Of a DNA stretch of 57,511 bases, positions 1 to 57,511 are shown piece after piece. Below the pieces are notes generated by a model. The model ran no database searches. It was not told the DNA's origin and worked only from the letters and a program-made list of their open reading frames with translations. Position numbers and translations under genes: made by a program. The stretch is from NCBI GenBank assembly GCA_949292525.1, contig CASEZJ010000001.1, positions 1 through 57,511 of the forward strand, written 5' to 3'. The stretch comes from an uncultured bacterium (lineage in GTDB: Bacteria; Bacillota_I; Bacilli_A; Acholeplasmatales; Anaeroplasmataceae). Position 1 is the first letter of the stretch. Each line of letters starts with the position of its first letter.

Positions 1-23
1 ATATTATTATGTCTAGTCATCAT
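1..23 (-). CDS. possible 5' end of an unidentified gene leaving the window
   Basis: On the minus strand a TATAAT-like box (53-48) is followed by a GGGTGA ribosome-site-like stretch and tandem ATG codons (23-21 and 20-18), reading MMTRHNN before the window ends. Only seven residues are visible, so no family can be named. The promoter-to-start arrangement is the only support, and the reading may be fortuitous. Confidence 0.3.
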
Positions 24-130
24 AAAAATCACCCTTTTTCTACACTTATATTATACCATTTTTGGCTTAATAAAGCCAGAATTAGTTTTCCACATATAAG
101 TGTGGACAAATATAAGCTTTGTTCTTAAAA

Positions 131-171
131 ACAAAAAAAGACTGTTAACAATTTTAGTTTTGTCAACAGTC
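131..171 (-). terminator. minus-strand intrinsic terminator of orphan antisense RNA
   Basis: GACTGTTAACA (140-150) pairs with TGTCAACAGTC (161-171) with one mismatch. On the minus strand the hairpin is followed by seven U residues (139-133). It lies downstream of the minus promoter at 290-263 and would end an RNA of roughly 120 nt. Confidence 0.65.
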
Positions 172-173
172 TG

Positions 174-208
174 AGGTTAGGAACTGTAATCCTAACCTTT
201 TCTTTTTT
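174..208 (+). terminator. plus-strand intrinsic terminator
   Basis: AGGTTAGGA (174-182) pairs perfectly with TCCTAACCT (190-198), followed by a T-rich run to 208. It points rightward and ends a plus-strand transcript whose gene is not visible in the first 170 bases. Confidence 0.7.
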
Positions 209-262
209 AACTAATTAGCAACTTAACACGCTAGAGACAAGCAAATAGCTTTCTCTACTTAA

Positions 263-290
263 ATTATACCTAATTAATATTTTTTGTCAA
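263..290 (-). promoter_or_regulatory. minus-strand promoter of orphan antisense RNA (copy A)
   Basis: TTGACA (minus, 290-285), 16-nt spacer, TATAAT (268-263). Downstream the RNA would start near 256 with a small hairpin (GCTTTCTC 255-248 against GAGACAAGC 234-242). The -10 region and start site closely resemble the minus promoter at 670-643, so the two are probably duplicates. Confidence 0.6.
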
Positions 291-313
291 TAACGATAAT
301 TTTATGATATAAT
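284..313 (+). promoter_or_regulatory. promoter of the small hydrophobic peptide mRNA
   Basis: TTGTCA (284-289), 18-nt spacer, TATAAT (308-313). It overlaps the -35 box of the minus promoter at 290-263 and drives rightward transcription into the leader peptide at 359 and the small peptide gene at 414. Confidence 0.6.
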
Positions 314-358
314 CAACGTGCTACTGATAAGTAGCTAGCTTAAATGGAGGTTAGAATA

Positions 359-397
359 ATGCAAACAATCATCTTTTGGAGGTTGGTTGCGTTATAG
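359..397 (+). CDS. 12-residue leader peptide upstream of the small toxin-like gene
   Basis: ATG at 359 opens MQTIIFWRLVAL and stops at TAG 395-397. It has its own ribosome site TGGAGG (345-350), eight bases before the ATG. A second TGGAGGTTGG (377-386) lies inside it and a third TGGAGG (403-408) serves the next gene. It ends 16 bases before the peptide at 414, which fits translational coupling or ribosome loading control. It is too short for a family assignment; expression is inferred only from the ribosome site and position. Confidence 0.4.
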   Translation: MQTIIFWRLVAL

Positions 398-413
398 AAT
401 TTTGGAGGCAATT

Positions 414-494
414 ATGGAATTAGCCTATCTATGTATTATATTTTTTATAATACTTGTGGTAGTCTATGGTCATAATGATAAAGATGACAAGTAG
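414..494 (+). CDS. 26-residue hydrophobic peptide, candidate type I toxin
   Basis: ATG 414 follows TGGAGG (403-408) at good spacing. The product MELAYLCIIFFIILVVVYGH plus the charged tail NDKDDK has one membrane segment (about residues 4-18) and a hydrophilic end. This is the layout of Fst/TxpA/holin-like type I toxins of Firmicutes, although no close sequence match is claimed. It lies between its own promoter (284-313) and a strong terminator (556-590). A minus-strand promoter at 670-643 would produce an RNA overlapping the mRNA 3' end, as RatA does with TxpA. It could instead be a harmless membrane micro-peptide. Confidence 0.5.
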   Translation: MELAYLCIIFFIILVVVYGHNDKDDK

Positions 495-544
495 TCATTT
501 ACTTCAAAAGAACCAAAAATAACAATATAACTTTCCCAACCTCC

Positions 545-636
545 ATAAAGCGAAGAAACAGCTAGGACGGCAATCCTAGCTGTTTTTGTTTGAACCTTTA
601 TAACTTCCAACCTCGAGAAAGATACTGGCTTTCTCT
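545..636 (-). ncRNA. candidate antisense RNA to the toxin-like mRNA 3' end
   Basis: A minus-strand promoter (670-643) predicts a start near 636. The transcript begins with a hairpin (CTTTCTC 629-635 against GAGAAAG 615-621) and runs into the shared hairpin at 585-556, giving an RNA of about 90 nt. It would be complementary to the last 40 or so bases of the toxin-like mRNA. Boundaries are inferred from promoter and hairpin positions only. Confidence 0.45.
556..590 (+). terminator. terminator of toxin-like mRNA, possibly bidirectional
   Basis: AAACAGCTAGGA (556-567) pairs perfectly over 12 bp with TCCTAGCTGTTT (574-585), loop CGGCAA, then a T-rich run. On the minus strand the same hairpin is followed by a weaker U-rich stretch, so it could also stop the antisense RNA starting near 636. 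Confidence 0.8.
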
Positions 637-642
637 ATCTAA

Positions 643-670
643 ATTATACATCAATTTACTTGATTGTCAA
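643..670 (-). promoter_or_regulatory. minus-strand promoter of candidate antisense RNA (copy B)
   Basis: TTGACA (670-665), 16-nt spacer, TATAAT (648-643), a near-consensus vegetative promoter pointing at the 3' end of the peptide transcript. The stretch from -10 to the start site is nearly identical to copy A at 263-256. Confidence 0.65.
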
Positions 671-786
671 TCATTAAAATTTGGCTATTTTGTTTATTTA
701 CATTCTAAAAAGTTAATTTTTCAGCTTAGCTAAGGCGTAATTTTAACTTGATAATTTCTAGATAGTCCTGCCAATATTGAAATTAT

Positions 787-812
787 AGCTCAGTCATGAG
801 CTTTTTTATTTT
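787..812 (+). terminator. intrinsic terminator with no visible gene upstream
   Basis: AGCTCA (787-792) and TGAGCT (797-802) form a 6-bp stem with loop GTCA, followed by a T-rich tract. The 591-786 interval before it has no supportable ORF. It may belong to a decayed gene or to a short untranslated RNA. Confidence 0.5.
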
Positions 813-818
813 ATGCGC

Positions 819-913
819 TTACTCAGAATAAGAAAAAATGTTAGTTTTTGTTAGTTGTTTCACTCATAGCTAAGCCAGTTTCTACTAATAATTTCTGAGT
901 AAAATCTGAGTAA
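819..913. repeat. three copies of a 9-bp repeat TCTGAGTAA
   Basis: TCTGAGTAA occurs at 894-902 and 905-913 as direct repeats 11 bp apart, about one helical turn, and in inverted form TTACTCAGA at 819-827. The rest of 814-990 shows no convincing gene start. The spacing is compatible with a protein-binding iteron, or with a degenerate coding remnant. Confidence 0.4.
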
Positions 914-990
914 GGCACATTCTAAAATCTAAATTATGTTTACAAATTAAGCCGATCTTAGATAATCTTGAACATTCTTTCATTGTTAAA

Positions 991-1254
991 TTGCCTTATC
1001 TTAACTTCTTTAAGGCTAATAACGATGTTAATGTCCGCAATGATGTCCTCAATCATGAAAACTTGTCAGATGAGGATAAAATTATCGAAGCAATCAGAAA
1101 ATCACCTAACATTAAACAATCAAAACTCGCTGAAATAATAGACAAATCGAATAAAACAGTTGCTAGAGTAATTGGAAACTCCTCAAGGATTAGAAGAGTC
1201 GGGTCCAATAGAACCGGCCATTAGGAAATCATAGAAAAGAAGAAAGAAGACTAA
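991..1254 (+). pseudogene. C-terminal remnant of an AlbA_2/divergent-AAA ATP-binding protein (COG2865-like)
   Basis: The readable part (from TTG 991) contains a winged-helix domain, IIEAIRKSPNIKQSKLAEII followed by RVIGNSSRIRRVGSNRTGH, as found at the C-terminus of AlbA_2/COG2865 regulator-like ATPases. Those proteins are normally 400-500 residues; only about 87 codons remain. The family motif normally continues G-[HY]-W, but here TAG (1222-1224) replaces the tryptophan codon, and in-frame coding (EIIEKKKED) continues to TAA 1252-1254. The 5' side has no start codon with a ribosome site. It is therefore a truncated gene with an added nonsense change. The domain assignment is from memory of the family. 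Confidence 0.6.
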
Positions 1255-1276
1255 ACGATATAACATGTTCATTCAC

Positions 1277-1307
1277 GCCTCACTGGAGAGATCTGGTGGG
1301 GCTTTTT
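1277..1307 (+). terminator. intrinsic terminator
   Basis: GCCTCAC (1277-1283) pairs with GTGGGGC (1296-1302) with one G-U pair, then TTTTT. It follows the helicase remnant and precedes the terminase fragment. Confidence 0.6.
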
Positions 1308-1327
1308 ATGTTGTTATCTAAAATTTT

Positions 1328-2153
1328 ATGAGAAAAACTATGTGGATAAAGAGCAATCCTAGCTTAGGTGAAATTAAGCAAGTTTCATACTTAGAAGATT
1401 TGATGAATAAATCTAAGAACGACTTAGCGAATAGGGTCACAATGCTATGCAAGGACTTTAATATCAAGCAGACCGAGGATGGATCATGGCTCAACTTCAA
1501 GGACATCGAAAACAAAGACACCTTCAAGATTGATGATTTGAGAGGAAGTTATGCAATAGGAGGAGTTGACCTTTCTTCAACGACCGATTTGACTGCTGCA
1601 GTTCTATACGTAGAGAAGCAGGGCAAGAAGTATCTGATATCCCATTTCTTCATGCCTAGCGACGTTCTAAAGGAAAGGATCCAAGAGGATAACGTCCCTT
1701 ATGACATCTGGGTAGAGAAGGGATACATCACTTTGACGGAAGGTTCTCAAAACGATTTCAGTTTGGTTACCCAGTGGTTCAGGTCGATGATTGATAAATA
1801 TGATATTCGTCCTTTATGGGTTGGTTATGATCCTTGGAACTCGCAGTATTGGGTCAAGGAAATGGAGGACATGGGGCTTCGAGATGGAAAAGATAAGGCA
1901 GGGAGTCTATACGCTTAGTGAACCTATGAAGCAGCTTGAGTCGGATCTAAGGAACCACGCACTCAACTATAACAACAACCCAATTATCAAGTGGTGCCTA
2001 GCCAATACCCAAGCCAAGGTTGACGTGAACGGGAACATCCAGCCATCGAAACTAAATTCAAGACTAAAAAGAATTGATGGGACTGTTGCGACTATCATTG
2101 CTTATGCGACTTTGACTAGGTATAAGCTGGATTATGAGGCAATGGTCAAATAA
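1328..2153 (+). pseudogene. phage terminase large subunit, C-terminal nuclease half, frameshifted
   Basis: Residues from 1328 read through NPSLGE and GGVDLSSTTDLTA to WVGYDPWNSQYWVKEMEDMG. The frame is then lost, and the +1 frame carries on with MEKIRQGVYTLSEPMKQLE, IIKWCLANT, and RRIDGT-like KRIDGTVATIIAYA to 2153. These are the order and motifs of the TerL nuclease domain. Removing one G from the GGGG run at 1873-1876 restores a continuous frame. The N-terminal ATPase half (about 250 residues with Walker motifs) is absent, so the gene is truncated as well as shifted. Base composition is higher in GC than the surroundings (27 of 60 G/C in 1561-1620). It is a prophage remnant; no other phage structural gene is seen. 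Confidence 0.85.
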
Positions 2154-2204
2154 TAGAAAATATCGAGGCTTTATGGTAAAATTTCAAGGAAAGTAGGTGA
2201 TTTG

Positions 2205-2831
2205 ATGATAGGACCAGACAAGAACAAAATACATCCAAACCCAAATGTCCCCAGCGTTTGTTTCATAAAGAATATCGTTAAGAATCCGAACATCATTATC
2301 GGGGATTATACCTATTACGATGACTCTGAAACCAACGGCGAGGATTTTGAGAAGCGTGTAACGCATCTTTATCCTTTTATCGGCGACAAACTGATAATTG
2401 GAAAGTTCTGCGCAATCGCCAAAGGAATCAAGTTCATCATGAACGGTGCGAACCATAGGATGAACGGCATCACGACTTATCCGTTCAATATCATGGGAAG
2501 CTGCTGGGAAAAGGCGACTCCTAAATTGGAGGACTTGCCTCTTAAAGGCGATACCATCATAGGAAATGACGTCTGGATTGGTGAGAACGTCACGATTCTT
2601 CCCGGAGTCCATATCGGGGATGGTGCGATAATCGGAGCGAACTCAGTTGTCGCAAAGGACATTGAGCCTTATTCGATCGCGGTAGGAAATCCATGCAAAG
2701 TGGTCAAGAAGAGATTTGACGATGAGACAATCAAAAGGCTGCTTAACCTCAAGTGGTGGGATTGGGACGAAGAGAAGATATTCGATAACCTTGAAGCACT
2801 TACCAATGGAAGCCTCGATTTAATCAAATAA
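2205..2831 (+). CDS. vat: Vat-family xenobiotic (streptogramin A/chloramphenicol-type) acetyltransferase
   Basis: A 208-residue hexapeptide-repeat (left-handed beta-helix) acetyltransferase. Vat/CatB hallmarks are visible: YPFIGDKLIIGKFCAIAKG, IMNGANHRM with the catalytic-type histidine, TYPFNIMG, GDTIIGNDVWIGENVTILPG, GDGAIIGANSVV, GNPCKVVKKRF and LKWWDWDEEKI. Family members transfer acetyl from acetyl-CoA to streptogramin A or related drugs; the substrate here cannot be read from sequence. Start ATG 2205 is chosen because AGGTGA lies just upstream; TTG 2202 is less likely. GC content is much higher than in neighbours (33 of 60 G/C in 2581-2640 against 17 of 60 in 3241-3300), which points to transfer together with the adjacent terminase fragment. 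Confidence 0.85.
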   Translation: MIGPDKNKIHPNPNVPSVCFIKNIVKNPNIIIGDYTYYDDSETNGEDFEKRVTHLYPFIGDKLIIGKFCAIAKGIKFIMNGANHRMNGITTYPFNIMGSCWEKATPKLEDLPLKGDTIIGNDVWIGENVTILPGVHIGDGAIIGANSVVAKDIEPYSIAVGNPCKVVKKRFDDETIKRLLNLKWWDWDEEKIFDNLEALTNGSLDLIK

Positions 2832-2852
2832 TATTATCCGTATTTTAATGTT

Positions 2853-2880
2853 AAGGGCTCATGATCGAGTCCTTTTCTTT
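2853..2880 (+). terminator. terminator after vat
   Basis: AAGGGCTC (2853-2860) pairs with GAGTCCTT (2867-2874) with one G-U pair, loop ATGATC, then TTCTTTT. Confidence 0.55.
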
Positions 2881-2949
2881 TGCTCGAATCTAGAAAAAGG
2901 AGGAGTTTCTGCGTGATTTTTAAATACATAACCGAAGCAACCGCTTATA

Positions 2950-3081
2950 TTGAATGTAGCTAAATGTGTCTTTCAAACATACGTTGAGGCTCTTAAGAAA
3001 GAAGGAAGCCCAAGTGGTAAGAAGAATCTACGTTTTATGCTTGAATGGAAAGAACATAAAATGAGTTTATTCGGTCAATAG
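2950..3081 (+). pseudogene. short C-terminal gene remnant of unknown family
   Basis: A reading frame of 43 residues (TTG 2950 to TAG 3079-3081) contains YVEALKKEGSPSGKKNLRFM and ends EHKMSLFGQ. It has no ribosome site at an acceptable distance and no ATG start, yet the amino-acid composition looks like real protein. It sits between the terminator after vat and the bcp promoter, in the strip where accessory DNA meets core genes. It is probably the tail of a deleted gene; the family is not recognised. Confidence 0.3.
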
Positions 3082-3105
3082 TTTTTGTTTATAAGGGTAT
3101 TTCAA

Positions 3106-3134
3106 TTGTTTTATCATTTAAAAAGAAGTATAAT
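3106..3134 (+). promoter_or_regulatory. promoter of bcp-ispD
   Basis: TTGTTT (3106-3111), 17-nt spacer, TATAAT (3129-3134), 51 bases before the bcp start. Confidence 0.6.
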
Positions 3135-3184
3135 GATGATAACGCTAGAACTAAAATTATTAAATATGAATCGAGGAAGATGAT

Positions 3185-3655
3185 ATGTTAAAATTGCAGG
3201 AAAAAGCACCAGACTTTACATTAAATAATCAAGATGGTAAAGCGATAACTTTAAGTGATTATCTAGGTAAAAAAGTAGTGTTATATTTTTACCCAAAGGA
3301 TAATACACCAGGTTGTACTAAGCAAGCTTGTGCATTTAAAACAGCATATGATGAATTTAAAAAACTTGGGGTTGAAGTGATAGGTATTAGTAAGGATAGC
3401 GTGAAATCACATTATAATTTTGCTCAAAAATATAGTTTACCATTCACTTTGCTAGCTGATCCTTTACATCAAGTGATCGAAGAATATGGGGCATGGCAAG
3501 AAAAAAAGTTATATGGAAAGTCATATATGGGAATAAATAGAATGACTTATATCATTGATGAGGAAGGAATAATTATTAAAGTAATGCCTAAAGTAAAACC
3601 GGATACTAATGCAGAAGAAATATTAGATTTTTTAGTTAATATGAGAGGTGTATAA
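3185..3655 (+). CDS. bcp: thioredoxin-dependent thiol peroxidase (Bcp/PrxQ peroxiredoxin)
   Basis: A 156-residue cytosolic peroxiredoxin that reduces hydrogen peroxide and organic hydroperoxides with electrons from thioredoxin. The active-site stretch [11 protein letters not shown] places the peroxidatic Cys at residue 44 and the resolving Cys five residues on at 49, the PrxQ pattern. The N-terminal [11 protein letters not shown] and the later [18 protein letters not shown] are standard. Length matches the family. ATG 3185 follows GAGGAAG. Its stop overlaps the ispD start by one base (TAATG), so the two are co-transcribed from the promoter at 3106-3134. Confidence 0.93.
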
Positions 3656-4305
3656 TGCAGGCAATAATATGCATGGCTGGTAATTCAACCAGATTAAATA
3701 TTGGTGATAATAAGGCTTTTGTTTTATTGGGCAACATGCCTATGTTTATGCATTCTGTTAATAAACTTTTAAATTATGTAGATGTGATATATTTAAGTAT
3801 TAGGGAAGTTGATTTACCACGGATTGAACCTTATTTAAATGATAAAATAAAGTTTGTTTTAGGTGGAGAAAGTAGATCAGAAAGTGTATATAATGCAATG
3901 AAATTAATAGCATTAGAAGAGAAAGTGTTGATTCATGATGCGGCAAGGCCATTTCTATGTGAGGAAACATTGAAAAGAATTGTTGCTGAAAGTCCTAAAT
4001 ATGATGCAATTTTACCTTATCTACCTTTAAAATATACGCTATATCAAGCTGAACCATTAACGTATTTAAATAGAGAAAATTATATTATTGCTCAAACACC
4101 ACAAATGGTAAAAGTTGGTGATTTCATTAAGAGCTATGAACTTGCCTTAAAAGATAATTTTGCAGCAACAGATGATGTGTCTTTAGTTTTAAGATACAAT
4201 CCTAATATCAAAACATTAAAATTATTAGATGATGACAGTAATTTTAAAATTACTACTAAACATGATTTAGCTATAGCTAAGTCAATAATATTAAAAAATG
4301 ATTAA
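3655..4305 (+). CDS. ispD: 2-C-methyl-D-erythritol 4-phosphate cytidylyltransferase
   Basis: A 216-residue enzyme of the MEP isoprenoid pathway that couples CTP to methylerythritol phosphate. The nucleotide-binding start [15 protein letters not shown] with K20, the IHDAARP motif (residues 93-99), TPQ and FAATDDVSLV agree with IspD. The GxSTRM consensus appears as GNSTRL. It is translationally coupled to bcp through a one-base overlap. The later pathway enzyme Dxr is encoded at 36557 and UppS, which consumes the end product, at 34905. Confidence 0.92.
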   Translation: MQAIICMAGNSTRLNIGDNKAFVLLGNMPMFMHSVNKLLNYVDVIYLSIREVDLPRIEPYLNDKIKFVLGGESRSESVYNAMKLIALEEKVLIHDAARPFLCEETLKRIVAESPKYDAILPYLPLKYTLYQAEPLTYLNRENYIIAQTPQMVKVGDFIKSYELALKDNFAATDDVSLVLRYNPNIKTLKLLDDDSNFKITTKHDLAIAKSIILKND

Positions 4306-4332
4306 CATATCCTATATATAATTAAAAAAATG

Positions 4333-4361
4333 TTGCTATTAACAAACTAGTATGATAGAAT
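4333..4361 (+). promoter_or_regulatory. promoter of rpsB-tsf
   Basis: TTGCTA (4333-4338), 17-nt spacer, TAGAAT (4356-4361). Transcription would start near 4368, leaving a leader of about 57 to 108 bases depending on the rpsB start. Confidence 0.55.
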
Positions 4362-4424
4362 AACAAAGGCACAAAAACACATGCTTTTGGAGTTTGCCGT
4401 CGTGTGCAATTTTGTTGGAGGCAA
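4362..4424 (+). promoter_or_regulatory. candidate rpsB leader structure
   Basis: GGCACA (4368-4373) can pair with TGTGC (about 4404-4408), and the stem could extend with AACAAA against TTTTGTT if transcription begins early enough. The closed loop would place the structure directly before a GGAGG site. S2 represses its own mRNA through a leader in Escherichia coli; whether this leader works in the same way is inference. Confidence 0.3.
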
Positions 4425-4475
4425 ATGATGAAGAAGGCAGAGGAAAATAACAAAAATAAAATGGAGGAAAAGAAA

Positions 4476-5288
4476 ATGTCTGAAACAGTTGTTTCTATGA
4501 AACAATTATTAGAGTGTGGTGTTCATTTCGGCCACGCTACTCGTAGATGGAACCCTAAAATGCAAAAATACATCTACACTGCAAGAAATGGTATCTATAT
4601 TATAGATTTACAAAAAACTGCTAACGAAATTGAAAAAGCTTATGCTGCATTATTAGAAATATGCAAAGATGGCGGTAAAGTTTTATTCGTTGGTACTAAA
4701 AAGCAAGCTCAAGAAGCTGTAAAAGAAGAAGCTGAAAGATGTGGTATGCACTATGTTAACCAACGTTGGTTAGGTGGTACAATGACAAACTTTAAAACAA
4801 TTAGAAAAAGAATTCAAAAATTACAATCTTTATACAAGATGGAAGAAGATGGTACTTTTGAAGCTTTACCTAAGAAAGAAGTTATCGCTTTAAAGAAATT
4901 AAGAGATAAATTAGAAAAGAACTTAGGTGGTATTAAAGAAATGAAAAAAGTTCCTGAAGCTATTTTCATTATTGATCCACGTAAAGAATATAATGCTATA
5001 TTAGAAGCTCGTAAGTTAAATATACCTGTATTTGGTATTGTTGATACTAACTGTGATCCTGATTTAGTAGATTATGTAATTCCTGCTAATGATGATGCTA
5101 TTAGAGCTGTAAAATTAATCGTTGGTGTAATGGCTAATGCTGCTATTGAAGCTAATGGTGGTACAGTTGAAAAATTCAATGATGAAGAAGTAAACATGTC
5201 TGAAGAAATTTCTAAAGAAGAAGAAAAAGAAACAAAGGCTAAGGCACCACGTAAACCTAGAGCTAAAAAAGAAGTAAAGGAAGACTAA
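4476..5288 (+). CDS. rpsB: 30S ribosomal protein S2
   Basis: S2 binds between head and body of the small ribosomal subunit. [20 protein letters not shown] at the N-terminus and [19 protein letters not shown] are diagnostic. The chosen start ATG 4476 gives the usual [13 protein letters not shown] beginning and follows GGAGGA. An in-frame ATG pair at 4425/4428, itself behind GGAGG, would add 17 Lys/Glu/Asn-rich residues. The C-terminus carries a charged tail of about 40 residues ending in Lys/Ala/Pro-rich sequence, longer than in many S2 proteins. tsf starts one base after the stop. Confidence 0.97.
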
Positions 5289-5289
5289 T

Positions 5290-6186
5290 ATGAATATTAC
5301 TGCACAAATGGTAAAACAATTACGTGATAAAACTGAAGCAGGTATGATGGATTGTAAAAAAGCTTTAGTTGAATCAGATGGCGATATGGAAAAAGCTGTT
5401 GTATGGCTTAGAGAAAGAGGTATTGCTAAAGCTGGTAAAAAAGCTGGTAGAGTTGCTGCTGAAGGTTTATGTAGCGTTGTAACAAATGGTAATAAAGCTG
5501 TTTTATATGAATTAAATAGTGAAACAGATTTTGTTGCTAAAAATGAAAAGTTCACAACTTTAGTAGAAAAAGTTGGCCAAGTAATTATTAATTCAAATGC
5601 TAATAATACTGAAGAAGCATTAAATATTAATGTTGATGGTCAAGATTTAAACACTGTTATTCTTGAAGCTTCAGGTGTAATCGGCGAAAAAATTAGTTTA
5701 CGTCGTGTAACTGTTGTTACTAAAGAAGATGGTGAATTATTTGGTACATATAAACATATGGGTGGTTCAATTGTTTCATGTGTAGTTTTAGCTAATGGTG
5801 ATGAAACTAAAGCTAAGGATATGGCTATGCATGTTGCTGCTCAAAGTCCACGCTATGTTGCAAAAGAAAATGTTCCTCAAGAAGAATTAGAAAAAGAAAG
5901 AGAAATAATTCTTCATCAAGCACTTAATGAAAATAAAGAATCTGCTAAACCAAAACCTGAACAAATTGTTATTGATAAAATAGTTCCAGGAAGATTAGAA
6001 AAAGAATTAAAAGAAATTTGTTTATTATCTCAACAATTTGTTAAAAACCCTGATGTTACTGTTGCTCAATATTTAGGTCAAGCAAGTGTTAAAACATTTG
6101 TGCGTCTAAAAGTTGGGGAAGGTATTGAAAAAGAAGTTGTAGATTTTGCTGCTGAAGTTGCAGCACAGGCTGGTTTAAATAAGTAA
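5290..6186 (+). CDS. tsf: translation elongation factor Ts
   Basis: EF-Ts (298 residues) exchanges GDP for GTP on EF-Tu. The N-terminal UBA-like domain contains LRDKTEAGMMDCKKAL, and the core shows NSETDFVAKNEKF, HVAAQSPRYV and VTVAQYLGQASV. Length and order are normal. It starts one base after rpsB, the usual two-gene operon, and is followed at once by a strong terminator (6191-6214). Confidence 0.97.
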   Translation: MNITAQMVKQLRDKTEAGMMDCKKALVESDGDMEKAVVWLRERGIAKAGKKAGRVAAEGLCSVVTNGNKAVLYELNSETDFVAKNEKFTTLVEKVGQVIINSNANNTEEALNINVDGQDLNTVILEASGVIGEKISLRRVTVVTKEDGELFGTYKHMGGSIVSCVVLANGDETKAKDMAMHVAAQSPRYVAKENVPQEELEKEREIILHQALNENKESAKPKPEQIVIDKIVPGRLEKELKEICLLSQQFVKNPDVTVAQYLGQASVKTFVRLKVGEGIEKEVVDFAAEVAAQAGLNK

Positions 6187-6190
6187 TTTA

Positions 6191-6214
6191 AAGGGCCTAA
6201 ATAGGCCCTTTTTT
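6191..6214 (+). terminator. terminator after tsf
   Basis: AAGGGCCT (6191-6198) pairs perfectly with AGGCCCTT (6203-6210), loop AAAT, then TTTT. The pyrH ribosome site follows 12 bases later, so pyrH is reached by read-through or by an unseen promoter. Confidence 0.85.
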
Positions 6215-6230
6215 ATAAAACGGAGGACTT

Positions 6231-6938
6231 ATGTATAAAAGAGTATTACTGAAGATGTCTGGTGAAGCTATTAAAGGCGAAACTCAATTTGGAATAGATC
6301 CTAAAACAGTATCTGAAATAGCTAAACAAATTAAAGAAGCCCATGATTTAGGTGTTCAAATCGGTATTGTTGTGGGTGGCGGAAATATATGGCGCGGTAA
6401 AACTGCATCTGAACTTGGTATGGATAGAGCACAAGCTGATTATATGGGTATGTTAGCTACTATCATGAATGGCTTAGCTATTCAAGATGCTTTAGAACAA
6501 TTAGATGTTCCAACTCGAGTTTTATCAGCATTAATGGTAAATGAAGTTTGTGAACCTTATATTCGCAGACGAGCTATTAGACATTTAGAAAAAGGGCGTG
6601 TTTGTATATTTGTTGGTGGTATTGGTTCACCATACTTTTCAACAGATACAGCATGTGTTTTAAGAGCAGCTGAAATAGAAGCTAATGTAATTTTAATGGC
6701 TAAAAATAATGTTGAAGGGGTATATTCTGCTGATCCAAAAAAAGATTTATCAGCTAAAATGTATGATGAATTAACATTTAATGAAATATTAAATAAGGAT
6801 TTAGCTGTAATGGATTCAACTGCTGCATCTTTATGTAAAGATAACAGTTTAGAAATTATTGTATTTAATATGAATAAATATGGTAATATTGTTAAAGCTG
6901 TTAAAGGCGATAAAATAGGTACTCACGTAAAAAAATAA
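6231..6938 (+). CDS. pyrH: uridylate kinase (UMP kinase)
   Basis: A 235-residue amino-acid-kinase-fold enzyme that phosphorylates UMP to UDP as a hexamer. [46 protein letters not shown] and [15 protein letters not shown] are diagnostic. The start follows GGAGGA. frr lies 10 bases downstream, the conserved order in Firmicutes. Confidence 0.97.
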
Positions 6939-6948
6939 GGAGGATACA

Positions 6949-7503
6949 ATGCAAGAAATAGCTGATATGCAAATGTTAGAAACTGAAGAAAAAATGGATA
7001 AGGCTATAGATAGTTATAATAAAGAGCTACAAACCATTAGAACAGGTAGAGCAAACCCTCAGTTGCTTGATCATATTCAAATCGAATATTATGGTGTGAT
7101 GACACCTATTCGTCAAGTTGGACAAGTAAGTGTTCCAGAACCTAGTCAATTATATATTAAACCATATGATAAATCAGTTTTAAAACAAATTGAAAATGCT
7201 ATTGCCACATCTAATTTAGGATTACCACCTCAAAATGATGGCACTGGAATTAGACTTGTAATTCCAAAGATGACGGAAGAACGCCGTCGTGATTTGGTTA
7301 AACAAGTTAATAAATTAGAAGAAACTGCTAAAGTTGCAATTCGTAATATTAGACGTGATGCTAATGAACAAATTAAGAAAATCGGTCTAACTGAAGATGA
7401 TGAAAAAGGTTATTTAGAAGATGTTCAAACTTTAACAGACAATAAAATTAAAGAAATTGAAAAAATAACCGCTAAGAAGAGTGAAGAATTGATGCATATT
7501 TAA
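6949..7503 (+). CDS. frr: ribosome recycling factor
   Basis: RRF (184 residues) splits post-termination ribosomes with EF-G. ELQTIRTGRANPQLLDHIQI, a variant of the conserved RTGRA region, IRQVGQVSVPEPSQL and GIRLVIPKMTEERRRDLVKQ are typical. Strong AAGGAGG site before ATG 6949. The stop codon is part of the terminator hairpin at 7501-7526. Confidence 0.97.
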   Translation: MQEIADMQMLETEEKMDKAIDSYNKELQTIRTGRANPQLLDHIQIEYYGVMTPIRQVGQVSVPEPSQLYIKPYDKSVLKQIENAIATSNLGLPPQNDGTGIRLVIPKMTEERRRDLVKQVNKLEETAKVAIRNIRRDANEQIKKIGLTEDDEKGYLEDVQTLTDNKIKEIEKITAKKSEELMHI

Positions 7504-7526
7504 TCCCTACTATAGGGATTAATTTT
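7501..7526 (+). terminator. terminator overlapping the frr stop codon
   Basis: TAATCCCTA (7501-7509) and TAGGGATTA (7513-7521) form a 9-bp stem with loop CTA, followed by ATTTTG. Confidence 0.6.
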
Positions 7527-7600
7527 GCAGGCATAGTTCAACGGTAGAATACCGGCTTCCCAAGCCGAGGATACGGGTTCGATTCCCGCTGCTTGCTCCA
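7527..7600 (+). tRNA. tRNA-Gly (anticodon CCC)
   Basis: The acceptor stem GCAGGCA pairs with TGCTTGC (one G-U). The anticodon arm CCGGC-TTCCCAA-GCCGA gives anticodon CCC, the T loop is TTCGATT, and the 3' CCA is encoded. Each of the anticodon and T stems carries one end mismatch. It reads GGG, a rare codon in this AT-rich genome. Confidence 0.93.
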
Positions 7601-7601
7601 C

Positions 7602-7626
7602 ATCCAAGTTTACTTGGATTTTTTTA
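7602..7626 (+). terminator. terminator between tRNA-Gly and tRNA-Pro
   Basis: ATCCAAG (7602-7608) pairs with CTTGGAT (7613-7619), followed by a run of T. Its position suggests tRNA-Gly is transcribed separately from the two next tRNAs. Confidence 0.7.
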
Positions 7627-7628
7627 AT

Positions 7629-7705
7629 CGGAATGTAGCTTAGCTTGGTAAAGCGCTAGCTTCGGGAGCTAGAGATCGTGAGTTCGAATCTCATCATTCC
7701 GACCA
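7629..7705 (+). tRNA. tRNA-Pro (anticodon CGG)
   Basis: The acceptor CGGAATG pairs perfectly with CATTCCG. The anticodon arm CTAGC-TTCGGGA-GCTAG gives anticodon CGG, the T loop is TTCGAAT, and CCA is encoded. One base separates it from tRNA-Leu, so they share a transcript. Confidence 0.95.
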
Positions 7706-7706
7706 T

Positions 7707-7790
7707 GCGGTCATGGCGAAATTGGTATACGCGTACGTTTGAGGGGCGTATGGTTAATCCGTGTGAGTTCAAATCTCATTGGCCGCACCA
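7707..7790 (+). tRNA. tRNA-Leu (anticodon GAG)
   Basis: The acceptor GCGGTCA pairs with TGGCCGC (one G-U). The anticodon arm TACGT-TTGAGGG-GCGTA gives anticodon GAG. A short extra arm (TGG...CCG) typical of class II tRNA-Leu is present, with encoded CCA. It reads CUC/CUU. Confidence 0.93.
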
Positions 7791-7830
7791 TTGGGAAATC
7801 TGTTCGAAACTATTCGAATTTTTGATATAT

Positions 7831-7860
7831 TCAGTCTGAAATATGACTGATTTTTATTTT
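7831..7860 (+). terminator. terminator after the tRNA-Pro/tRNA-Leu pair
   Basis: TCAGTC (7831-7836) pairs with GACTGA (7845-7850), followed by TTTTTATTTT. The remaining stretch to 8022 is AT-rich and shows no gene. Confidence 0.65.
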
Positions 7861-8022
7861 ATATGCACTATCCACTGATAATTTTGATACTTGTGTCAAA
7901 ATGCCTAAGGGATTAAATATTTTGTTTGTTAAAAATAACTATATTAATATGTTACAACTATAAAATAATATAGATTTATGTTATCATTAATTGATAATTA
8001 GTTATTAAGTGAGGTGTTAATA

Positions 8023-8940
8023 TTGTTCTATAAAATTTTTAAATATATATATGACATTATTAAAAAAGAGATGGCTAAAAGTGATAATAAAAGATTCGCC
8101 AAAGAAATCTTACCAAGTAATATTTGCAAAGAAACATTCAAATATGGTGATAAAGATTATCAATATTACAATATTTATAGGCAAGAAAACCTAAATCAAT
8201 TTAAAGCTTGCATCATCGATATTCATGGTGGTGGTTTTGTATATGGTGATAAAGAAACAAATAATAATTTTAATTATCATCTAGCAAAGGGAGGATATTT
8301 TGTTACTACCTTAACCTATTCTTTAGTTGATGAAAATTATTTATTAAAAGACCAAATCGAAGATGTGTTTTGTTACTTAAATCATTTAGAAAGGAAATAT
8401 AAATTCGATAAATATGTTTTAACTGGTGATAGTGCTGGAGCTGTATTAGCTATTTTGGTATATGTAATTAATAATGATATTGAATTGGCAAAATTATATA
8501 ATATAGAAAATTTCAATTTGGACTTTAAGAGCATTATTCTTAATCATAATGTATGTTATATTTTAGATATGGTTAAACTTAAATTTAATCCAATTGTGAC
8601 TAAATTAATAGCTAAACCAGGAATTAAAAGACTGTTGTATGGTAAAGAATATAAAAAATCAAAGATTTTAGCAACAACATTAGAGCCAAAATTATATATA
8701 AATAAACAAACAGAATTACCACCAATTTTATTGATTACTAGTCAAGGTGATAAAGCATTTAAAAATCAAACTATTAGATTATATAACTATTTAAAATCAT
8801 TAAACAAAAACGTTGAATTATATTATGAAACTGATAAAAAGGCTCAACATGTATTTAATATTGCTTATCCAGCTGATGAAAACGGTATTAGGTGTAATAA
8901 AATGTTAATGGAATATATAGATTATAAATCGAAAAAATGA
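8023..8940 (+). CDS. alpha/beta hydrolase of the HSL/acetylesterase type
   Basis: A 305-residue esterase-like protein. The oxyanion-hole motif HGGG (about residues 68-71) and the nucleophile elbow GDSAG (135-139, Ser 137) are those of the hormone-sensitive-lipase family. SQGDKAF and AQHVF near the C-terminus supply candidate Asp and His. The substrate is unknown. TTG 8023 is preferred over GTG 8014 because AGTGAGGTG lies directly upstream and would overlap the earlier start. There is no signal peptide, so it is probably cytosolic. It stands alone behind the tRNA cluster. Confidence 0.75.
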   Translation: MFYKIFKYIYDIIKKEMAKSDNKRFAKEILPSNICKETFKYGDKDYQYYNIYRQENLNQFKACIIDIHGGGFVYGDKETNNNFNYHLAKGGYFVTTLTYSLVDENYLLKDQIEDVFCYLNHLERKYKFDKYVLTGDSAGAVLAILVYVINNDIELAKLYNIENFNLDFKSIILNHNVCYILDMVKLKFNPIVTKLIAKPGIKRLLYGKEYKKSKILATTLEPKLYINKQTELPPILLITSQGDKAFKNQTIRLYNYLKSLNKNVELYYETDKKAQHVFNIAYPADENGIRCNKMLMEYIDYKSKK

Positions 8941-8966
8941 TATAATTGCAAAGATGGAGGAAGATT

Positions 8967-9462
8967 ATGAAAAAATTATGGCAAGAATTTAAAAAATTTA
9001 TTTCTCGTGGCAATGTAATTGATATGGCTGTCGGTGTTGTTATTGCTAGTGCTTTTACAGCAATTGTAAATGCCATTGTTAATAATATTTTAATGCCCAA
9101 TCGTTACATTAGCAGTACCTGCAGGTTTAGACGGATTAGTAACTGTTTTAAATCATGATGCAGCATTAGCTACAGCTTACACTGATAACACTATTGAATA
9201 TTGGGGCGTTACATATAATGCTGATGTTGTTAATGTTATTAATTGGGGAATTTTAATTAACGCAGTGATTAACTTTTTTTTAATTGCAGTTATTTTATTC
9301 ATCATTTTAAAAGTATTTACAACATTAAATAATAAACGTAAGGAATTAGCTAAGAAAGAAGAAGCACAAAAACCAGCTGTTCCTGCACCTGCTCCAACAC
9401 CAAGTGAAGAAGTGTTATTATTACGTGAAATTAGAGATTCTTTAAATAAACAAAATAAATAA
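8967..9462 (+). pseudogene. mscL: large-conductance mechanosensitive channel MscL, frameshifted
   Basis: The first 44 codons from ATG 8967 (behind GGAGGA) encode the MscL start: [20 protein letters not shown], then TM1 through [12 protein letters not shown] and NNILMP. The frame then breaks. Dropping one A at 9099/9100 continues the protein in the next frame as [12 protein letters not shown], a periplasmic loop, TM2 (LINAVINFFLIAVILFIIL), a basic stretch and the C-terminal helix EEVLLLREIRDSLNKQ. Corrected length is about 164 residues, somewhat longer than usual through an Ala/Pro linker. MscL opens in response to membrane tension and releases solutes in osmotic downshock. Either the gene is freshly inactivated or the base is a sequencing error; everything else is intact. 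Confidence 0.85.
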
Positions 9463-9484
9463 TATTAACATATGTTTAAATATA

Positions 9485-9533
9485 AAAACTAGTCACTATA
9501 ATAAGGTGAAACCTTACTATGACTAGTTTTTTA
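9485..9533. terminator. bidirectional terminator between mscL and the chromate-type transporter
   Basis: AAAACTAGTCA (9485-9495) pairs perfectly with TGACTAGTTTT (9520-9530), with an inner stem AAGGT/ACCTT. A-run on the left and T-run on the right let it serve both convergent units. Confidence 0.85.
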
Positions 9534-10109
9534 TATTATATTAGCAATTGAACAAACGCCAATTCCAATTACTATTGAAATTAGAATTAAGACAATAGTA
9601 TTTATTTTTTTCTTTTTCCAAAAATAAAAGCCAAAATATATTATCAATAAAATACCTAAGCATAATAAAGATAAGTAATTAAAATTAAAATTTTCAAGTG
9701 ATTGATAGCCTAAACAAGTTATTAATAGAATCAATCCAGTAGAAATAATAAGGCCTAAAACAACTGCCTTAATGCCTTCTAAAGCTCTAATTATATATTT
9801 ATTATTAATGATGTTTTTTAATAATGCAGCAATTAAAACTATGATAATAAAAGATGGTAAAATAACAGCAAAAGTAGCAACAACACTTCCTAATATGCCA
9901 GAAGTAGTAGAACCAATATAAGTTGCCATATTTACCGCAACCGGTCCTGGAGTCGATTCACAAACGCCTATGAAATCATAAAAAGCAGTTTCGGTTAACC
10001 AACCATGCTTTAAAACTGCATCTTTAATTAAAGGTATCATAGCATATCCACCACCAAAGGTGAAAAGTCCTATTAAAAAGAATTCATAAAACAATTGCCA
10101 ATAAATCAT
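9531..10109 (-). CDS. chromate transporter family protein, second half-size subunit
   Basis: A 192-residue CHR-domain membrane protein with about six hydrophobic segments. The signatures GLFTFGGGYAMIPLI near the N-terminus and ESTPGPVAVNMATYIG are those of ChrA domains. Short CHR proteins normally act in pairs encoded by adjacent genes, as here with the gene at 10106. The family includes proton-coupled chromate exporters, but many members have unproven substrates. The start overlaps the upstream stop by four bases (ATGA) behind AAAGGAGA, so translation is coupled. A bidirectional terminator follows. Confidence 0.85.
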   Translation of the reverse strand: MIYWQLFYEFFLIGLFTFGGGYAMIPLIKDAVLKHGWLTETAFYDFIGVCESTPGPVAVNMATYIGSTTSGILGSVVATFAVILPSFIIIVLIAALLKNIINNKYIIRALEGIKAVVLGLIISTGLILLITCLGYQSLENFNFNYLSLLCLGILLIIYFGFYFWKKKKINTIVLILISIVIGIGVCSIANII

Positions 10110-10669
10110 TTTTTAGTCTCCTTTGCATTAATTATGGTTAGAATAATAATGCCAATTAAGGCGCCAATAAGGATTAAATATATTGATGAAAAATTAATAT
10201 TAAATAATTCAAACAAAATCATTAAAGTGATTACTACTATAGTTAGTAGAATTTGCCACCAACTTTTTTTAAGGCTAATAAACATCTCAATTCCAGCTTT
10301 AATGATTAAAAAGGCTACACAAGCATTAATTCCCACAAAAGCATATTGAACATATTTATTTTGCATAAAAGCTTCTAAAAATAAAGAGATAATAAAAATA
10401 ATTATAAAAGATGGCAACACCACACCTAATGTTGCAACTAAGCTCCCTATAATTTTTTTCTTTTTATAACCAATATAAGTGGCCAAATTAATTGCTACTG
10501 GGCCTGGAGTTGATTCAGCTATTGCACATACCTCAAGTAATTCATCGTCATTAATCCAATTTTTTTTAGTTACGACAATATCTTTTAATTGACCGATCAT
10601 GGCATACCCACCACCAAAAGTGAAAAGCCCTAGTTTAAAAAAAGTAAAAAATAAATCTAAACACATCAT
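10106..10669 (-). CDS. chromate transporter family protein, first half-size subunit
   Basis: A 187-residue CHR-domain protein with the same motifs as its neighbour: KLGLFTFGGGYAMIGQLK and AESTPGPVAINLATYIG. It is the first gene of a two-gene unit on the minus strand. The tandem ATG at 10669/10666 is preferred over GTG 10693 because GGTGAT lies just before it. The divergent LysR gene at 10762 and a long inverted repeat between them suggest regulation by that protein, perhaps in response to an oxyanion. Confidence 0.85.
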   Translation of the reverse strand: MMCLDLFFTFFKLGLFTFGGGYAMIGQLKDIVVTKKNWINDDELLEVCAIAESTPGPVAINLATYIGYKKKKIIGSLVATLGVVLPSFIIIFIISLFLEAFMQNKYVQYAFVGINACVAFLIIKAGIEMFISLKKSWWQILLTIVVITLMILFELFNINFSSIYLILIGALIGIIILTIINAKETKK

Positions 10670-10703
10670 ATAATCACCAGCATAATAATACACCTTTATT
10701 TAT

Positions 10704-10752
10704 TATAATAAAAATAGTATAATTTAATAAAGATAATAATATTTTTATTATA
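10704..10752. promoter_or_regulatory. 13-bp perfect inverted repeat in the divergent promoter region
   Basis: TATAATAAAAATA (10704-10716) and TATTTTTATTATA (10740-10752) are exact inverted repeats separated by 23 bp. The interval also holds the lysR -10 box TATAAT (10718-10723), 17 nt from TTTATT (10695-10700). Regulator binding is inferred from the position; AT-richness raises the odds of chance symmetry. Confidence 0.45.
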
Positions 10753-10761
10753 GGTGATAGG

Positions 10762-11643
10762 ATGAACATTAGAGAACTTACAATATTTATAAATGTAGCT
10801 AAAAGTCTAAATATAACCAAAACAGCAAAAGAAATGTTTCTTGCACAACCATCTTTAACTTTTGCTATTAAAGAATTAGAAAAGGAATATAATGTAAAAT
10901 TATTTAATAGAATTAAACAAAGGTTAGTGTTAACAGAAGCAGGTAAAGAATTATTAATTTATGCTAAAAAAATAATAGCTGACATATCTTTATTTGAGTT
11001 AAAGGCAAATAACTTATCTTTAAAGCCAAAATTAAATTTCGCGGCTAGTTTAAGTGTTGGGGAAAAATATTTAGCTGAATTTTTAGCGAAATATGATTCG
11101 TTGTTTGATTTTACTTGGCATTTTAATATTGTAATATCATCAGCTATTATAAATAAAGTTTTAAGCGGGGATTATGATTTTGGCATAATCGAATCAGAAG
11201 TAAATAGTAATAGTTTAGAAGTTATTAATTTATTAATAGATAAAATAATACTAGTTGCTAAAAATGATTATCCCATCGCTAAAGAGTTAACCATAGAAGA
11301 ATTAATGAAGTATCCTTTAATAGTTAGAGATAAGTTAAGTGGGACAAGAGATTTTACCGATAATTTATTCAATAAAAATAATTTAGAATATAGCCCACTA
11401 TGTGAAGCAAGCACTAATACAAGTTTGTTAAGTTTTGTTAAAAATGGCTTAGGTATAGGGATTTTACCATCAATAATAGCTGAAGAATCACTAAAAAATA
11501 AAGAAATAAAAGAGATAAAAATTAAAAATCTTAATTTAGAGAGAAGTATAAAATTAATATATTTAAAAAACAAAAAATTAACAGAAGAAGAACAAAAACT
11601 AGTTAAATATATTGTTAGCTTTTTTAAAGAAATTAATGTATAA
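10762..11643 (+). CDS. LysR-family transcriptional regulator
   Basis: A 293-residue regulator with an N-terminal winged helix (about residues 1-60: TKTAKEMFLAQPSLTFAIKE then LEKEYNVKLFNR) and a C-terminal periplasmic-binding-like effector domain (GDYDFGIIESEV, FVKNGLGIGILPSIIAEE). LysR proteins commonly control a divergently transcribed operon, here the two chromate-type transporter genes whose start is 93 bases away. The effector is unknown. The start follows TAGGTGATAGG. Confidence 0.88.
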   Translation: MNIRELTIFINVAKSLNITKTAKEMFLAQPSLTFAIKELEKEYNVKLFNRIKQRLVLTEAGKELLIYAKKIIADISLFELKANNLSLKPKLNFAASLSVGEKYLAEFLAKYDSLFDFTWHFNIVISSAIINKVLSGDYDFGIIESEVNSNSLEVINLLIDKIILVAKNDYPIAKELTIEELMKYPLIVRDKLSGTRDFTDNLFNKNNLEYSPLCEASTNTSLLSFVKNGLGIGILPSIIAEESLKNKEIKEIKIKNLNLERSIKLIYLKNKKLTEEEQKLVKYIVSFFKEINV

Positions 11644-11655
11644 TATATATGTTTA

Positions 11656-11731
11656 GCTCTCGTAACTCAGTGGATAGAGTGCAACCCTCCGAAGGTTGAA
11701 GCCGGGCGTTCGATTCGCCCCGGGAGCGCCA
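11656..11731 (+). tRNA. tRNA-Arg (anticodon CCG)
   Basis: The acceptor GCTCTCG pairs with CGGGAGC (one U-G). The anticodon arm CAACC-CTCCGAA-GGTTG gives anticodon CCG, the T arm is GGGCG-TTCGATT-CGCCC, and CCA is encoded. It lies 12 bases after the lysR stop. Confidence 0.95.
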
Positions 11732-11761
11732 TAAATAATTGTAAAACGGATGAAATAAAGT

Positions 11762-12195
11762 ATGCGTTATTGTGAAAAGTGTGAATTTGTAATAACTGAT
11801 AATGTTAACTATTGTCCTAAATGTGGCAAGAAGTACTACCTATAGTTGAACCTAATGATTATTACGATGGCTTAAAATCTTGCATTTCAATTATATTTAC
11901 ATTTCATTATATAGATTATGGTTTTTTAATTTTTTATTTAACTACAGCCTTGTTGATGGCGGGAATTCAAACAATTTTAAATCATAATTTAATTGGAATT
12001 GTTTTCTTTGTAGCTATTATATTATTGCTTTTACCATTACTTTGGATGATTCCTTTAACTAAGAAATGTCAAAGAAAACTTAAAAATAATGAAGAAATGT
12101 CCTTTAAATTTAAAATCATTGTTTTAATATTTGTTAATATTATAGCTGGAATATTACTATTTTTTAGAAAGGAAGATGAACATGTATTGTCCTAA
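11762..12195 (+). pseudogene. zinc-ribbon membrane protein 1, frameshifted
   Basis: ATG 11762 opens a 27-codon zinc ribbon (MRYCEKCEF...NYCPKCGKK) that stops at 11843-11845. The overlapping frame from 11821 continues as VLPIVEPNDYYDG followed by three hydrophobic segments and a basic end, to 12195. Joining the frames at the AAGAAG near 11830 gives one protein of about 144 residues with the layout of the two next genes: two CxxC pairs, a linker, and membrane helices. The simplest explanation is a one-base insertion. Function unknown; such zinc-ribbon membrane proteins are common, often poorly studied, in Firmicutes. Confidence 0.6.
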
Positions 12196-12580
12196 ATGTG
12201 GTAATGAAGTCCTGGCTGAAGCTGTTAAATGCCCTAAATGTGGCTATTATATAAATTCTAAATATGATCCAAATAAATATAACAAAACATTTAATGTTTT
12301 GACTATAATTATGAGTTCTATTTATTTAGTTATTAGTGCTATTTTATGTCTTAGATACAGTTTAGATTTCATTGAAAGTTTATATAAAAATACACTTGAA
12401 CTAATTGTTATTTTAGTATTTGTCATAGGCATATTTATCTTTGTAAGTAATTTGCTAATTTTGATTTATTTAAGTATTAAAATATATAAAAGGAAAAGAA
12501 TTAATAATTTTATTAAAATAATATCAGTTATCACATCATTTCCAATAATACCGATTTTATTATTTTTGAGGAGAGATTAG
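12182..12580 (+). CDS. zinc-ribbon membrane protein 2
   Basis: A 132-residue protein starting MYCPKCGNEV followed by a second pair CPKCGYYI (four-Cys zinc ribbon, residues about 3-22). Two to three membrane segments and a short basic C-terminus follow. ATG 12182 is chosen because GGA at 12171-12173 lies eight bases away, while ATG 12176 would be too close. It overlaps the end of the previous gene by 14 bases and is followed one base later by its paralogue. Function unknown. Confidence 0.7.
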   Translation: MYCPKCGNEVLAEAVKCPKCGYYINSKYDPNKYNKTFNVLTIIMSSIYLVISAILCLRYSLDFIESLYKNTLELIVILVFVIGIFIFVSNLLILIYLSIKIYKRKRINNFIKIISVITSFPIIPILLFLRRD

Positions 12581-12581
12581 A

Positions 12582-13013
12582 ATGAATTATTGCCCTCATT
12601 GTGCAAATCATTTAGAAAAGGCAACTTATATTTGTCCTAATTGTGGTTGTCTTATTGATGAAAAGTATTATATAAAGAAAAACTATAAACCCATATCAAT
12701 TGCTGTAATATTATCTTTAATTATTTCATTAGTTATTAAAATCTTCCTTTTGTTAATGGCACTATTCTTGTATAAAGCCGGTTTAGTTGCTGCTAATTCT
12801 CAATATTATATAATAATGTTATTATTCATAGTTCCTATTTATGCGTTTTGTTTTATATATGGAATTTCTGCTGTTTTTGACATTATAAGTTTAATAGTAA
12901 TTCCTATAAACATGTTTAAAAAGAAAAAACTTCATATTTTCTTTTTAGTTATTTTAGGCTTAGCTAACGTATTTTCTTTATTTTTAATTTTTATTCGTGA
13001 TAATCATAAATAA
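12582..13013 (+). CDS. zinc-ribbon membrane protein 3
   Basis: A 143-residue paralogue of the preceding gene: MNYCPHCANHLEKATYICPN supplies the four-Cys zinc ribbon, then come three to four hydrophobic segments and a basic end. The start follows GAGGAGAG inside the previous gene. The three genes form a compact tandem array that probably arose by duplication. Function unknown; a role in sensing metal or in membrane protein handling would be speculation. Confidence 0.7.
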   Translation: MNYCPHCANHLEKATYICPNCGCLIDEKYYIKKNYKPISIAVILSLIISLVIKIFLLLMALFLYKAGLVAANSQYYIIMLLFIVPIYAFCFIYGISAVFDIISLIVIPINMFKKKKLHIFFLVILGLANVFSLFLIFIRDNHK

Positions 13014-13032
13014 CCACTTTTAATTTTTTTTC

Positions 13033-13060
13033 TTGACTTTATATCAAAAATTGATATAAT
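13033..13060 (+). promoter_or_regulatory. promoter of the Ntn hydrolase gene
   Basis: TTGACT (13033-13038), 16-nt spacer, TATAAT (13055-13060). The predicted start near 13067 leaves no room for a ribosome site before ATG 13071 and supports ATG 13095 as the gene start. Confidence 0.7.
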
Positions 13061-13094
13061 CAAAACCGTTATGAAAAAAGAGAGGTATGATTAT

Positions 13095-14387
13095 ATGCAA
13101 GAAAAGAAAAAAATGAAGTTATGGAAAAAAATAACTATCATAACATTATCAACGATTTTAGGTATAATTTTAATTTTAGGAATTGTAATATTTAGTGTTT
13201 GGAATAAAGAAATAAGAAGTGTTTTTTCAATTAATTTATTAGTTGAAGCTAAAGAAGATAATAAATCCGGTCCAGTTTATGAAATGGATATGGTTGGAGA
13301 TTATTATTTCTTAGATTTCTTAGAAAATGGTGGAGCGAGCAATGATCAAGAATTGATCGATCATATTGTTGACAATATGACTAAAGGAATAATTCCGATT
13401 ACTATAAAAGCACCTACAATTGGTTGTTCATCATTTACTGCGGTTACACCAGATGGTAAAAGATTATTTGGACGCAATTATGATTTTTCTAAAACTACGG
13501 GTATGATTGTTAAAACTAAAGCATCTGACGCTACTTTTGCTAACTTCGGCTCTAGACATGCAACAATTTCTAGTGTTGATTTACAATTTTTAGGTATTAC
13601 AGGTGGAGCATATTTAGAAAGTATTTTAAATAATTTATTATGTTTAGCTGCTCCATATGCTCCACTTGATGGTATTAATGACGCAGGTGTATCTTGCGGG
13701 ATATATATGTCATATCAAGGTGACGTAAATGGCAAGAATGTTAGTACAAATCAACAAACTGATCGTCCTGATTTAACATCAACCACAATGTTAAGAGCTA
13801 TTCTAGATTATGCAGATTCAGTAGATGAAGCAGTAGAAATAGCTAAAACTTTTGATTTACACGATAGTGCAACCACATCATTCCATTACATGGTAGCGGA
13901 TAGATTTGGTAGAAGTGCTATATTAGAATGGGTTCCTGTTAATGGTGATGAATTTAATGATAATGATGGAAGTGCTCGTGAATTAAAAGTATATTATAAC
14001 GACAAAGATGATATGATTACTGAATCTAATGAAGCAAATAATGAATTTCAATATATTACTAATTTCATAATAACACCTTCATATTACAAGAGTGATAAAA
14101 ATAAAGGTGGATTAGACCGTTATTTAGAAATCGAGAAAATGATTAATCCAGATGGTTCTAATACTAAAGGTATTATTACTATAGAAGAGGCAATGGCTAT
14201 TCTAGAACGTGTTGGTAGAAGAAAATGGGACAAAGAAAATAGTGCTTCAGATAGTAATGGTACTACAGTTTGGTCATGTTTATATAATTTATCTGATTTA
14301 TCAGTTACTTGGGTAAGTAATGAAGAATTTGCGGTAGAAAGTTCAGTTTATAATTATCGTTTTAATGGCGAAGAATTTGTAAGATAA
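13095..14387 (+). CDS. membrane-anchored linear amide C-N hydrolase (choloylglycine hydrolase/penicillin acylase family)
   Basis: A 430-residue Ntn-hydrolase-type protein. A basic N-terminus and one hydrophobic segment (about residues 12-35) are followed by an extracytoplasmic domain. Family motifs: TIGCSSFTAVTPDGKRLFGR with nucleophile Cys 111, NYDF, and LDGINDAGVSCGIYMSYQG. The family cleaves linear amides such as bile-salt conjugates, penicillin V or acyl-homoserine lactones; the substrate here is open. In classical bile salt hydrolases the Cys is exposed by removing Met, whereas here it lies deep inside, so processing would have to remove about 110 residues. ATG 13095 is chosen because AGAGAGG precedes it and the promoter leaves no site for ATG 13071. 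Confidence 0.8.
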   Translation: MQEKKKMKLWKKITIITLSTILGIILILGIVIFSVWNKEIRSVFSINLLVEAKEDNKSGPVYEMDMVGDYYFLDFLENGGASNDQELIDHIVDNMTKGIIPITIKAPTIGCSSFTAVTPDGKRLFGRNYDFSKTTGMIVKTKASDATFANFGSRHATISSVDLQFLGITGGAYLESILNNLLCLAAPYAPLDGINDAGVSCGIYMSYQGDVNGKNVSTNQQTDRPDLTSTTMLRAILDYADSVDEAVEIAKTFDLHDSATTSFHYMVADRFGRSAILEWVPVNGDEFNDNDGSARELKVYYNDKDDMITESNEANNEFQYITNFIITPSYYKSDKNKGGLDRYLEIEKMINPDGSNTKGIITIEEAMAILERVGRRKWDKENSASDSNGTTVWSCLYNLSDLSVTWVSNEEFAVESSVYNYRFNGEEFVR

Positions 14388-14646
14388 TAAAAAGTGTTGA
14401 TACTATAAACTGGTTCAAAAGTCAGGGACAAAAAAGTTGACAGTAGTAAATAAGTAAATATTTAACAAGTTAAGGAGGAAGCTAGCTTCCTCCTTAATAA
14501 TTTTATAGTAAATTTAACTAGCTATTAGTAATTTTTAGCATAGTAAAAAAGATTTAAGCCTGCTTAAAAAAATTATATTTTTTAAATATTAGAATAAGTT
14601 TTTACTTTTTGTGTTATAATTATATCAAGGAGTATAAATAACAGTA
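14388..14646. other. intergenic stretch with a 28-bp perfect palindrome
   Basis: No gene is seen. Bases 14470-14497 form a perfect palindrome centred on GCTAGC; its left arm contains AAGGAGG and its right arm CCTCCTT. A TTGACA box lies at 14437-14442 but no good -10 box is found at the right distance. The palindrome may end transcription of the gene at 13095, although its T-run is poor (TTAATAATTTT). A TATAAT box near 14616 probably serves the next gene. Confidence 0.5.
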
Positions 14647-15051
14647 ATGATTAGATTAGCAAATTTAGATGATTTAAAATATCTTAAAAACTATGATTAT
14701 GAAGTCTACGATATTGAAGCAGATATAAACAATAATCTAGTTTATATAATAGAAGAAAAAGAAATTATAGGTTTTTTAAGATATAGTTTATTTTGGAATA
14801 GGATCCCATTTATAAATATGTTATATATAAAAGATATTTATAGAAATAAAGGATATGGGAAAGAACTTTTAAATTTTTTTATAAAAGAAATGCAAAATAA
14901 AAGATTTGAAAATATAATGACATCTTGTGTTGCAAAAGAAAATGGAAAAATGTTTTTCTTAAAAAATAATTTTAATATTACTGGTGGATTTAATCCTTTT
15001 AAAGAAGGATATGAATTAATATTAGATTGTGAAATTGGAGGTAGAAAATGA
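14647..15051 (+). CDS. GNAT-family N-acetyltransferase
   Basis: A 134-residue single-domain acetyltransferase. MLYIKDIYRNKGYGKELLNF carries the acetyl-CoA pyrophosphate-binding motif (R-x-x-G-x-G/K form: RNKGYGK). The later MTSCVAKENGKMFFLKNNF matches the end of the fold. The acceptor substrate cannot be read. AAGGAG lies 14 bases before ATG 14647, a longer spacing than usual. The stop overlaps the next start (ATGA), so it is co-translated with the oxidoreductase. Confidence 0.8.
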   Translation: MIRLANLDDLKYLKNYDYEVYDIEADINNNLVYIIEEKEIIGFLRYSLFWNRIPFINMLYIKDIYRNKGYGKELLNFFIKEMQNKRFENIMTSCVAKENGKMFFLKNNFNITGGFNPFKEGYELILDCEIGGRK

Positions 15052-16172
15052 AAAAATTAGGTTTTGGTATGATGCGTTTACCGTTATTAAATGATCTTGA
15101 TCAAACGAGTGTTGATGAAAAACAAGTGTGCGAAATGGTTGATGCATTTATCGCTAATGGTTTTACTTATTTTGATACAGCTTATATGTATCATAACCAT
15201 GAAAGCGAAAAAGTTGTTAAACGTTGTTTAGTAGAAAGACATCAAAGAGATGAATATACTTTAGCTAGTAAGTTACCTAGTATGTTTTTAACTTGTGAAG
15301 AAGATAATGCTAAATTCTTTAATGAACAACTAGAAAAATGCGGTGTTACGTTTTTTGATTATTATTTATTGCATAATTTAAATGTAGCTAATTATGAAAA
15401 AGTAGAAAAATATAATTCATTTGCCTTTTGTAAAAGAATGGTAGAAGAAGGAAAGATTAAACATTTAGGCTTTTCATTTCATGGTTTAGCTAAAGATTTA
15501 GCTAAAATCTTAGAGAAACATCATAATGATATTGAATTTGTACAATTACAAATAAATTATGTAGATTGGGAAAACCCTAATGTTGAATCACGCCTTTGTT
15601 ATGAAACGGTACGCAAATATGGCAAAAAAGTGGTTATAATGGAACCTGTTAAAGGTGGTGCCTTAGCTAATTTGCCAGATGAAGCAAATAAAGTTTTAAT
15701 GGAACATGATGACACTAAATCAATTCCAAGTTATGCTATTAGGTTTGCGGCTAGTTTAGATGGTGTAATGGTCGTTTTATCTGGCATGTCAAATATGGCT
15801 CAATTACAAGATAATATGAGTTATATGAAGGATTTTGTTCCGCTAACAAGTACTGAATTTAACATGTTATTAGGATTAGTAGATGTAATAAATGAGGCTA
15901 ATAAAATAGCATGTACTGCATGCAATTATTGTACGGAAAAGTGCCCAAAACATATTTGTATACCTGATTATTTTAAAATATATAACAAAGCGCGAAGTCA
16001 TATGGGTAGATCATATAACTCGTTTAAACCAGAATATGAAAAGCTATCAGCTAATCATGGTTTGGCTTCTGATTGTATTAATTGTAAGCAATGTGAAAAA
16101 ATGTGTCCTCAACATTTGCCAATAACTAAATATTTAAAAGATGTAGCTATTGCTTTTGAAGATAAAAAATAG
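15048..16172 (+). CDS. aldo/keto reductase with C-terminal 4Fe-4S ferredoxin domain
   Basis: A 374-residue protein. The N-terminal TIM-barrel aldo/keto reductase (GFGMMRLPL; FDTAYMYHNHESE; ASKLP; DYYLLHNL) spans about 280 residues. Two clusters follow: CTACNYCTEKCP and CINCKQCEKMCP, each able to hold a 4Fe-4S centre. Such proteins are common in anaerobes and are often annotated as iron-sulfur oxidoreductases of unknown substrate, probably using ferredoxin-type electron transfer. Coupled to the upstream acetyltransferase by a four-base overlap. A long bidirectional terminator follows. Confidence 0.88.
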   Translation: MKKLGFGMMRLPLLNDLDQTSVDEKQVCEMVDAFIANGFTYFDTAYMYHNHESEKVVKRCLVERHQRDEYTLASKLPSMFLTCEEDNAKFFNEQLEKCGVTFFDYYLLHNLNVANYEKVEKYNSFAFCKRMVEEGKIKHLGFSFHGLAKDLAKILEKHHNDIEFVQLQINYVDWENPNVESRLCYETVRKYGKKVVIMEPVKGGALANLPDEANKVLMEHDDTKSIPSYAIRFAASLDGVMVVLSGMSNMAQLQDNMSYMKDFVPLTSTEFNMLLGLVDVINEANKIACTACNYCTEKCPKHICIPDYFKIYNKARSHMGRSYNSFKPEYEKLSANHGLASDCINCKQCEKMCPQHLPITKYLKDVAIAFEDKK

Positions 16173-16188
16173 GTTTAGTTTATAACAA

Positions 16189-16238
16189 AACCCCATAAGT
16201 TACTAGTATTTTTACTAGTCTAACTTATGGGGCTTTAT
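16189..16238. terminator. bidirectional terminator between the aldo/keto reductase and the antiporter
   Basis: CCCCATAAGTTA (from 16191) pairs with TAACTTATGGGG (ending 16232), with an inner ACTAGTA/TACTAGT-like stem. A-rich left and T-rich right flanks serve the convergent genes. Confidence 0.85.
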
Positions 16239-16247
16239 TATTTATGC

Positions 16248-17237
16248 TTAAATAACTAATACTCCAGTATCTCTTAAGATTGTATAAGTTAAATATAAAA
16301 TATAAATAATTATTAAAATTGCACCTTCTATACGATTAACTTTAGCTTTTTTAAAAGCAAATATAAATATTAATATTATAGCTACAACCATAAAAATCAA
16401 ATCAATGTAACTATTATGATTTAAAGATAAAGGATTAATCATACCACTAAATCCTAAGATGAAAATAATATTAAAAATGTTAGAACCAATAACATTACCT
16501 ACAGCAATATCGTTTTCACCTTTTTTTGAAGCTACTAAACTGGTTACGAGTTCAGGTAAACTAGTACCTACAGCCACTATAGTTAAACCGACTAAAAGTT
16601 CACTCATGCCAAATTCTAAGGCGAGTTCTTTAGCGGCATCAACTGTAAGTATTCCTCCTCCTACAACACCGGCTAAACCAAGTACAGTAAATATTATACT
16701 TAACCAGGTTTTTCTTTCTTTTTTATTTTCTTCTTTAGGTTGTTCACTTTCTAATGCTAAATCAGTTCTCCTTTGTTTTAAAGCTCTGAAAATGGCTAAA
16801 GCAATATAACTAACAAACAAGACAAATAATATAGCTGCTTCCCATCTATCTATTGAAAATGGTGTGATTATATAACTGAATAAAGCTAATACAGCCATGA
16901 CAACAAATAAAATTGGAATATCAAAACGCATTATATCTTTAGATACTAGAGTTGGTAAAATAATAGAACAAATACCAATAATAAATAGAGAATTAAAAAT
17001 ATTAGAGCCGACAACATTACCAAATGATAAGTCAGAACTATTTGTAATAGCGGCATTTATACTAACTGAAGCCTCTGGTAAACTAGTACCGATTGAAACT
17101 AATGTTAGACCTATAATCAGACTAGGAATGCCAAGCTTTTTGGCGATATCACTAGCTCCATCAACAAAGAAATCAGCCCCTTTGACAAGTAAAATCATGC
17201 CAACTATAAGTAATAAAATATTTATAAAAATATCCAT
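16248..17237 (-). CDS. calcium/sodium antiporter (CaCA family)
   Basis: A 329-residue membrane protein with two homologous halves of about five helices each. Each half has the ion-binding repeat: SIGTSLPEASVSINA with GNVVGSNIFN, and AVGTSLPELVTSLVA with GNVIGSNIFN. A charged cytosolic loop (EQPKEENKKERK) joins the halves. Relatives exchange Ca2+ (sometimes with K+) for Na+ or H+. Start ATG 17237 follows TAGGAGGA. Single-gene unit on the minus strand. Confidence 0.9.
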   Translation of the reverse strand: MDIFINILLLIVGMILLVKGADFFVDGASDIAKKLGIPSLIIGLTLVSIGTSLPEASVSINAAITNSSDLSFGNVVGSNIFNSLFIIGICSIILPTLVSKDIMRFDIPILFVVMAVLALFSYIITPFSIDRWEAAILFVLFVSYIALAIFRALKQRRTDLALESEQPKEENKKERKTWLSIIFTVLGLAGVVGGGILTVDAAKELALEFGMSELLVGLTIVAVGTSLPELVTSLVASKKGENDIAVGNVIGSNIFNIIFILGFSGMINPLSLNHNSYIDLIFMVVAIILIFIFAFKKAKVNRIEGAILIIIYILYLTYTILRDTGVLVI

Positions 17238-17315
17238 AGTAAAAAGTCCTCCTACTCATATAATATCATAAATTATTTTTTTTAAAAGTATTTAATAAAC
17301 TTAAAAGCATTTACC

Positions 17316-17344
17316 TTGTTTTAATGATTTAAATATTATATAAT
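17316..17344 (+). promoter_or_regulatory. promoter of rubrerythrin
   Basis: TTGTTT (17316-17321), 17-nt spacer, TATAAT (17339-17344). TATTAG (17356-17361) and CTAATA (17371-17376) form an inverted repeat just downstream of the start site that could be an operator; it does not match the PerR consensus. Confidence 0.6.
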
Positions 17345-17403
17345 CAAGTTAGAAGTATTAGCTATATTGACTAATATAAAAATTAAGAAAGGTGATATTA
17401 GAA

Positions 17404-17937
17404 ATGGAATTAAAAGGTTCAAAAACAGAAAAAAATTTAAGAGAAGCATTTGCTGGTGAATCACAAGCTAGAAACAAATATACTTATTTTGCTTCAGTAG
17501 CTAGAAAGGAAGGTTATGAACAAATCGCAGCTATTTTTGAAAAAACAGCACAAAATGAAATGGAACATGCTAAACTTTGGTTCAAAGCTTTAGGTGAATT
17601 AGGTGATACTCCTGCTAATTTAGCTGCGGCTGCGGCTGGTGAAAATTATGAATGGACTGATATGTATGATCGTTTTGCAAAAGAAGCTGAAGAAGAAGGC
17701 TTTACAAAATTAGCATATCAATTTAGAGCTGTAGCAGCTATTGAAAAAGCTCATGAAGAAAGATATAAAAAATTATTATCTAATATAAATTTAGATGAAG
17801 TATTTGCTAAATCAGAAGAAACTATTTGGGAATGCCGTAATTGTGGACATTTAGTAATGGGTAAAAAAGCTCCAGGTGTATGTCCTGTTTGTAATCATCC
17901 ACAAAGCTTCTTTGAAGTTAGATCTGAAAATTATTAA
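17404..17937 (+). CDS. rubrerythrin
   Basis: A 177-residue non-haem iron peroxidase that reduces hydrogen peroxide in anaerobes. The four-helix di-iron domain (residues about 1-135) includes [37 protein letters not shown] and [14 protein letters not shown]. The C-terminal rubredoxin-like domain has CRNCGH and CPVCNHP (two CxxC pairs). ATG 17404 follows AGAAAGGTGAT; GTG 17392 would lie inside that site. Flanked by its own promoter and terminator. Together with Bcp and the CoA-disulfide reductase it suggests an anaerobe that meets oxygen. Confidence 0.95.
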
Positions 17938-17946
17938 AATTAAAAG

Positions 17947-17966
17947 CGTGCTTAAGCACGTTTTTA
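17947..17966 (+). terminator. terminator after rubrerythrin
   Basis: CGTGC (17947-17951) and GCACG (17956-17960) with loop TTAA, followed by TTTTT. Confidence 0.75.
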
Positions 17967-18007
17967 AATAAAATCTAGTTAGCTATTGCTAACTAAAGGA
18001 GGATAAA

Positions 18008-18781
18008 ATGATTAATTTATGGCTTACTTTAATACCGTTTGTAGGGACAACCTTAGGCTCAAGCTTAGTCTTCTTTTTAAAAAAAGATTTAAAAGAACCA
18101 ATTAAAAAAGCATTAATTGGTTTTGCGGCTGGTGTTATGATTGCCGCAGCTATTTTTTCTTTAATATTACCTTCAATCGAAGAAGCTAAAGCACAAGAAA
18201 TACCTGTCATTTGGCTTCCGGCTGCTATTGGTTTTACATGTGGAATGTTTTTTTTATTAATTTTTGATAGTTTAGTTCCACATATTCATCTAGATAATAA
18301 AGAAGAAGGAGTTAAAACAAAATTAAGTAAAGATAAATTATTATTCTTAAGTGTGACTTTACATAATATTCCTGAAGGTTTAGCAGTAGGAGCTTTGCTT
18401 GCTGCTTTTATTAATAATTCGAATGTTAGTTATATGGCTTTATTATCGCTTGTAATAGGTATAGCAATTCAAAATATACCGGAGGGAACTATTGTTACTT
18501 TACCAATGTATAGCAATAATAAAAATAAGAAAAAAAGCTTCTTATATGGTTTTATATCAGGAATAGTAGAACCAATAAGCGCTTTGTTAATGTTTTTCTT
18601 AGTAGATTATTTAAATTTTTTATTACCATATTTTTTAAGTTTTGCAGCAGGTGCTATGTTATATGTAGTTATTGAAGAATTAATACCAGAATCACAGACC
18701 GGTAAACATTCAAATGTTGCTACTATTAGTTTAATGATTGGTTTTGTTTTAATGATGATACTAGATATAGCTTTAGGATAA
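18008..18781 (+). CDS. ZIP-family divalent metal transporter
   Basis: A 257-residue protein with about eight membrane helices. The metal-site helices read LHNIPEGLAVGALLAAF and IQNIPEGTIVTLP, the TM4/TM5 signature of ZIP proteins, with a His-containing loop (VPHIHLDNKEE) before them. It imports Zn2+, Fe2+ or Mn2+ into the cytoplasm. The ribosome site AGGAGG lies before ATG 18008. It is adjacent to, and convergent with, the ArsR-type regulator gene, so a metal-homeostasis cluster spans 18008-21384. Confidence 0.88.
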   Translation: MINLWLTLIPFVGTTLGSSLVFFLKKDLKEPIKKALIGFAAGVMIAAAIFSLILPSIEEAKAQEIPVIWLPAAIGFTCGMFFLLIFDSLVPHIHLDNKEEGVKTKLSKDKLLFLSVTLHNIPEGLAVGALLAAFINNSNVSYMALLSLVIGIAIQNIPEGTIVTLPMYSNNKNKKKSFLYGFISGIVEPISALLMFFLVDYLNFLLPYFLSFAAGAMLYVVIEELIPESQTGKHSNVATISLMIGFVLMMILDIALG

Positions 18782-18790
18782 ATTTATAAG

Positions 18791-19147
18791 TTAATCCTTT
18801 TCTGTTATGTGTTCTAATCCCATATCTAATATTTTTTTTATATGATCATCATCTAATTCATAATATACGACTTTACCAACTTTATTAGTTTTAACTAATT
18901 TAGCCATTTTTAGAGTTTTTAATTGATGAGATACGGCTGATAATGTCATATTAAGACAACAAGATAAATCAGAAACGCATAATGGTCCGTTTTCTAGGGC
19001 GCTAAGTAGTTTAATTCTAGTCCCGTCTCCCATAACTTTATAAAAATCGGCTAATTCTAATATAATATTTTCACTAGGCATATTAGCTTTAGTTGTATTA
19101 ATTCTTTCTAAATGAAGTTCATCTCCACCACAATTAGGACATTTCAT
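18791..19147 (-). CDS. ArsR/SmtB-family metal-responsive repressor with N-terminal zinc-ribbon motif
   Basis: A 118-residue winged-helix repressor. An N-terminal MKCPNCGGDELHLE supplies a CxxC pair. The helix-turn-helix includes GDGTRIKLLSALENGPLCVS, DLSCCLNMTLSAVSHQLKTL and the wing KVVYYELDDDH. The LCVSDL position resembles the ELCVCDL alpha-3 metal site of CadC/SmtB, and Cys pairs nearby could bind Cd, Pb or Zn. Divergent from the HMA protein/P-type ATPase operon, whose promoter holds a dyad operator (19213-19232). Its own promoter is TTGCAT (minus, 19200-19195), 17 nt, TATAAT (19177-19172). Confidence 0.88.
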   Translation of the reverse strand: MKCPNCGGDELHLERINTTKANMPSENIILELADFYKVMGDGTRIKLLSALENGPLCVSDLSCCLNMTLSAVSHQLKTLKMAKLVKTNKVGKVVYYELDDDHIKKILDMGLEHITEKD

Positions 19148-19207
19148 GTTAAATTACCTTCCTTTTTTTAAATTATACAAAAAAAAGAAATAAAATGCAA
19201 AAATATA

Positions 19208-19237
19208 TTGACAGTTGAATACTTGTTCAACTATAAT
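19208..19237 (+). promoter_or_regulatory. promoter and ArsR-type operator of the metal ATPase operon
   Basis: TTGACA (19208-19213), 18-nt spacer, TATAAT (19232-19237). The spacer is almost filled by AGTTGAA-TACTTG-TTCAACT (19213-19232), a perfect 7-bp dyad typical in form for ArsR/CadC operators. A bound repressor would block polymerase directly. Confidence 0.75.
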
Positions 19238-19269
19238 ATTGATAGTGATGAATATATGGAGGTAAAAAA

Positions 19270-19488
19270 ATGAAAAAAGTATTAAAAATTGAAAACTTAG
19301 ATTGTGCTAATTGTGCGAGAAAGTTAGAGGATAAATTAAGTAAATTAAAAGGTGTTAATGAATGCCAAGTAAGTTTTATGAGTCAAAAAATAACTATTGA
19401 TGTAAATGAAGATATGCTTGAAGAAACATTAAATAACGTAAAAAAAACATGTAAAAGAGTAGAACCAGATATGAAGATATTAAACTAA
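19270..19488 (+). CDS. stand-alone heavy-metal-associated (HMA) domain protein
   Basis: A 72-residue ferredoxin-like metal-binding protein. LDCANCARKLE has the Cys-x-x-Cys pair (C12, C15) of HMA domains such as CopZ and the N-terminal domain of CadA. It precedes a P-type ATPase that lacks such a domain, ten bases away, so it probably hands metal to the ATPase. GGAGG before ATG 19270. Controlled by the operator at 19213-19232. Confidence 0.88.
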   Translation: MKKVLKIENLDCANCARKLEDKLSKLKGVNECQVSFMSQKITIDVNEDMLEETLNNVKKTCKRVEPDMKILN

Positions 19489-19497
19489 GAGGCTTAT

Positions 19498-21384
19498 ATG
19501 AGTAAGATTAAAAACAGGATTATAAGAGCTATAATAGCCTTTGTAGTTTTCTTAGTAGATATTATATTGGCTAAGACTATTAGCTTAGAATGGTATATAG
19601 AATTACCTATTTGTTTAGTAGCTTATTTAATTAGTGGATATGATATTTTATGGAAAGCAGTTAGAAATATTAGTCATGGTGAAATATTTGATGAAAACTT
19701 TTTGATGATTATTGCTACTATAGGTGCTTTTGCCACATTACAATTTGAAGAAGCAGTAATGGTTATGGTTTTATATCAAGTAGGAGAATCATTTCAAGAT
19801 TATGCGGTTAACCGTTCTCGTGGTTCAATAACAAGTTTAATGGATTTAAGGCCAGAATATGCAGGACTTTTAAAAGATAATGAAATTGTTATTGTTGGGC
19901 CTGAAGAGGTAAAAGTAGGTGAAACTATTGTTGTAAAACCGGGGGAGAAAATACCACTTGATGGTTATATTGTTGAAGGTAGTAGTAATCTAAATACTGC
20001 AAGTTTAACTGGTGAAACTAAATTAAGATCAGTCAGTATAGGTGATGAAGTTTTATCAGGTTCTGTTAACCAAGATGGCTTGTTAAAAATTGTAGTTAGT
20101 AAACCATATGAAGAATCAACGGTTGCTAAAATCTTAGAATTAGTTGAAAATGCTAGTGATAAAAAAGCTAAGGCAGAAAATTTTATTTCTAAATTTGCAA
20201 AATATTATACCCCTATTGTTGTAATAGCTGCATTATTATTAGCGATATTACCACCAAGCATTATTATGATACAGCAAAACATTAATGTTTTTGCTGATTA
20301 TATATATCGAGCATGTTCATTTTTAGTTATTTCTTGCCCATGCGCATTAGTTATATCTGTGCCACTATCTTTTTTTGGTGGCATAGGGGGAGCAGCAAAG
20401 CTAGGTGTATTAATTAAAGGCTCAAGTTATATTGAAAAAATAGCAAAAATAAAAAGAATAGCTTTTGATAAAACTGGTACATTAACTAAAGGTAACTTCG
20501 CGGTAAGTAAAGTTATAGGGGTTAATGCTAGTAAAGAAGCTGTAATTTATTATGCTGCTTATGCAGAATATTATTCTAATCACCCTTTAGCTATGTCAAT
20601 TAAGGAATATTATAAAAAAGAAATTGATAAAAGTTTAATCACAAATGTTGTAGAAATAGCTGGTAAGGGTATTGAATTGATGATGGAAACCGAAACATAT
20701 TTAGTTGGTAATGCTAAATTACTTAATGAAAACAAAATTGATTTTAACGAAATTAATGAACTTGGAACAATAATATATGTTGCAACTAAAATAAAATATT
20801 TAGGTTATATAGTTATTGTTGACGAAGTTAAACCAGAAGTTAGACTCCTTATTAAACAATTAAAAGATTTAAATATAGATAACACAACTATTTTAACTGG
20901 TGATAATAGAGAAATAGCTGCTAAAGTAGCTAAAGACACGGGTATTAATAACGTATATGCTGAACTTCTACCACAAGATAAAGTTAAAGCAATTGAAACA
21001 GAATTGAGTAAAAATGAAGGTGTATTAGCTTATTGTGGTGATGGCATAAACGATGCCCCGGTTCTAATGCGCGCAGACATAGGTATTGCTATGGGGGCTT
21101 TAGGAAGTGATGCCGCAATTGAGGCTGCTGATGTCATTTTAATGGATGATGATATTATTAAAATTCCAACAATGATAAAATTAGCTAAAAAGGTAATGAA
21201 GATAGTATATGAAAACATAATATTTGCTATAGCTATAAAATTGGTGGTTTTAGTACTAGGTGCATTAGGCTATGCTAATATGTGGCTTGCTATTTTTGCT
21301 GATGTTGGAGTGGCTTGTTTATGTATTATTAATGCTATGCGGTGTTTATATATTAATAAAATTAAAAAGGAATTTAGAAGCTAA
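19498..21384 (+). CDS. P1B-type heavy-metal-exporting ATPase (Cd/Zn/Pb type)
   Basis: A 628-residue ATPase with about eight membrane helices. Visible: the actuator TGET (LTGETKLRS), the metal-site SCPCALV (C280-P-C282), the phosphorylation motif DKTGTLTKG (Asp 324), the HP pair (SNHPLAM), GDNR and GDGINDAPVL. CPC with the ArsR-type regulator points to Cd2+, Zn2+ or Pb2+ export, as CadA/ZntA do. It begins directly with membrane helix 1; the usual N-terminal HMA domain is encoded separately upstream. The stop codon lies in the terminator hairpin. Confidence 0.92.
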   Translation: MSKIKNRIIRAIIAFVVFLVDIILAKTISLEWYIELPICLVAYLISGYDILWKAVRNISHGEIFDENFLMIIATIGAFATLQFEEAVMVMVLYQVGESFQDYAVNRSRGSITSLMDLRPEYAGLLKDNEIVIVGPEEVKVGETIVVKPGEKIPLDGYIVEGSSNLNTASLTGETKLRSVSIGDEVLSGSVNQDGLLKIVVSKPYEESTVAKILELVENASDKKAKAENFISKFAKYYTPIVVIAALLLAILPPSIIMIQQNINVFADYIYRACSFLVISCPCALVISVPLSFFGGIGGAAKLGVLIKGSSYIEKIAKIKRIAFDKTGTLTKGNFAVSKVIGVNASKEAVIYYAAYAEYYSNHPLAMSIKEYYKKEIDKSLITNVVEIAGKGIELMMETETYLVGNAKLLNENKIDFNEINELGTIIYVATKIKYLGYIVIVDEVKPEVRLLIKQLKDLNIDNTTILTGDNREIAAKVAKDTGINNVYAELLPQDKVKAIETELSKNEGVLAYCGDGINDAPVLMRADIGIAMGALGSDAAIEAADVILMDDDIIKIPTMIKLAKKVMKIVYENIIFAIAIKLVVLVLGALGYANMWLAIFADVGVACLCIINAMRCLYINKIKKEFRS

Positions 21385-21400
21385 TCAGCTTCTTTTTTTC
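21376..21400 (+). terminator. terminator of the metal ATPase operon
   Basis: AGAAGCT (21376-21382) and AGCTTCT (21387-21393), loop AATC, then a run of T. The stop codon is inside the hairpin. Confidence 0.85.
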
Positions 21401-21452
21401 TAGTTTTATGTTAATATAGATATAGAAAACAGTTAAATTAGGAGGTTAAAAA

Positions 21453-23129
21453 ATGAGAGTGATTATTGTTGGTGGTGTTGCAGGTGGAGCCACTTGTGCT
21501 ACTAGATTAAGAAGACTTAGGGAAGATATAGAAATTGTTATATATGAAAAAACAAATTATGTTTCATACGCTAATTGTGGTTTACCTTATTATTTAGGTG
21601 GAGTAATAACTGATAAAAACAAATTAACATTACAAAGCCCAAAGAGTTTTAAAGAAAGATTTAATGTAGATGTAAATGTTAATCATGAAGTATTAAGTAT
21701 AGATACAAACAATAAAGAAGTACTAGTAAAAAATTTAATAAATGGAGAAGTCTTTAAAGATAAATATGATAAATTACTCTTAGCGACCGGTGCTAAGGCA
21801 AAAATACCTGATCTAGAAGGTAAAGAACTTGCCTACACATTAAAAAATGTAGAAGACACTTTTAATTTAAGTACTAAATTAAAAAAAGCAAATGAAGTTG
21901 TTGTAGTAGGTGCCGGTTTTATTGGCTTAGAACTTGTTGAAAATTTAATTCATTTAGGCAAAAAAGTTGTGCTCGTAGAACGCCTTGATCAAGTTTTAAG
22001 TCCTATAGATAGGGAAATGGCTGCGTTCTTAGAACATGAATTAGAAAAAAATGGAGTATCAGTAAAACTAAATATTAATCTACTATCTTTAGAAAAAACA
22101 AATAATAAAATTGTTGTTAATTTAGATAATGAAGTCTTTCAAACAGATATGGTTATTTTTGCTTTAGGTGTAAGTCCAAATGATATTTTAGCAAGAAATT
22201 CCGGTTTAGAAGTTAGCCCCAAAGGGGGAATTTTAGTTAATGACTATTTACAAACCAGCAATGAAGATATTTATGCTTGTGGTGATGTAATTTTAACTAA
22301 AAATATAATTGATAACCAATTATATTTATCTAATTTAGCAGGTCCGGCAAATAAACAAGCAAGAATAGTAGCTAATAATATTTGTGGGTATAAACAAAAA
22401 TATTTAGGAAATATAGGAAGTTCAATTATAAAAATATTTAATCTAAATTGTGCTTTTGTTGGTTTAAATGAAAAGAAATTACAAAATTTAAATATAAAAT
22501 ATAATAAGATATATCTATCACCTAATGACCATGCTTCCTATTATCCAGGTAGTCAGGCTCTAACTATTAAAATACTATATTCTGATAACTATAATATTTT
22601 AGGTGCTCAAGTTATTGGTGAAAGTGGTGTAGATAAAACGATAGATATTTTAGCTTTAGCTATTTATTCTAAAATTAATTTATTGGATTTAGAAAATGTT
22701 GATTTTGCTTATGCACCGCCATTTAATAGTGCTAAGACCCCTATAAATATAGCTGGTTATATAGCTAGTAATTTAAAATTAGGCCTAGTTAAACAATATG
22801 ATATATTTATGGTAAATGAATTAATTTTAAAAAAAGCCGGTATTTTTTTAGATGTTAGAACAAATAGTGAATATAATTCAGGACATATAAAAGAATATAT
22901 AAATATTCCTTTAGATAATTTGCACGCTAATTTAGCTAAATTAGATAAAAATAAAGATATATATGTTATGTGTCAAAGCGCATTAAGAAGTTACTTAGCT
23001 TGTCGCATTTTAACTAATAATGGTTTTTCATGTTACAATTTAGCAGGTGGATACCGTTTATATGCTAATTATTATTTAAATCGCACACCTAATTTAATAG
23101 TTTTAAGTGATGGTAAAGAAAAGATTTAA
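21453..23129 (+). CDS. CoA-disulfide reductase-like flavoprotein fused to a rhodanese domain
   Basis: A 558-residue fusion. Residues 1 to about 440 form a pyridine nucleotide-disulfide oxidoreductase: FAD site VIIVGGVAGGATCATRLRRL, single redox Cys in YANCGLPYYLGG (C42), NAD site VVVGAGFIGLELVENL, and GDVILT. The C-terminal 110 residues form a rhodanese with active-site loop CQSALRS (C507). The layout is that of CoADR-RHD enzymes, which reduce CoA disulfide or persulfide and link to polysulfide handling. AGGAGG before ATG 21453. Monocistronic behind the metal operon. Confidence 0.88.
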   Translation: MRVIIVGGVAGGATCATRLRRLREDIEIVIYEKTNYVSYANCGLPYYLGGVITDKNKLTLQSPKSFKERFNVDVNVNHEVLSIDTNNKEVLVKNLINGEVFKDKYDKLLLATGAKAKIPDLEGKELAYTLKNVEDTFNLSTKLKKANEVVVVGAGFIGLELVENLIHLGKKVVLVERLDQVLSPIDREMAAFLEHELEKNGVSVKLNINLLSLEKTNNKIVVNLDNEVFQTDMVIFALGVSPNDILARNSGLEVSPKGGILVNDYLQTSNEDIYACGDVILTKNIIDNQLYLSNLAGPANKQARIVANNICGYKQKYLGNIGSSIIKIFNLNCAFVGLNEKKLQNLNIKYNKIYLSPNDHASYYPGSQALTIKILYSDNYNILGAQVIGESGVDKTIDILALAIYSKINLLDLENVDFAYAPPFNSAKTPINIAGYIASNLKLGLVKQYDIFMVNELILKKAGIFLDVRTNSEYNSGHIKEYINIPLDNLHANLAKLDKNKDIYVMCQSALRSYLACRILTNNGFSCYNLAGGYRLYANYYLNRTPNLIVLSDGKEKI

Positions 23130-23182
23130 AAATGTAATGAAATTTAGTATAATTAAGGGAATGAAAGATGTAGGTGATTATT

Positions 23183-23815
23183 GTGAGAGGTTTGTTTATA
23201 ACTTTTGAAGGTGGAGAATGTAGTGGTAAAACTACTCTAATTAAAAACCTGGCTAAATATTATGAAGACCTAGGTCAAAAAGTTTTAATTACTCGTGAAC
23301 CCGGTGGTACTCCAATTGCTGAACAAATTAGAAATATTATTTTAGATAACAATAACGTTGCGATGACTGCTAAATGTGAAGCTTTGTTATACGCGGCAAG
23401 TCGAATTCAACATGTTGAAGAAAAAATATTACCAGCATTAGACGAGGGGACGATTATTTTATGTGATCGGTTTTTAGACTCATCTTTAGCTTATCAAGGT
23501 TATGCAAGAAAATTAGGCTTTTCTTTAGTTTTAGAAGCTAATAAATTTGTTTTAGATTATTTACCTGATTTAACTTTATTAATCGATATAAAACCTGATG
23601 TTGCGTTAAAAAGAATGAGTCAAAGACCAGACAAAGTAAATCGTTTAGATGCTGAAAGTATTAATTTTCACCAAATGGTTTATGAAGGTTATCAAAAACT
23701 TGTAGATCTTTATCCAAATAGAATTAAAAAATTAGATGGTATGCTTAATAAGGAAGATTTATTAATGCAAAGTGTAAAATTAATAGATTCTTACCGGGAG
23801 AAATTATGCAACTAG
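23183..23815 (+). CDS. tmk: thymidylate kinase
   Basis: A 210-residue kinase making dTDP from dTMP. The P-loop FEGGECSGKTT is at residues 8-18, TREPGGTPIAEQIRNIIL is the DR(E)xP-type substrate motif, and CDRFLDSSLAYQGYAR follows. GTG 23183 is preferred: AGGTGA (23172-23177) sits five bases before it, while GTG 23174 lies inside that site. It starts the conserved block tmk-holB-ricT-yabB-rsmI-metG and overlaps holB by ten bases. Confidence 0.95.
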   Translation: MRGLFITFEGGECSGKTTLIKNLAKYYEDLGQKVLITREPGGTPIAEQIRNIILDNNNVAMTAKCEALLYAASRIQHVEEKILPALDEGTIILCDRFLDSSLAYQGYARKLGFSLVLEANKFVLDYLPDLTLLIDIKPDVALKRMSQRPDKVNRLDAESINFHQMVYEGYQKLVDLYPNRIKKLDGMLNKEDLLMQSVKLIDSYREKLCN

Positions 23816-24732
23816 ATTTAGATAATAGAGTTAGTTTAGAACTAAGTCGAGCTAAAGAAAATAACAGGCTATTACATGTTTATTTATTTTATGGTGGCGA
23901 TAAAAAGACAATGTTAGATGAGGCTAGGTTTTTTGCCGCATCGTTATATTGTGGTTGTCTTGAATGCAATACTTGTAAGAGTATTTTAAATGACAATCAT
24001 TTAAATGTTAAACACATATCAATAGCTAGTGATAAAACAATGATCACAAAAGAACAAATAAACGATTTAGAAAATGAGTTCAGTATGACAAGCTTAGTTA
24101 CCGGGCCCCGTGTTTATATTATTGATGGTATAGATACTGCTTCAGTTGCTGCCCAAAACAGTTTACTTAAATTTATTGAAGAACCAACATATAAGGATGA
24201 GGTTTATGGCATATTAATAGCTTACGATTTAAACAATGTTTTAACAACGATTAAATCACGTTGTGGATTAATTAGGTTCATGCCAAAATCTTTTGAACAA
24301 ATAAATGAACAATTGCGGTTAGAATATAATATTGATGATGCGTTTATTTTAGCTAGCATAGCTAAAAATGTTAATACTTGTAAAGAAATTTATCAAAGTG
24401 AAGACTTTGCTTTGGTTAAAGAAATGTTTTATGATTTTATTAAGGTTAACAATAGTAAAGATAGTGTTCTGTTTTATTTTAAATATCGTGATTTAACGAA
24501 ACAACAGCTAATTTATTTTTTAAACATATTAATTGTTTTTTACCATGAAACTCTAACAAGTCATAAATTGCTTTCAAGTGTTATTTATGATAAAATAGTT
24601 ACACTAAAACAAAACACAAGTAATGAAGTTTTAGAAAAAAGATTTTCTTTACTTTTAGCCATTGAGACTAAAATTAAATACAATGTTTTAGAGAAAAATA
24701 TATTACATGAATTAATAATTTCATTTTTTTAG
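23806..24732 (+). CDS. holB: DNA polymerase III delta' subunit
   Basis: A 308-residue clamp-loader subunit. A Cys-rich insertion CGCLECNTC corresponds to the zinc-binding module, and DGIDTASVAAQNSLLKFIEE then TTIKSRC are the delta' signatures. As expected for delta', there is no working P-loop. It loads the sliding clamp with DnaX and HolA. Overlaps the end of tmk; ricT follows 11 bases later. Confidence 0.9.
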   Translation: MQLDLDNRVSLELSRAKENNRLLHVYLFYGGDKKTMLDEARFFAASLYCGCLECNTCKSILNDNHLNVKHISIASDKTMITKEQINDLENEFSMTSLVTGPRVYIIDGIDTASVAAQNSLLKFIEEPTYKDEVYGILIAYDLNNVLTTIKSRCGLIRFMPKSFEQINEQLRLEYNIDDAFILASIAKNVNTCKEIYQSEDFALVKEMFYDFIKVNNSKDSVLFYFKYRDLTKQQLIYFLNILIVFYHETLTSHKLLSSVIYDKIVTLKQNTSNEVLEKRFSLLLAIETKIKYNVLEKNILHELIISFF

Positions 24733-24743
24733 TAGGTGATAAG

Positions 24744-25553
24744 ATGAAGGTATGCCAAGTAGCCTTTAAAAAGGTGGGTAAAAGATATTATTTTAATCCT
24801 AATAACTTGGATGTAGAAGAAAACATGGCCGTAGTAGTAGAAACGATAAGAGGTCAAGAACTTGGCCATATTGTTGGCCCATTAATCGAAATCGGTAATA
24901 CAAATTTAGAAATAAAACCATTATTAAGAATTGCTACAAAGACGGATTTAGAAATATATGAACAAAATAAAATTGATGCAATAGATGTTATTGAAACAAC
25001 AAAAAAAGAAGTAAAACGTCTATCTCTAGATATGAAGGTTTTAGAAGCTGAATTTACCCTAGATCATTTAAAATTAATTATTTATTTTGAAGCAGAAGGT
25101 AGAATAGACTTTAGAGAATTAGTTAGAAATTTAGCTGAAATATATCACTTGCGGATAGAGCTTCGTCAAGTTGGCTCAAGAGATGGGACTAAAGTTTTTG
25201 GCGGGGTTGGGCCATGTGGGTTAGTTTTATGTTGTCATAGTTTTATTACAGAATTTGACACAATAACAGTTAAGATGGCTAAAAATCAAAACTTAGCCTT
25301 AAATCCAACTAAAATAAGTGGTAATTGTGGTAAGCTTTTATGTTGTATAGCTTATGAAGATGATAATTATAAAGAATTAAGAAAGAATTTTCCTAATCCA
25401 GGCGATTTAATAACCACACCAGAAGGAGAAGCTAAAGTATTAACAAGTGATCCACTTAATCGAACATTAAAGATTAAGTATTTAAATGAAGTTGATAAGT
25501 TTGGCTTTTTGAATGCTGATGATCTAAAGGATATAACAAATGGAAATAATTAA
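24744..25553 (+). CDS. ricT: PSP1-domain protein RicT (YaaT)
   Basis: A 269-residue PSP1-family protein. The Cys-rich signatures GGVGPCGLVLCCHSF and GNCGKLLCC match RicT, which in Bacillus subtilis joins RicA and RicF in an iron-sulfur complex that helps RNase Y mature mRNAs. No RicA/RicF gene is seen in the window. TAGGTGAT before ATG 24744. Overlaps yabB by 14 bases. Confidence 0.92.
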   Translation: MKVCQVAFKKVGKRYYFNPNNLDVEENMAVVVETIRGQELGHIVGPLIEIGNTNLEIKPLLRIATKTDLEIYEQNKIDAIDVIETTKKEVKRLSLDMKVLEAEFTLDHLKLIIYFEAEGRIDFRELVRNLAEIYHLRIELRQVGSRDGTKVFGGVGPCGLVLCCHSFITEFDTITVKMAKNQNLALNPTKISGNCGKLLCCIAYEDDNYKELRKNFPNPGDLITTPEGEAKVLTSDPLNRTLKIKYLNEVDKFGFLNADDLKDITNGNN

Positions 25554-26274
25554 TGAACTATTAGGTCGACCACTAATTAAAATTTATCAAGATCCAGAAA
25601 TCTTTAATTTTTCACTTGATTCAATTTTGTTAGCTAATTTTGTTACTATACCTAAACGCACTAAATTGATTGTTGATTTAGGTACAGGAAACTGTCCGAT
25701 TCCCCTTTATCTAACTTTAAGAACAAAAGCGAAGATAATAGGTGTGGAGATTCAAAATTATTCCTTTAATTTAGCACAAAAAAGTGTTAAAATTAATAAT
25801 AAGGAAGACCAAATCAAATTGATTAACGCCGATTTAAAAGGAATTAATCAACAAATTGGTCTTGGGGTAGTGGATGTTGTTGTTTGTAATCCCCCGTTTT
25901 ATAAGGTTGGTTCTTATAATATGAATCCTGATGAACGCAAAATGATTGCTAGACATGAAGTTAAGGCTACTTTAGAAGATGTGATTAAAGAAGCAAGCTT
26001 ATTACTAAATAGTCGAGGCGTATTTGCGTTAATTCATCGACCAGATCGCTTAAATGAAATTATTATATTATTAAACAAATATAATTTAGAGCCTAAAAGA
26101 ATGCGATTTATTTATCCTAAGTTTGGTGCTAGTTGTAATCATTTATTGATTGAAGCGGTAAAGAATGCCAATCCTGGATCGTTAAAAATTTTAGACCCGT
26201 TATATGTTTATGATAATGATAATAATTGGACTTTAGAAACTTTAAAAATATATAATTGTGAAATGGAGGAATAG
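25540..26274 (+). CDS. yabB: tRNA1(Val) A37 N6-methyltransferase-like protein (TrmN6/YabB)
   Basis: A 244-residue class I SAM-dependent methyltransferase. The SAM site is DLGTGNCPIPLYL and the catalytic motif NPPFYKVG is the N6-adenine type. N-terminal FSLDSILLANF is typical for the TrmN6/YabB family, which modifies A37 of tRNA-Val in Escherichia coli. It overlaps ricT by 14 bases, and its 3' end carries the ribosome site for the next gene. Confidence 0.88.
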   Translation: MEIINELLGRPLIKIYQDPEIFNFSLDSILLANFVTIPKRTKLIVDLGTGNCPIPLYLTLRTKAKIIGVEIQNYSFNLAQKSVKINNKEDQIKLINADLKGINQQIGLGVVDVVVCNPPFYKVGSYNMNPDERKMIARHEVKATLEDVIKEASLLLNSRGVFALIHRPDRLNEIIILLNKYNLEPKRMRFIYPKFGASCNHLLIEAVKNANPGSLKILDPLYVYDNDNNWTLETLKIYNCEMEE

Positions 26275-26276
26275 AT

Positions 26277-26684
26277 ATGTTTTTAAGTTATTTAAACAGA
26301 AAGGAAAAATTAAAATTCTTAGATTTAGCTATTTATATGGCAGATATAGATGGTGAACCTACAGTCATTGAAAAAAGGATTTTAAATAAGATGTTTGCTG
26401 AAGTTGAAGATGTTCGTCAAGAATACACATTCCAAAAATCTGAAACAATAGAAGAAACAATTGACTTCTTTGTTAATGCTAATTCAGTAGTTAAAAACGT
26501 TGTGTATTTGAATTTAGTTACTATTTCTATGGAAGATGACTTATATAACACTTCTGAATTATTATTCTTAGAAAGCATTCAAAACAAGTTTAATATTTCA
26601 GCTGAAAAAAGAAGAGACTTAATTTCTATCGTATATGCTGAAAGAGACTTAAGAGAAAGAGCAAGCAGAATTGTTAAAGAATAA
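26277..26684 (+). CDS. small TerB-like protein of unknown function
   Basis: A 135-residue, mostly helical, acidic protein. LDLAIYMADIDGEPTVIEKR resembles the Asp-rich metal-site helix of TerB/DjlA-like domains (MAxADGxxxxxE), and SMEDDLYNTSELLFLESIQN fits the second repeat. TerB-like domains often bind divalent metal and act as adaptors. It sits between yabB and rsmI, sharing the operon with two-base and one-base junctions, so an RNA-modification or replication link is possible but unproven. Confidence 0.6.
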   Translation: MFLSYLNRKEKLKFLDLAIYMADIDGEPTVIEKRILNKMFAEVEDVRQEYTFQKSETIEETIDFFVNANSVVKNVVYLNLVTISMEDDLYNTSELLFLESIQNKFNISAEKRRDLISIVYAERDLRERASRIVKE

Positions 26685-27520
26685 TGAATAAAAAAAGCTT
26701 TACAAATAGCCCTATTTTATATCTTGTAGGTACCCCGATCGGTAATTTAGAAGATATAAGCCTTAGGGCTTTACGCATTTTAAAAGAGGTTAGTAAAATA
26801 TATTGTGAAGACACTAGAACATCTAGTGTTTTACTCAGACATTATGATATATCTACTCCACTAGAAAGTTATCATAATTTTAATGAAGAAACTAAAGCAA
26901 AAGCTATAGTTGATTACATTAAAGATGGGCATAATGTGGCTTTAATATCTGATGCTGGTAATCCTATTATTTCTGATCCTGGTTTTAAACTAGTAGAAGA
27001 ATGCTTAACAAATGATATAGCTGTGACTACAATACCTGGTCCTAGTGCTTTTACTAGTGCTTTTATGACTTCTAATATGCCGTTTCCTTTTCTTTTTTAT
27101 GGCTTTTTAAAACCTAAACAAACGGAAAGAGAAAAAGAACTACAAGAATTAAAATATCAAAAAGCAAGTTTAATATTTTATGAGGCTCCACATCGCCTTA
27201 AGGATACTTTAGAATCTATTCTTAAGGTACTTGGTGATAGGGATTGTTATTTAGCTAGAGAATTAACTAAAAAATTTGAAGAACATTACTATTTGAAAGT
27301 TAGTTCATTATTAAAAGAATGTACTAATTTAAAAGGAGAAATGGTCTTGATTATTAAGGGTTATCAAGAAGAAAAAATAACAGCTGATAAATTTAGTTTA
27401 ATAGAAGAACAAATTAAATTAGGACTTAAGGCTAATGCGGCAATTAAAGAAGTTGCGGCAATGTTAAACATTGATAAAAAAGAACTATATAAAGATTATA
27501 TTGCCTATAAATCAAAATAA
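26684..27520 (+). CDS. rsmI: 16S rRNA C1402 2'-O-ribose methyltransferase
   Basis: A 278-residue SAM-dependent methyltransferase of the tetrapyrrole-methylase fold. YLVGTPIGNLEDISLRAL, CEDTRTSSVLLRHY, LISDAGNPIISDPG and TIPGPSAFTSA are diagnostic. It modifies the decoding-site base C1402 of 16S rRNA. The start overlaps the previous stop by one base (TAATG). Terminator downstream at 27534-27563. Confidence 0.95.
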   Translation: MNKKSFTNSPILYLVGTPIGNLEDISLRALRILKEVSKIYCEDTRTSSVLLRHYDISTPLESYHNFNEETKAKAIVDYIKDGHNVALISDAGNPIISDPGFKLVEECLTNDIAVTTIPGPSAFTSAFMTSNMPFPFLFYGFLKPKQTEREKELQELKYQKASLIFYEAPHRLKDTLESILKVLGDRDCYLARELTKKFEEHYYLKVSSLLKECTNLKGEMVLIIKGYQEEKITADKFSLIEEQIKLGLKANAAIKEVAAMLNIDKKELYKDYIAYKSK

Positions 27521-27533
27521 AACTAATAATAAG

Positions 27534-27563
27534 ACAGTGTAATTAAAATTACTCTGTTTTTTA
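27534..27563 (+). terminator. terminator after rsmI
   Basis: ACAGTGTAATT pairs with AATTACTCTGT with one mismatch, followed by TTTTTTATT. Confidence 0.65.
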
Positions 27564-27624
27564 TTGTAAATATGAATAAAAAAAAGTAAAATATAGTGTA
27601 TGTAAATTGATTGGAGATTTTAGA

Positions 27625-29529
27625 ATGAAAAAACCATTTTATTTATCTACAGCTATAGCTTATACATCATCAAAACCACATATTGGTAATGTATACGAAG
27701 CTATACTTGCTGATAGTATTTGTAGATTTAAAAGAAAACAAGGCTATGATGTTTATTTTCAAACCGGAACTGATGAACACGGTCAAAAAATAGAAGAGAA
27801 GGCTAAGGAAAATAAAGTTGAACCCCAAAAATGGGTAGACGATGTTGCAAACTCAATAAAAGAAACTTATAAATTAGTGAATGTAGCTTATGATAAATTC
27901 ATAAGAACTACTGATAAAGCTCATGAAAAAGAGGTCGCAGAAGCATTTGAAAAACTACTAGAAAAAGGTGATATTTATAAAGGAACCTATGAAGGTTGGT
28001 ATTGCGTAGCCTGTGAATCATTTTATACTGAAAAAGATTTAGTTGATGGTTGTTGCCCTGATTGTGGTGCTAAGGTAAGAAAAGAAAAAGAAGAAGCTTA
28101 TTTCTTAAAATTAGCTCCATATCAAGAAAAATTAGTTAATTATATAAAAGAACATAAAGACTTTATTGAACCAGAATCACGCAAGAACGAAATGCTTAAC
28201 AACTTTTTAAAAGACCCACTTCCAGATTTATGTGTTTCAAGATCATCATATACATGGGGTGTTAAGGTACCAAGTGATCCTAAGCATGTCATCTACGTTT
28301 GGATCGATGCTTTAATGAACTATATTACTGGTATTGGTTACCATGTAAATGGAGATAATGCGACTGATTTTACGAAATATTGGCCTTGTGATATTCATTT
28401 AATTGGTAAGGATATTTTAAGATTTCATACTATTTATTGGCCTATTATTTTAATGGCATTAGATTTACCATTACCAAAGAAAATCTTTGGTCATCCATGG
28501 ATTTTAATGAATCATGGTAAAATGTCTAAATCAAAAGGTAATGTGATTTATACTGATGATTTAGTTAATATTTTTGGGGTAGATGCTGTTAGATATTATG
28601 TATTACACGAGATACCTTTTGCTCAAGATGGCAATATTACTTATGAATTAGTTTGTGAAAGAAATAATACTGATTTAGCTAATGTTTATGGTAATTTAGT
28701 AAATAGAACTATAGCTATGACTAAAAAATATTTTACTGGAAACTTAACCAAATTAGAACCTAATTTAGATTTAACAAAGACTTTAATTAAAGATTGTTAT
28801 ATAGCTAAAGAGGCTTATTTTAAACATATGGAAGAATTAAAGGTAAGTTTAGCGATTGATGATGTATTTAGTTTACTTAGAAAGGCTAATAAATATATTG
28901 ACGATACTGCACCATGGGCTCTAGCAAAAGATGAAGCAAAACAAGATGAATTAAAAGAAGTATTATATACTTTACTTGAAATGATTAGAATTTCATCTAT
29001 AATGCTTGAAAATATTATGCCCGATACAGCTAATAAGGTATATAAATTTATTAATACTAACAAAACAACTTATTCTGATTTAGAATATGGTGTTGTTTTT
29101 AATTACACCGTATCAGATAGCGAAGTATTATTTAAACGTTTAGATGTTTCTAAAGATGTCTTAGATAAAGTTTTAGCAAAAGAGGCAAAAGCTGAAGCTG
29201 TAGAGGAACAAAAAGATCTAATTTCAATTGATGATTTTGACAAAGTAGAATTGGTTGTAGGTCAAATTCTTGAAGCTAAACCGCATCCTGATGCTAAAAA
29301 ACTTATGGTTTTAAAAGTTAATATTGGCTCTGAAGTTAGACAAATTGTCTCAGGAATAAGAGAATATTATGAAGAAAAAGATTTAATTGGTAAAAAAATA
29401 GCAGTTGTTAAAAACTTAAAACCAGTTAAATTAAGAGGCATATTATCTGAAGGTATGATATGTTGTGCTGGTAAAAAAGCAAAATTAGTAGAAATTCCAA
29501 CTGGAGAAGCAGGAGAAGAAATAAGTTAA
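27625..29529 (+). CDS. metG: methionyl-tRNA synthetase
   Basis: A 634-residue class I synthetase that charges tRNA-Met. The HIGH motif appears as PHIGN and the second motif as KMSKSKGN. A four-Cys knuckle (CVAC, then CCPDC) lies between. The C-terminal 110 residues form an EMAP/Trbp111-type tRNA-binding domain (FDKVELVVGQILEAKPHPDA, LKPVKLRGILSEGM) that supports dimerisation. ATG 27625 is chosen: GGAG lies nine bases before it, and the upstream TTG 27607 has no site. Followed two bases later by the YitT gene. Confidence 0.96.
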   Translation: MKKPFYLSTAIAYTSSKPHIGNVYEAILADSICRFKRKQGYDVYFQTGTDEHGQKIEEKAKENKVEPQKWVDDVANSIKETYKLVNVAYDKFIRTTDKAHEKEVAEAFEKLLEKGDIYKGTYEGWYCVACESFYTEKDLVDGCCPDCGAKVRKEKEEAYFLKLAPYQEKLVNYIKEHKDFIEPESRKNEMLNNFLKDPLPDLCVSRSSYTWGVKVPSDPKHVIYVWIDALMNYITGIGYHVNGDNATDFTKYWPCDIHLIGKDILRFHTIYWPIILMALDLPLPKKIFGHPWILMNHGKMSKSKGNVIYTDDLVNIFGVDAVRYYVLHEIPFAQDGNITYELVCERNNTDLANVYGNLVNRTIAMTKKYFTGNLTKLEPNLDLTKTLIKDCYIAKEAYFKHMEELKVSLAIDDVFSLLRKANKYIDDTAPWALAKDEAKQDELKEVLYTLLEMIRISSIMLENIMPDTANKVYKFINTNKTTYSDLEYGVVFNYTVSDSEVLFKRLDVSKDVLDKVLAKEAKAEAVEEQKDLISIDDFDKVELVVGQILEAKPHPDAKKLMVLKVNIGSEVRQIVSGIREYYEEKDLIGKKIAVVKNLKPVKLRGILSEGMICCAGKKAKLVEIPTGEAGEEIS

Positions 29530-29530
29530 T

Positions 29531-30421
29531 ATGGAACATAACAAACATTTAGATGATGCATTTAGAGTTATTATTGTTATTTTTACATCTGTTTTATATT
29601 GTTTAGGCTTAATATGGTTTTTAGAACCAGCAGGAATTTATTCAGCTGGAATAACTGGGTTTTCACAAATAGTAAAAAAACTATTTGATCCTCTAGCTAA
29701 TATTCCTCTAGGTGTTTATACATTAATTTTTAATATTCCGTTATTCATATATGGATGGCGTAAGGTTTCTAAAAGATTTGCAATATTTAGCTTAATTTCC
29801 GTTTTAGTTCAAACAATCTGTACTTTAGATATAATTCCTGTTGATCCAGTTATTAAGGCTTTTAAATTAGACCCAACTGAAAATCAATTAACTTATGCTA
29901 TTATAGGGGCAATCTTAACAGGTGTAGCCTGTGGTGTTGCGTTAAGATTTGGTACATCAACAGGAGGACTTGATATTTTAGGTCAAGTCTTAGCTATTGA
30001 AAGGAATATTTCAATTGGTGTTTTCACGATGATAGCCAATGTTTTAATCGCTATTGTTGGTGGTGCGTTCGTTTCAAATTCTTGGCCAATTGCTTTTTAT
30101 ACTACAATAAGAATTATTATTACTAGTATTTGTATTGATAAAATTCATACAGCATATAATTATGTTAAATTAAATATAATTTCTAGTAATGTGGATGATG
30201 AAATGTTAAAGGACTTATTAGCTATGCATAGGGGATGTACAATCATACCTGTAGAAGGTGCATATTCTCATCAACATAAGTCAGATTTAATTATGGTTAT
30301 TTCAGCATATGAACTAGATAAGGCAATAAGAATTTGTAAAACGCATGATCCGAGATGCTTTATCATTGTTGAACCTGTTAAAAGAGTATATGGTAATTAT
30401 ACTCGTAAATCAATTGTTTAG
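29531..30421 (+). CDS. YitT-family membrane protein (DUF161/DUF2179)
   Basis: A 296-residue protein with five to six membrane helices (FLEPAGIYSAGITGFSQIV; GVALRFGTSTGGLDILGQVL) and a C-terminal cytosolic DUF2179 domain (HRGCTIIPVEGAYSH). The family is widespread in Firmicutes; its transported substrate is not established. It is probably cotranscribed with metG, whose stop is one base upstream. A 12-bp terminator follows. Confidence 0.88.
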   Translation: MEHNKHLDDAFRVIIVIFTSVLYCLGLIWFLEPAGIYSAGITGFSQIVKKLFDPLANIPLGVYTLIFNIPLFIYGWRKVSKRFAIFSLISVLVQTICTLDIIPVDPVIKAFKLDPTENQLTYAIIGAILTGVACGVALRFGTSTGGLDILGQVLAIERNISIGVFTMIANVLIAIVGGAFVSNSWPIAFYTTIRIIITSICIDKIHTAYNYVKLNIISSNVDDEMLKDLLAMHRGCTIIPVEGAYSHQHKSDLIMVISAYELDKAIRICKTHDPRCFIIVEPVKRVYGNYTRKSIV

Positions 30422-30425
30422 TTTT

Positions 30426-30459
30426 AAATTGGCTAATAATTAGAATTAGCCAATTTTTT
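30426..30459 (+). terminator. terminator after the YitT gene
   Basis: AAATTGGCTAAT (30426-30437) pairs perfectly with ATTAGCCAATTT (30445-30456), followed by TTT. Confidence 0.9.
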
Positions 30460-30487
30460 AAAAATATTTTAGAAGGAGGAAATTGAA

Positions 30488-32014
30488 ATGCTTAAATTAT
30501 TACTTAAACTTAAAGATGGATTTATATCAATATTACCAATTTATTTGATAATAATAATTTTAAATTTCACCCCTTATATAGATTTATCTAATTATGAAAT
30601 ATTAGTTTTATCTTTCGCAACCATACTTGCGACATTAGGGTTAGCGTTATTTAATATGGGTAGTGATTTAGCCATGACTCCAATGGGGAAATTAAGTGGA
30701 TCTTATCTCACTAAGCAAGGTAAGATGTGGATACTAGTGTTTTTTGCTTTTGCTTTAGGCTTTTTCATAACTTTAGCAGAGCCTAATTTAGCTATTTTAG
30801 GTAGCCAAATCAAAGCTTTATTAAGCCCACTCCTAATTACGATTTCAGTAGCATTTGGAGTCGGTTTAGCATTTGTACTACTTGTTGTTAGAGCTATTCA
30901 TAAAGTTAATTTAGCTCAAATTTTTCTGTTTTTATATGGCTTAGCTTTTGCTTTAGTAACATTAGTTATTTATACAGGTAGTAGCGATTTTTTAGGTTTT
31001 ATTTATGATTCTGGTGGAGTTACAACCGGACCGGTAACAGTCCCATTTATGATGGCGGTTTGTATAGGTATATCTAGTGTATTAGCTAAAAAATCAGATA
31101 AAGATATGTCATTTGGTTTAATTGGTATTGTTTGTATAATGTCAATTATTGTTATGCTTTTTTTAGGTATTTTTATAGAATATAATGGCGATTTTACACT
31201 TGATAAATCATTATATGAAATAGGAACAAACTTTGGTTTGGCAATAATAAACAATTTATGGTCATCTATAAAAAGTGTTTTCTTATCTTTAGTTTTAATA
31301 GTTGCCTTCTTTTTGATAATTAATTTTATATTTATTAAATTACCAAAAAAGAAACTTGAAACATTAGGAATAGGAGTAATATATTCATTTTTTGGTTTAT
31401 CTTTCTTTTTAACAGCTGTTAATTTAGCCTATATGCCGGTTGCTTATAAACTTGGGGGACAACTAGCAAATCATCAAAGTTTATTATATATAATAAGTTT
31501 TATTATTGGTGCTGTTTCAGTCTTTGCTGAACCAGCGGTTCATGTTTTAGTTAAACAAGTTAATGATATTACAAATGGTATTATTAAAAAGACTACAATG
31601 TTAATTGGTCTAATCATTGGGGTTGGATTTTCAATAGTGTTAGCTGTACTAAGAATTGTTTATGGATTTGAAATAATGTTTATTTTAGTCCCAGCTTTAG
31701 TTTTAGCATTAGTAATGAGTTTCTTTATTCCGAAAATATATGTAGCGATAGCCTTTGATTCCGGTGGGGTTGCGGCCGGAGCACTGACAAGTGGTTTTGT
31801 TTTACCTTTTGCGATTGGCATATGTATGGGTATGGGTTACCTAGATAGTGAAACTTTAAGACTTGGATTTGGGGTTGTATCTTTAGTTTCAATTACACCA
31901 GTAATAGTAATAGAGCTTATTGGTTTATTTGCTTTAATTAAAGATAAGATTAAAATGAAGCGGCAAGTTGAAAAAATGATCCAAGCTAGTGATGAAATAA
32001 TAATTAAATTTTGA
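30488..32014 (+). CDS. DUF1538 multi-pass membrane protein
   Basis: A 508-residue protein with about 12 hydrophobic segments in two homologous halves. Paired motifs occur in both: LAEPNLAILGSQI against FAEPAVHVLVKQV, and DSGGVTTGPVTVPF against DSGGVAAGALTSGF. These are the DUF1538 signatures, and the inverted-repeat-like design suggests a transporter or channel. AAGGAGG before ATG 30488. Two PII-like genes follow with overlaps, which suggests gating of this protein by small signal proteins, as GlnK controls AmtB. The substrate is unknown. Confidence 0.8.
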   Translation: MLKLLLKLKDGFISILPIYLIIIILNFTPYIDLSNYEILVLSFATILATLGLALFNMGSDLAMTPMGKLSGSYLTKQGKMWILVFFAFALGFFITLAEPNLAILGSQIKALLSPLLITISVAFGVGLAFVLLVVRAIHKVNLAQIFLFLYGLAFALVTLVIYTGSSDFLGFIYDSGGVTTGPVTVPFMMAVCIGISSVLAKKSDKDMSFGLIGIVCIMSIIVMLFLGIFIEYNGDFTLDKSLYEIGTNFGLAIINNLWSSIKSVFLSLVLIVAFFLIINFIFIKLPKKKLETLGIGVIYSFFGLSFFLTAVNLAYMPVAYKLGGQLANHQSLLYIISFIIGAVSVFAEPAVHVLVKQVNDITNGIIKKTTMLIGLIIGVGFSIVLAVLRIVYGFEIMFILVPALVLALVMSFFIPKIYVAIAFDSGGVAAGALTSGFVLPFAIGICMGMGYLDSETLRLGFGVVSLVSITPVIVIELIGLFALIKDKIKMKRQVEKMIQASDEIIIKF

Positions 32015-32022
32015 GGTGTGAT

Positions 32023-32400
32023 ATGGCAAAATTAAGTAAAAAAAATAATAACATGAAAAAGCTTGTTGCCATAATTACTATTATGCCTACAAATAAAAAT
32101 GCGGTTATTTTAGATTTAATAGAAAAATATGGTGTAAATTACCATTTAAGTTTCTTAGGCGAGGGCTCGGCAAGTAATGAAATTTTGGCGATGTTAGGTC
32201 TAAGTGAAAGTAGAAGAATAGTAACAATTAGCTTTATTCGCGAAGACAAAGCTAAAGATTGTCTAGATGCAGTTGAAGACAAAATAAATCAACTAGCATT
32301 GCATGCTATCGCATTTTGTGTAAATTTAGATAGTATCATAGGCTTAAAAAATTATTTATTTTTAGCAGATTTAGGAGGCAAAGCATGGAAAAAGAATTAG
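32023..32400 (+). CDS. PII-like regulatory protein 1
   Basis: A 125-residue protein with a ferredoxin-like fold in PII style: VAIITIMPTNKNAVILDLIE, then LGEGSASNEILAMLG (T-loop region) and RIVTISFIREDKA. ATG 32023 follows GAGGTG; TTG 32011 lies inside the end of the DUF1538 gene. The overlap with that gene indicates a shared operon. It lacks the UTase tyrosine context of classical GlnB. It probably binds a nucleotide and docks to the membrane partner; this is inference. Confidence 0.65.
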   Translation: MAKLSKKNNNMKKLVAIITIMPTNKNAVILDLIEKYGVNYHLSFLGEGSASNEILAMLGLSESRRIVTISFIREDKAKDCLDAVEDKINQLALHAIAFCVNLDSIIGLKNYLFLADLGGKAWKKN

Positions 32401-32726
32401 CATTATTAATGATTATAGTTAATAGCGGTTATAGTGAAGAAGCGATAAGTTTATTACAAAGTTTAGGAGCTAGAGGAGCTACAATTTTAAATGGTAGTGG
32501 TGCAGTTAAGCCAGAAGCTAAGAAATTATATGGAATTGAAATAAATCCTGAAAAAGAAGTTTTGCTCGTTGTAGTAGCTAAAAACTTATTAGATGATATA
32601 ATGACAAACATATATGAAAAGTTAGGTTCTACTACCTTAGCTCAAGGCGTAGCATTTAGTTTACCAATTAGTTATGCAACAAGTAATTTATTTGCCCAAT
32701 TTGCCGACCAAAAGCCAAGTGAATAG
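32385..32726 (+). CDS. PII-like regulatory protein 2
   Basis: A 113-residue PII-like protein: LLMIIVNSGYSEEAISLLQS, then the Gly-rich T-loop GARGATILNGSG and VLLVVVAKNLLDDIMTNIYE. It overlaps the first PII-like gene by 16 bases. The two are only distantly alike, so they may form a heteromer or respond to different signals. No ligand can be read from sequence. Confidence 0.72.
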   Translation: MEKELALLMIIVNSGYSEEAISLLQSLGARGATILNGSGAVKPEAKKLYGIEINPEKEVLLVVVAKNLLDDIMTNIYEKLGSTTLAQGVAFSLPISYATSNLFAQFADQKPSE

Positions 32727-32749
32727 TCGTAGTTTTTGTAAAATAAAAC

Positions 32750-32778
32750 TTGCATTTATTGTGTAAATATAGTAGAAT
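32750..32778 (+). promoter_or_regulatory. promoter of rplM-rpsI
   Basis: TTGCAT (32750-32755), 17-nt spacer, TAGAAT (32773-32778). It starts a leader of about 60 bases. Confidence 0.65.
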
Positions 32779-32810
32779 ACTATGCGGTACATTTTTATTA
32801 TATCCACAGC

Positions 32811-32838
32811 CCTTAATAATTATAGAAAATTAAGGAGG
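32811..32838 (+). promoter_or_regulatory. rplM leader hairpin covering the ribosome site
   Basis: CCTTAAT (32811-32817) pairs with ATTAAGG (32829-32835), which holds part of the AAGGAGG site (32832-32838) of rplM. An L13 leader that controls rplM-rpsI is known in Bacillus (Rfam L13_leader); identity with that family is not shown here. Confidence 0.5.
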
Positions 32839-32845
32839 ACAAAAA

Positions 32846-33280
32846 ATGAAAACATATATGGCTAATGATAAAACTGTAAAACACGACTGGTATGTTGTAG
32901 ATGCAACAGGTTTAACTCTTGGACGTTTAGCAACTGCATGTGCTAACGTATTAAGAGGTAAACACAAACCAACTTATACTCCACATGTAAATTGTGGTGA
33001 TAACGTTATCGTTATCAATGCTGACAAAATTGTATTAACAGGTAAAAAATGGACTGATAAATTATATCGTTCACATTCTGAATACAATGGTGGCTTACGT
33101 ACTTTAACTGCAAATGAGGTAATGGCTAAATACCCAACTAGAATAGTAGAATATGCTATTAAAGGTATGTTACCTCACACAAAACTTGGTGATGTGCAAC
33201 GTAAACATTTATATGTTTATGCTGATGGTAATCATCCACATCAAGCTCAACAACCAAAAGAATTAAAGGTAAAGGCATAA
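32846..33280 (+). CDS. rplM: 50S ribosomal protein L13
   Basis: L13 (144 residues) is an early assembly protein of the large subunit. [40 protein letters not shown] and [20 protein letters not shown] are diagnostic. Strong AAGGAGG site, partly covered by a leader hairpin. rpsI follows after 13 bases, the universal order. Confidence 0.98.
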
Positions 33281-33293
33281 GGAGGAAATAGAA

Positions 33294-33689
33294 ATGGCAA
33301 AATTAGTACAATATTTAGGTACAGGACGTCGTAAAAGTTCTATTGCTAGAGTCATTTTAAGACCTGGTAAAGGCGCATTTACTATTAACGGTCGTCAATT
33401 TGAAGAATATATTCCTTCAGCTGCTTTACGTTTAGACGTATTACAACCACTAGAATTAACTGAAAATGTTGATAAATTCGACATCATCGTTAATGTATAT
33501 GGTGGTGGTACAACAGGTCAAGCTGGTGCTATTCGTCATGGTATTACTAGAGCTTTACTTGAAGTAAATCCAGATTACCGTCAAACTCTTAAACCTGCAG
33601 GTTTAATCACACGCGATTCTCGTGTTAAAGAACGTAAAAAATATGGTCTTAAAAAGGCTCGTCGTGCAAGTCAGTTCTCAAAACGTTAA
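33294..33689 (+). CDS. rpsI: 30S ribosomal protein S9
   Basis: S9 (131 residues) contacts P-site tRNA through its basic C-terminal tail, here [48 protein letters not shown] and [17 protein letters not shown] are diagnostic. GGAGG precedes ATG 33294. The terminator at 33723-33753 closes the operon. Confidence 0.98.
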
Positions 33690-33722
33690 TTTTATGTTTT
33701 GTATTTATGCGATATAAAAAAT

Positions 33723-33756
33723 AAAAAGCAAGGAATTCTCAACCTTGCTTTTTTAT
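33723..33756. terminator. bidirectional terminator after rpsI
   Basis: AAAAAGCAAGG (33723-33733) pairs perfectly with CCTTGCTTTTT (33743-33753); A- and T-tracts on both sides suit the convergent genes. Confidence 0.85.
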
Positions 33757-34419
33757 TTTAAATTCTATTTTTTTATTGACTATTTCAAATTTATCATATA
33801 GGTAAAAGATATAACCTATAATGATGAAGATTACTAAAAGTACTAAAACCCATAGACAAACCATACCAATTCCAATTTCACCAACATTTAAGAAGAAATA
33901 AGGATAGATAGTTCCATTAAAATCAGCTGGTAATAATGCGCCTCTTATTAATATAAAGGCAACATATATTAGTGGTAATATAGTTGAACAAAGGGGATCA
34001 TACCAAGTTAGCGAATGATGTTTATCAAATAATATATGATCAAACACAAACATTAAAGGTAGTAAGATATGAAACAATAAGTTTCCTAAACTATTCCAAC
34101 CTTTGCCAAACATATTATCTGTTAACAAAATATTATATACTAAAAAAGTTACAAGTATAATAATTGTCGAATAAAATTTTAGTTTGTTTATAATTGTATT
34201 ATTACCTGTTAAATCGCCATTTTTTATATGTTTATAAGTACTAACAACTACAATAAACATAACGATAAAACATAAGTAGTTAGATAAATTGGTATAATAA
34301 ACAAGGCAATCTAAGTTGATTGTTCCTCCTAGTAGGCCAAAGCTATTTAAAGTTCCGATAAAGCTAAGGGAAACAAAAATAACCCGATATATTAATTGAA
34401 TTAGTCTATTTTTAATCAT
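33739..34419 (-). CDS. Pr6Pr-like membrane protein
   Basis: A 226-residue protein with six to seven membrane helices on the minus strand. YYTNLSNYLCFIVMF, LLFHILLPLMFVFDHILF, and YPYFFLNVGEIG are like the Pr6Pr/FAR-17a-AIG1 group (conserved Asn and His in membrane helices). Eukaryotic relatives include lipid hydrolases; bacterial members are uncharacterised. Its last codons overlap the bidirectional terminator. A TATAAT box lies about 20 bases upstream of the start. Confidence 0.6.
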   Translation of the reverse strand: MIKNRLIQLIYRVIFVSLSFIGTLNSFGLLGGTINLDCLVYYTNLSNYLCFIVMFIVVVSTYKHIKNGDLTGNNTIINKLKFYSTIIILVTFLVYNILLTDNMFGKGWNSLGNLLFHILLPLMFVFDHILFDKHHSLTWYDPLCSTILPLIYVAFILIRGALLPADFNGTIYPYFFLNVGEIGIGMVCLWVLVLLVIFIIIGYIFYLYDKFEIVNKKIEFKIKKQG

Positions 34420-34494
34420 GTTTTCACCTCACCGGCATATTATATCGAAAATTGATATAATATACAAGAAGTATTTTATTTTTCTAGTAAATTC

Positions 34495-34523
34495 TTGCAA
34501 AATCAGCAAAAAAATGAGATAAT
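34495..34523 (+). promoter_or_regulatory. promoter of the FakA-C-like gene
   Basis: TTGCAA (34495-34500), 17-nt spacer, GATAAT (34518-34523), followed 8 bases later by AGGAGG and ATG 34543. Confidence 0.6.
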
Positions 34524-34542
34524 TTAAAAAAGGAGGCATATT

Positions 34543-34794
34543 ATGCTAGAATATAGATATGACACTCAATTACTTATTGAGGGTGAAGATTTAGACGAAA
34601 ATAAAATTGTAGATTATTTTAATAATAATTTTAAAGGAGATTGTTTATTAGCAGTAGGCGATGATGAATTAATTAAAATTCATTATCACACTAATGAACC
34701 ATGGAAAGTTTTAGAATATTGTCGTACCTTAGGTGAAATATACGATATTGTTGTTGAAGACATGGAAAGACAATCTAGAGGTTTGAAAGGATAG
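34543..34794 (+). CDS. stand-alone FakA C-terminal-like domain protein
   Basis: An 83-residue protein that resembles the C-terminal domain of FakA/YloV, the ATP-dependent fatty-acid kinase. It has the start YRYDTQLLIEGE, the GDCLLAVGDDELIKIHYHTN core (GDS..V..D..KVH.HTN in FakA), and a closing DIVVEDMERQ. The kinase (DAK2) and middle domains are missing, yet promoter, ribosome site and terminator are all present, so it appears to be a real small gene and not a fragment. It could bind FakB or another partner, or be a relic under selection. Function unknown. Confidence 0.6.
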   Translation: MLEYRYDTQLLIEGEDLDENKIVDYFNNNFKGDCLLAVGDDELIKIHYHTNEPWKVLEYCRTLGEIYDIVVEDMERQSRGLKG

Positions 34795-34820
34795 TATAGA
34801 AAAAATCTATACTTTTTTTC
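34793..34820 (+). terminator. terminator after the FakA-C-like gene
   Basis: AGTATAGA (34793-34800) and TCTATACT (34806-34813), loop AAAAA, then a T-run. Confidence 0.85.
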
Positions 34821-34849
34821 TTTTATTTATGGTAAAATATGTAAACGAT

Positions 34850-34878
34850 AGTTTTTATCTTTAAAGATAAACTGTTTT
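34850..34878 (+). promoter_or_regulatory. hairpin in the uppS leader
   Basis: AGTTTTTATCTTT and AAAGATAAACT form a stem (34850-34874) around a perfect TTTATCTTTAAAGATAAA, then GTTTTATT. It resembles a weak terminator or attenuator before uppS. Confidence 0.35.
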
Positions 34879-34904
34879 ATTATATAATTGTCTAGGTGAT
34901 GTAC

Positions 34905-35624
34905 ATGCAAAATGATTTAAATATTCCTACGCATATAGCAATAATATTAGATGGCAATGGAAGATGGGCAAAAAAAAGAGGTATGCCTAGAGTTTATGGC
35001 CATCGTAAGGGTGCTTACAATATCTCTAACATAGCTCAATATGCTGATGAAATTGGAATTAAGGTAATGAGTATATATTGTTTTTCAACGGAAAACTGGT
35101 CTAGACCAGGAGATGAAGTAACATATTTGATGAAATTACCAATTAGATATTTTTCTCGTTATAAAGAAAAAATAAAAAACAGTAATATAAAAGTTATTTT
35201 TAGTGGTAGACGTGATCATGTAAGTGAAAAGCTAAACACTTTGATGGATGAAATAGTTGAATTAACTAAAGATCATGTTGGTCTAATTTTAAACATTTGT
35301 TTTGATTATGGCTCACGCGATGAATTAGTTAGAGCTATTAAAAATATTGCAAATGATATTATTAGTAATAAAATTACGATTTCTGATATCGATACTAAGC
35401 TTATAAATAGTTATTTAGATACTAAAAATTTGCCAGATGTAGATCTTTTAATTAGGACAAGTGGGGAACAAAGAATATCAAATTTCCTATTGTGGCAAAT
35501 AGCATATGCTGAATTATATTTCACGGATGTATTATGGCCTGATTTTGATAAAATAGAGCTAGATAAAGCCATTATTTCTTATTCTAATCGGAATAGAAGA
35601 TTTGGTGGATTAAAGGAGAAATAA
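34905..35624 (+). CDS. uppS: undecaprenyl diphosphate synthase
   Basis: A 239-residue cis-prenyltransferase that makes the lipid carrier for cell-wall synthesis. [38 protein letters not shown], and [20 protein letters not shown] are diagnostic. ATG 34905 follows TAGGTGAT at six bases; GTG 34896 is inside the site. First gene of uppS-cdsA-dxr-rseP-galE. Confidence 0.97.
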
Positions 35625-35625
35625 A

Positions 35626-36555
35626 ATGAAAGAAAGAACTATAACAGGCTTAATAATGATGGTAATTTTTTTACCATTATTATTAGTAGAAGATTTATTT
35701 GTACTCTTTCAATTATTAATGATTTTATTGACTGTAATAGGATCATTTGAAATGTTAAAGATGTATGATAAAGAAAAAAAGATGAACATAGTCATGAAAG
35801 TTATAACAATTGTTTGTTCTTTATTAATATATTTTGCTGTTCTAACTGAACAAAAATTCGATAACATTCCTAAAAAAACTTTAGAAATGTTTAACATTAG
35901 ATTAGAATTTTTACCTACAACCATATTGATCTTATTGGTTTTATTTACCTGTACAGTATTTTGTCACACTTATGATGCTTCTGATGTTGGTAAAAGTTTA
36001 ACAACCATTATGTATACAGGCATTGGGTTTGGGGCAATTACTACATTAAAGTATTTAGGAACAAGATATATAGTTTATTTATTTATAATCACCATATTAA
36101 CTGACTGTTTTGCATATTTTACAGGTATGTTAATTGGTAAACATAAAATGGCCCCTACTATTAGTCCTAAAAAGACATGGGAAGGCGCCTTTGGTGGAAC
36201 TATTATAGCTTCGATTGTGGCAATAATATTTGGCTTATTTTATGGTGATATTTTCGGTGATTTCTTTGGAAATGAAACAAATACAATTTTAGATATTATT
36301 GTTAATGTGGATAAAATTTCATATGCTTTAATTGTTGTTATTATAATTTTTATGACCATTTTAGCTTCAATATTTGGTCAAATTGGTGATTTAGTAGCTT
36401 CTAGAATGAAAAGAACTTATGGAATTAAAGATTTTGGTAATTGTTTTCCTGGTCATGGTGGGGTTTTAGATCGTTTAGATTCTGCTATTATGGCATCAGT
36501 ATTTTTGTTGTGTATATTCCAAGTTTTAACATATTGGTCTAATTTCTGGTGGTAA
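35626..36555 (+). CDS. cdsA: phosphatidate cytidylyltransferase
   Basis: A 309-residue integral membrane enzyme (about eight helices) making CDP-diacylglycerol for phospholipids. The family signature [20 protein letters not shown] then GVLDRLDS lies near the C-terminus. [13 protein letters not shown] is also conserved. It follows uppS by one base. Confidence 0.96.
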
Positions 36556-36556
36556 A

Positions 36557-37702
36557 ATGGTTGATCTATATATTCTAGGTGCTAGTGGTTCAATAGGCAC
36601 GCAAACTATTGATATTATTTCTAATTACCCTAAATTGTTTAGAGTTGTTGGTATGTCAGTTGGACATGATTTAGTTAAGGCAGAAGAATTAGTAAAAAAA
36701 GTTAATCCAGAAATAGTTTGTTTAAGATATCTAGATACTAAAATTAATACAAATGCTAAACTGGTTTATGGTGATGATGGTTTATTAGAAATCGCTAGAT
36801 ATAAATCTAGTCAAAATAAGGCGATTCTAGTAAATGCTTTAGTTGGTTCAAGCGGGCTTGTCCCGACAATTGAAGCTATTAAAAATCACAAAGATATAGC
36901 TTTAGCTAATAAAGAAACATTAGTTATGGCTGGTGATTTAATTAAAAGTTTAATTAAAAAATATAATGTTAAATTAACTCCTATTGATAGCGAACATAAT
37001 GCAATTTGGCAATGTCTTAAAGGCGAAAATAAAAAACAAGTAAATAAACTCATTATAACCGCATCTGGTGGGGCGTTTCGTGACAAGTCAAGAGCAGAAT
37101 TAGAAAATGTTAGCAAAGATGATGCTTTAAAACATCCTAATTGGCAAATGGGGGCTAAAATTACAATCGATAGTGCAACCATGATGAATAAAGGGTTTGA
37201 AGTCATAGAAGCACATTATCTTTTTGATATGCCATATAGTAAAATTGATACGATAATGCATAAAGAAAGTATAGTTCATTCACTAGTTTTATTTTCTGAT
37301 TTAAGCCTAAAAGCTTTATTAGGTCATGCCGATATGCGAATACCAATTTTATATGCTTTATCATACCCTAAGCATTTAAAGATTAAAAATATCAAACCAT
37401 TAGATTTAAATAATTTAAATTTAACATTTAATGAGCTTTCAAAAGAAAGATTTCCTTTATTAAAATGTGCATATTATTGTGGCGAAAAAGGCGGATTATA
37501 TCCGACTGTTTTAAATGCCGCTAATGAAGCGGCTGTTAGTTTGTTTTTAAAGAACAAAATCAAATTTTTAGAAATAGAAGAAATTGTTATTTCTTATATC
37601 AAGAAGGATTATACTAATATTTCTTATAATATAGAAAATATTTTAGAATTAGATGATAAAATAAAAAAAGAAATATTAGCTAAGTATGGTGATAATTTAT
37701 GA
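36557..37702 (+). CDS. dxr: 1-deoxy-D-xylulose 5-phosphate reductoisomerase
   Basis: A 381-residue NADPH-dependent enzyme, the first committed step of the MEP pathway. LGASGSIGTQTIDII (nucleotide site), ALANKETLVMAG, PIDSEHNAIWQCL, ITASGGAFRDKS and NAANEAAVSLFL are diagnostic. Its pathway partner IspD is at 3655. It overlaps rseP by four bases (ATGA). Confidence 0.97.
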   Translation: MVDLYILGASGSIGTQTIDIISNYPKLFRVVGMSVGHDLVKAEELVKKVNPEIVCLRYLDTKINTNAKLVYGDDGLLEIARYKSSQNKAILVNALVGSSGLVPTIEAIKNHKDIALANKETLVMAGDLIKSLIKKYNVKLTPIDSEHNAIWQCLKGENKKQVNKLIITASGGAFRDKSRAELENVSKDDALKHPNWQMGAKITIDSATMMNKGFEVIEAHYLFDMPYSKIDTIMHKESIVHSLVLFSDLSLKALLGHADMRIPILYALSYPKHLKIKNIKPLDLNNLNLTFNELSKERFPLLKCAYYCGEKGGLYPTVLNAANEAAVSLFLKNKIKFLEIEEIVISYIKKDYTNISYNIENILELDDKIKKEILAKYGDNL

Positions 37703-39405
37703 TATTAGCCCTAGAAGGCTTTTGGCTTATTTTTGTATCGTTAATAGTTTTTATATTAATCATAGGTGTAATAATTGTAGTTCATGAATTTGGCCATTTT
37801 TTAGTTGCTAGAAAAGCCGGTATTTTATGCCATGAATTTTCAATTGGAATGGGTCCTTGTATTTATAAACATCAATTTAAAAATACTCTATTTTGTTTAA
37901 GAGCTATACCAATTGGTGGTTATGTCCAAATGGCTGATGATGAAGTTAGTCAATTTTTAACTAAAGGCGATAAAGTTGGCTTAATTTTAGATGATGATGA
38001 AGTAGTAAAAATTCAAGCCGATTTTAATATGTATGCGGATGTTAAAGGTGTAGTACAAGTATTTAAGTTAGCAACAGATGAAGATACTAACATGTATATA
38101 ACTTTAGAAACAGAAGAAGGAAATGAAGAAACTTATCTCATTCGCCCAAGAGCTGTTTTTTCACTATCTAAAAACACAAATATAAGGATTGCCCCATATG
38201 AAGAAACATTCTCAGCTAAGTCGCTTTGGAAAAGGTTTTTAACTTTAGCAGCCGGACCATTAATGAATTTTATCTTGGCTATAATTATTTATTTTATTTA
38301 TTTTTGTATAGTTGGAGTTCCTAATTATAATTCTAATATAATTGGTAGTGTTGGTGAAGGCTATGCCAGCTATGAAGTTTTACAAGCTGGTGATCAAATT
38401 GTTAGTGTTGAAGGTCAAAAAGTTTCATCTTGGTATGATTTTGAAACTGTTTTAGATGAATATAATTTGACGTATCCTGATAATGTTAATTTAGGGATAT
38501 TAAGAAATGGCAAAGAAGAAAATATAACAGTTAATTATTCCATTATTATTAATTCTATCGGCTTATCTAACTTGCAAATTGAAGACTATGAATTACCTGA
38601 TGGGGTAAGTGGGGTAATAGTAGGTAATTTAGCACTTAATTATGTTAATGATAATGCAAGTCCTAAATATCCTTTATCTAGTGGTGATATAATAACGGAA
38701 ATTAGAGTTGATCGTTATATAGATAAAACACATACAACTAAAGGTGAAGTTATAGCTATTAATACATGGCAAGATCTATTAGATAATTTAAAAGATGTTG
38801 ATGCAGCTGAAGTAAGATTTACATATTATGATCGCGATAAAGCTGAAAACGAAGATAGCCCTTATGTATTAATTGATGATTGTGAGCCATTGATGACATG
38901 GTCAAATGAAACTTTAACTAGTCAAAATATTGAGAAAATAGAATTTTTAATTGGTGTTTCACCAACTTATCATTTTGAATTAGGTGGAGTAATAAAATCA
39001 ACATTCTCAGGTTTTTGGTCTGATTTTACTTTAGTTTTTAGAACATTAAAATTGTTAATTGCTCCAAGTGGAGTTAGACAAGTAGGTGTTTCTAATTTAA
39101 CTAGTGTAGTTGGTATTTTTGATATGGTTTTAGACTTAGTTAAAACGGGTATTTTACCTATTTTAGCCTTTACAGCAATGTTATCTGTTAATATTGGTAT
39201 TATGAATTTATTACCTATTCCAGCCTTAGATGGCGGAAGGATTATTTTCTTGTTATATGAATTAATTACAAAGCGAAAACCTAATAAGAAATTTGAGTCA
39301 GCATTGAATACAATTTTCTTACTATTATTAATGTTATTATTTATTTTTGTTACTTATAATGATGTTATGCGGTTTGGCTTTATAAGTGCAGTTTGGAGGA
39401 GTTAA
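37699..39405 (+). CDS. rseP: site-2 protease family zinc metalloprotease RseP/RasP
   Basis: A 568-residue intramembrane protease. The zinc motif VVHEFGHFLVARKAG (H29, E30, H33) is in the first helix and the second-site LLPIPALDGGRI (Asp 511) near the end. A PDZ domain (ASYEVLQAGDQIVSVEGQKV) lies between. Usual Firmicutes homologues are about 420 residues; here an acidic extra segment occupies roughly residues 85-170 and the PDZ region is also extended. It cleaves anti-sigma factors or signal-peptide remnants. It overlaps dxr; its 3' end holds the ribosome site for galE. Confidence 0.95.
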   Translation: MILALEGFWLIFVSLIVFILIIGVIIVVHEFGHFLVARKAGILCHEFSIGMGPCIYKHQFKNTLFCLRAIPIGGYVQMADDEVSQFLTKGDKVGLILDDDEVVKIQADFNMYADVKGVVQVFKLATDEDTNMYITLETEEGNEETYLIRPRAVFSLSKNTNIRIAPYEETFSAKSLWKRFLTLAAGPLMNFILAIIIYFIYFCIVGVPNYNSNIIGSVGEGYASYEVLQAGDQIVSVEGQKVSSWYDFETVLDEYNLTYPDNVNLGILRNGKEENITVNYSIIINSIGLSNLQIEDYELPDGVSGVIVGNLALNYVNDNASPKYPLSSGDIITEIRVDRYIDKTHTTKGEVIAINTWQDLLDNLKDVDAAEVRFTYYDRDKAENEDSPYVLIDDCEPLMTWSNETLTSQNIEKIEFLIGVSPTYHFELGGVIKSTFSGFWSDFTLVFRTLKLLIAPSGVRQVGVSNLTSVVGIFDMVLDLVKTGILPILAFTAMLSVNIGIMNLLPIPALDGGRIIFLLYELITKRKPNKKFESALNTIFLLLLMLLFIFVTYNDVMRFGFISAVWRS

Positions 39406-39406
39406 A

Positions 39407-40423
39407 ATGAAAAATGTTTTAGTTACAGGTGGAGCAGGATATATTGGTTCACATACAGTTTTATCTTTAATAGATTATGGCTATAATCCAATAATTGTAG
39501 ACAATTTTTCTAATTCTAGCCCTAAAGTTATAGAAAGATTAGAAAAAATAAGCGGTAAAAAAATCAAATTATATAATTTGGATTGTTGTAATAAAAAAGA
39601 TTTAGATCAAGTTTTTAAAGAAAATGATATTTTTGGTGTTATTCATTTTGCCGGTTATAAAGCAGTCGGAGAATCAGTTAAAGTGCCTTTAAAATATTAC
39701 GAGAATAATATAATTAGTTTATTAAATGTTGTAGAAACCATGGCTAATAATAATTCAAATAATTTGATATTTAGTTCATCAGCAACAGTTTATGGTGATC
39801 CTAAATCTGTGCCAATCTATGAAGATTTTCCACTTCATGTCACAAACCCTTATGGACGCACTAAGCTAATGATTGAAGAAATTTTACAAGATTATGTTAA
39901 AGCAAACCCTAGCTTTAAAGTGGCGTTATTACGCTACTTTAATCCGATTGGAGCTCATGAATCTGGACTTATCGGCGAGGATCCAAATGGAATCCCTAAT
40001 AATTTAATGCCATATATTACGCAAGTATGTATTGGTAAGCTTGATCATTTAAATGTGTTTGGTAATGATTATGACACACCAGATGGTACAGGTATAAGAG
40101 ATTATATTCATGTCCTAGATTTAGCACGTGGTCATAGTTTAACTTTAAAGAAAATGGAAGAGACAAAAGATAATCTTTTAATTTATAATTTAGGAACTAG
40201 TAAGGGAAGTTCGGTTTTAGATGTAGTTCATGAAATGGAAAAAGTAGTAGGACATAAAATACCATATCAAATTGCTCCAAGAAGAGCTGGTGATATTGCT
40301 GAATGTTATGCTAATTGTGATAAAGCTTATCAAGAATTAGGATTTAAAACAGAATATGATTTATATGATATGTGTAAATCTAGTTGGAATTTTCAACAAA
40401 AAAATCCCAATGGTATTAGATAA
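39407..40423 (+). CDS. galE: UDP-glucose 4-epimerase
   Basis: A 338-residue short-chain dehydrogenase-type epimerase that interconverts UDP-glucose and UDP-galactose. NAD site VTGGAGYIGSH; catalytic SSSATVYG serine/threonine and Y149-x-x-x-K153 in PYGRTKLMIEE; FNPIGAHESGLIGEDP. ATG 39407 is chosen because GGAGGAG precedes it; GTG 39386 would lie before the site. It overlaps nothing but its site lies in rseP, so it ends the operon. Confidence 0.96.
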   Translation: MKNVLVTGGAGYIGSHTVLSLIDYGYNPIIVDNFSNSSPKVIERLEKISGKKIKLYNLDCCNKKDLDQVFKENDIFGVIHFAGYKAVGESVKVPLKYYENNIISLLNVVETMANNNSNNLIFSSSATVYGDPKSVPIYEDFPLHVTNPYGRTKLMIEEILQDYVKANPSFKVALLRYFNPIGAHESGLIGEDPNGIPNNLMPYITQVCIGKLDHLNVFGNDYDTPDGTGIRDYIHVLDLARGHSLTLKKMEETKDNLLIYNLGTSKGSSVLDVVHEMEKVVGHKIPYQIAPRRAGDIAECYANCDKAYQELGFKTEYDLYDMCKSSWNFQQKNPNGIR

Positions 40424-40430
40424 TTATAGT

Positions 40431-40464
40431 AAAAACTTGTTTTGTTAAAAGACAAGTTTTTATT
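40431..40464 (+). terminator. terminator after galE
   Basis: AAAAACTTGT (40431-40440) pairs with ACAAGTTTTT (40452-40461). Confidence 0.8.
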
Positions 40465-40499
40465 ATGCTAAACAAGGGCAAAATATTACTGTAAGAAAA

Positions 40500-40529
40500 T
40501 GTAAGCGGTTTTACTAAAGCGTTTTCACA
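40500..40529 (+). promoter_or_regulatory. two cre-like sites upstream of adhE
   Basis: TGTAAGCGGTTTTA (40500-40513) fits the Firmicutes catabolite-responsive element TGWAANCGNTNWCA with one mismatch. On the other strand TGAAAACGCTTTAG (40527-40514) fits with two. They end 12 bases before the -35 box of adhE. CcpA control is inferred from the match and position. Confidence 0.5.
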
Positions 40530-40540
40530 CCCTTAATGAT

Positions 40541-40569
40541 TTGTAAATATCGGCAATAAAGTATATAAT
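40541..40569 (+). promoter_or_regulatory. promoter of adhE
   Basis: TTGTAA (40541-40546), 17-nt spacer, TATAAT (40564-40569), then AAAGGAG before ATG 40599. Confidence 0.7.
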
Positions 40570-40598
40570 AGGCCCGGAAATAGAAAAGGAGAATATTT

Positions 40599-43235
40599 AT
40601 GCAAGAAAATAACGCAAAAGCAATAGCTGAAGCAGAAGTTGATAGTTTAGTTCAAAAAGCTTTAGTAGCATTGAACGAATATGCATCTTTTACTCAAGAA
40701 CAAGTAGACTATATTGTAGCAAAATGTAGTGTTGCCGCTCTTGATAAACATGGTGTTTTAGCTAAGGCAGCTATTGATGAAACACATCGTGGTGTGTTCG
40801 AAGATAAAGCAACAAAAAATTTATTTGCTTGTGAATATGTAACACATCATATGAAAAGATTAAAAACAGTAGGAGTTATATCAGAAGATGATGTAACAGG
40901 TATTACTGAAATTGCTGAGCCAGTTGGTGTAGTTGCAGCATTAACTCCAGTAACAAATCCTACTTCAACAGCTATTTTTAAATCATTAATTTGTTTAAAG
41001 ACACGTAATCCAATCATTTTTTCGTTCCATCCAAATGCTAAAAATTCTAGTGCTATGGCAGCTAAAATCGTTTATGAAGCCGCGATTGAAGCTGGTGCGC
41101 CAAAGAATTGTATTCAATGGATCGAAAATCCAACAATGGACGGAACTAATGCATTAATGAATCATCCAGGCGTTTCTACAATTTTAGCTACTGGTGGTAA
41201 CGCAATGGTTAAGGCTGCTTATTCATGTGGTAAACCAGCTTTAGGTGTTGGTGCAGGTAATGTTCCTGCATATATGGAAAAAACATGTGATATTCGCCAA
41301 GCTGTAAATGATATAGTTATGTCTAAATCATTTGATAATGGTATGGTTTGTGCATCTGAACAAGCTGTTATTATCGATGAAGAAATATATGACGAAACTA
41401 TTAAAACTTTTAAAGAATATCATGCTTATTTTGTAAATAAAGAAGAAAAGAAAAAATTAGAAAAATTCATGTTTGGTGTAGAGAACAAAGAAGACAAACC
41501 AAATGCTAGATTAAACAGTGCCATCGCTGGTAAATCACCACGTTGGATTGCTGAACAAGCTGGATTTAGTTTACCTGAACATGTATCAATTATCTGTGTT
41601 GAATGTAAGGAAGTAGGAGTTAATGAACCATTAACAAGAGAAAAATTAAGTCCTGTTTTAGCAGTTTTAAAATCAAAAAACACAGATGATGGTATTAAAC
41701 TTTCTAAACAAATGGTTGAATTTAATGGTCTTGGTCATAGTGCGGCTATTCACACTAAAAATCAAGCTTTAGCTGATCGTTTTGGCGATGTAATCCCAGC
41801 TATTCGTATTATTTGGAATTCACCTTCTACATTTGGTGGTATTGGTAATATTTATAACTCATTTATTCCATCATTAACTCTTGGTTGTGGTTCTTATGGT
41901 CATAACTCTGTTGCTGGAAATATTAGTGCTATAAATTTATTAAATATTAAGAAAGTAGGTAGAAGAAGAAATAATATGCAATGGTTTAAGATCCCTTCAA
42001 AAATTTATTTTGAACGTGATTCTATCGAATACCTACATCAAATGAAAGAAATGGATAGAGTTATGATTATAACTGACCGTTCAATGGTTGATTTAGGTTT
42101 CTTAAAGAAAGTTACTGATCAATTAGAATTACGTCATCCAAAAGTTCCATATTCAATTTTCTGTGATGTTGAACCAGATCCATCTTTAGAAACAGTTAAA
42201 AAAGGTGTTGAATTAATGCGTTCATTTGAACCAGACACAATTATTGCTCTTGGTGGTGGTTCTTCTATGGATGCTGCTAAAGGTATGTGGTTATTCTATG
42301 AACATCCAGAAGTAAATTTCAACGATTTAAAACAAAAGTTTATGGATATTAGAAAACGTGCTTTCCAATATCCTGAATTAGGACATAAAGCTAAATTAGT
42401 ATGTATTCCTACTACATCAGGAACAGGTAGTGAAGTTACTCCATTTGCTGTTATAACTGATAAGATAAATCAAATTAAATATCCATTAACAGATTATAGT
42501 TTAACTCCAACAGTTGCTATTCTAGACCCAGCATTAACTTACAGTTTACCTCGTTCTGTTACTGCTGATACAGGTATGGATGTATTAACCCATGCTACTG
42601 AAGCTTTTGTTTCAACAATGGCTAACGATTTCACAGATGGTTTATGTATTCAATCTATAAAAATGGTATTTGAATATTTAGAAAGATGCTACAACAATGG
42701 GGCAAATGACCATGAAGCTAGAGAAAAAATGCATAACGCTTCTTGTATGGCTGGTATGGCATTCGCTAATGCCTTCTTAGGTATGAACCATTCTATGGCT
42801 CATAAGGTTGGTGGAGAATTCCATGTTCCTCATGGCCGAGCAAATGCAATCTTATTACCATATACAATTAGATATAATGGTATTTTACCTGAAAAATTAT
42901 CTACATGGCCTAAATATAATAAATATGTTGCTGGTGAACGTTATCAAGAATTAGCAAGATTACTTGGCCTTCCTGCTTCAACTGTAGAAGAAGGTGTTGA
43001 ATCATACGCTAAAGCTTGTGGCGAACTTGGTATGCGTATAGGTATTAAAATGAACTTCAAATCACAAGGAATCGACGAAAAAGAATGGCTTGAAAACATC
43101 GAAAGAATGGCATTTAATGCATATGAAGATCAATGTAGTCCAGTTAACCCTCGTGTTCCAATGGTTAAAGATATGGAAGAAATTTTAAAACAAGCATACT
43201 ATAGCGAAGAATTTATTGCTAAAGACAACAAATAA
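40599..43235 (+). CDS. adhE: bifunctional acetaldehyde-CoA/alcohol dehydrogenase
   Basis: An 878-residue fermentation enzyme that reduces acetyl-CoA to ethanol and regenerates NAD+. The N-terminal CoA-acylating aldehyde dehydrogenase (residues 1 to about 440) has AALTPVTNPTSTAIFKS and SFDNGMVCASEQAVI with the catalytic Cys. The C-terminal iron alcohol dehydrogenase has IIALGGGSSMDAAKGMW and the metal-site NHSMAHKVGGEFHVPHG. Length is normal. Two cre-like sites and a strong promoter precede it, and a terminator follows, so it is a single-gene unit. Codons look optimised for high expression. Confidence 0.97.
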   Translation: MQENNAKAIAEAEVDSLVQKALVALNEYASFTQEQVDYIVAKCSVAALDKHGVLAKAAIDETHRGVFEDKATKNLFACEYVTHHMKRLKTVGVISEDDVTGITEIAEPVGVVAALTPVTNPTSTAIFKSLICLKTRNPIIFSFHPNAKNSSAMAAKIVYEAAIEAGAPKNCIQWIENPTMDGTNALMNHPGVSTILATGGNAMVKAAYSCGKPALGVGAGNVPAYMEKTCDIRQAVNDIVMSKSFDNGMVCASEQAVIIDEEIYDETIKTFKEYHAYFVNKEEKKKLEKFMFGVENKEDKPNARLNSAIAGKSPRWIAEQAGFSLPEHVSIICVECKEVGVNEPLTREKLSPVLAVLKSKNTDDGIKLSKQMVEFNGLGHSAAIHTKNQALADRFGDVIPAIRIIWNSPSTFGGIGNIYNSFIPSLTLGCGSYGHNSVAGNISAINLLNIKKVGRRRNNMQWFKIPSKIYFERDSIEYLHQMKEMDRVMIITDRSMVDLGFLKKVTDQLELRHPKVPYSIFCDVEPDPSLETVKKGVELMRSFEPDTIIALGGGSSMDAAKGMWLFYEHPEVNFNDLKQKFMDIRKRAFQYPELGHKAKLVCIPTTSGTGSEVTPFAVITDKINQIKYPLTDYSLTPTVAILDPALTYSLPRSVTADTGMDVLTHATEAFVSTMANDFTDGLCIQSIKMVFEYLERCYNNGANDHEAREKMHNASCMAGMAFANAFLGMNHSMAHKVGGEFHVPHGRANAILLPYTIRYNGILPEKLSTWPKYNKYVAGERYQELARLLGLPASTVEEGVESYAKACGELGMRIGIKMNFKSQGIDEKEWLENIERMAFNAYEDQCSPVNPRVPMVKDMEEILKQAYYSEEFIAKDNK

Positions 43236-43243
43236 TTATTGAT

Positions 43244-43268
43244 AAAGCTACCTCATAGGTGGCTTTTT
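43244..43268 (+). terminator. terminator after adhE
   Basis: AAAGCTACC (43244-43252) pairs with GGTGGCTTT (43258-43266) with one wobble; T-run follows. Confidence 0.8.
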
Positions 43269-43328
43269 CATTTTATCTATATAAAAAAAAGTCATTTTAT
43301 GATATCATATAACATGAGGCGATAAAAT

Positions 43329-43613
43329 ATGAAGACGAAGCAAATTGCTAAACTAAAAAGTATAGCCGCAAACCTAAAGCCGGTGTTACAAGTAGGTAAA
43401 TATGGTATTCATGAAAATGTTATAATAGATATATGTGATTACTTAAATGCCCATGAAATAATGAAGATATCATTATTAAAAAATACAGATGTTGATTTAG
43501 AAGCATTTAAAGCTTTATTAATTAGTAAAGGAATAACTATAGTAAGTAAAATTGGTAGAACAATGACCCTATATAGATATTCAAATAAATTAAAAGAACA
43601 TATTGAATTATAG
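43329..43613 (+). CDS. yhbY: YhbY-type CRM-domain RNA-binding protein
   Basis: A 94-residue single CRM domain. Start KTKQIAKLKSIAANLKPVLQ, GKYGIHENVI and the ending region ISKGITIVSKIGRTMTLYRY are typical. YhbY associates with pre-50S ribosomal particles. Here it stands before polA with nine bases between, an unusual neighbour for YhbY, which often sits with nadD or aroE in Firmicutes. Confidence 0.9.
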   Translation: MKTKQIAKLKSIAANLKPVLQVGKYGIHENVIIDICDYLNAHEIMKISLLKNTDVDLEAFKALLISKGITIVSKIGRTMTLYRYSNKLKEHIEL

Positions 43614-43622
43614 AGGTGGCAA

Positions 43623-46214
43623 ATGAAAAGAATGATTTTAATTGATGGTAATAGTCTTATGTATAGAGCCTTTTTCGGTATGGCCAATACTAAAACTATG
43701 ACCAATTCAAAAGGAGTATATACTAACGCAACTTATGCCTTTGCGAGAATGATTAATTCATTATGCCAAGAGGAATATGACGCTATCTTAGTAGCCTTTG
43801 ATGCTGGAAAAGAAACCTTTAGACATTCAATAATGATAGACTATAAAGCCGGACGTAAACCAATGCCAAATGAGATGCGGATGCAAATAGCGTATATAAA
43901 GCAATTTTTAGATTTGAAAAGAATTAAACGTTATGAAATGCCTTTATATGAAGCTGATGATATTATTGGGACAATGGCAAAATTAGCTGAAAATAATGAA
44001 TATCATGTCGATATTTATTCTAGTGATCGAGATTTATTACAGTTAATAACTGATAATATTACAGTTCATATGACTATAAAAGGAATAACCGAACTAGATG
44101 ACTATGATCCAAAATATTTTTATGAAAAGTATGAAATTCCAGTTTCTAGTTTTATAGATTTAAAGGCTTTAATGGGTGATAAGTCAGATAATATACCTGG
44201 TGTTCCTGGTATAGGAGAGAAAAAAGCTATTAAATATTTAAAGGAATATTATCACATAGAAGAAATTCTTGCAAATGTTGATAAAATTAAAGGAAGCGAT
44301 CATGATAAATTTATAAACTTTGGTGATCAAGCTTTATTATGTAAAAAGATGGCTACAATTAAAACTGATAGTCCAATAGAGATAAGTTTAGAAGACACAT
44401 TAAGAAAAGAAGAAAATAAAGAAGAATTATTTAAATTTTATGAAGAACTAGAATTTTATTCATTTTTAAAAGATAAAAAAGAAACAACATTTAGCTGTCC
44501 TTATCAAGTTTTAACAGAAAATGATTTAGATAAATATTTATTACCTAATTCTACAATTTTAGTTGAAATGGAAGATTATAATTATCATAAATATCCAATT
44601 TTAGCATTAGCTATTAGTAATGAACTTGGTAATTTCATCATTGAACAAAGTTTATTTAAAAATGAAACATTTATAAACTTTATGGAGAATACTCCTAAAT
44701 ATTGTTATGACTTAAAAAGAATTTATGTAGGATTTAAACATTTTAATATTCATGTTAACAATGTATTATTTGACCTATATTTAGCAACCTATATTTTAAA
44801 TTCTAAAATAACTAAACAAGAATTTAAAAATGTAGTTGATTATTATGGTTATACCCAAATAAAAACAGCTGAAGAAATTTATGGTAAAGGGGTAAAAAGA
44901 AAAATCCCTGAATTAGAATTATTATATTCTTATCTAGCTAGTAAAGTTGAAAAAGTAAAGGAACTAATTTCTAAAGCATTAAATAAATTAAAAGAACAAA
45001 ATGAACTAGAGCTATTGTTAAAAATTGAAATGCCTCTAAGCTATGTTCTTGGTGATATGGAATATAGAGGAATTAAGATAGACTTTCAAGAATTAAATGA
45101 AAGAGATAAGGATTTAGAAAATCGAATTAAAGAAATAGAAACAAACATCTATAATTTAGCTAATAAAGAATTTAATATATCTAGCCCTAAACAATTAGCT
45201 GAAGTTTTATTTGTTGATTTAGGTATATATTACCCAGAAAGAAACAAAAAAAGTTATTCAACTAGTGTTGATATCCTTAATAAAATAATTGATGAACACC
45301 CAATAATAAATGAAGTATTACAATATCGCCAATTAACTAAATTATATAATACATATATAAAAGGATTAAGAGAGCAAATATTTCCTGATGGTAAAGTTCA
45401 TACAATATTTGAACAAGCTTTAACAGAAACAGGCAGATTATCTAGTGTTGAACCAAATTTACAAAATATCCCAATTAGAACTGAAGAAGGAAGATTAATA
45501 CGTAAACTTTTTATTCCTAATCAGGCTAATGATTCACTTTATTCAGCTGATTATTCCCAAATTGAATTAAGAGTATTAGCTAGTTTAGCAAATGTAAAAC
45601 ATTTCAGGGAAGCTTTTGAAAATGGTGAAGATATACATTCTTCAACTGCTAAAAAAATATTTGGGCATGATGATGTTACTAATTTAGAAAGAAGAAAGGC
45701 TAAAGCTGTTAATTTTGGCATTGTATATGGTATTTCAGCTTATGGATTAAGTGAAGATGTTGGAGTTAGTGTTAAAGAAGCTAAAGATTTCATCGCTAAA
45801 TATAATGAAATAAACCCAGAAATTGAAATATATATGAAAAAAACAATTTCAGATTGTGAAAAAAACGGCTTTGTTACAACTTTATTTAATAGAAAAAGAT
45901 ATATACCAGAGATTAATGCATCTGGCAATGAGAAGGAATTTGGTAAACGGATGGCTATGAATGCTCCAATTCAAGGTACGGCAGCCGATATAATAAAAAA
46001 AGCTATGATAGATATTGATAATGAAATAAAAAATAAAAAATTAAAGTCGTATATGTTAGTCCAAGTTCATGATGAATTAGTTTTTGAAGTGGCTGAATCT
46101 GAAGAAGAAATACTAAGAGATTTAGTTGTAGAGAAAATGACTAATGTCATAGATTTAGGGGTTAAATTAGAAGTTTCAGATGGGTTTGGTAAAAATTGGT
46201 ATGAATTAAAGTAG
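43623..46214 (+). CDS. polA: DNA polymerase I
   Basis: An 863-residue repair polymerase. The N-terminal 5'-3' exonuclease domain (ILIDGNSLMYRAFFG; MGDKSDNIPGVPGIGEKKA) spans about 290 residues. The middle exonuclease-like domain lacks clear DxE/D motifs (VEMEDYNYHKY), as in Bacillus Pol I, so proofreading is probably absent. Polymerase motifs A (YSADYSQIELRVLA), B (RRKAKAVNFGIVYGISAYGL) and C (QVHDELVFEV) are intact. It fills Okazaki and repair gaps. GAGGTGGC precedes ATG 43623. Confidence 0.97.
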   Translation: MKRMILIDGNSLMYRAFFGMANTKTMTNSKGVYTNATYAFARMINSLCQEEYDAILVAFDAGKETFRHSIMIDYKAGRKPMPNEMRMQIAYIKQFLDLKRIKRYEMPLYEADDIIGTMAKLAENNEYHVDIYSSDRDLLQLITDNITVHMTIKGITELDDYDPKYFYEKYEIPVSSFIDLKALMGDKSDNIPGVPGIGEKKAIKYLKEYYHIEEILANVDKIKGSDHDKFINFGDQALLCKKMATIKTDSPIEISLEDTLRKEENKEELFKFYEELEFYSFLKDKKETTFSCPYQVLTENDLDKYLLPNSTILVEMEDYNYHKYPILALAISNELGNFIIEQSLFKNETFINFMENTPKYCYDLKRIYVGFKHFNIHVNNVLFDLYLATYILNSKITKQEFKNVVDYYGYTQIKTAEEIYGKGVKRKIPELELLYSYLASKVEKVKELISKALNKLKEQNELELLLKIEMPLSYVLGDMEYRGIKIDFQELNERDKDLENRIKEIETNIYNLANKEFNISSPKQLAEVLFVDLGIYYPERNKKSYSTSVDILNKIIDEHPIINEVLQYRQLTKLYNTYIKGLREQIFPDGKVHTIFEQALTETGRLSSVEPNLQNIPIRTEEGRLIRKLFIPNQANDSLYSADYSQIELRVLASLANVKHFREAFENGEDIHSSTAKKIFGHDDVTNLERRKAKAVNFGIVYGISAYGLSEDVGVSVKEAKDFIAKYNEINPEIEIYMKKTISDCEKNGFVTTLFNRKRYIPEINASGNEKEFGKRMAMNAPIQGTAADIIKKAMIDIDNEIKNKKLKSYMLVQVHDELVFEVAESEEEILRDLVVEKMTNVIDLGVKLEVSDGFGKNWYELK

Positions 46215-46222
46215 GTGAAAAA

Positions 46223-46738
46223 ATGTTAGAAGCAATAAAAAATAGAAGATCTATAAGACAATTTAATGATCAAAAGATTAACAAAGAAGATTTATTAGAA
46301 CTAGTAGAGGCAGGATTTATGGCTCCTTCAGCTAGAGGTCAAGAAAGTCGAGGCTTTGTTATTATTGATGATGAAAAAGTGATTGCTATGTTAAGTCAAG
46401 TATCAGTTGGAGCTAAAGTATTAACTAATGCTAAGGCAGCAATTGCAGTTATATGCCCAAATGTTGAAAAGCTAAGTGCTCCAGATATGGCTTTAGAAGA
46501 TTTAGCTGCAGCTACAGAAAATATTTTATTAGAAGCTACTAATAAAGGAATTGGTTCTTGTTGGATTGGTATAGCTCCAAATGATGAAAGAATTGAAAAA
46601 GCTAGTAAAGTATTAAATTTATCTAATCAAAGTTTTGTTTTCAGCCTAATTGCTTTAGGATATCCATTAGATGATAAGGCATTTTATCAAAAAAACAAGG
46701 TTGATAATCAATTAATATATTGGAATCAGGTGAAATAA
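46223..46738 (+). CDS. nitroreductase-family FMN oxidoreductase
   Basis: A 171-residue flavoprotein. MLEAIKNRRSIRQFNDQKIN and FMAPSARGQESRGFVIID form the FMN site; IGSCWIGIAP is typical. Small nitroreductase-fold enzymes reduce nitro-compounds, quinones or flavins with NAD(P)H; the physiological substrate is unknown. The start follows TAGGTGA and the stop abuts the mutM part of the next gene, an insertion in the otherwise conserved polA-mutM order. Confidence 0.85.
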   Translation: MLEAIKNRRSIRQFNDQKINKEDLLELVEAGFMAPSARGQESRGFVIIDDEKVIAMLSQVSVGAKVLTNAKAAIAVICPNVEKLSAPDMALEDLAAATENILLEATNKGIGSCWIGIAPNDERIEKASKVLNLSNQSFVFSLIALGYPLDDKAFYQKNKVDNQLIYWNQVK

Positions 46739-48103
46739 ATGCCCGAATTACCAGAAGTAGAAACGGTTAGACAGGTATTAAAAAAGGAATTAATCGGTAA
46801 AACTATCACTAAAATAGATCTAAATTATAAACCCATATTTGAAAATGAAGAAAAAATAAATGAGTTAATTGGCAAAAAATATATAGATATATTAAGAAAA
46901 GGCAAATATTTAATTTTTTGTTTTAATAGTGGTTATTTATTATCACATTTAAGAATGGAAGGTAAATATTTTTATGTTCCTTGTGAATATGAAATAAATA
47001 AACATATGCATGTTGTTATTTATTTAGATAACGATTATAAATTAATTTATCAAGATGTTAGAAAATTTGGTCGTATGCATTATTATGATGAATTAAGTGA
47101 TTTAGAAAAAGATTTAAAACTAGGCCCAGATGCAAATGAAGATATAATAGATATAGATGAATTATATAATAAAATGGTAAAATCTAAATTACCACTAAAG
47201 GCATTATTATTAGATCAAAACTTTATAGCTGGCTTAGGTAATATATATGTTGATGAAGTCCTTTATAGTGCTAAACTTATGCCGAATATGCCAGCAAATT
47301 TAGCTACTAAGGAAGATTTAATAAAGATTTTAAAAAGCGCTAAACAAATCTTAAATAAAGCTATCATCAATAAAGGAACTACTATTCGTTCCTATACCTC
47401 AAGCTTAGGTGTTGAAGGTAATTATCAAAATTATTTACAAGTTCACACAAGAGAAAAGTGCCCATTAAATCATCATATTACAACAATGAAAATTGGCGGT
47501 AGAACAACTTATTTTTGCCCAATTTGCCAAAATAAAAAGAAATTAGTCCTAGGCTTAACAGGCTCAATTGCTACTGGTAAAAGTAATGTTTTAAACACTT
47601 TAAAAAACTATGGTTTTAAAACTTGTGATAGTGATAAGCTTGTTAAAGAAGCTTATAGTGATCCTAAAATAAAAGAATTGATATATTTTGAATTTAAGAC
47701 GCTAGATAAAAAAGAAATAGCTAATGTGATTTATCATGATAAATTGAAAAAAGCTAAATTAGAATCAATCATTCATCCTTATGTTATAAATAAATTAAAA
47801 GAAGCATGTAATACTAATGAAATAATTATATTAGATATTCCGCTTTTATTTGAAGCAAATTTAGAATATTTAGTAGATAAAATCATTTGTTGTTACCTTC
47901 CTTATGAAGAAGAAATAAAAAGATTAATGAATAGAGATAAAATAAGTGAAGAAGCTGCAAAAATAATTATTGCTAATCAAATCGATATTGAGCAAAAGAA
48001 AATAAGGTCTGATTATGTTATTGATACTAGTTCTACTTTTGCTAAAACAAATGAAAATATTAATAAGGTAATAAAGGAGATTATGTATGGCATATACGCT
48101 TGA
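46739..48103 (+). CDS. mutM-coaE: fusion of formamidopyrimidine-DNA glycosylase and dephospho-CoA kinase
   Basis: One uninterrupted 454-residue frame. Residues 1-264 are MutM/Fpg: MPELPEVETVRQ with catalytic Pro/Glu at 2-3, the LRKGKYLIF lysine, LLLDQNFIAGLGNIYVDE, and a zinc finger with C241, a His, C260 and C263. Residues 269-454 are CoaE: VLGLTGSIATGKS P-loop (from G272), CDSDKLVKEAY, ILDIPLLFEA and a C-terminal helix. The two are joined by NKKK only, with no room for a stop or start. MutM removes 8-oxoguanine; CoaE completes coenzyme A. In Firmicutes the two genes are normally adjacent, so the fusion probably arose by loss of the stop. It could still be cleaved or be a frame artefact. Confidence 0.9.
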   Translation: MPELPEVETVRQVLKKELIGKTITKIDLNYKPIFENEEKINELIGKKYIDILRKGKYLIFCFNSGYLLSHLRMEGKYFYVPCEYEINKHMHVVIYLDNDYKLIYQDVRKFGRMHYYDELSDLEKDLKLGPDANEDIIDIDELYNKMVKSKLPLKALLLDQNFIAGLGNIYVDEVLYSAKLMPNMPANLATKEDLIKILKSAKQILNKAIINKGTTIRSYTSSLGVEGNYQNYLQVHTREKCPLNHHITTMKIGGRTTYFCPICQNKKKLVLGLTGSIATGKSNVLNTLKNYGFKTCDSDKLVKEAYSDPKIKELIYFEFKTLDKKEIANVIYHDKLKKAKLESIIHPYVINKLKEACNTNEIIILDIPLLFEANLEYLVDKIICCYLPYEEEIKRLMNRDKISEEAAKIIIANQIDIEQKKIRSDYVIDTSSTFAKTNENINKVIKEIMYGIYA

Positions 48104-48437
48104 AACAAATGAAAGTGAAAATGTTGAGTTATTACAAACTCATTACTATAAAACATCTTATAATTCATTAAAAGATGCAGTAATAGAATATTTGCATAAA
48201 AATGGTTATGAAATTTCTGAATTTAATGATGATTATGGTGAAGCTGTAGCGCGAAAGGGTTATTTTTCTACTACGTTAAAAATCATTATGCAAAATCCGC
48301 GGGAAACAAGTATTGATTTTTTCTTAGAGTACTATGGTATGTTTTTTAAAAAGAAAAAAATATATCAATTTTTAAGTGATATATATGATTATTTAGGTAA
48401 AAAATTTGAATTTAAAGGTTTAGGTTTACATCAATAA
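48087..48437 (+). CDS. hypothetical protein in the coaE-dnaB interval
   Basis: A 116-residue mixed alpha/beta protein with no motif I recognise. ATG 48087 follows AAGGAGA and overlaps the fused gene by 17 bases; it ends in a one-base overlap with the replication gene. The codon usage matches the neighbours. In Firmicutes nrdR is often at this place, but the sequence has no zinc ribbon or ATP-cone, so it is not NrdR. Confidence 0.7.
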   Translation: MAYTLETNESENVELLQTHYYKTSYNSLKDAVIEYLHKNGYEISEFNDDYGEAVARKGYFSTTLKIIMQNPRETSIDFFLEYYGMFFKKKKIYQFLSDIYDYLGKKFEFKGLGLHQ

Positions 48438-49603
48438 TGGAAATTAAAATTTATACAAATTTTAACTTAAACATTGATGACATTCGTACTCTTGGGATTT
48501 TATATTTGCCTTTAATAGGTGATGATGCGTATGCCTTATATACCTTTATGCATAGTATTTTAGATAAAACAAATTTAAAAAGTGAGACATTTACAAAAGA
48601 AGAAATACTAGATATTCTAGGTTATAAAACAACTACATTTAATAAAGCACTAGCAAAATTAGAAGCTTTAAATTTAGTACGTACTTTTATGAAAGAAGAT
48701 TTGATGCTGATTTTATTGTTAACTCCTTTTACACCAAAAAATTTTTTGAAAGACACGATTCTAGGATCTTACTTAGAAGCTAAAGTTGGTTCTACTAATT
48801 TTAATAAAATTATCGAATTATTTAAAATTCCTCCGATTGATTTAAAAGAATATAAAGAAATCACAAAAACATTTGCTGAAGTATTTGGTGATGAAAGGGT
48901 TAAATTCAATAAGGTTGATTTAAATATTACCGGTAGAAGACCTAATCATAAAAATTTAATTAGTAATTTTGATTTTGATTTGTTTGTGTCTAAAATTGAT
49001 GTAGATTTAATAAAAGAAGGTATAGATGAAGACTTCAAAAAGAAAATTGAGTCTACTTGTTTTGTTTATGGCTATAATTTAGAACAAATGACAAATCTTT
49101 TTAACGATAGTATTAAAGATGGATTCTTTAATTTTGAATTATTTAAAAAGAAAGCTCAAAGTCTTTATAATTTTTTAAATAAAAATAATGAAAATATAAT
49201 TTCAGAAAATAAAGAAAATGACCTAGCTAACAAATTAGATAACATGACACCAATTAGTTTATTAGAAAGTTTAATTGGTAAAGATTATCCTACTATTTTA
49301 TTACAAAAAATAAATGAATTATATATAAATATTAATATGCCAAAAGGTGTAATTAATATGATGATTATAGATGTATATTCTCAAAAAGGAACAATTCCAT
49401 CATTATCATATTTTCAAAAAATGGCATCATCATGGCAAAATTACGGTATACTTACTACATATGATGCAGTGCTTAAGTTTACACAATCTAAAGAAGTAAG
49501 CAATAAAACTAAAAAGCCTAGTTATAAAAAAGACATCGAACTAGAAGATTGGCAAATTGCAGGTATGGCAAACATTATGAAGGGATTTGGTAATAATGAA
49601 TAA
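48437..49603 (+). CDS. dnaB: replication initiation and membrane attachment protein DnaB (DnaD-type)
   Basis: A 388-residue DnaD/DnaB-family protein of the Firmicutes primosome. The N-terminal winged helix includes EEILDILGYKTTTFNKALAK, and the C-terminal DnaD-like domain ends VINMMIIDVYSQKGTIPSLS then FQKMASSWQNYGI. It loads the helicase with DnaD and DnaI. Position directly before dnaI supports it. The start overlaps the upstream stop (TAATG). Confidence 0.88.
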   Translation: MEIKIYTNFNLNIDDIRTLGILYLPLIGDDAYALYTFMHSILDKTNLKSETFTKEEILDILGYKTTTFNKALAKLEALNLVRTFMKEDLMLILLLTPFTPKNFLKDTILGSYLEAKVGSTNFNKIIELFKIPPIDLKEYKEITKTFAEVFGDERVKFNKVDLNITGRRPNHKNLISNFDFDLFVSKIDVDLIKEGIDEDFKKKIESTCFVYGYNLEQMTNLFNDSIKDGFFNFELFKKKAQSLYNFLNKNNENIISENKENDLANKLDNMTPISLLESLIGKDYPTILLQKINELYININMPKGVINMMIIDVYSQKGTIPSLSYFQKMASSWQNYGILTTYDAVLKFTQSKEVSNKTKKPSYKKDIELEDWQIAGMANIMKGFGNNE

Positions 49604-50477
49604 ATTAACATCTTCAATAGATAATAGAGTTAATCTTGATGAAATAATGGATAAATTGAGAAAAAACCCCTTGTTTAAAGACATTGATATTAACATAAAC
49701 AATTTAAATTCTTGTCTAATTATGCAAGATGAACATTTAAACTGTCTAAATTGTCAAGGTTTAGATAAGTGCCCTAATACTGAAGCAGGATATAAATATG
49801 TTTATAATGAAGGTGAATTTGTTTTATTAAGGTGTAATAAAAAAAGAGATTATGACAATATAAATAGGCAAAATAGTCTAATTAAAACCTTATATATGCC
49901 TAAAAATGTTAGAGAAGCAAAATTAGAAAACTTTATTTTAAACACTAAAGAACGCGTTTCTGCTTATAAAAAGATCGTTAATTTTATTACTAATTTTGAA
50001 CAAGAACAAACTAAAGGATTATACATATACGGAAATTATGGATCTGGTAAAACTTATTTATTAGGAGCTTTAGCTAATGAACTAGCTAAAAGAAATATAG
50101 GTTCCCTTTTAATCTATTTTCCAGATTTAATTAGAGAATTAAGAGATAGTTTAGGTGAAAACAGATTTACAGAGATTATTAATGAATTGAAAACTATTCC
50201 GGTTTTAATTATTGATGATTTAGGTAGTGAAAATATGACTAGTTTTGTGCGCGATGAAGTTTTAGGACCAGTCCTAAATTATAGAATGTCGGAAAACAGA
50301 CCAATTTTTATCTCTAGTAATTTAACACCACAACAGCTATTAGTTCATTTAGAAACAAGTGGTAGTTCATTAGATAAGACTAAGTCAATCAGGATTATGC
50401 AAAGAATAGGCCAAATAAGTGAAGCTATTTCTTTAGGCGGAACATTTGTTAATAATGATGAAAATAAAGCGCTTTAA
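49596..50477 (+). CDS. dnaI: primosomal helicase loader DnaI
   Basis: A 293-residue AAA+ protein that loads the replicative helicase. The N-terminal domain carries the zinc-type cysteines CLNCQGLDKC; the Walker A GNYGSGKT (G146-) and Walker B PVLIIDDLGSE follow, with a final IMQRIGQISEAISLGG. ATG 49596 lies inside the end of dnaB, with GAAGGGAT upstream. The pair dnaB-dnaI is the conserved primosome module. Confidence 0.93.
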   Translation: MNKLTSSIDNRVNLDEIMDKLRKNPLFKDIDININNLNSCLIMQDEHLNCLNCQGLDKCPNTEAGYKYVYNEGEFVLLRCNKKRDYDNINRQNSLIKTLYMPKNVREAKLENFILNTKERVSAYKKIVNFITNFEQEQTKGLYIYGNYGSGKTYLLGALANELAKRNIGSLLIYFPDLIRELRDSLGENRFTEIINELKTIPVLIIDDLGSENMTSFVRDEVLGPVLNYRMSENRPIFISSNLTPQQLLVHLETSGSSLDKTKSIRIMQRIGQISEAISLGGTFVNNDENKAL

Positions 50478-50491
50478 ATTGAATTTTAGTA

Positions 50492-50520
50492 TTTACAAAA
50501 TAAAGTAATTTATGTATAAT
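50492..50520 (+). promoter_or_regulatory. promoter of rpsU
   Basis: TTTACA (50492-50497), 17-nt spacer, TATAAT (50515-50520). Confidence 0.75.
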
Positions 50521-50555
50521 TATATTCGGAATTCGTCCTTGGAAGGAGGCTTAGT

Positions 50556-50729
50556 ATGCCAAAGACTGTGGTTCATGAAAAAGAGAGTATTGAAGATGCC
50601 CTACGTCGTTTTAAACGTGATGTTTCAAGATCTGGTAACTTACAAGAGGCGAAAAAACGTCAATATTATCTAAAACCTAGTGATGTTCGTAAACAAAAAC
50701 GTCAAGAGGCTCGTAAAAAATATAAGTAA
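50556..50729 (+). CDS. rpsU: 30S ribosomal protein S21
   Basis: A 57-residue basic protein that acts near the 16S rRNA 3' end in initiation. [20 protein letters not shown] is the S21 start, followed by RDVSRSG and a Lys/Arg-rich C-terminus ([13 protein letters not shown]). Length fits Firmicutes S21. Strong site GGAAGGAGG precedes it; TCC (about 50535) could pair with the GGA of this site, a weak hairpin. It has its own promoter (50492-50520) and terminator (50741-50760). Confidence 0.97.
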
Positions 50730-50740
50730 CATTGAATATT

Positions 50741-50762
50741 AGAGGCTCCGGCCTCTTTTATT
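50741..50762 (+). terminator. terminator after rpsU
   Basis: AGAGGC (50741-50746), loop TCCG, GCCTCT (50751-50756), then TTTA. Confidence 0.75.
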
Positions 50763-50778
50763 ATTATAAGAGGTGTTT

Positions 50779-51495
50779 ATGAAAATAATTTGTTTAGGTG
50801 ACTCAACTATGCAATTTAACAATATTTATCGCTATCCTCAGTTTGGGTAGCCACAAGTATTGAATTTATTTATGCACCCTAATATTTTAATTTTAGATTT
50901 AGCAAGAAATGGTAAAAGTACTAAAACTTATATTAATGAAGGTCGATTTGCCGATTTATTAAAAAGAGTTGAAAAAGGTGATTATGTAATTTGTCAGTTT
51001 AGTCATAATGATGGAGCTAAAGATAAAATAGAAAGATATACTACACCTTTAGAATATAAAATTAATTTATTATATATGAGTAATGAAATAAGGGAAAAGG
51101 GGGCTAATTTTATTTTAGCTACCCAAATAACTAGACATGTGTTTTTAAATAATAAATGTATAGAATCGCATGAAGAATATCGAAAAGCTATGTTAGTACT
51201 AGCTAAAGAAGAAAATATTGTTGTTATAGATTTAGATAAATTGACTAAAGAACATTATACTAATATAGGAGAAAAAGAATCAGAAAAGCATCATACGATT
51301 CTTGCCCCTAATATTTATTCTAATTATAGGGATGGACTTAATGACAATACTCATTTAACATTTCATGGGGCTATGATGGTTTGCAGTCTTTTTGTTAAAG
51401 ATTGTATAAGGCAAAATTTAAGCATTGCAAAATATTTTTTAAAGCCTACAGAAGTAGATGATTTTGATCGATTTATGGGAATAGAGGTTAAATAA
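50779..51495 (+). pseudogene. SGNH/GDSL hydrolase interrupted by a nonsense codon
   Basis: ATG 50779 behind AGAGGTG encodes MKIICLGDSTMQFN, the GDS(T/L) serine block of SGNH hydrolases. TAG at 50848-50850 (codon 24) interrupts at FGxPQVL, where relatives such as rhamnogalacturonan acetylesterases have Trp; a single G-to-A change in TGG explains it. Downstream the frame is intact with the ARNGKSTKTY block, QFSHNDGAKD and DNTHLTFHGAMMV (Asp and His). Full length would be 238 residues, with no clear signal peptide. It would deacetylate a carbohydrate or lipid if repaired. The next two genes follow directly. Confidence 0.75.
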
Positions 51496-51972
51496 ATGTT
51501 AGATATAAGAGAACTAAGAGAGAATGAAATTAATTATTTATATGATTTAATATTAGAAATGGCAAGTTTTGAACATTTAGAAGATGAATTAAAACTAACA
51601 AAAGAAAGTTTGCATAAATATATTTTTATAAATAATATAGTTAAAGTAGCCTTACTTAGAGTAGATAATAACATTATTGGATATTTAATGTATTATTATA
51701 CTTTTTCTAGTTTTACAGGATATCCAAGTTTATATTTAGAAGATATATATATTAAAGCAGAATATCGTCATAATGGTTACGGCAAGCAATGTTTTAAATA
51801 TTTAGCCCAGGTAGCTGTTAAAAATGAGTGCAAAAGAATGGATTTTGTTTGTTTAAATTGGAATAAAAATGCGCAAGATTTTTATCATAAACTAGGAGCT
51901 CAAGCTCATGAAGAATGGTTATTAGAACGTCTTGAAGAAAAAGAATTAATTAAATTAGCAGGAGAAAAATAA
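51496..51972 (+). CDS. GNAT-family N-acetyltransferase (diamine acetyltransferase-like)
   Basis: A 158-residue acetyltransferase. LYLEDIYIKAEYRHNGYGKQ holds the acetyl-CoA motif (RHNGYGK), and FVCLNWNKNAQDFYHKLGAQ is the matching end of the fold. The pattern SLYLEDIYV resembles spermidine/spermine-type acetyltransferases, but the acceptor is unproven. It starts one base after the SGNH stop codon and overlaps the ABC-F start by one base. Confidence 0.82.
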   Translation: MLDIRELRENEINYLYDLILEMASFEHLEDELKLTKESLHKYIFINNIVKVALLRVDNNIIGYLMYYYTFSSFTGYPSLYLEDIYIKAEYRHNGYGKQCFKYLAQVAVKNECKRMDFVCLNWNKNAQDFYHKLGAQAHEEWLLERLEEKELIKLAGEK

Positions 51973-53525
51973 TGAGTGTTTTAGAAGTGACAAATTTAAC
52001 TTTTTCCTTTGGTAATAAAATAATCTTAGAAGATGCTAATTTCGTTATGCAAAAAGGGGAACACATTGCCCTAATCGGAATGAATGGTGAAGGTAAGTCG
52101 ACTTTTATTAAATTAATAACTCATCAAATCAGTCCAGATGAAGGTAAAATAGTATGGGCTAAAAACTTAACTACTGGTTATTTAGATCAATATTTAACAT
52201 TGAAGGCTGGGAAAACCATTAGAGAAGTGCTTAGAGAAGCGTTTGCAGATATGTTTCATAAGGAAAATATGTTAAATGAATTATATATGAAACTTAGTGA
52301 AATGTCTGAAGATGAAATGAATGAAGCTTTAGAAGAAATTGGTGAAATTCAATCAGAACTTGAACAAAGTGATTTTTATAACTTAGATAATAAAATAGTT
52401 GAGGTAGCTAGTGGACTAGGCTTACAAGATATCGGATTAGATAAAGATGTATCTATGCTTTCAGGTGGGCAAAGAAGTAAAGTTTTATTAACCAAGTTAT
52501 TACTACAACAACCAACGATATTAATATTAGATGAACCTACTAACTTTTTAGATGAAGAACAAGTTAATTGGTTACATGATTATTTAATTAATTATCCTAA
52601 TGCTTTTATTATTGTTAGTCATGATAGAGAATTTTTGAATGGGGTAATAAATGTTGTTTATCATATTGAAGATTCAACTTTAACTAGATATACAGGTAAT
52701 TTAGATAAGTTCGATGAAATGTATGAAATTAAAAGAAGAAATCAAAATCAAGCTTACGTAAGACAACAAAAAGAAATACAAAAGCTTGAAACTTTTATAG
52801 CTAAAAATAAAGCAAGAGTAGCCACTACAAATCTAGCTAAATCAAGACAAAGAGTTTTAGATAAAATGGAAATAATAGACAAAGCTAAAGAACTAGTTAA
52901 GCCAACATTCATTTTCAAAAAAGGACCGGCAAGCGGCAAATTTGTCATTAGTTGTGAAGATTTAATAATTGGCTATAGTGAGCCATTATCTAAGAAATTA
53001 ACTTTAAATATTGAACGTGGGGAAAAAGTATTAATTAAAGGTGTTAATGGTATAGGAAAGACAACTTTAATAAAAACATTATTAGGTTTAATTCCTGCAA
53101 TAGATGGTAAATGTAATATTGATTATAATATTAACTATGCTTATTATGAACAAGAATTAGAATTTGATTATATTACAGCTATAGATTATGTATGGGGTTT
53201 TTATTCTGATTTGACTAATAAAGAAGTAAGGGGATTACTTGCCGGAGTAGGAATAAATAAAGATAAGGCTGAAAGCTTAATGCCAGTTTTATCTGGTGGG
53301 GAAAAAGCAAGGATTAGGCTTCAAGTATTAGGAAACAGAGAAACAAACACATTAATATTAGATGAGCCAACTAATCATTTAGATCAATTAGCTAAGGATG
53401 CTTTAAAAGAAGCATTAAAAGAATATAAAGGAACATTGATTTTAGTTTGTCATGAAAAAGAATTTTATAAAGATTTAGTCGATAGAATAATTAATTTAGA
53501 AGAGTTTAGTACTAAAATAATTTAA
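51972..53525 (+). CDS. ABC-F family ATPase
   Basis: A 517-residue protein with two ABC ATPase domains and no membrane segments. Walker A sites GMNGEGKST and GVNGIGKTT; signatures LSGGQRSKVLL and LSGGEKARIRL; Walker B ILILDEPTNF and LILDEPTNHL. The linker between the domains is rich in Lys/Gln. ABC-F proteins act on the ribosome, in translation control or drug protection; the subtype is not resolved here. Overlaps the upstream gene by one base. Confidence 0.92.
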   Translation: MSVLEVTNLTFSFGNKIILEDANFVMQKGEHIALIGMNGEGKSTFIKLITHQISPDEGKIVWAKNLTTGYLDQYLTLKAGKTIREVLREAFADMFHKENMLNELYMKLSEMSEDEMNEALEEIGEIQSELEQSDFYNLDNKIVEVASGLGLQDIGLDKDVSMLSGGQRSKVLLTKLLLQQPTILILDEPTNFLDEEQVNWLHDYLINYPNAFIIVSHDREFLNGVINVVYHIEDSTLTRYTGNLDKFDEMYEIKRRNQNQAYVRQQKEIQKLETFIAKNKARVATTNLAKSRQRVLDKMEIIDKAKELVKPTFIFKKGPASGKFVISCEDLIIGYSEPLSKKLTLNIERGEKVLIKGVNGIGKTTLIKTLLGLIPAIDGKCNIDYNINYAYYEQELEFDYITAIDYVWGFYSDLTNKEVRGLLAGVGINKDKAESLMPVLSGGEKARIRLQVLGNRETNTLILDEPTNHLDQLAKDALKEALKEYKGTLILVCHEKEFYKDLVDRIINLEEFSTKII

Positions 53526-53544
53526 TAGATTGGTGGGTATAGTT

Positions 53545-54258
53545 ATGTTAGTAATTAAAAATGTAACAAAAAAATATAAAAATGGGGCTTTAGCCAATGA
53601 TAATATATCACTTACCATAAATGATGGAGAAATTTATGGCTTCATTGGTCCTAATGGAGCTGGAAAATCAACTTTAATTAAATCAATCGTTGGGCTACAT
53701 TCTATAGATAGTGGAACTATAAGCTTAGATGATTTAACAATTAAAGAAAATCCTTTATTATATAAACAAAAGTTAGCATACATTCCCGATAATCCTGATT
53801 TATATGAAAATGTTAGAGCTATAAACTATCTTAACTTTATCGGTGATGTTTTTAACATTCCCAATGACAAAAGAATCAAAGATATAACCTATTATAGTGA
53901 ATTATTAGAAATAAAGAATAGTTTAAACATGCCGATTAAATCTTTTTCACATGGTATGAAACAAAAATTAACTATTATTGCCGCTTTAATACATGAACCT
54001 AAATTATTAGTTATGGATGAACCATTTGTTGGTTTAGATCCTAAAAGTACACATGATTTAAAAATGTTAATGCAAAGTTTAGTAGCAAAAGGAAGTATAA
54101 TTTTCTTTTCAAGTCACGTTTTAGAAGTGGTAGAAAAGTTATGTGATCATATTGGGATTATTAATGATGGTAAAATAGTATATGATGGTTCTTTTAATGA
54201 AATGAAAGAAAATAAATCATTAGAAGATTTCTTCTTGGAGTTAACGGAAAATGAATAA
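53545..54258 (+). CDS. ABC transporter ATP-binding protein
   Basis: A 237-residue ATPase: Walker A GPNGAGKST, signature SHGMKQKL, Walker B LLVMDEPFVGLDP and switch His in FFSSHVLEVVE. ATG 53545 is preferred over TTG 53530 because GGTGGG precedes it. It pairs with the permease encoded next, with which it overlaps by eight bases. Exporters of this ABC-2 type move lipids, peptides or drugs. Confidence 0.92.
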   Translation: MLVIKNVTKKYKNGALANDNISLTINDGEIYGFIGPNGAGKSTLIKSIVGLHSIDSGTISLDDLTIKENPLLYKQKLAYIPDNPDLYENVRAINYLNFIGDVFNIPNDKRIKDITYYSELLEIKNSLNMPIKSFSHGMKQKLTIIAALIHEPKLLVMDEPFVGLDPKSTHDLKMLMQSLVAKGSIIFFSSHVLEVVEKLCDHIGIINDGKIVYDGSFNEMKENKSLEDFFLELTENE

Positions 54259-55780
54259 AATATTAAGCTTAATAAAATTAGAGTTTGAAGATTCATTTAA
54301 CCGCAACACTAAAAATTATGGCATAATAGTTTTAATCATTATAGCTGGATTTACAGCAATATTATTTTCAGCGCTTATTAATTTCGCTTTTTATGCAATT
54401 TTTAATGATACAGAATATTTATATATTTATCCCGTAATATTAAGTATTGCGGTTATAGGTTTAACTTTCTTTTCAAGTATTTATAGAACTAAATCAACAT
54501 TGTTTTCACCAAAAGATTTAAATAATTTAACACCACTTCCAATTAAAAAAAGTCAAATTATTATAGCTAAACTTTTATTAACATATGGCGAAGAACTAAT
54601 ATTTAGTTTAATTATCTTTTTACCTTGTTTAATACTTTATTCTACAGTCGATTTAGCATTTATTTTTTTAGGCTTAATATTAATTGTTACATTGCCAATG
54701 TTATCATTATTATTTGCCTTTATAATTAGTTTCATTATTCAATTATTAGTATTAAGATTTAATTTCTTAAAGCATTTAACAACAGCATTCTATATTATTT
54801 TTATAGTTGGTGTTTCCTTATTATCATTTTTAAGTAATAGCGTAGAACAAAGCAATACAGATTTAGAAAGCTTAACTTCTTTAATTGAGGCATTCCCATT
54901 TAGTCTTATTTACAAAGGCTTTATTTTACATGATGTGCTTAACATTTTACTTTATTTAGCTATTACTTTAATATCTTTAGGACTAGTTATTTTTGTTTAT
55001 TCGCTATTTTATGATAAGATCTATGATGTATTAAATTATGTAGGTAAAAAAACCGAATTCAAAAATAAACAAATAAAGAGTAGTAATCCATTACTAAGTA
55101 TTATGAAAAATGATTTTAAACATTTACTAAATGAACAAATGTTTTTAATTTCTGGTCTAGTTCCGATTATATTAACAGGTATTTTTACAATCGCATTTAG
55201 CTTTTCATTTAAAAATATTACAAGCGAAATAGATATATCTCCAATTGTCTTATTCATCAATTTTTTCTTTTTAGGAATGGGAACATATACAGTTTATTTA
55301 ATCACATTAGAAGGTAAAAACTTTTGGATTAATAAAGTTTTACCAATTAAGCCAAAAACTTACTTAGCAGCCAAATTATTGTTAAATCAAATTATTAATG
55401 GTACCCTTATAATTAGTATAGATATAATATTGATCATAGTTAATAAATATAGCTTAACAACAAGCTTTTTCTTAGTTATAATGTCACAAATATATATATT
55501 TTTAATAGCTTTAATTGGCCTATTATGTAATCTTAAATTTCCTAAACTTGTATGGAGTAATTTTAGGCAAATTAAAAATACAATGGCTAGCTTTTTATTA
55601 GCTATTTTAGCTAGTATTAATGGATGTGTGATTTTATTTTGCTCACTATTATTATTCTTTTTAGTTTCATTAAATATAGCTATTTTAGTAACCACCTTAA
55701 TAATAGCATTAGAAACAATCATCGTATTAATTATGTATAATAAATTTGCTGATAAATTATATTTAAATATTGAGGTATAA
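54251..55780 (+). CDS. ABC transporter permease, large multi-pass
   Basis: A 509-residue membrane protein with about 12 predicted helices in two halves. FSSIYRTKSTLFSPKDLNNL, then LTPLPIKKSQIIIAKLLL and WINKVLPIKPKTYLAAKLLL, show the duplicated loop typical of ABC-2-like exporters. Partner of the ATPase before it (overlap eight bases). Substrate unknown. It ends just before rlmCD. Confidence 0.82.
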   Translation: MNKILSLIKLEFEDSFNRNTKNYGIIVLIIIAGFTAILFSALINFAFYAIFNDTEYLYIYPVILSIAVIGLTFFSSIYRTKSTLFSPKDLNNLTPLPIKKSQIIIAKLLLTYGEELIFSLIIFLPCLILYSTVDLAFIFLGLILIVTLPMLSLLFAFIISFIIQLLVLRFNFLKHLTTAFYIIFIVGVSLLSFLSNSVEQSNTDLESLTSLIEAFPFSLIYKGFILHDVLNILLYLAITLISLGLVIFVYSLFYDKIYDVLNYVGKKTEFKNKQIKSSNPLLSIMKNDFKHLLNEQMFLISGLVPIILTGIFTIAFSFSFKNITSEIDISPIVLFINFFFLGMGTYTVYLITLEGKNFWINKVLPIKPKTYLAAKLLLNQIINGTLIISIDIILIIVNKYSLTTSFFLVIMSQIYIFLIALIGLLCNLKFPKLVWSNFRQIKNTMASFLLAILASINGCVILFCSLLLFFLVSLNIAILVTTLIIALETIIVLIMYNKFADKLYLNIEV

Positions 55781-55781
55781 A

Positions 55782-57071
55782 ATGAAGTGTATTGATAATG
55801 ATTTTAAAGGTAATGGAATATTTATAATCAATAACAAAAAAATATTTGTTCCAGGTATACTTAAAGATGAAGACGTTGAATTAGTTAAAAATAAACATTA
55901 TGAACTAGTTAAAATAATAAAGCCAAGTGAAGAACGGCAAAATGTAATTTGTCCATCTTTTTACTATTGTGGTGGATGTCAATATCTACATTTGAAATAT
56001 GAGAAGGAAATAGAATTAAAAACTAAATATATTAATACATTATTTAATAAAAATAATATTAAAATTACCGCAATGGCAAATCCCTTAGGATATCGAAATA
56101 AAATTCAATATGCGATAGAAAACAAAAAAGGATTAAGCACTGGATTTTATAAAGAAGGAACTCATGATTTTATTAAAATAAATAAATGTTACCTTCATAA
56201 TGATGTTTTAGATCAAATAGCTAGTTATCTTAAAACTATTTTAATTAAATATAAGATACCTGCATATGATAATAATACTAACAAAGGCATAGTTAAACAT
56301 ATTCTTTTAAAAGGCAATAAAGATATGTCAGAAATCTTAGTCACTTTAGTCTTAAATACCTATGTTTTACCAAAAAGAAAAGATATAGTTAAAGAATTAC
56401 TAAATAAATACCCAAGCGTTAAAACAATTATAGAAAACTATAATCTAAGAAATACATCTATTATTTTAGGTGAAGAAAATAAAGTGATTTATGGTACAGG
56501 TTTTATTAAAGATGAAATTCTTAATAATAAATTTCTAGTAGGTTCAGATACTTTCTACCAGATTAATCATGACGGTGTTGAAAAACTTTATGCAAAAGCT
56601 TTAAGTGCACTAAAATTAAATAAAAACATGACTTTAGTAGATGCCTATAGTGGGGTTGGTACATTAGGTATTTTAGCTAGTTCAAGTGTAAAAAATGTTA
56701 TAAGTATTGAACTTAATAAAAATTCAACTTATATTGCTAAACAAAATGCTAAATTAAATAAAATTAATAACATAAACTTTATTGCAGGAGACGCTAGTAA
56801 AGTATTATATGATTTAGCTTGCAAAAAAATAAAAATTGATGTCTTAATAATGGATCCTCCTCGCAGTGGTTCAACAAAAGCATTTATTAAATCAGTCGGA
56901 TTTTTAAAGATTAAACAAGTTTTATATATTTCATGTGAACCAGAAACATTAAAAAGAGATTTAGAAGAATTTAAAAACAGCGGCTATGAAGTAAGTAGTA
57001 TCGAATGTGTAGATATGTTTCCAAGAACATTTAACATTGAATCAGTCACATTGCTAGAACAAAAAAAGTGA
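55782..57071 (+). CDS. rlmCD: 23S rRNA (uracil-5)-methyltransferase RlmCD/RumA family
   Basis: A 429-residue SAM methyltransferase. A short N-terminal TRAM-like segment, then CPSFYYCGGCQYLHLKYEKE with the iron-sulfur cysteines, SAM site DAYSGVGTLGILA, and the catalytic DPPRSGS and SCEPETLKRDL. It methylates U747/U1939-type positions of 23S rRNA. ATG 55782 is chosen over TTG 55770 because GAGGTAT precedes it. Overlaps nothing; the intergenic region follows. Confidence 0.92.
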   Translation: MKCIDNDFKGNGIFIINNKKIFVPGILKDEDVELVKNKHYELVKIIKPSEERQNVICPSFYYCGGCQYLHLKYEKEIELKTKYINTLFNKNNIKITAMANPLGYRNKIQYAIENKKGLSTGFYKEGTHDFIKINKCYLHNDVLDQIASYLKTILIKYKIPAYDNNTNKGIVKHILLKGNKDMSEILVTLVLNTYVLPKRKDIVKELLNKYPSVKTIIENYNLRNTSIILGEENKVIYGTGFIKDEILNNKFLVGSDTFYQINHDGVEKLYAKALSALKLNKNMTLVDAYSGVGTLGILASSSVKNVISIELNKNSTYIAKQNAKLNKINNINFIAGDASKVLYDLACKKIKIDVLIMDPPRSGSTKAFIKSVGFLKIKQVLYISCEPETLKRDLEEFKNSGYEVSSIECVDMFPRTFNIESVTLLEQKK

Positions 57072-57383
57072 TTTTAAAAGTTGAAAAAAGAGCCAATCTA
57101 TAGGAATCCCATAAAATGAATAGATGGAGTAATTATAAGTTAGACTAAGAAAATTAATATCTTTTGAGGCAATTTTTGAAATAATAAAAGCAATGGTGTT
57201 ATCGTTTTAAGTAGTTACATTATTATGAAAGGTAAACTTATTGCAAAAATGTACTTATGACGAGATAGTTTGGTTTGAATTCAAATTGATATCGTGTAGT
57301 TGTCTCAAAATCGTTGTATGTCTCACATTTCATTAAGGATGGTTTATAAAAAAGAGAACAAATAGCAGAAAATAAGGAACTTA
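57072..57383. other. intergenic stretch without a supportable gene
   Basis: No start codon with a ribosome site, tRNA or strong promoter is seen. The minus strand has stretches that translate to hydrophobic sequence but no start context. It may be decayed mobile-element DNA next to the intron end. Confidence 0.4.
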
Positions 57384-57419
57384 TAAGGAACAAAAATGCT
57401 GATTTTTGTTCCTTATTTT
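57384..57419 (+). terminator. terminator-like hairpin next to a group II intron
   Basis: TAAGGAACAAAAAT (57384-57397) pairs perfectly over 14 bp with ATTTTTGTTCCTTA (57402-57415), loop GCTG, followed by TTTT. Its nearest upstream gene is rlmCD, 310 bases away. Confidence 0.8.
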
Positions 57420-57511
57420 GTGTGCCGGGCATGGCATTAATCTAGTAGGTGAAAGTCCTACCGTGGGTATTTACCGCCAAACGTAGTGAACCCCAAGTTA
57501 TTAATAGTAAT
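57420..57511 (+). mobile_element. 5' end of a probable group II intron, cut by the window edge
   Basis: GTGTGCCGGGCATGG followed by TAGGTGAAAGTCCTACC and CGTAGTGAACCCC is the pattern of domain I of bacterial group II introns (5' GUGYG start; the GGUGAAAGUCC element). The start may be 57420 or 57422. The intron lies immediately after a terminator hairpin, the usual target of class C introns. The reverse transcriptase gene would be beyond 57511. Class assignment is inference. Confidence 0.6.

Follow-up and report, generated by a model that had tools for sequence, protein, structure and literature searches.

What function does a membrane protein of the DUF1538 family have when its gene is followed by genes of two different PII-like proteins? 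Such an arrangement was found in the window, the whole stretch of 57,511 nucleotides analysed here, which comes from an assembly of an uncultured bacterium of the family Anaeroplasmataceae (1.24 Mb, 60 contigs, 92% complete). Signalling proteins of the PII class are very widespread. The only transporter targets listed for them in a 2023 review are Amt, Nrt, Urt and SbtA, which they gate, and the same review suggests that they act on trimers (PMC10710835). A sequence-only reading of the window had proposed three open reading frames at 30488-32726, a two-repeat DUF1538 protein and then two different PII-like proteins, and its coordinates proved exact:

30426..30456, forward strand: A+T-rich hairpin with a T run after it, in the stretch that separates the YitT gene from the operon downstream; probable intrinsic terminator
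30488..32014, forward strand: gene of the DUF1538 membrane protein, 508 aa, with two PF07556 stretches
32023..32400, forward strand: gene of PII-A, 125 aa, counted from ATG 32023; divergent, PII-like
32385..32726, forward strand: gene of PII-B, 113 aa; PII-like

The hairpin has a folding energy of -12.5 kcal/mol (z -3.6, RNA fold) and is absent from the terminator list of the consensus scan; given that it is a probable intrinsic terminator, the operon likely starts after it. The genes of PII-A and PII-B overlap by 16 nt, with an AGGAGG site located 5' of the PII-B ATG, so that the overlapping frames proposed earlier are present in this pair. The genes of DUF1538 and PII-A overlap only if TTG 32011 is the start; with the likelier ATG 32023, they are separated by a gap of 8 nt.

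Two ribosomal protein genes downstream of the operon are presumably those of L13 and S9, judging from their sequences. In the 83-aa open reading frame at 34543-34794, the one match is to the middle domain (PF21645, E 1e-19) of subunit A of fatty acid kinase; the other parts of this subunit are missing. The gene directly upstream of the operon (29531-30421) is that of a YitT membrane protein whose C-terminal part is a DUF2179 domain. This domain has been called PII-like (PMC6516651), so that a membrane protein with PII fused in cis adjoins a trans module consisting of DUF1538, PII-A and PII-B. Proteins of the YitT-DUF2179 type, e.g., Borrelia BB0017, resemble the operon in combining a membrane protein with a PII-like domain (PMC6516651), but belong to another membrane family and carry the PII part in fused form, whereas it is separate here.

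The product of the gene 30488-32014 contains two stretches of PF07556 (DUF1538), with E 5e-101 and 336.7 bits against the Pfam cut-off of 22.6. In this family, the pair UmpAB of Halomonas zhaodongensis was shown in 2017 to be a Na+(Li+,K+)/H+ antiporter, which provides salt tolerance to E. coli KNabc, performs antiport in everted vesicles with K0.5 of 0.26-0.46 mM and is reported as a heterodimer (PMC5484666). The earlier statement that the substrate of such a system is not described is therefore no longer tenable, though UmpAB is a distant relative. UmpAB is carried by name in NCBIfam, and the window protein does not reach the equivalog cut-offs of either model, scoring 127.5 bits with UmpA (NF041627, cut-off 490) and 109.1 bits with UmpB (NF041628, cut-off 500). 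It is approximately one third identical to the halves of a Methylocystis umpA-umpB-type pair, which itself scores below these cut-offs. Similar to the window protein, UmpAB belongs to DUF1538 and consists of two homologous halves of seven spans each, and split members of the UmpAB type share the acids and DxGG motifs with it; the halves are separate in UmpAB and fused here. Transfer of the UmpAB substrate to the window protein would follow this kinship and is uncertain, because the scores lie far below the cut-offs.

The AlphaFold model of the DUF1538 protein is confident (pLDDT 90.5, pTM 0.90). Fourteen membrane spans are predicted, with both the N- and C-terminus on the cytosolic side, and Lys and Arg residues cluster at alternating ends, which in our own reading fits the positive-inside rule for 14 spans. 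With 14 spans and both termini in the cytosol, the second repeat would be inverted. The conserved acidic residues are as follows:

30779..30781, forward strand: E98, repeat 1, in an AEP motif at a helix break (model helices 80-96 and 99-107)
31007..31009, forward strand: D174, repeat 1, in DSGGVTTG beside a broken helix (166-178 / 184-199)
31529..31531, forward strand: E348, repeat 2, counterpart of E98
31757..31759, forward strand: D424, repeat 2, counterpart of D174, in DSGGVAAG, helix break 429/432

Each of these residues is invariant in both alignments of relatives (21/21 and 79/79), and exactly four acids have this property, two per repeat, at matching places at or near helix breaks. A Glu replaces the first Asp (position of D174) in one clade of Clostridia, and a few distant DUF1538 members deviate from the motifs. 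The core contains only one invariant basic residue against the four invariant acids. Judging from the alignments and the model, four invariant acids at helix breaks are what would be expected of an ion site. The model itself gave no significant match in Foldseek, the best rows being the VcINDY anion/Na+ symporter and EAAT3 (E 0.04), or in VIA-align, where a Na/Ca exchanger (Z 3.9, rmsd 5.9, 177 residues) was within noise, and a search of solved structures with the DUF1538 profile produced nothing useful. Novelty of the fold does not follow from the absence of a clear PDB match.

Both small proteins proved to be PII-like. For PII-A alone, no Pfam model matched; however, 34 of the 81 members of its family match P-II at E <= 0.01, and its profile aligns with that of PII-B over 104 columns (hhalign probability 98.7%). 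Its AlphaFold model (pLDDT 88.9) has the ferredoxin-like fold of PII proteins and retrieves SbtB and other PII-like structures in Foldseek (E 4e-5, probability 1.00), the nearest solved folds being SbtB, CPII, PstA and CutA. PII-B alone is a borderline match to PF00543 (P-II) in Pfam, with E 2.7e-5 and 24.9 bits against a cut-off of 25, and the profile of its 79 relatives matches solved PII proteins with a best E of 8.6e-7. PII-A and PII-B are paralogues, and the order A then B is kept almost always.

PII-B retains the Gly-rich stretch before the T-loop and one Gly of the B-loop. Its residue K57, the Lys of strand 3, is invariant in 79 relatives and aligns with the corresponding Lys of 9p1x; we take it to be the equivalent of GlnB K58 of the 2-oxoglutarate site. 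Profile alignments place aqGvvf of PII-B against GDGRIF of 9p1x and GDGKIF of GlnK1, so that the classical Lys/Arg of the B-loop is replaced, while the classical C-terminal RVR/IR aligns with positions without conserved basic residues. The residues which hold the ATP phosphates in classical PII proteins are thus not kept in these alignments, and the Tyr of the T-loop is mostly Phe in the consensus of relatives. An adenine nucleotide or c-di-AMP may be bound by PII-A and PII-B in another way.

Public annotation designates the neighbours of DUF1538 as P-II family nitrogen regulators. A GlnB/GlnK-like sensor of nitrogen status, acting on an ion exchanger, would be consistent with the similarity of PII-B to PF00543 and with the tandem genes, which recall NifI1/NifI2, but the loss of the B-loop Lys and of the C-terminal Arg pair, the replacement of the T-loop Tyr and the absence of a second PF00543 gene from the genome make it very improbable. 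NifI1 and NifI2 are two different tandem PII proteins encoded beside their target, nitrogenase; PII-A and PII-B are likewise a tandem pair of different PII proteins, unlike them encoded beside a transporter. Since potassium transport of Gram-positive bacteria is usually regulated by c-di-AMP, this nucleotide is another candidate for the sensed signal. SbtB and PstA, found in the Foldseek rows (7obj, 4wk1), bind c-di-AMP, and diadenylate cyclase is encoded in 7 of 7 congeners and in most of the order. In a relative with two DUF1538 operons (G004), the cyclase gene lies on the same strand as one of them (L012:3625-8454), some 2 kb upstream, which may hint at c-di-AMP. Against this, PII-A and PII-B gave no match at E <= 1 to the c-di-AMP receptor family of Pfam (PstA/DarA), and the cyclase was not found in the genome of the window, probably owing to a gap in the 92% complete assembly. 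The use of the latter absence to exclude c-di-AMP was withdrawn, since all congeners possess the cyclase; sensing of c-di-AMP by the pair is nevertheless distinctly unlikely.

The association of DUF1538 with PII was traced across genomes. PII-like genes lie downstream of DUF1538 in 19 of 20 loci from relatives of the order. Among 149 genomes sampled evenly from the window's phylum, DUF1538 was found in 15, with PII-B in 15/15, and PII-B-like matches, one of them weak, were found in 2/134 genomes without DUF1538; the Fisher p of 9e-19 is only nominal, because the sampled genomes are related. Of 199 genomes sampled from the phylum to which a Clostridiales record belongs, 67 contain DUF1538, and the PII domain is missing from one of the 70 loci read, which is cut off by a contig edge. 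Of the named loci, the 80 with the best matches, less independent because they were chosen by similarity, have PII-A adjacent in 80/80 and PII-B in 78/80; both gaps are close to the end of a contig. In total, PII domains are encoded directly downstream in 185 of about 187 DUF1538 loci, a set which includes a few duplicates of one contig; one exception is cut by a contig end and the other, L025, is real. Lack of co-occurrence across genomes, by which the sequence-only reading proposed to refute itself, was therefore tested and did not occur. Since it is seen in 19 of 20 loci from the order and in nearly all of the about 187 loci, the adjacency is not due to chance.

This linkage holds in Bacilli and Clostridia as well as in records titled Bacteroidales and in alphaproteobacterial ones, and the partners occur fused, split, singly or in tandem. 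The alphaproteobacterial plasmids of Chelativorans and Methylocystis contain split genes of the umpA-umpB type followed by a single P-II gene, while Paraclostridium and Peptoclostridium contain a fused DUF1538 gene and, after it, the gene of a single tandem PII protein (222 aa). DUF1538 and PII are each fused or split in places, yet they stay together.

Several further arrangements were observed. In one relative of the order, PII-A and PII-B are fused into a protein of 219 aa (L024:2179-2838), as in many Clostridia. Three PII genes (B-like, A and B) follow DUF1538 in one relative (L026:4484-5455). Orphan PII-A/PII-B pairs without an adjacent DUF1538 gene were found at L145:3843-4554 and L146:3692-4376; the latter precedes genes of an ABC-type ATPase and a membrane protein and may represent another PII-linked transporter. 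P-II matches are also contained in open frames about 590 aa long (G011:C24, G013:C61, G017:C50, G020:C48), possibly fusions of a transporter with PII, e.g., Amt-GlnK.

The best explanation is that the three genes form an operon for a cation/H+ antiporter, most likely Na+(Li+,K+)/H+, gated by a complex of PII-A and PII-B (probability about 0.55); the operon seems to code for a sensor-gated ion exchanger not described previously. By inference, the assembly of A with B, docking, direction of control, ligand and substrate in the window protein would take the following form. The DUF1538 protein would be a secondary transporter with two seven-span repeats in opposite orientation, each repeat contributing one Glu and one Asp at helix breaks, and the four acids would constitute a cation/proton site. 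PII-A and PII-B may assemble into a hetero-oligomer, as suggested by the tandem PII proteins of other family members, and bind a small molecule between the subunits, an adenine nucleotide being the likeliest class. This complex would dock on the cytosolic face of the antiporter, perhaps at a conserved DDxxIIxF tail, and hold it shut or open. The small-molecule-gated transport system proposed earlier is thus supported as regards the PII-like identity of both proteins and their cross-phyla tie to DUF1538.

The tail proposed for docking is located at the end of the DUF1538 protein:

31991..32011, forward strand: cytosolic C-terminal tail DEIIIKF, candidate PII docking peptide; family consensus DDEQIIxF

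Residues I506 and F508 are invariant in 79/79 relatives and D502 is found in 75/79, which makes the DDxxIIxF tail an attractive candidate. It is present in 97 of 104 loci with separate A and B genes and is rarer elsewhere. A tree of 89 proteins shows only 4 changes of PII architecture and 7 of the tail, and no association between the two was detected in independent pairs. The tail is accordingly regarded as a conserved feature of the clade and not as proof of docking; the link of tail to architecture is confounded by phylogeny, and the comparative argument for docking was rejected.

Among known systems, SbtA-SbtB, the cyanobacterial bicarbonate transporter with its PII-like inhibitor, resembles the operon in combining a membrane transporter with a PII-like partner, and SbtB entries are the best structural matches of PII-A; the operon differs in having two different PII proteins and in a DUF1538 protein without a significant Foldseek match. 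In GlnK-AmtB, the PII gene also adjoins the transporter gene and GlnK gates AmtB, but DUF1538 is not an ammonium transporter and the classical residues binding ATP phosphates are not kept here.

A PII-gated transporter of another substrate (e.g., an anion, amino acid or bicarbonate), with UmpAB as a specialised relative, is possible, if on balance doubtful. Its distance from UmpAB in bit scores (127.5/490 and 109.1/500), the VcINDY and EAAT3 rows, insignificant as they are, and the bicarbonate precedent of SbtA-SbtB (PMC8352866) are in keeping with this reading. It fits less well with the acid pairs and motifs common to split UmpA/UmpB-type proteins, with the excess of invariant acids over basic residues in the core, which fits cations, and with growth pH, since DUF1538 is among the features predicting it in bacteria (PMC13255231). 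That the PII-like proteins do not gate at all, serving as structural subunits or acting elsewhere and merely being co-expressed with the transporter, is rather unlikely: the orphan pairs, the DUF1538 gene without PII at L025 and the activity of UmpAB in E. coli agree with it, but the linkage in 185/187 loci is maintained over all the lineages and arrangements named above. The UmpAB paper mentions no PII protein, and no PII gene is reported beside UmpAB (PMC5484666); PII is therefore not needed for transport as such.

Certain observations also count against the antiporter gated by PII-A/PII-B, namely, the low scores with the UmpA and UmpB models, the reported heterodimer of UmpAB compared with trimers among known PII-gated transporters (PMC10710835), the orphan pairs, three PF00999 antiporters encoded in the same genome, and the classical ATP-phosphate residues, which are not kept in the alignments. 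In its favour, a PF00543 search of the window's own genome detected no protein besides PII-B, and together with the tie to DUF1538 across phyla this makes a dedicated transporter regulator the simplest reading. The loss of these residues from PII-B, with no other PF00543 protein in the genome, likewise argues against a nitrogen sensor of the GlnK kind. The three PF00999 antiporters also rule out DUF1538 as the sole antiporter of the genome; no PF03553 antiporter was found in it.

In the literature searched, which leaves out most subscription journals, DUF1538 occurs in five papers, and no publication joining DUF1538 or UmpAB with PII was found; the earlier judgement that this system may be among the least understood was right in that respect. 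New here is a PII-linked operon with a new transporter family, including, in this branch, two different PII proteins. It is an even matter whether the whole family of DUF1538 cation/proton antiporters is under dedicated PII-type sensors, as an obligate pair in many anaerobic gut lineages. If the proposed gating is true, this would be, to our knowledge, the first PII-gated cation/H+ antiporter, and the balance of sodium or potassium and of pH would be tied directly to a cellular small-molecule signal. A near-universal PII link with an antiporter family, the studied member of which is reported as a heterodimer, would widen the trimer-based picture of PII action. For work on UmpAB, a PII protein becomes the candidate for a missing partner, and the linkage predicts direct control of ion and pH homeostasis by PII.
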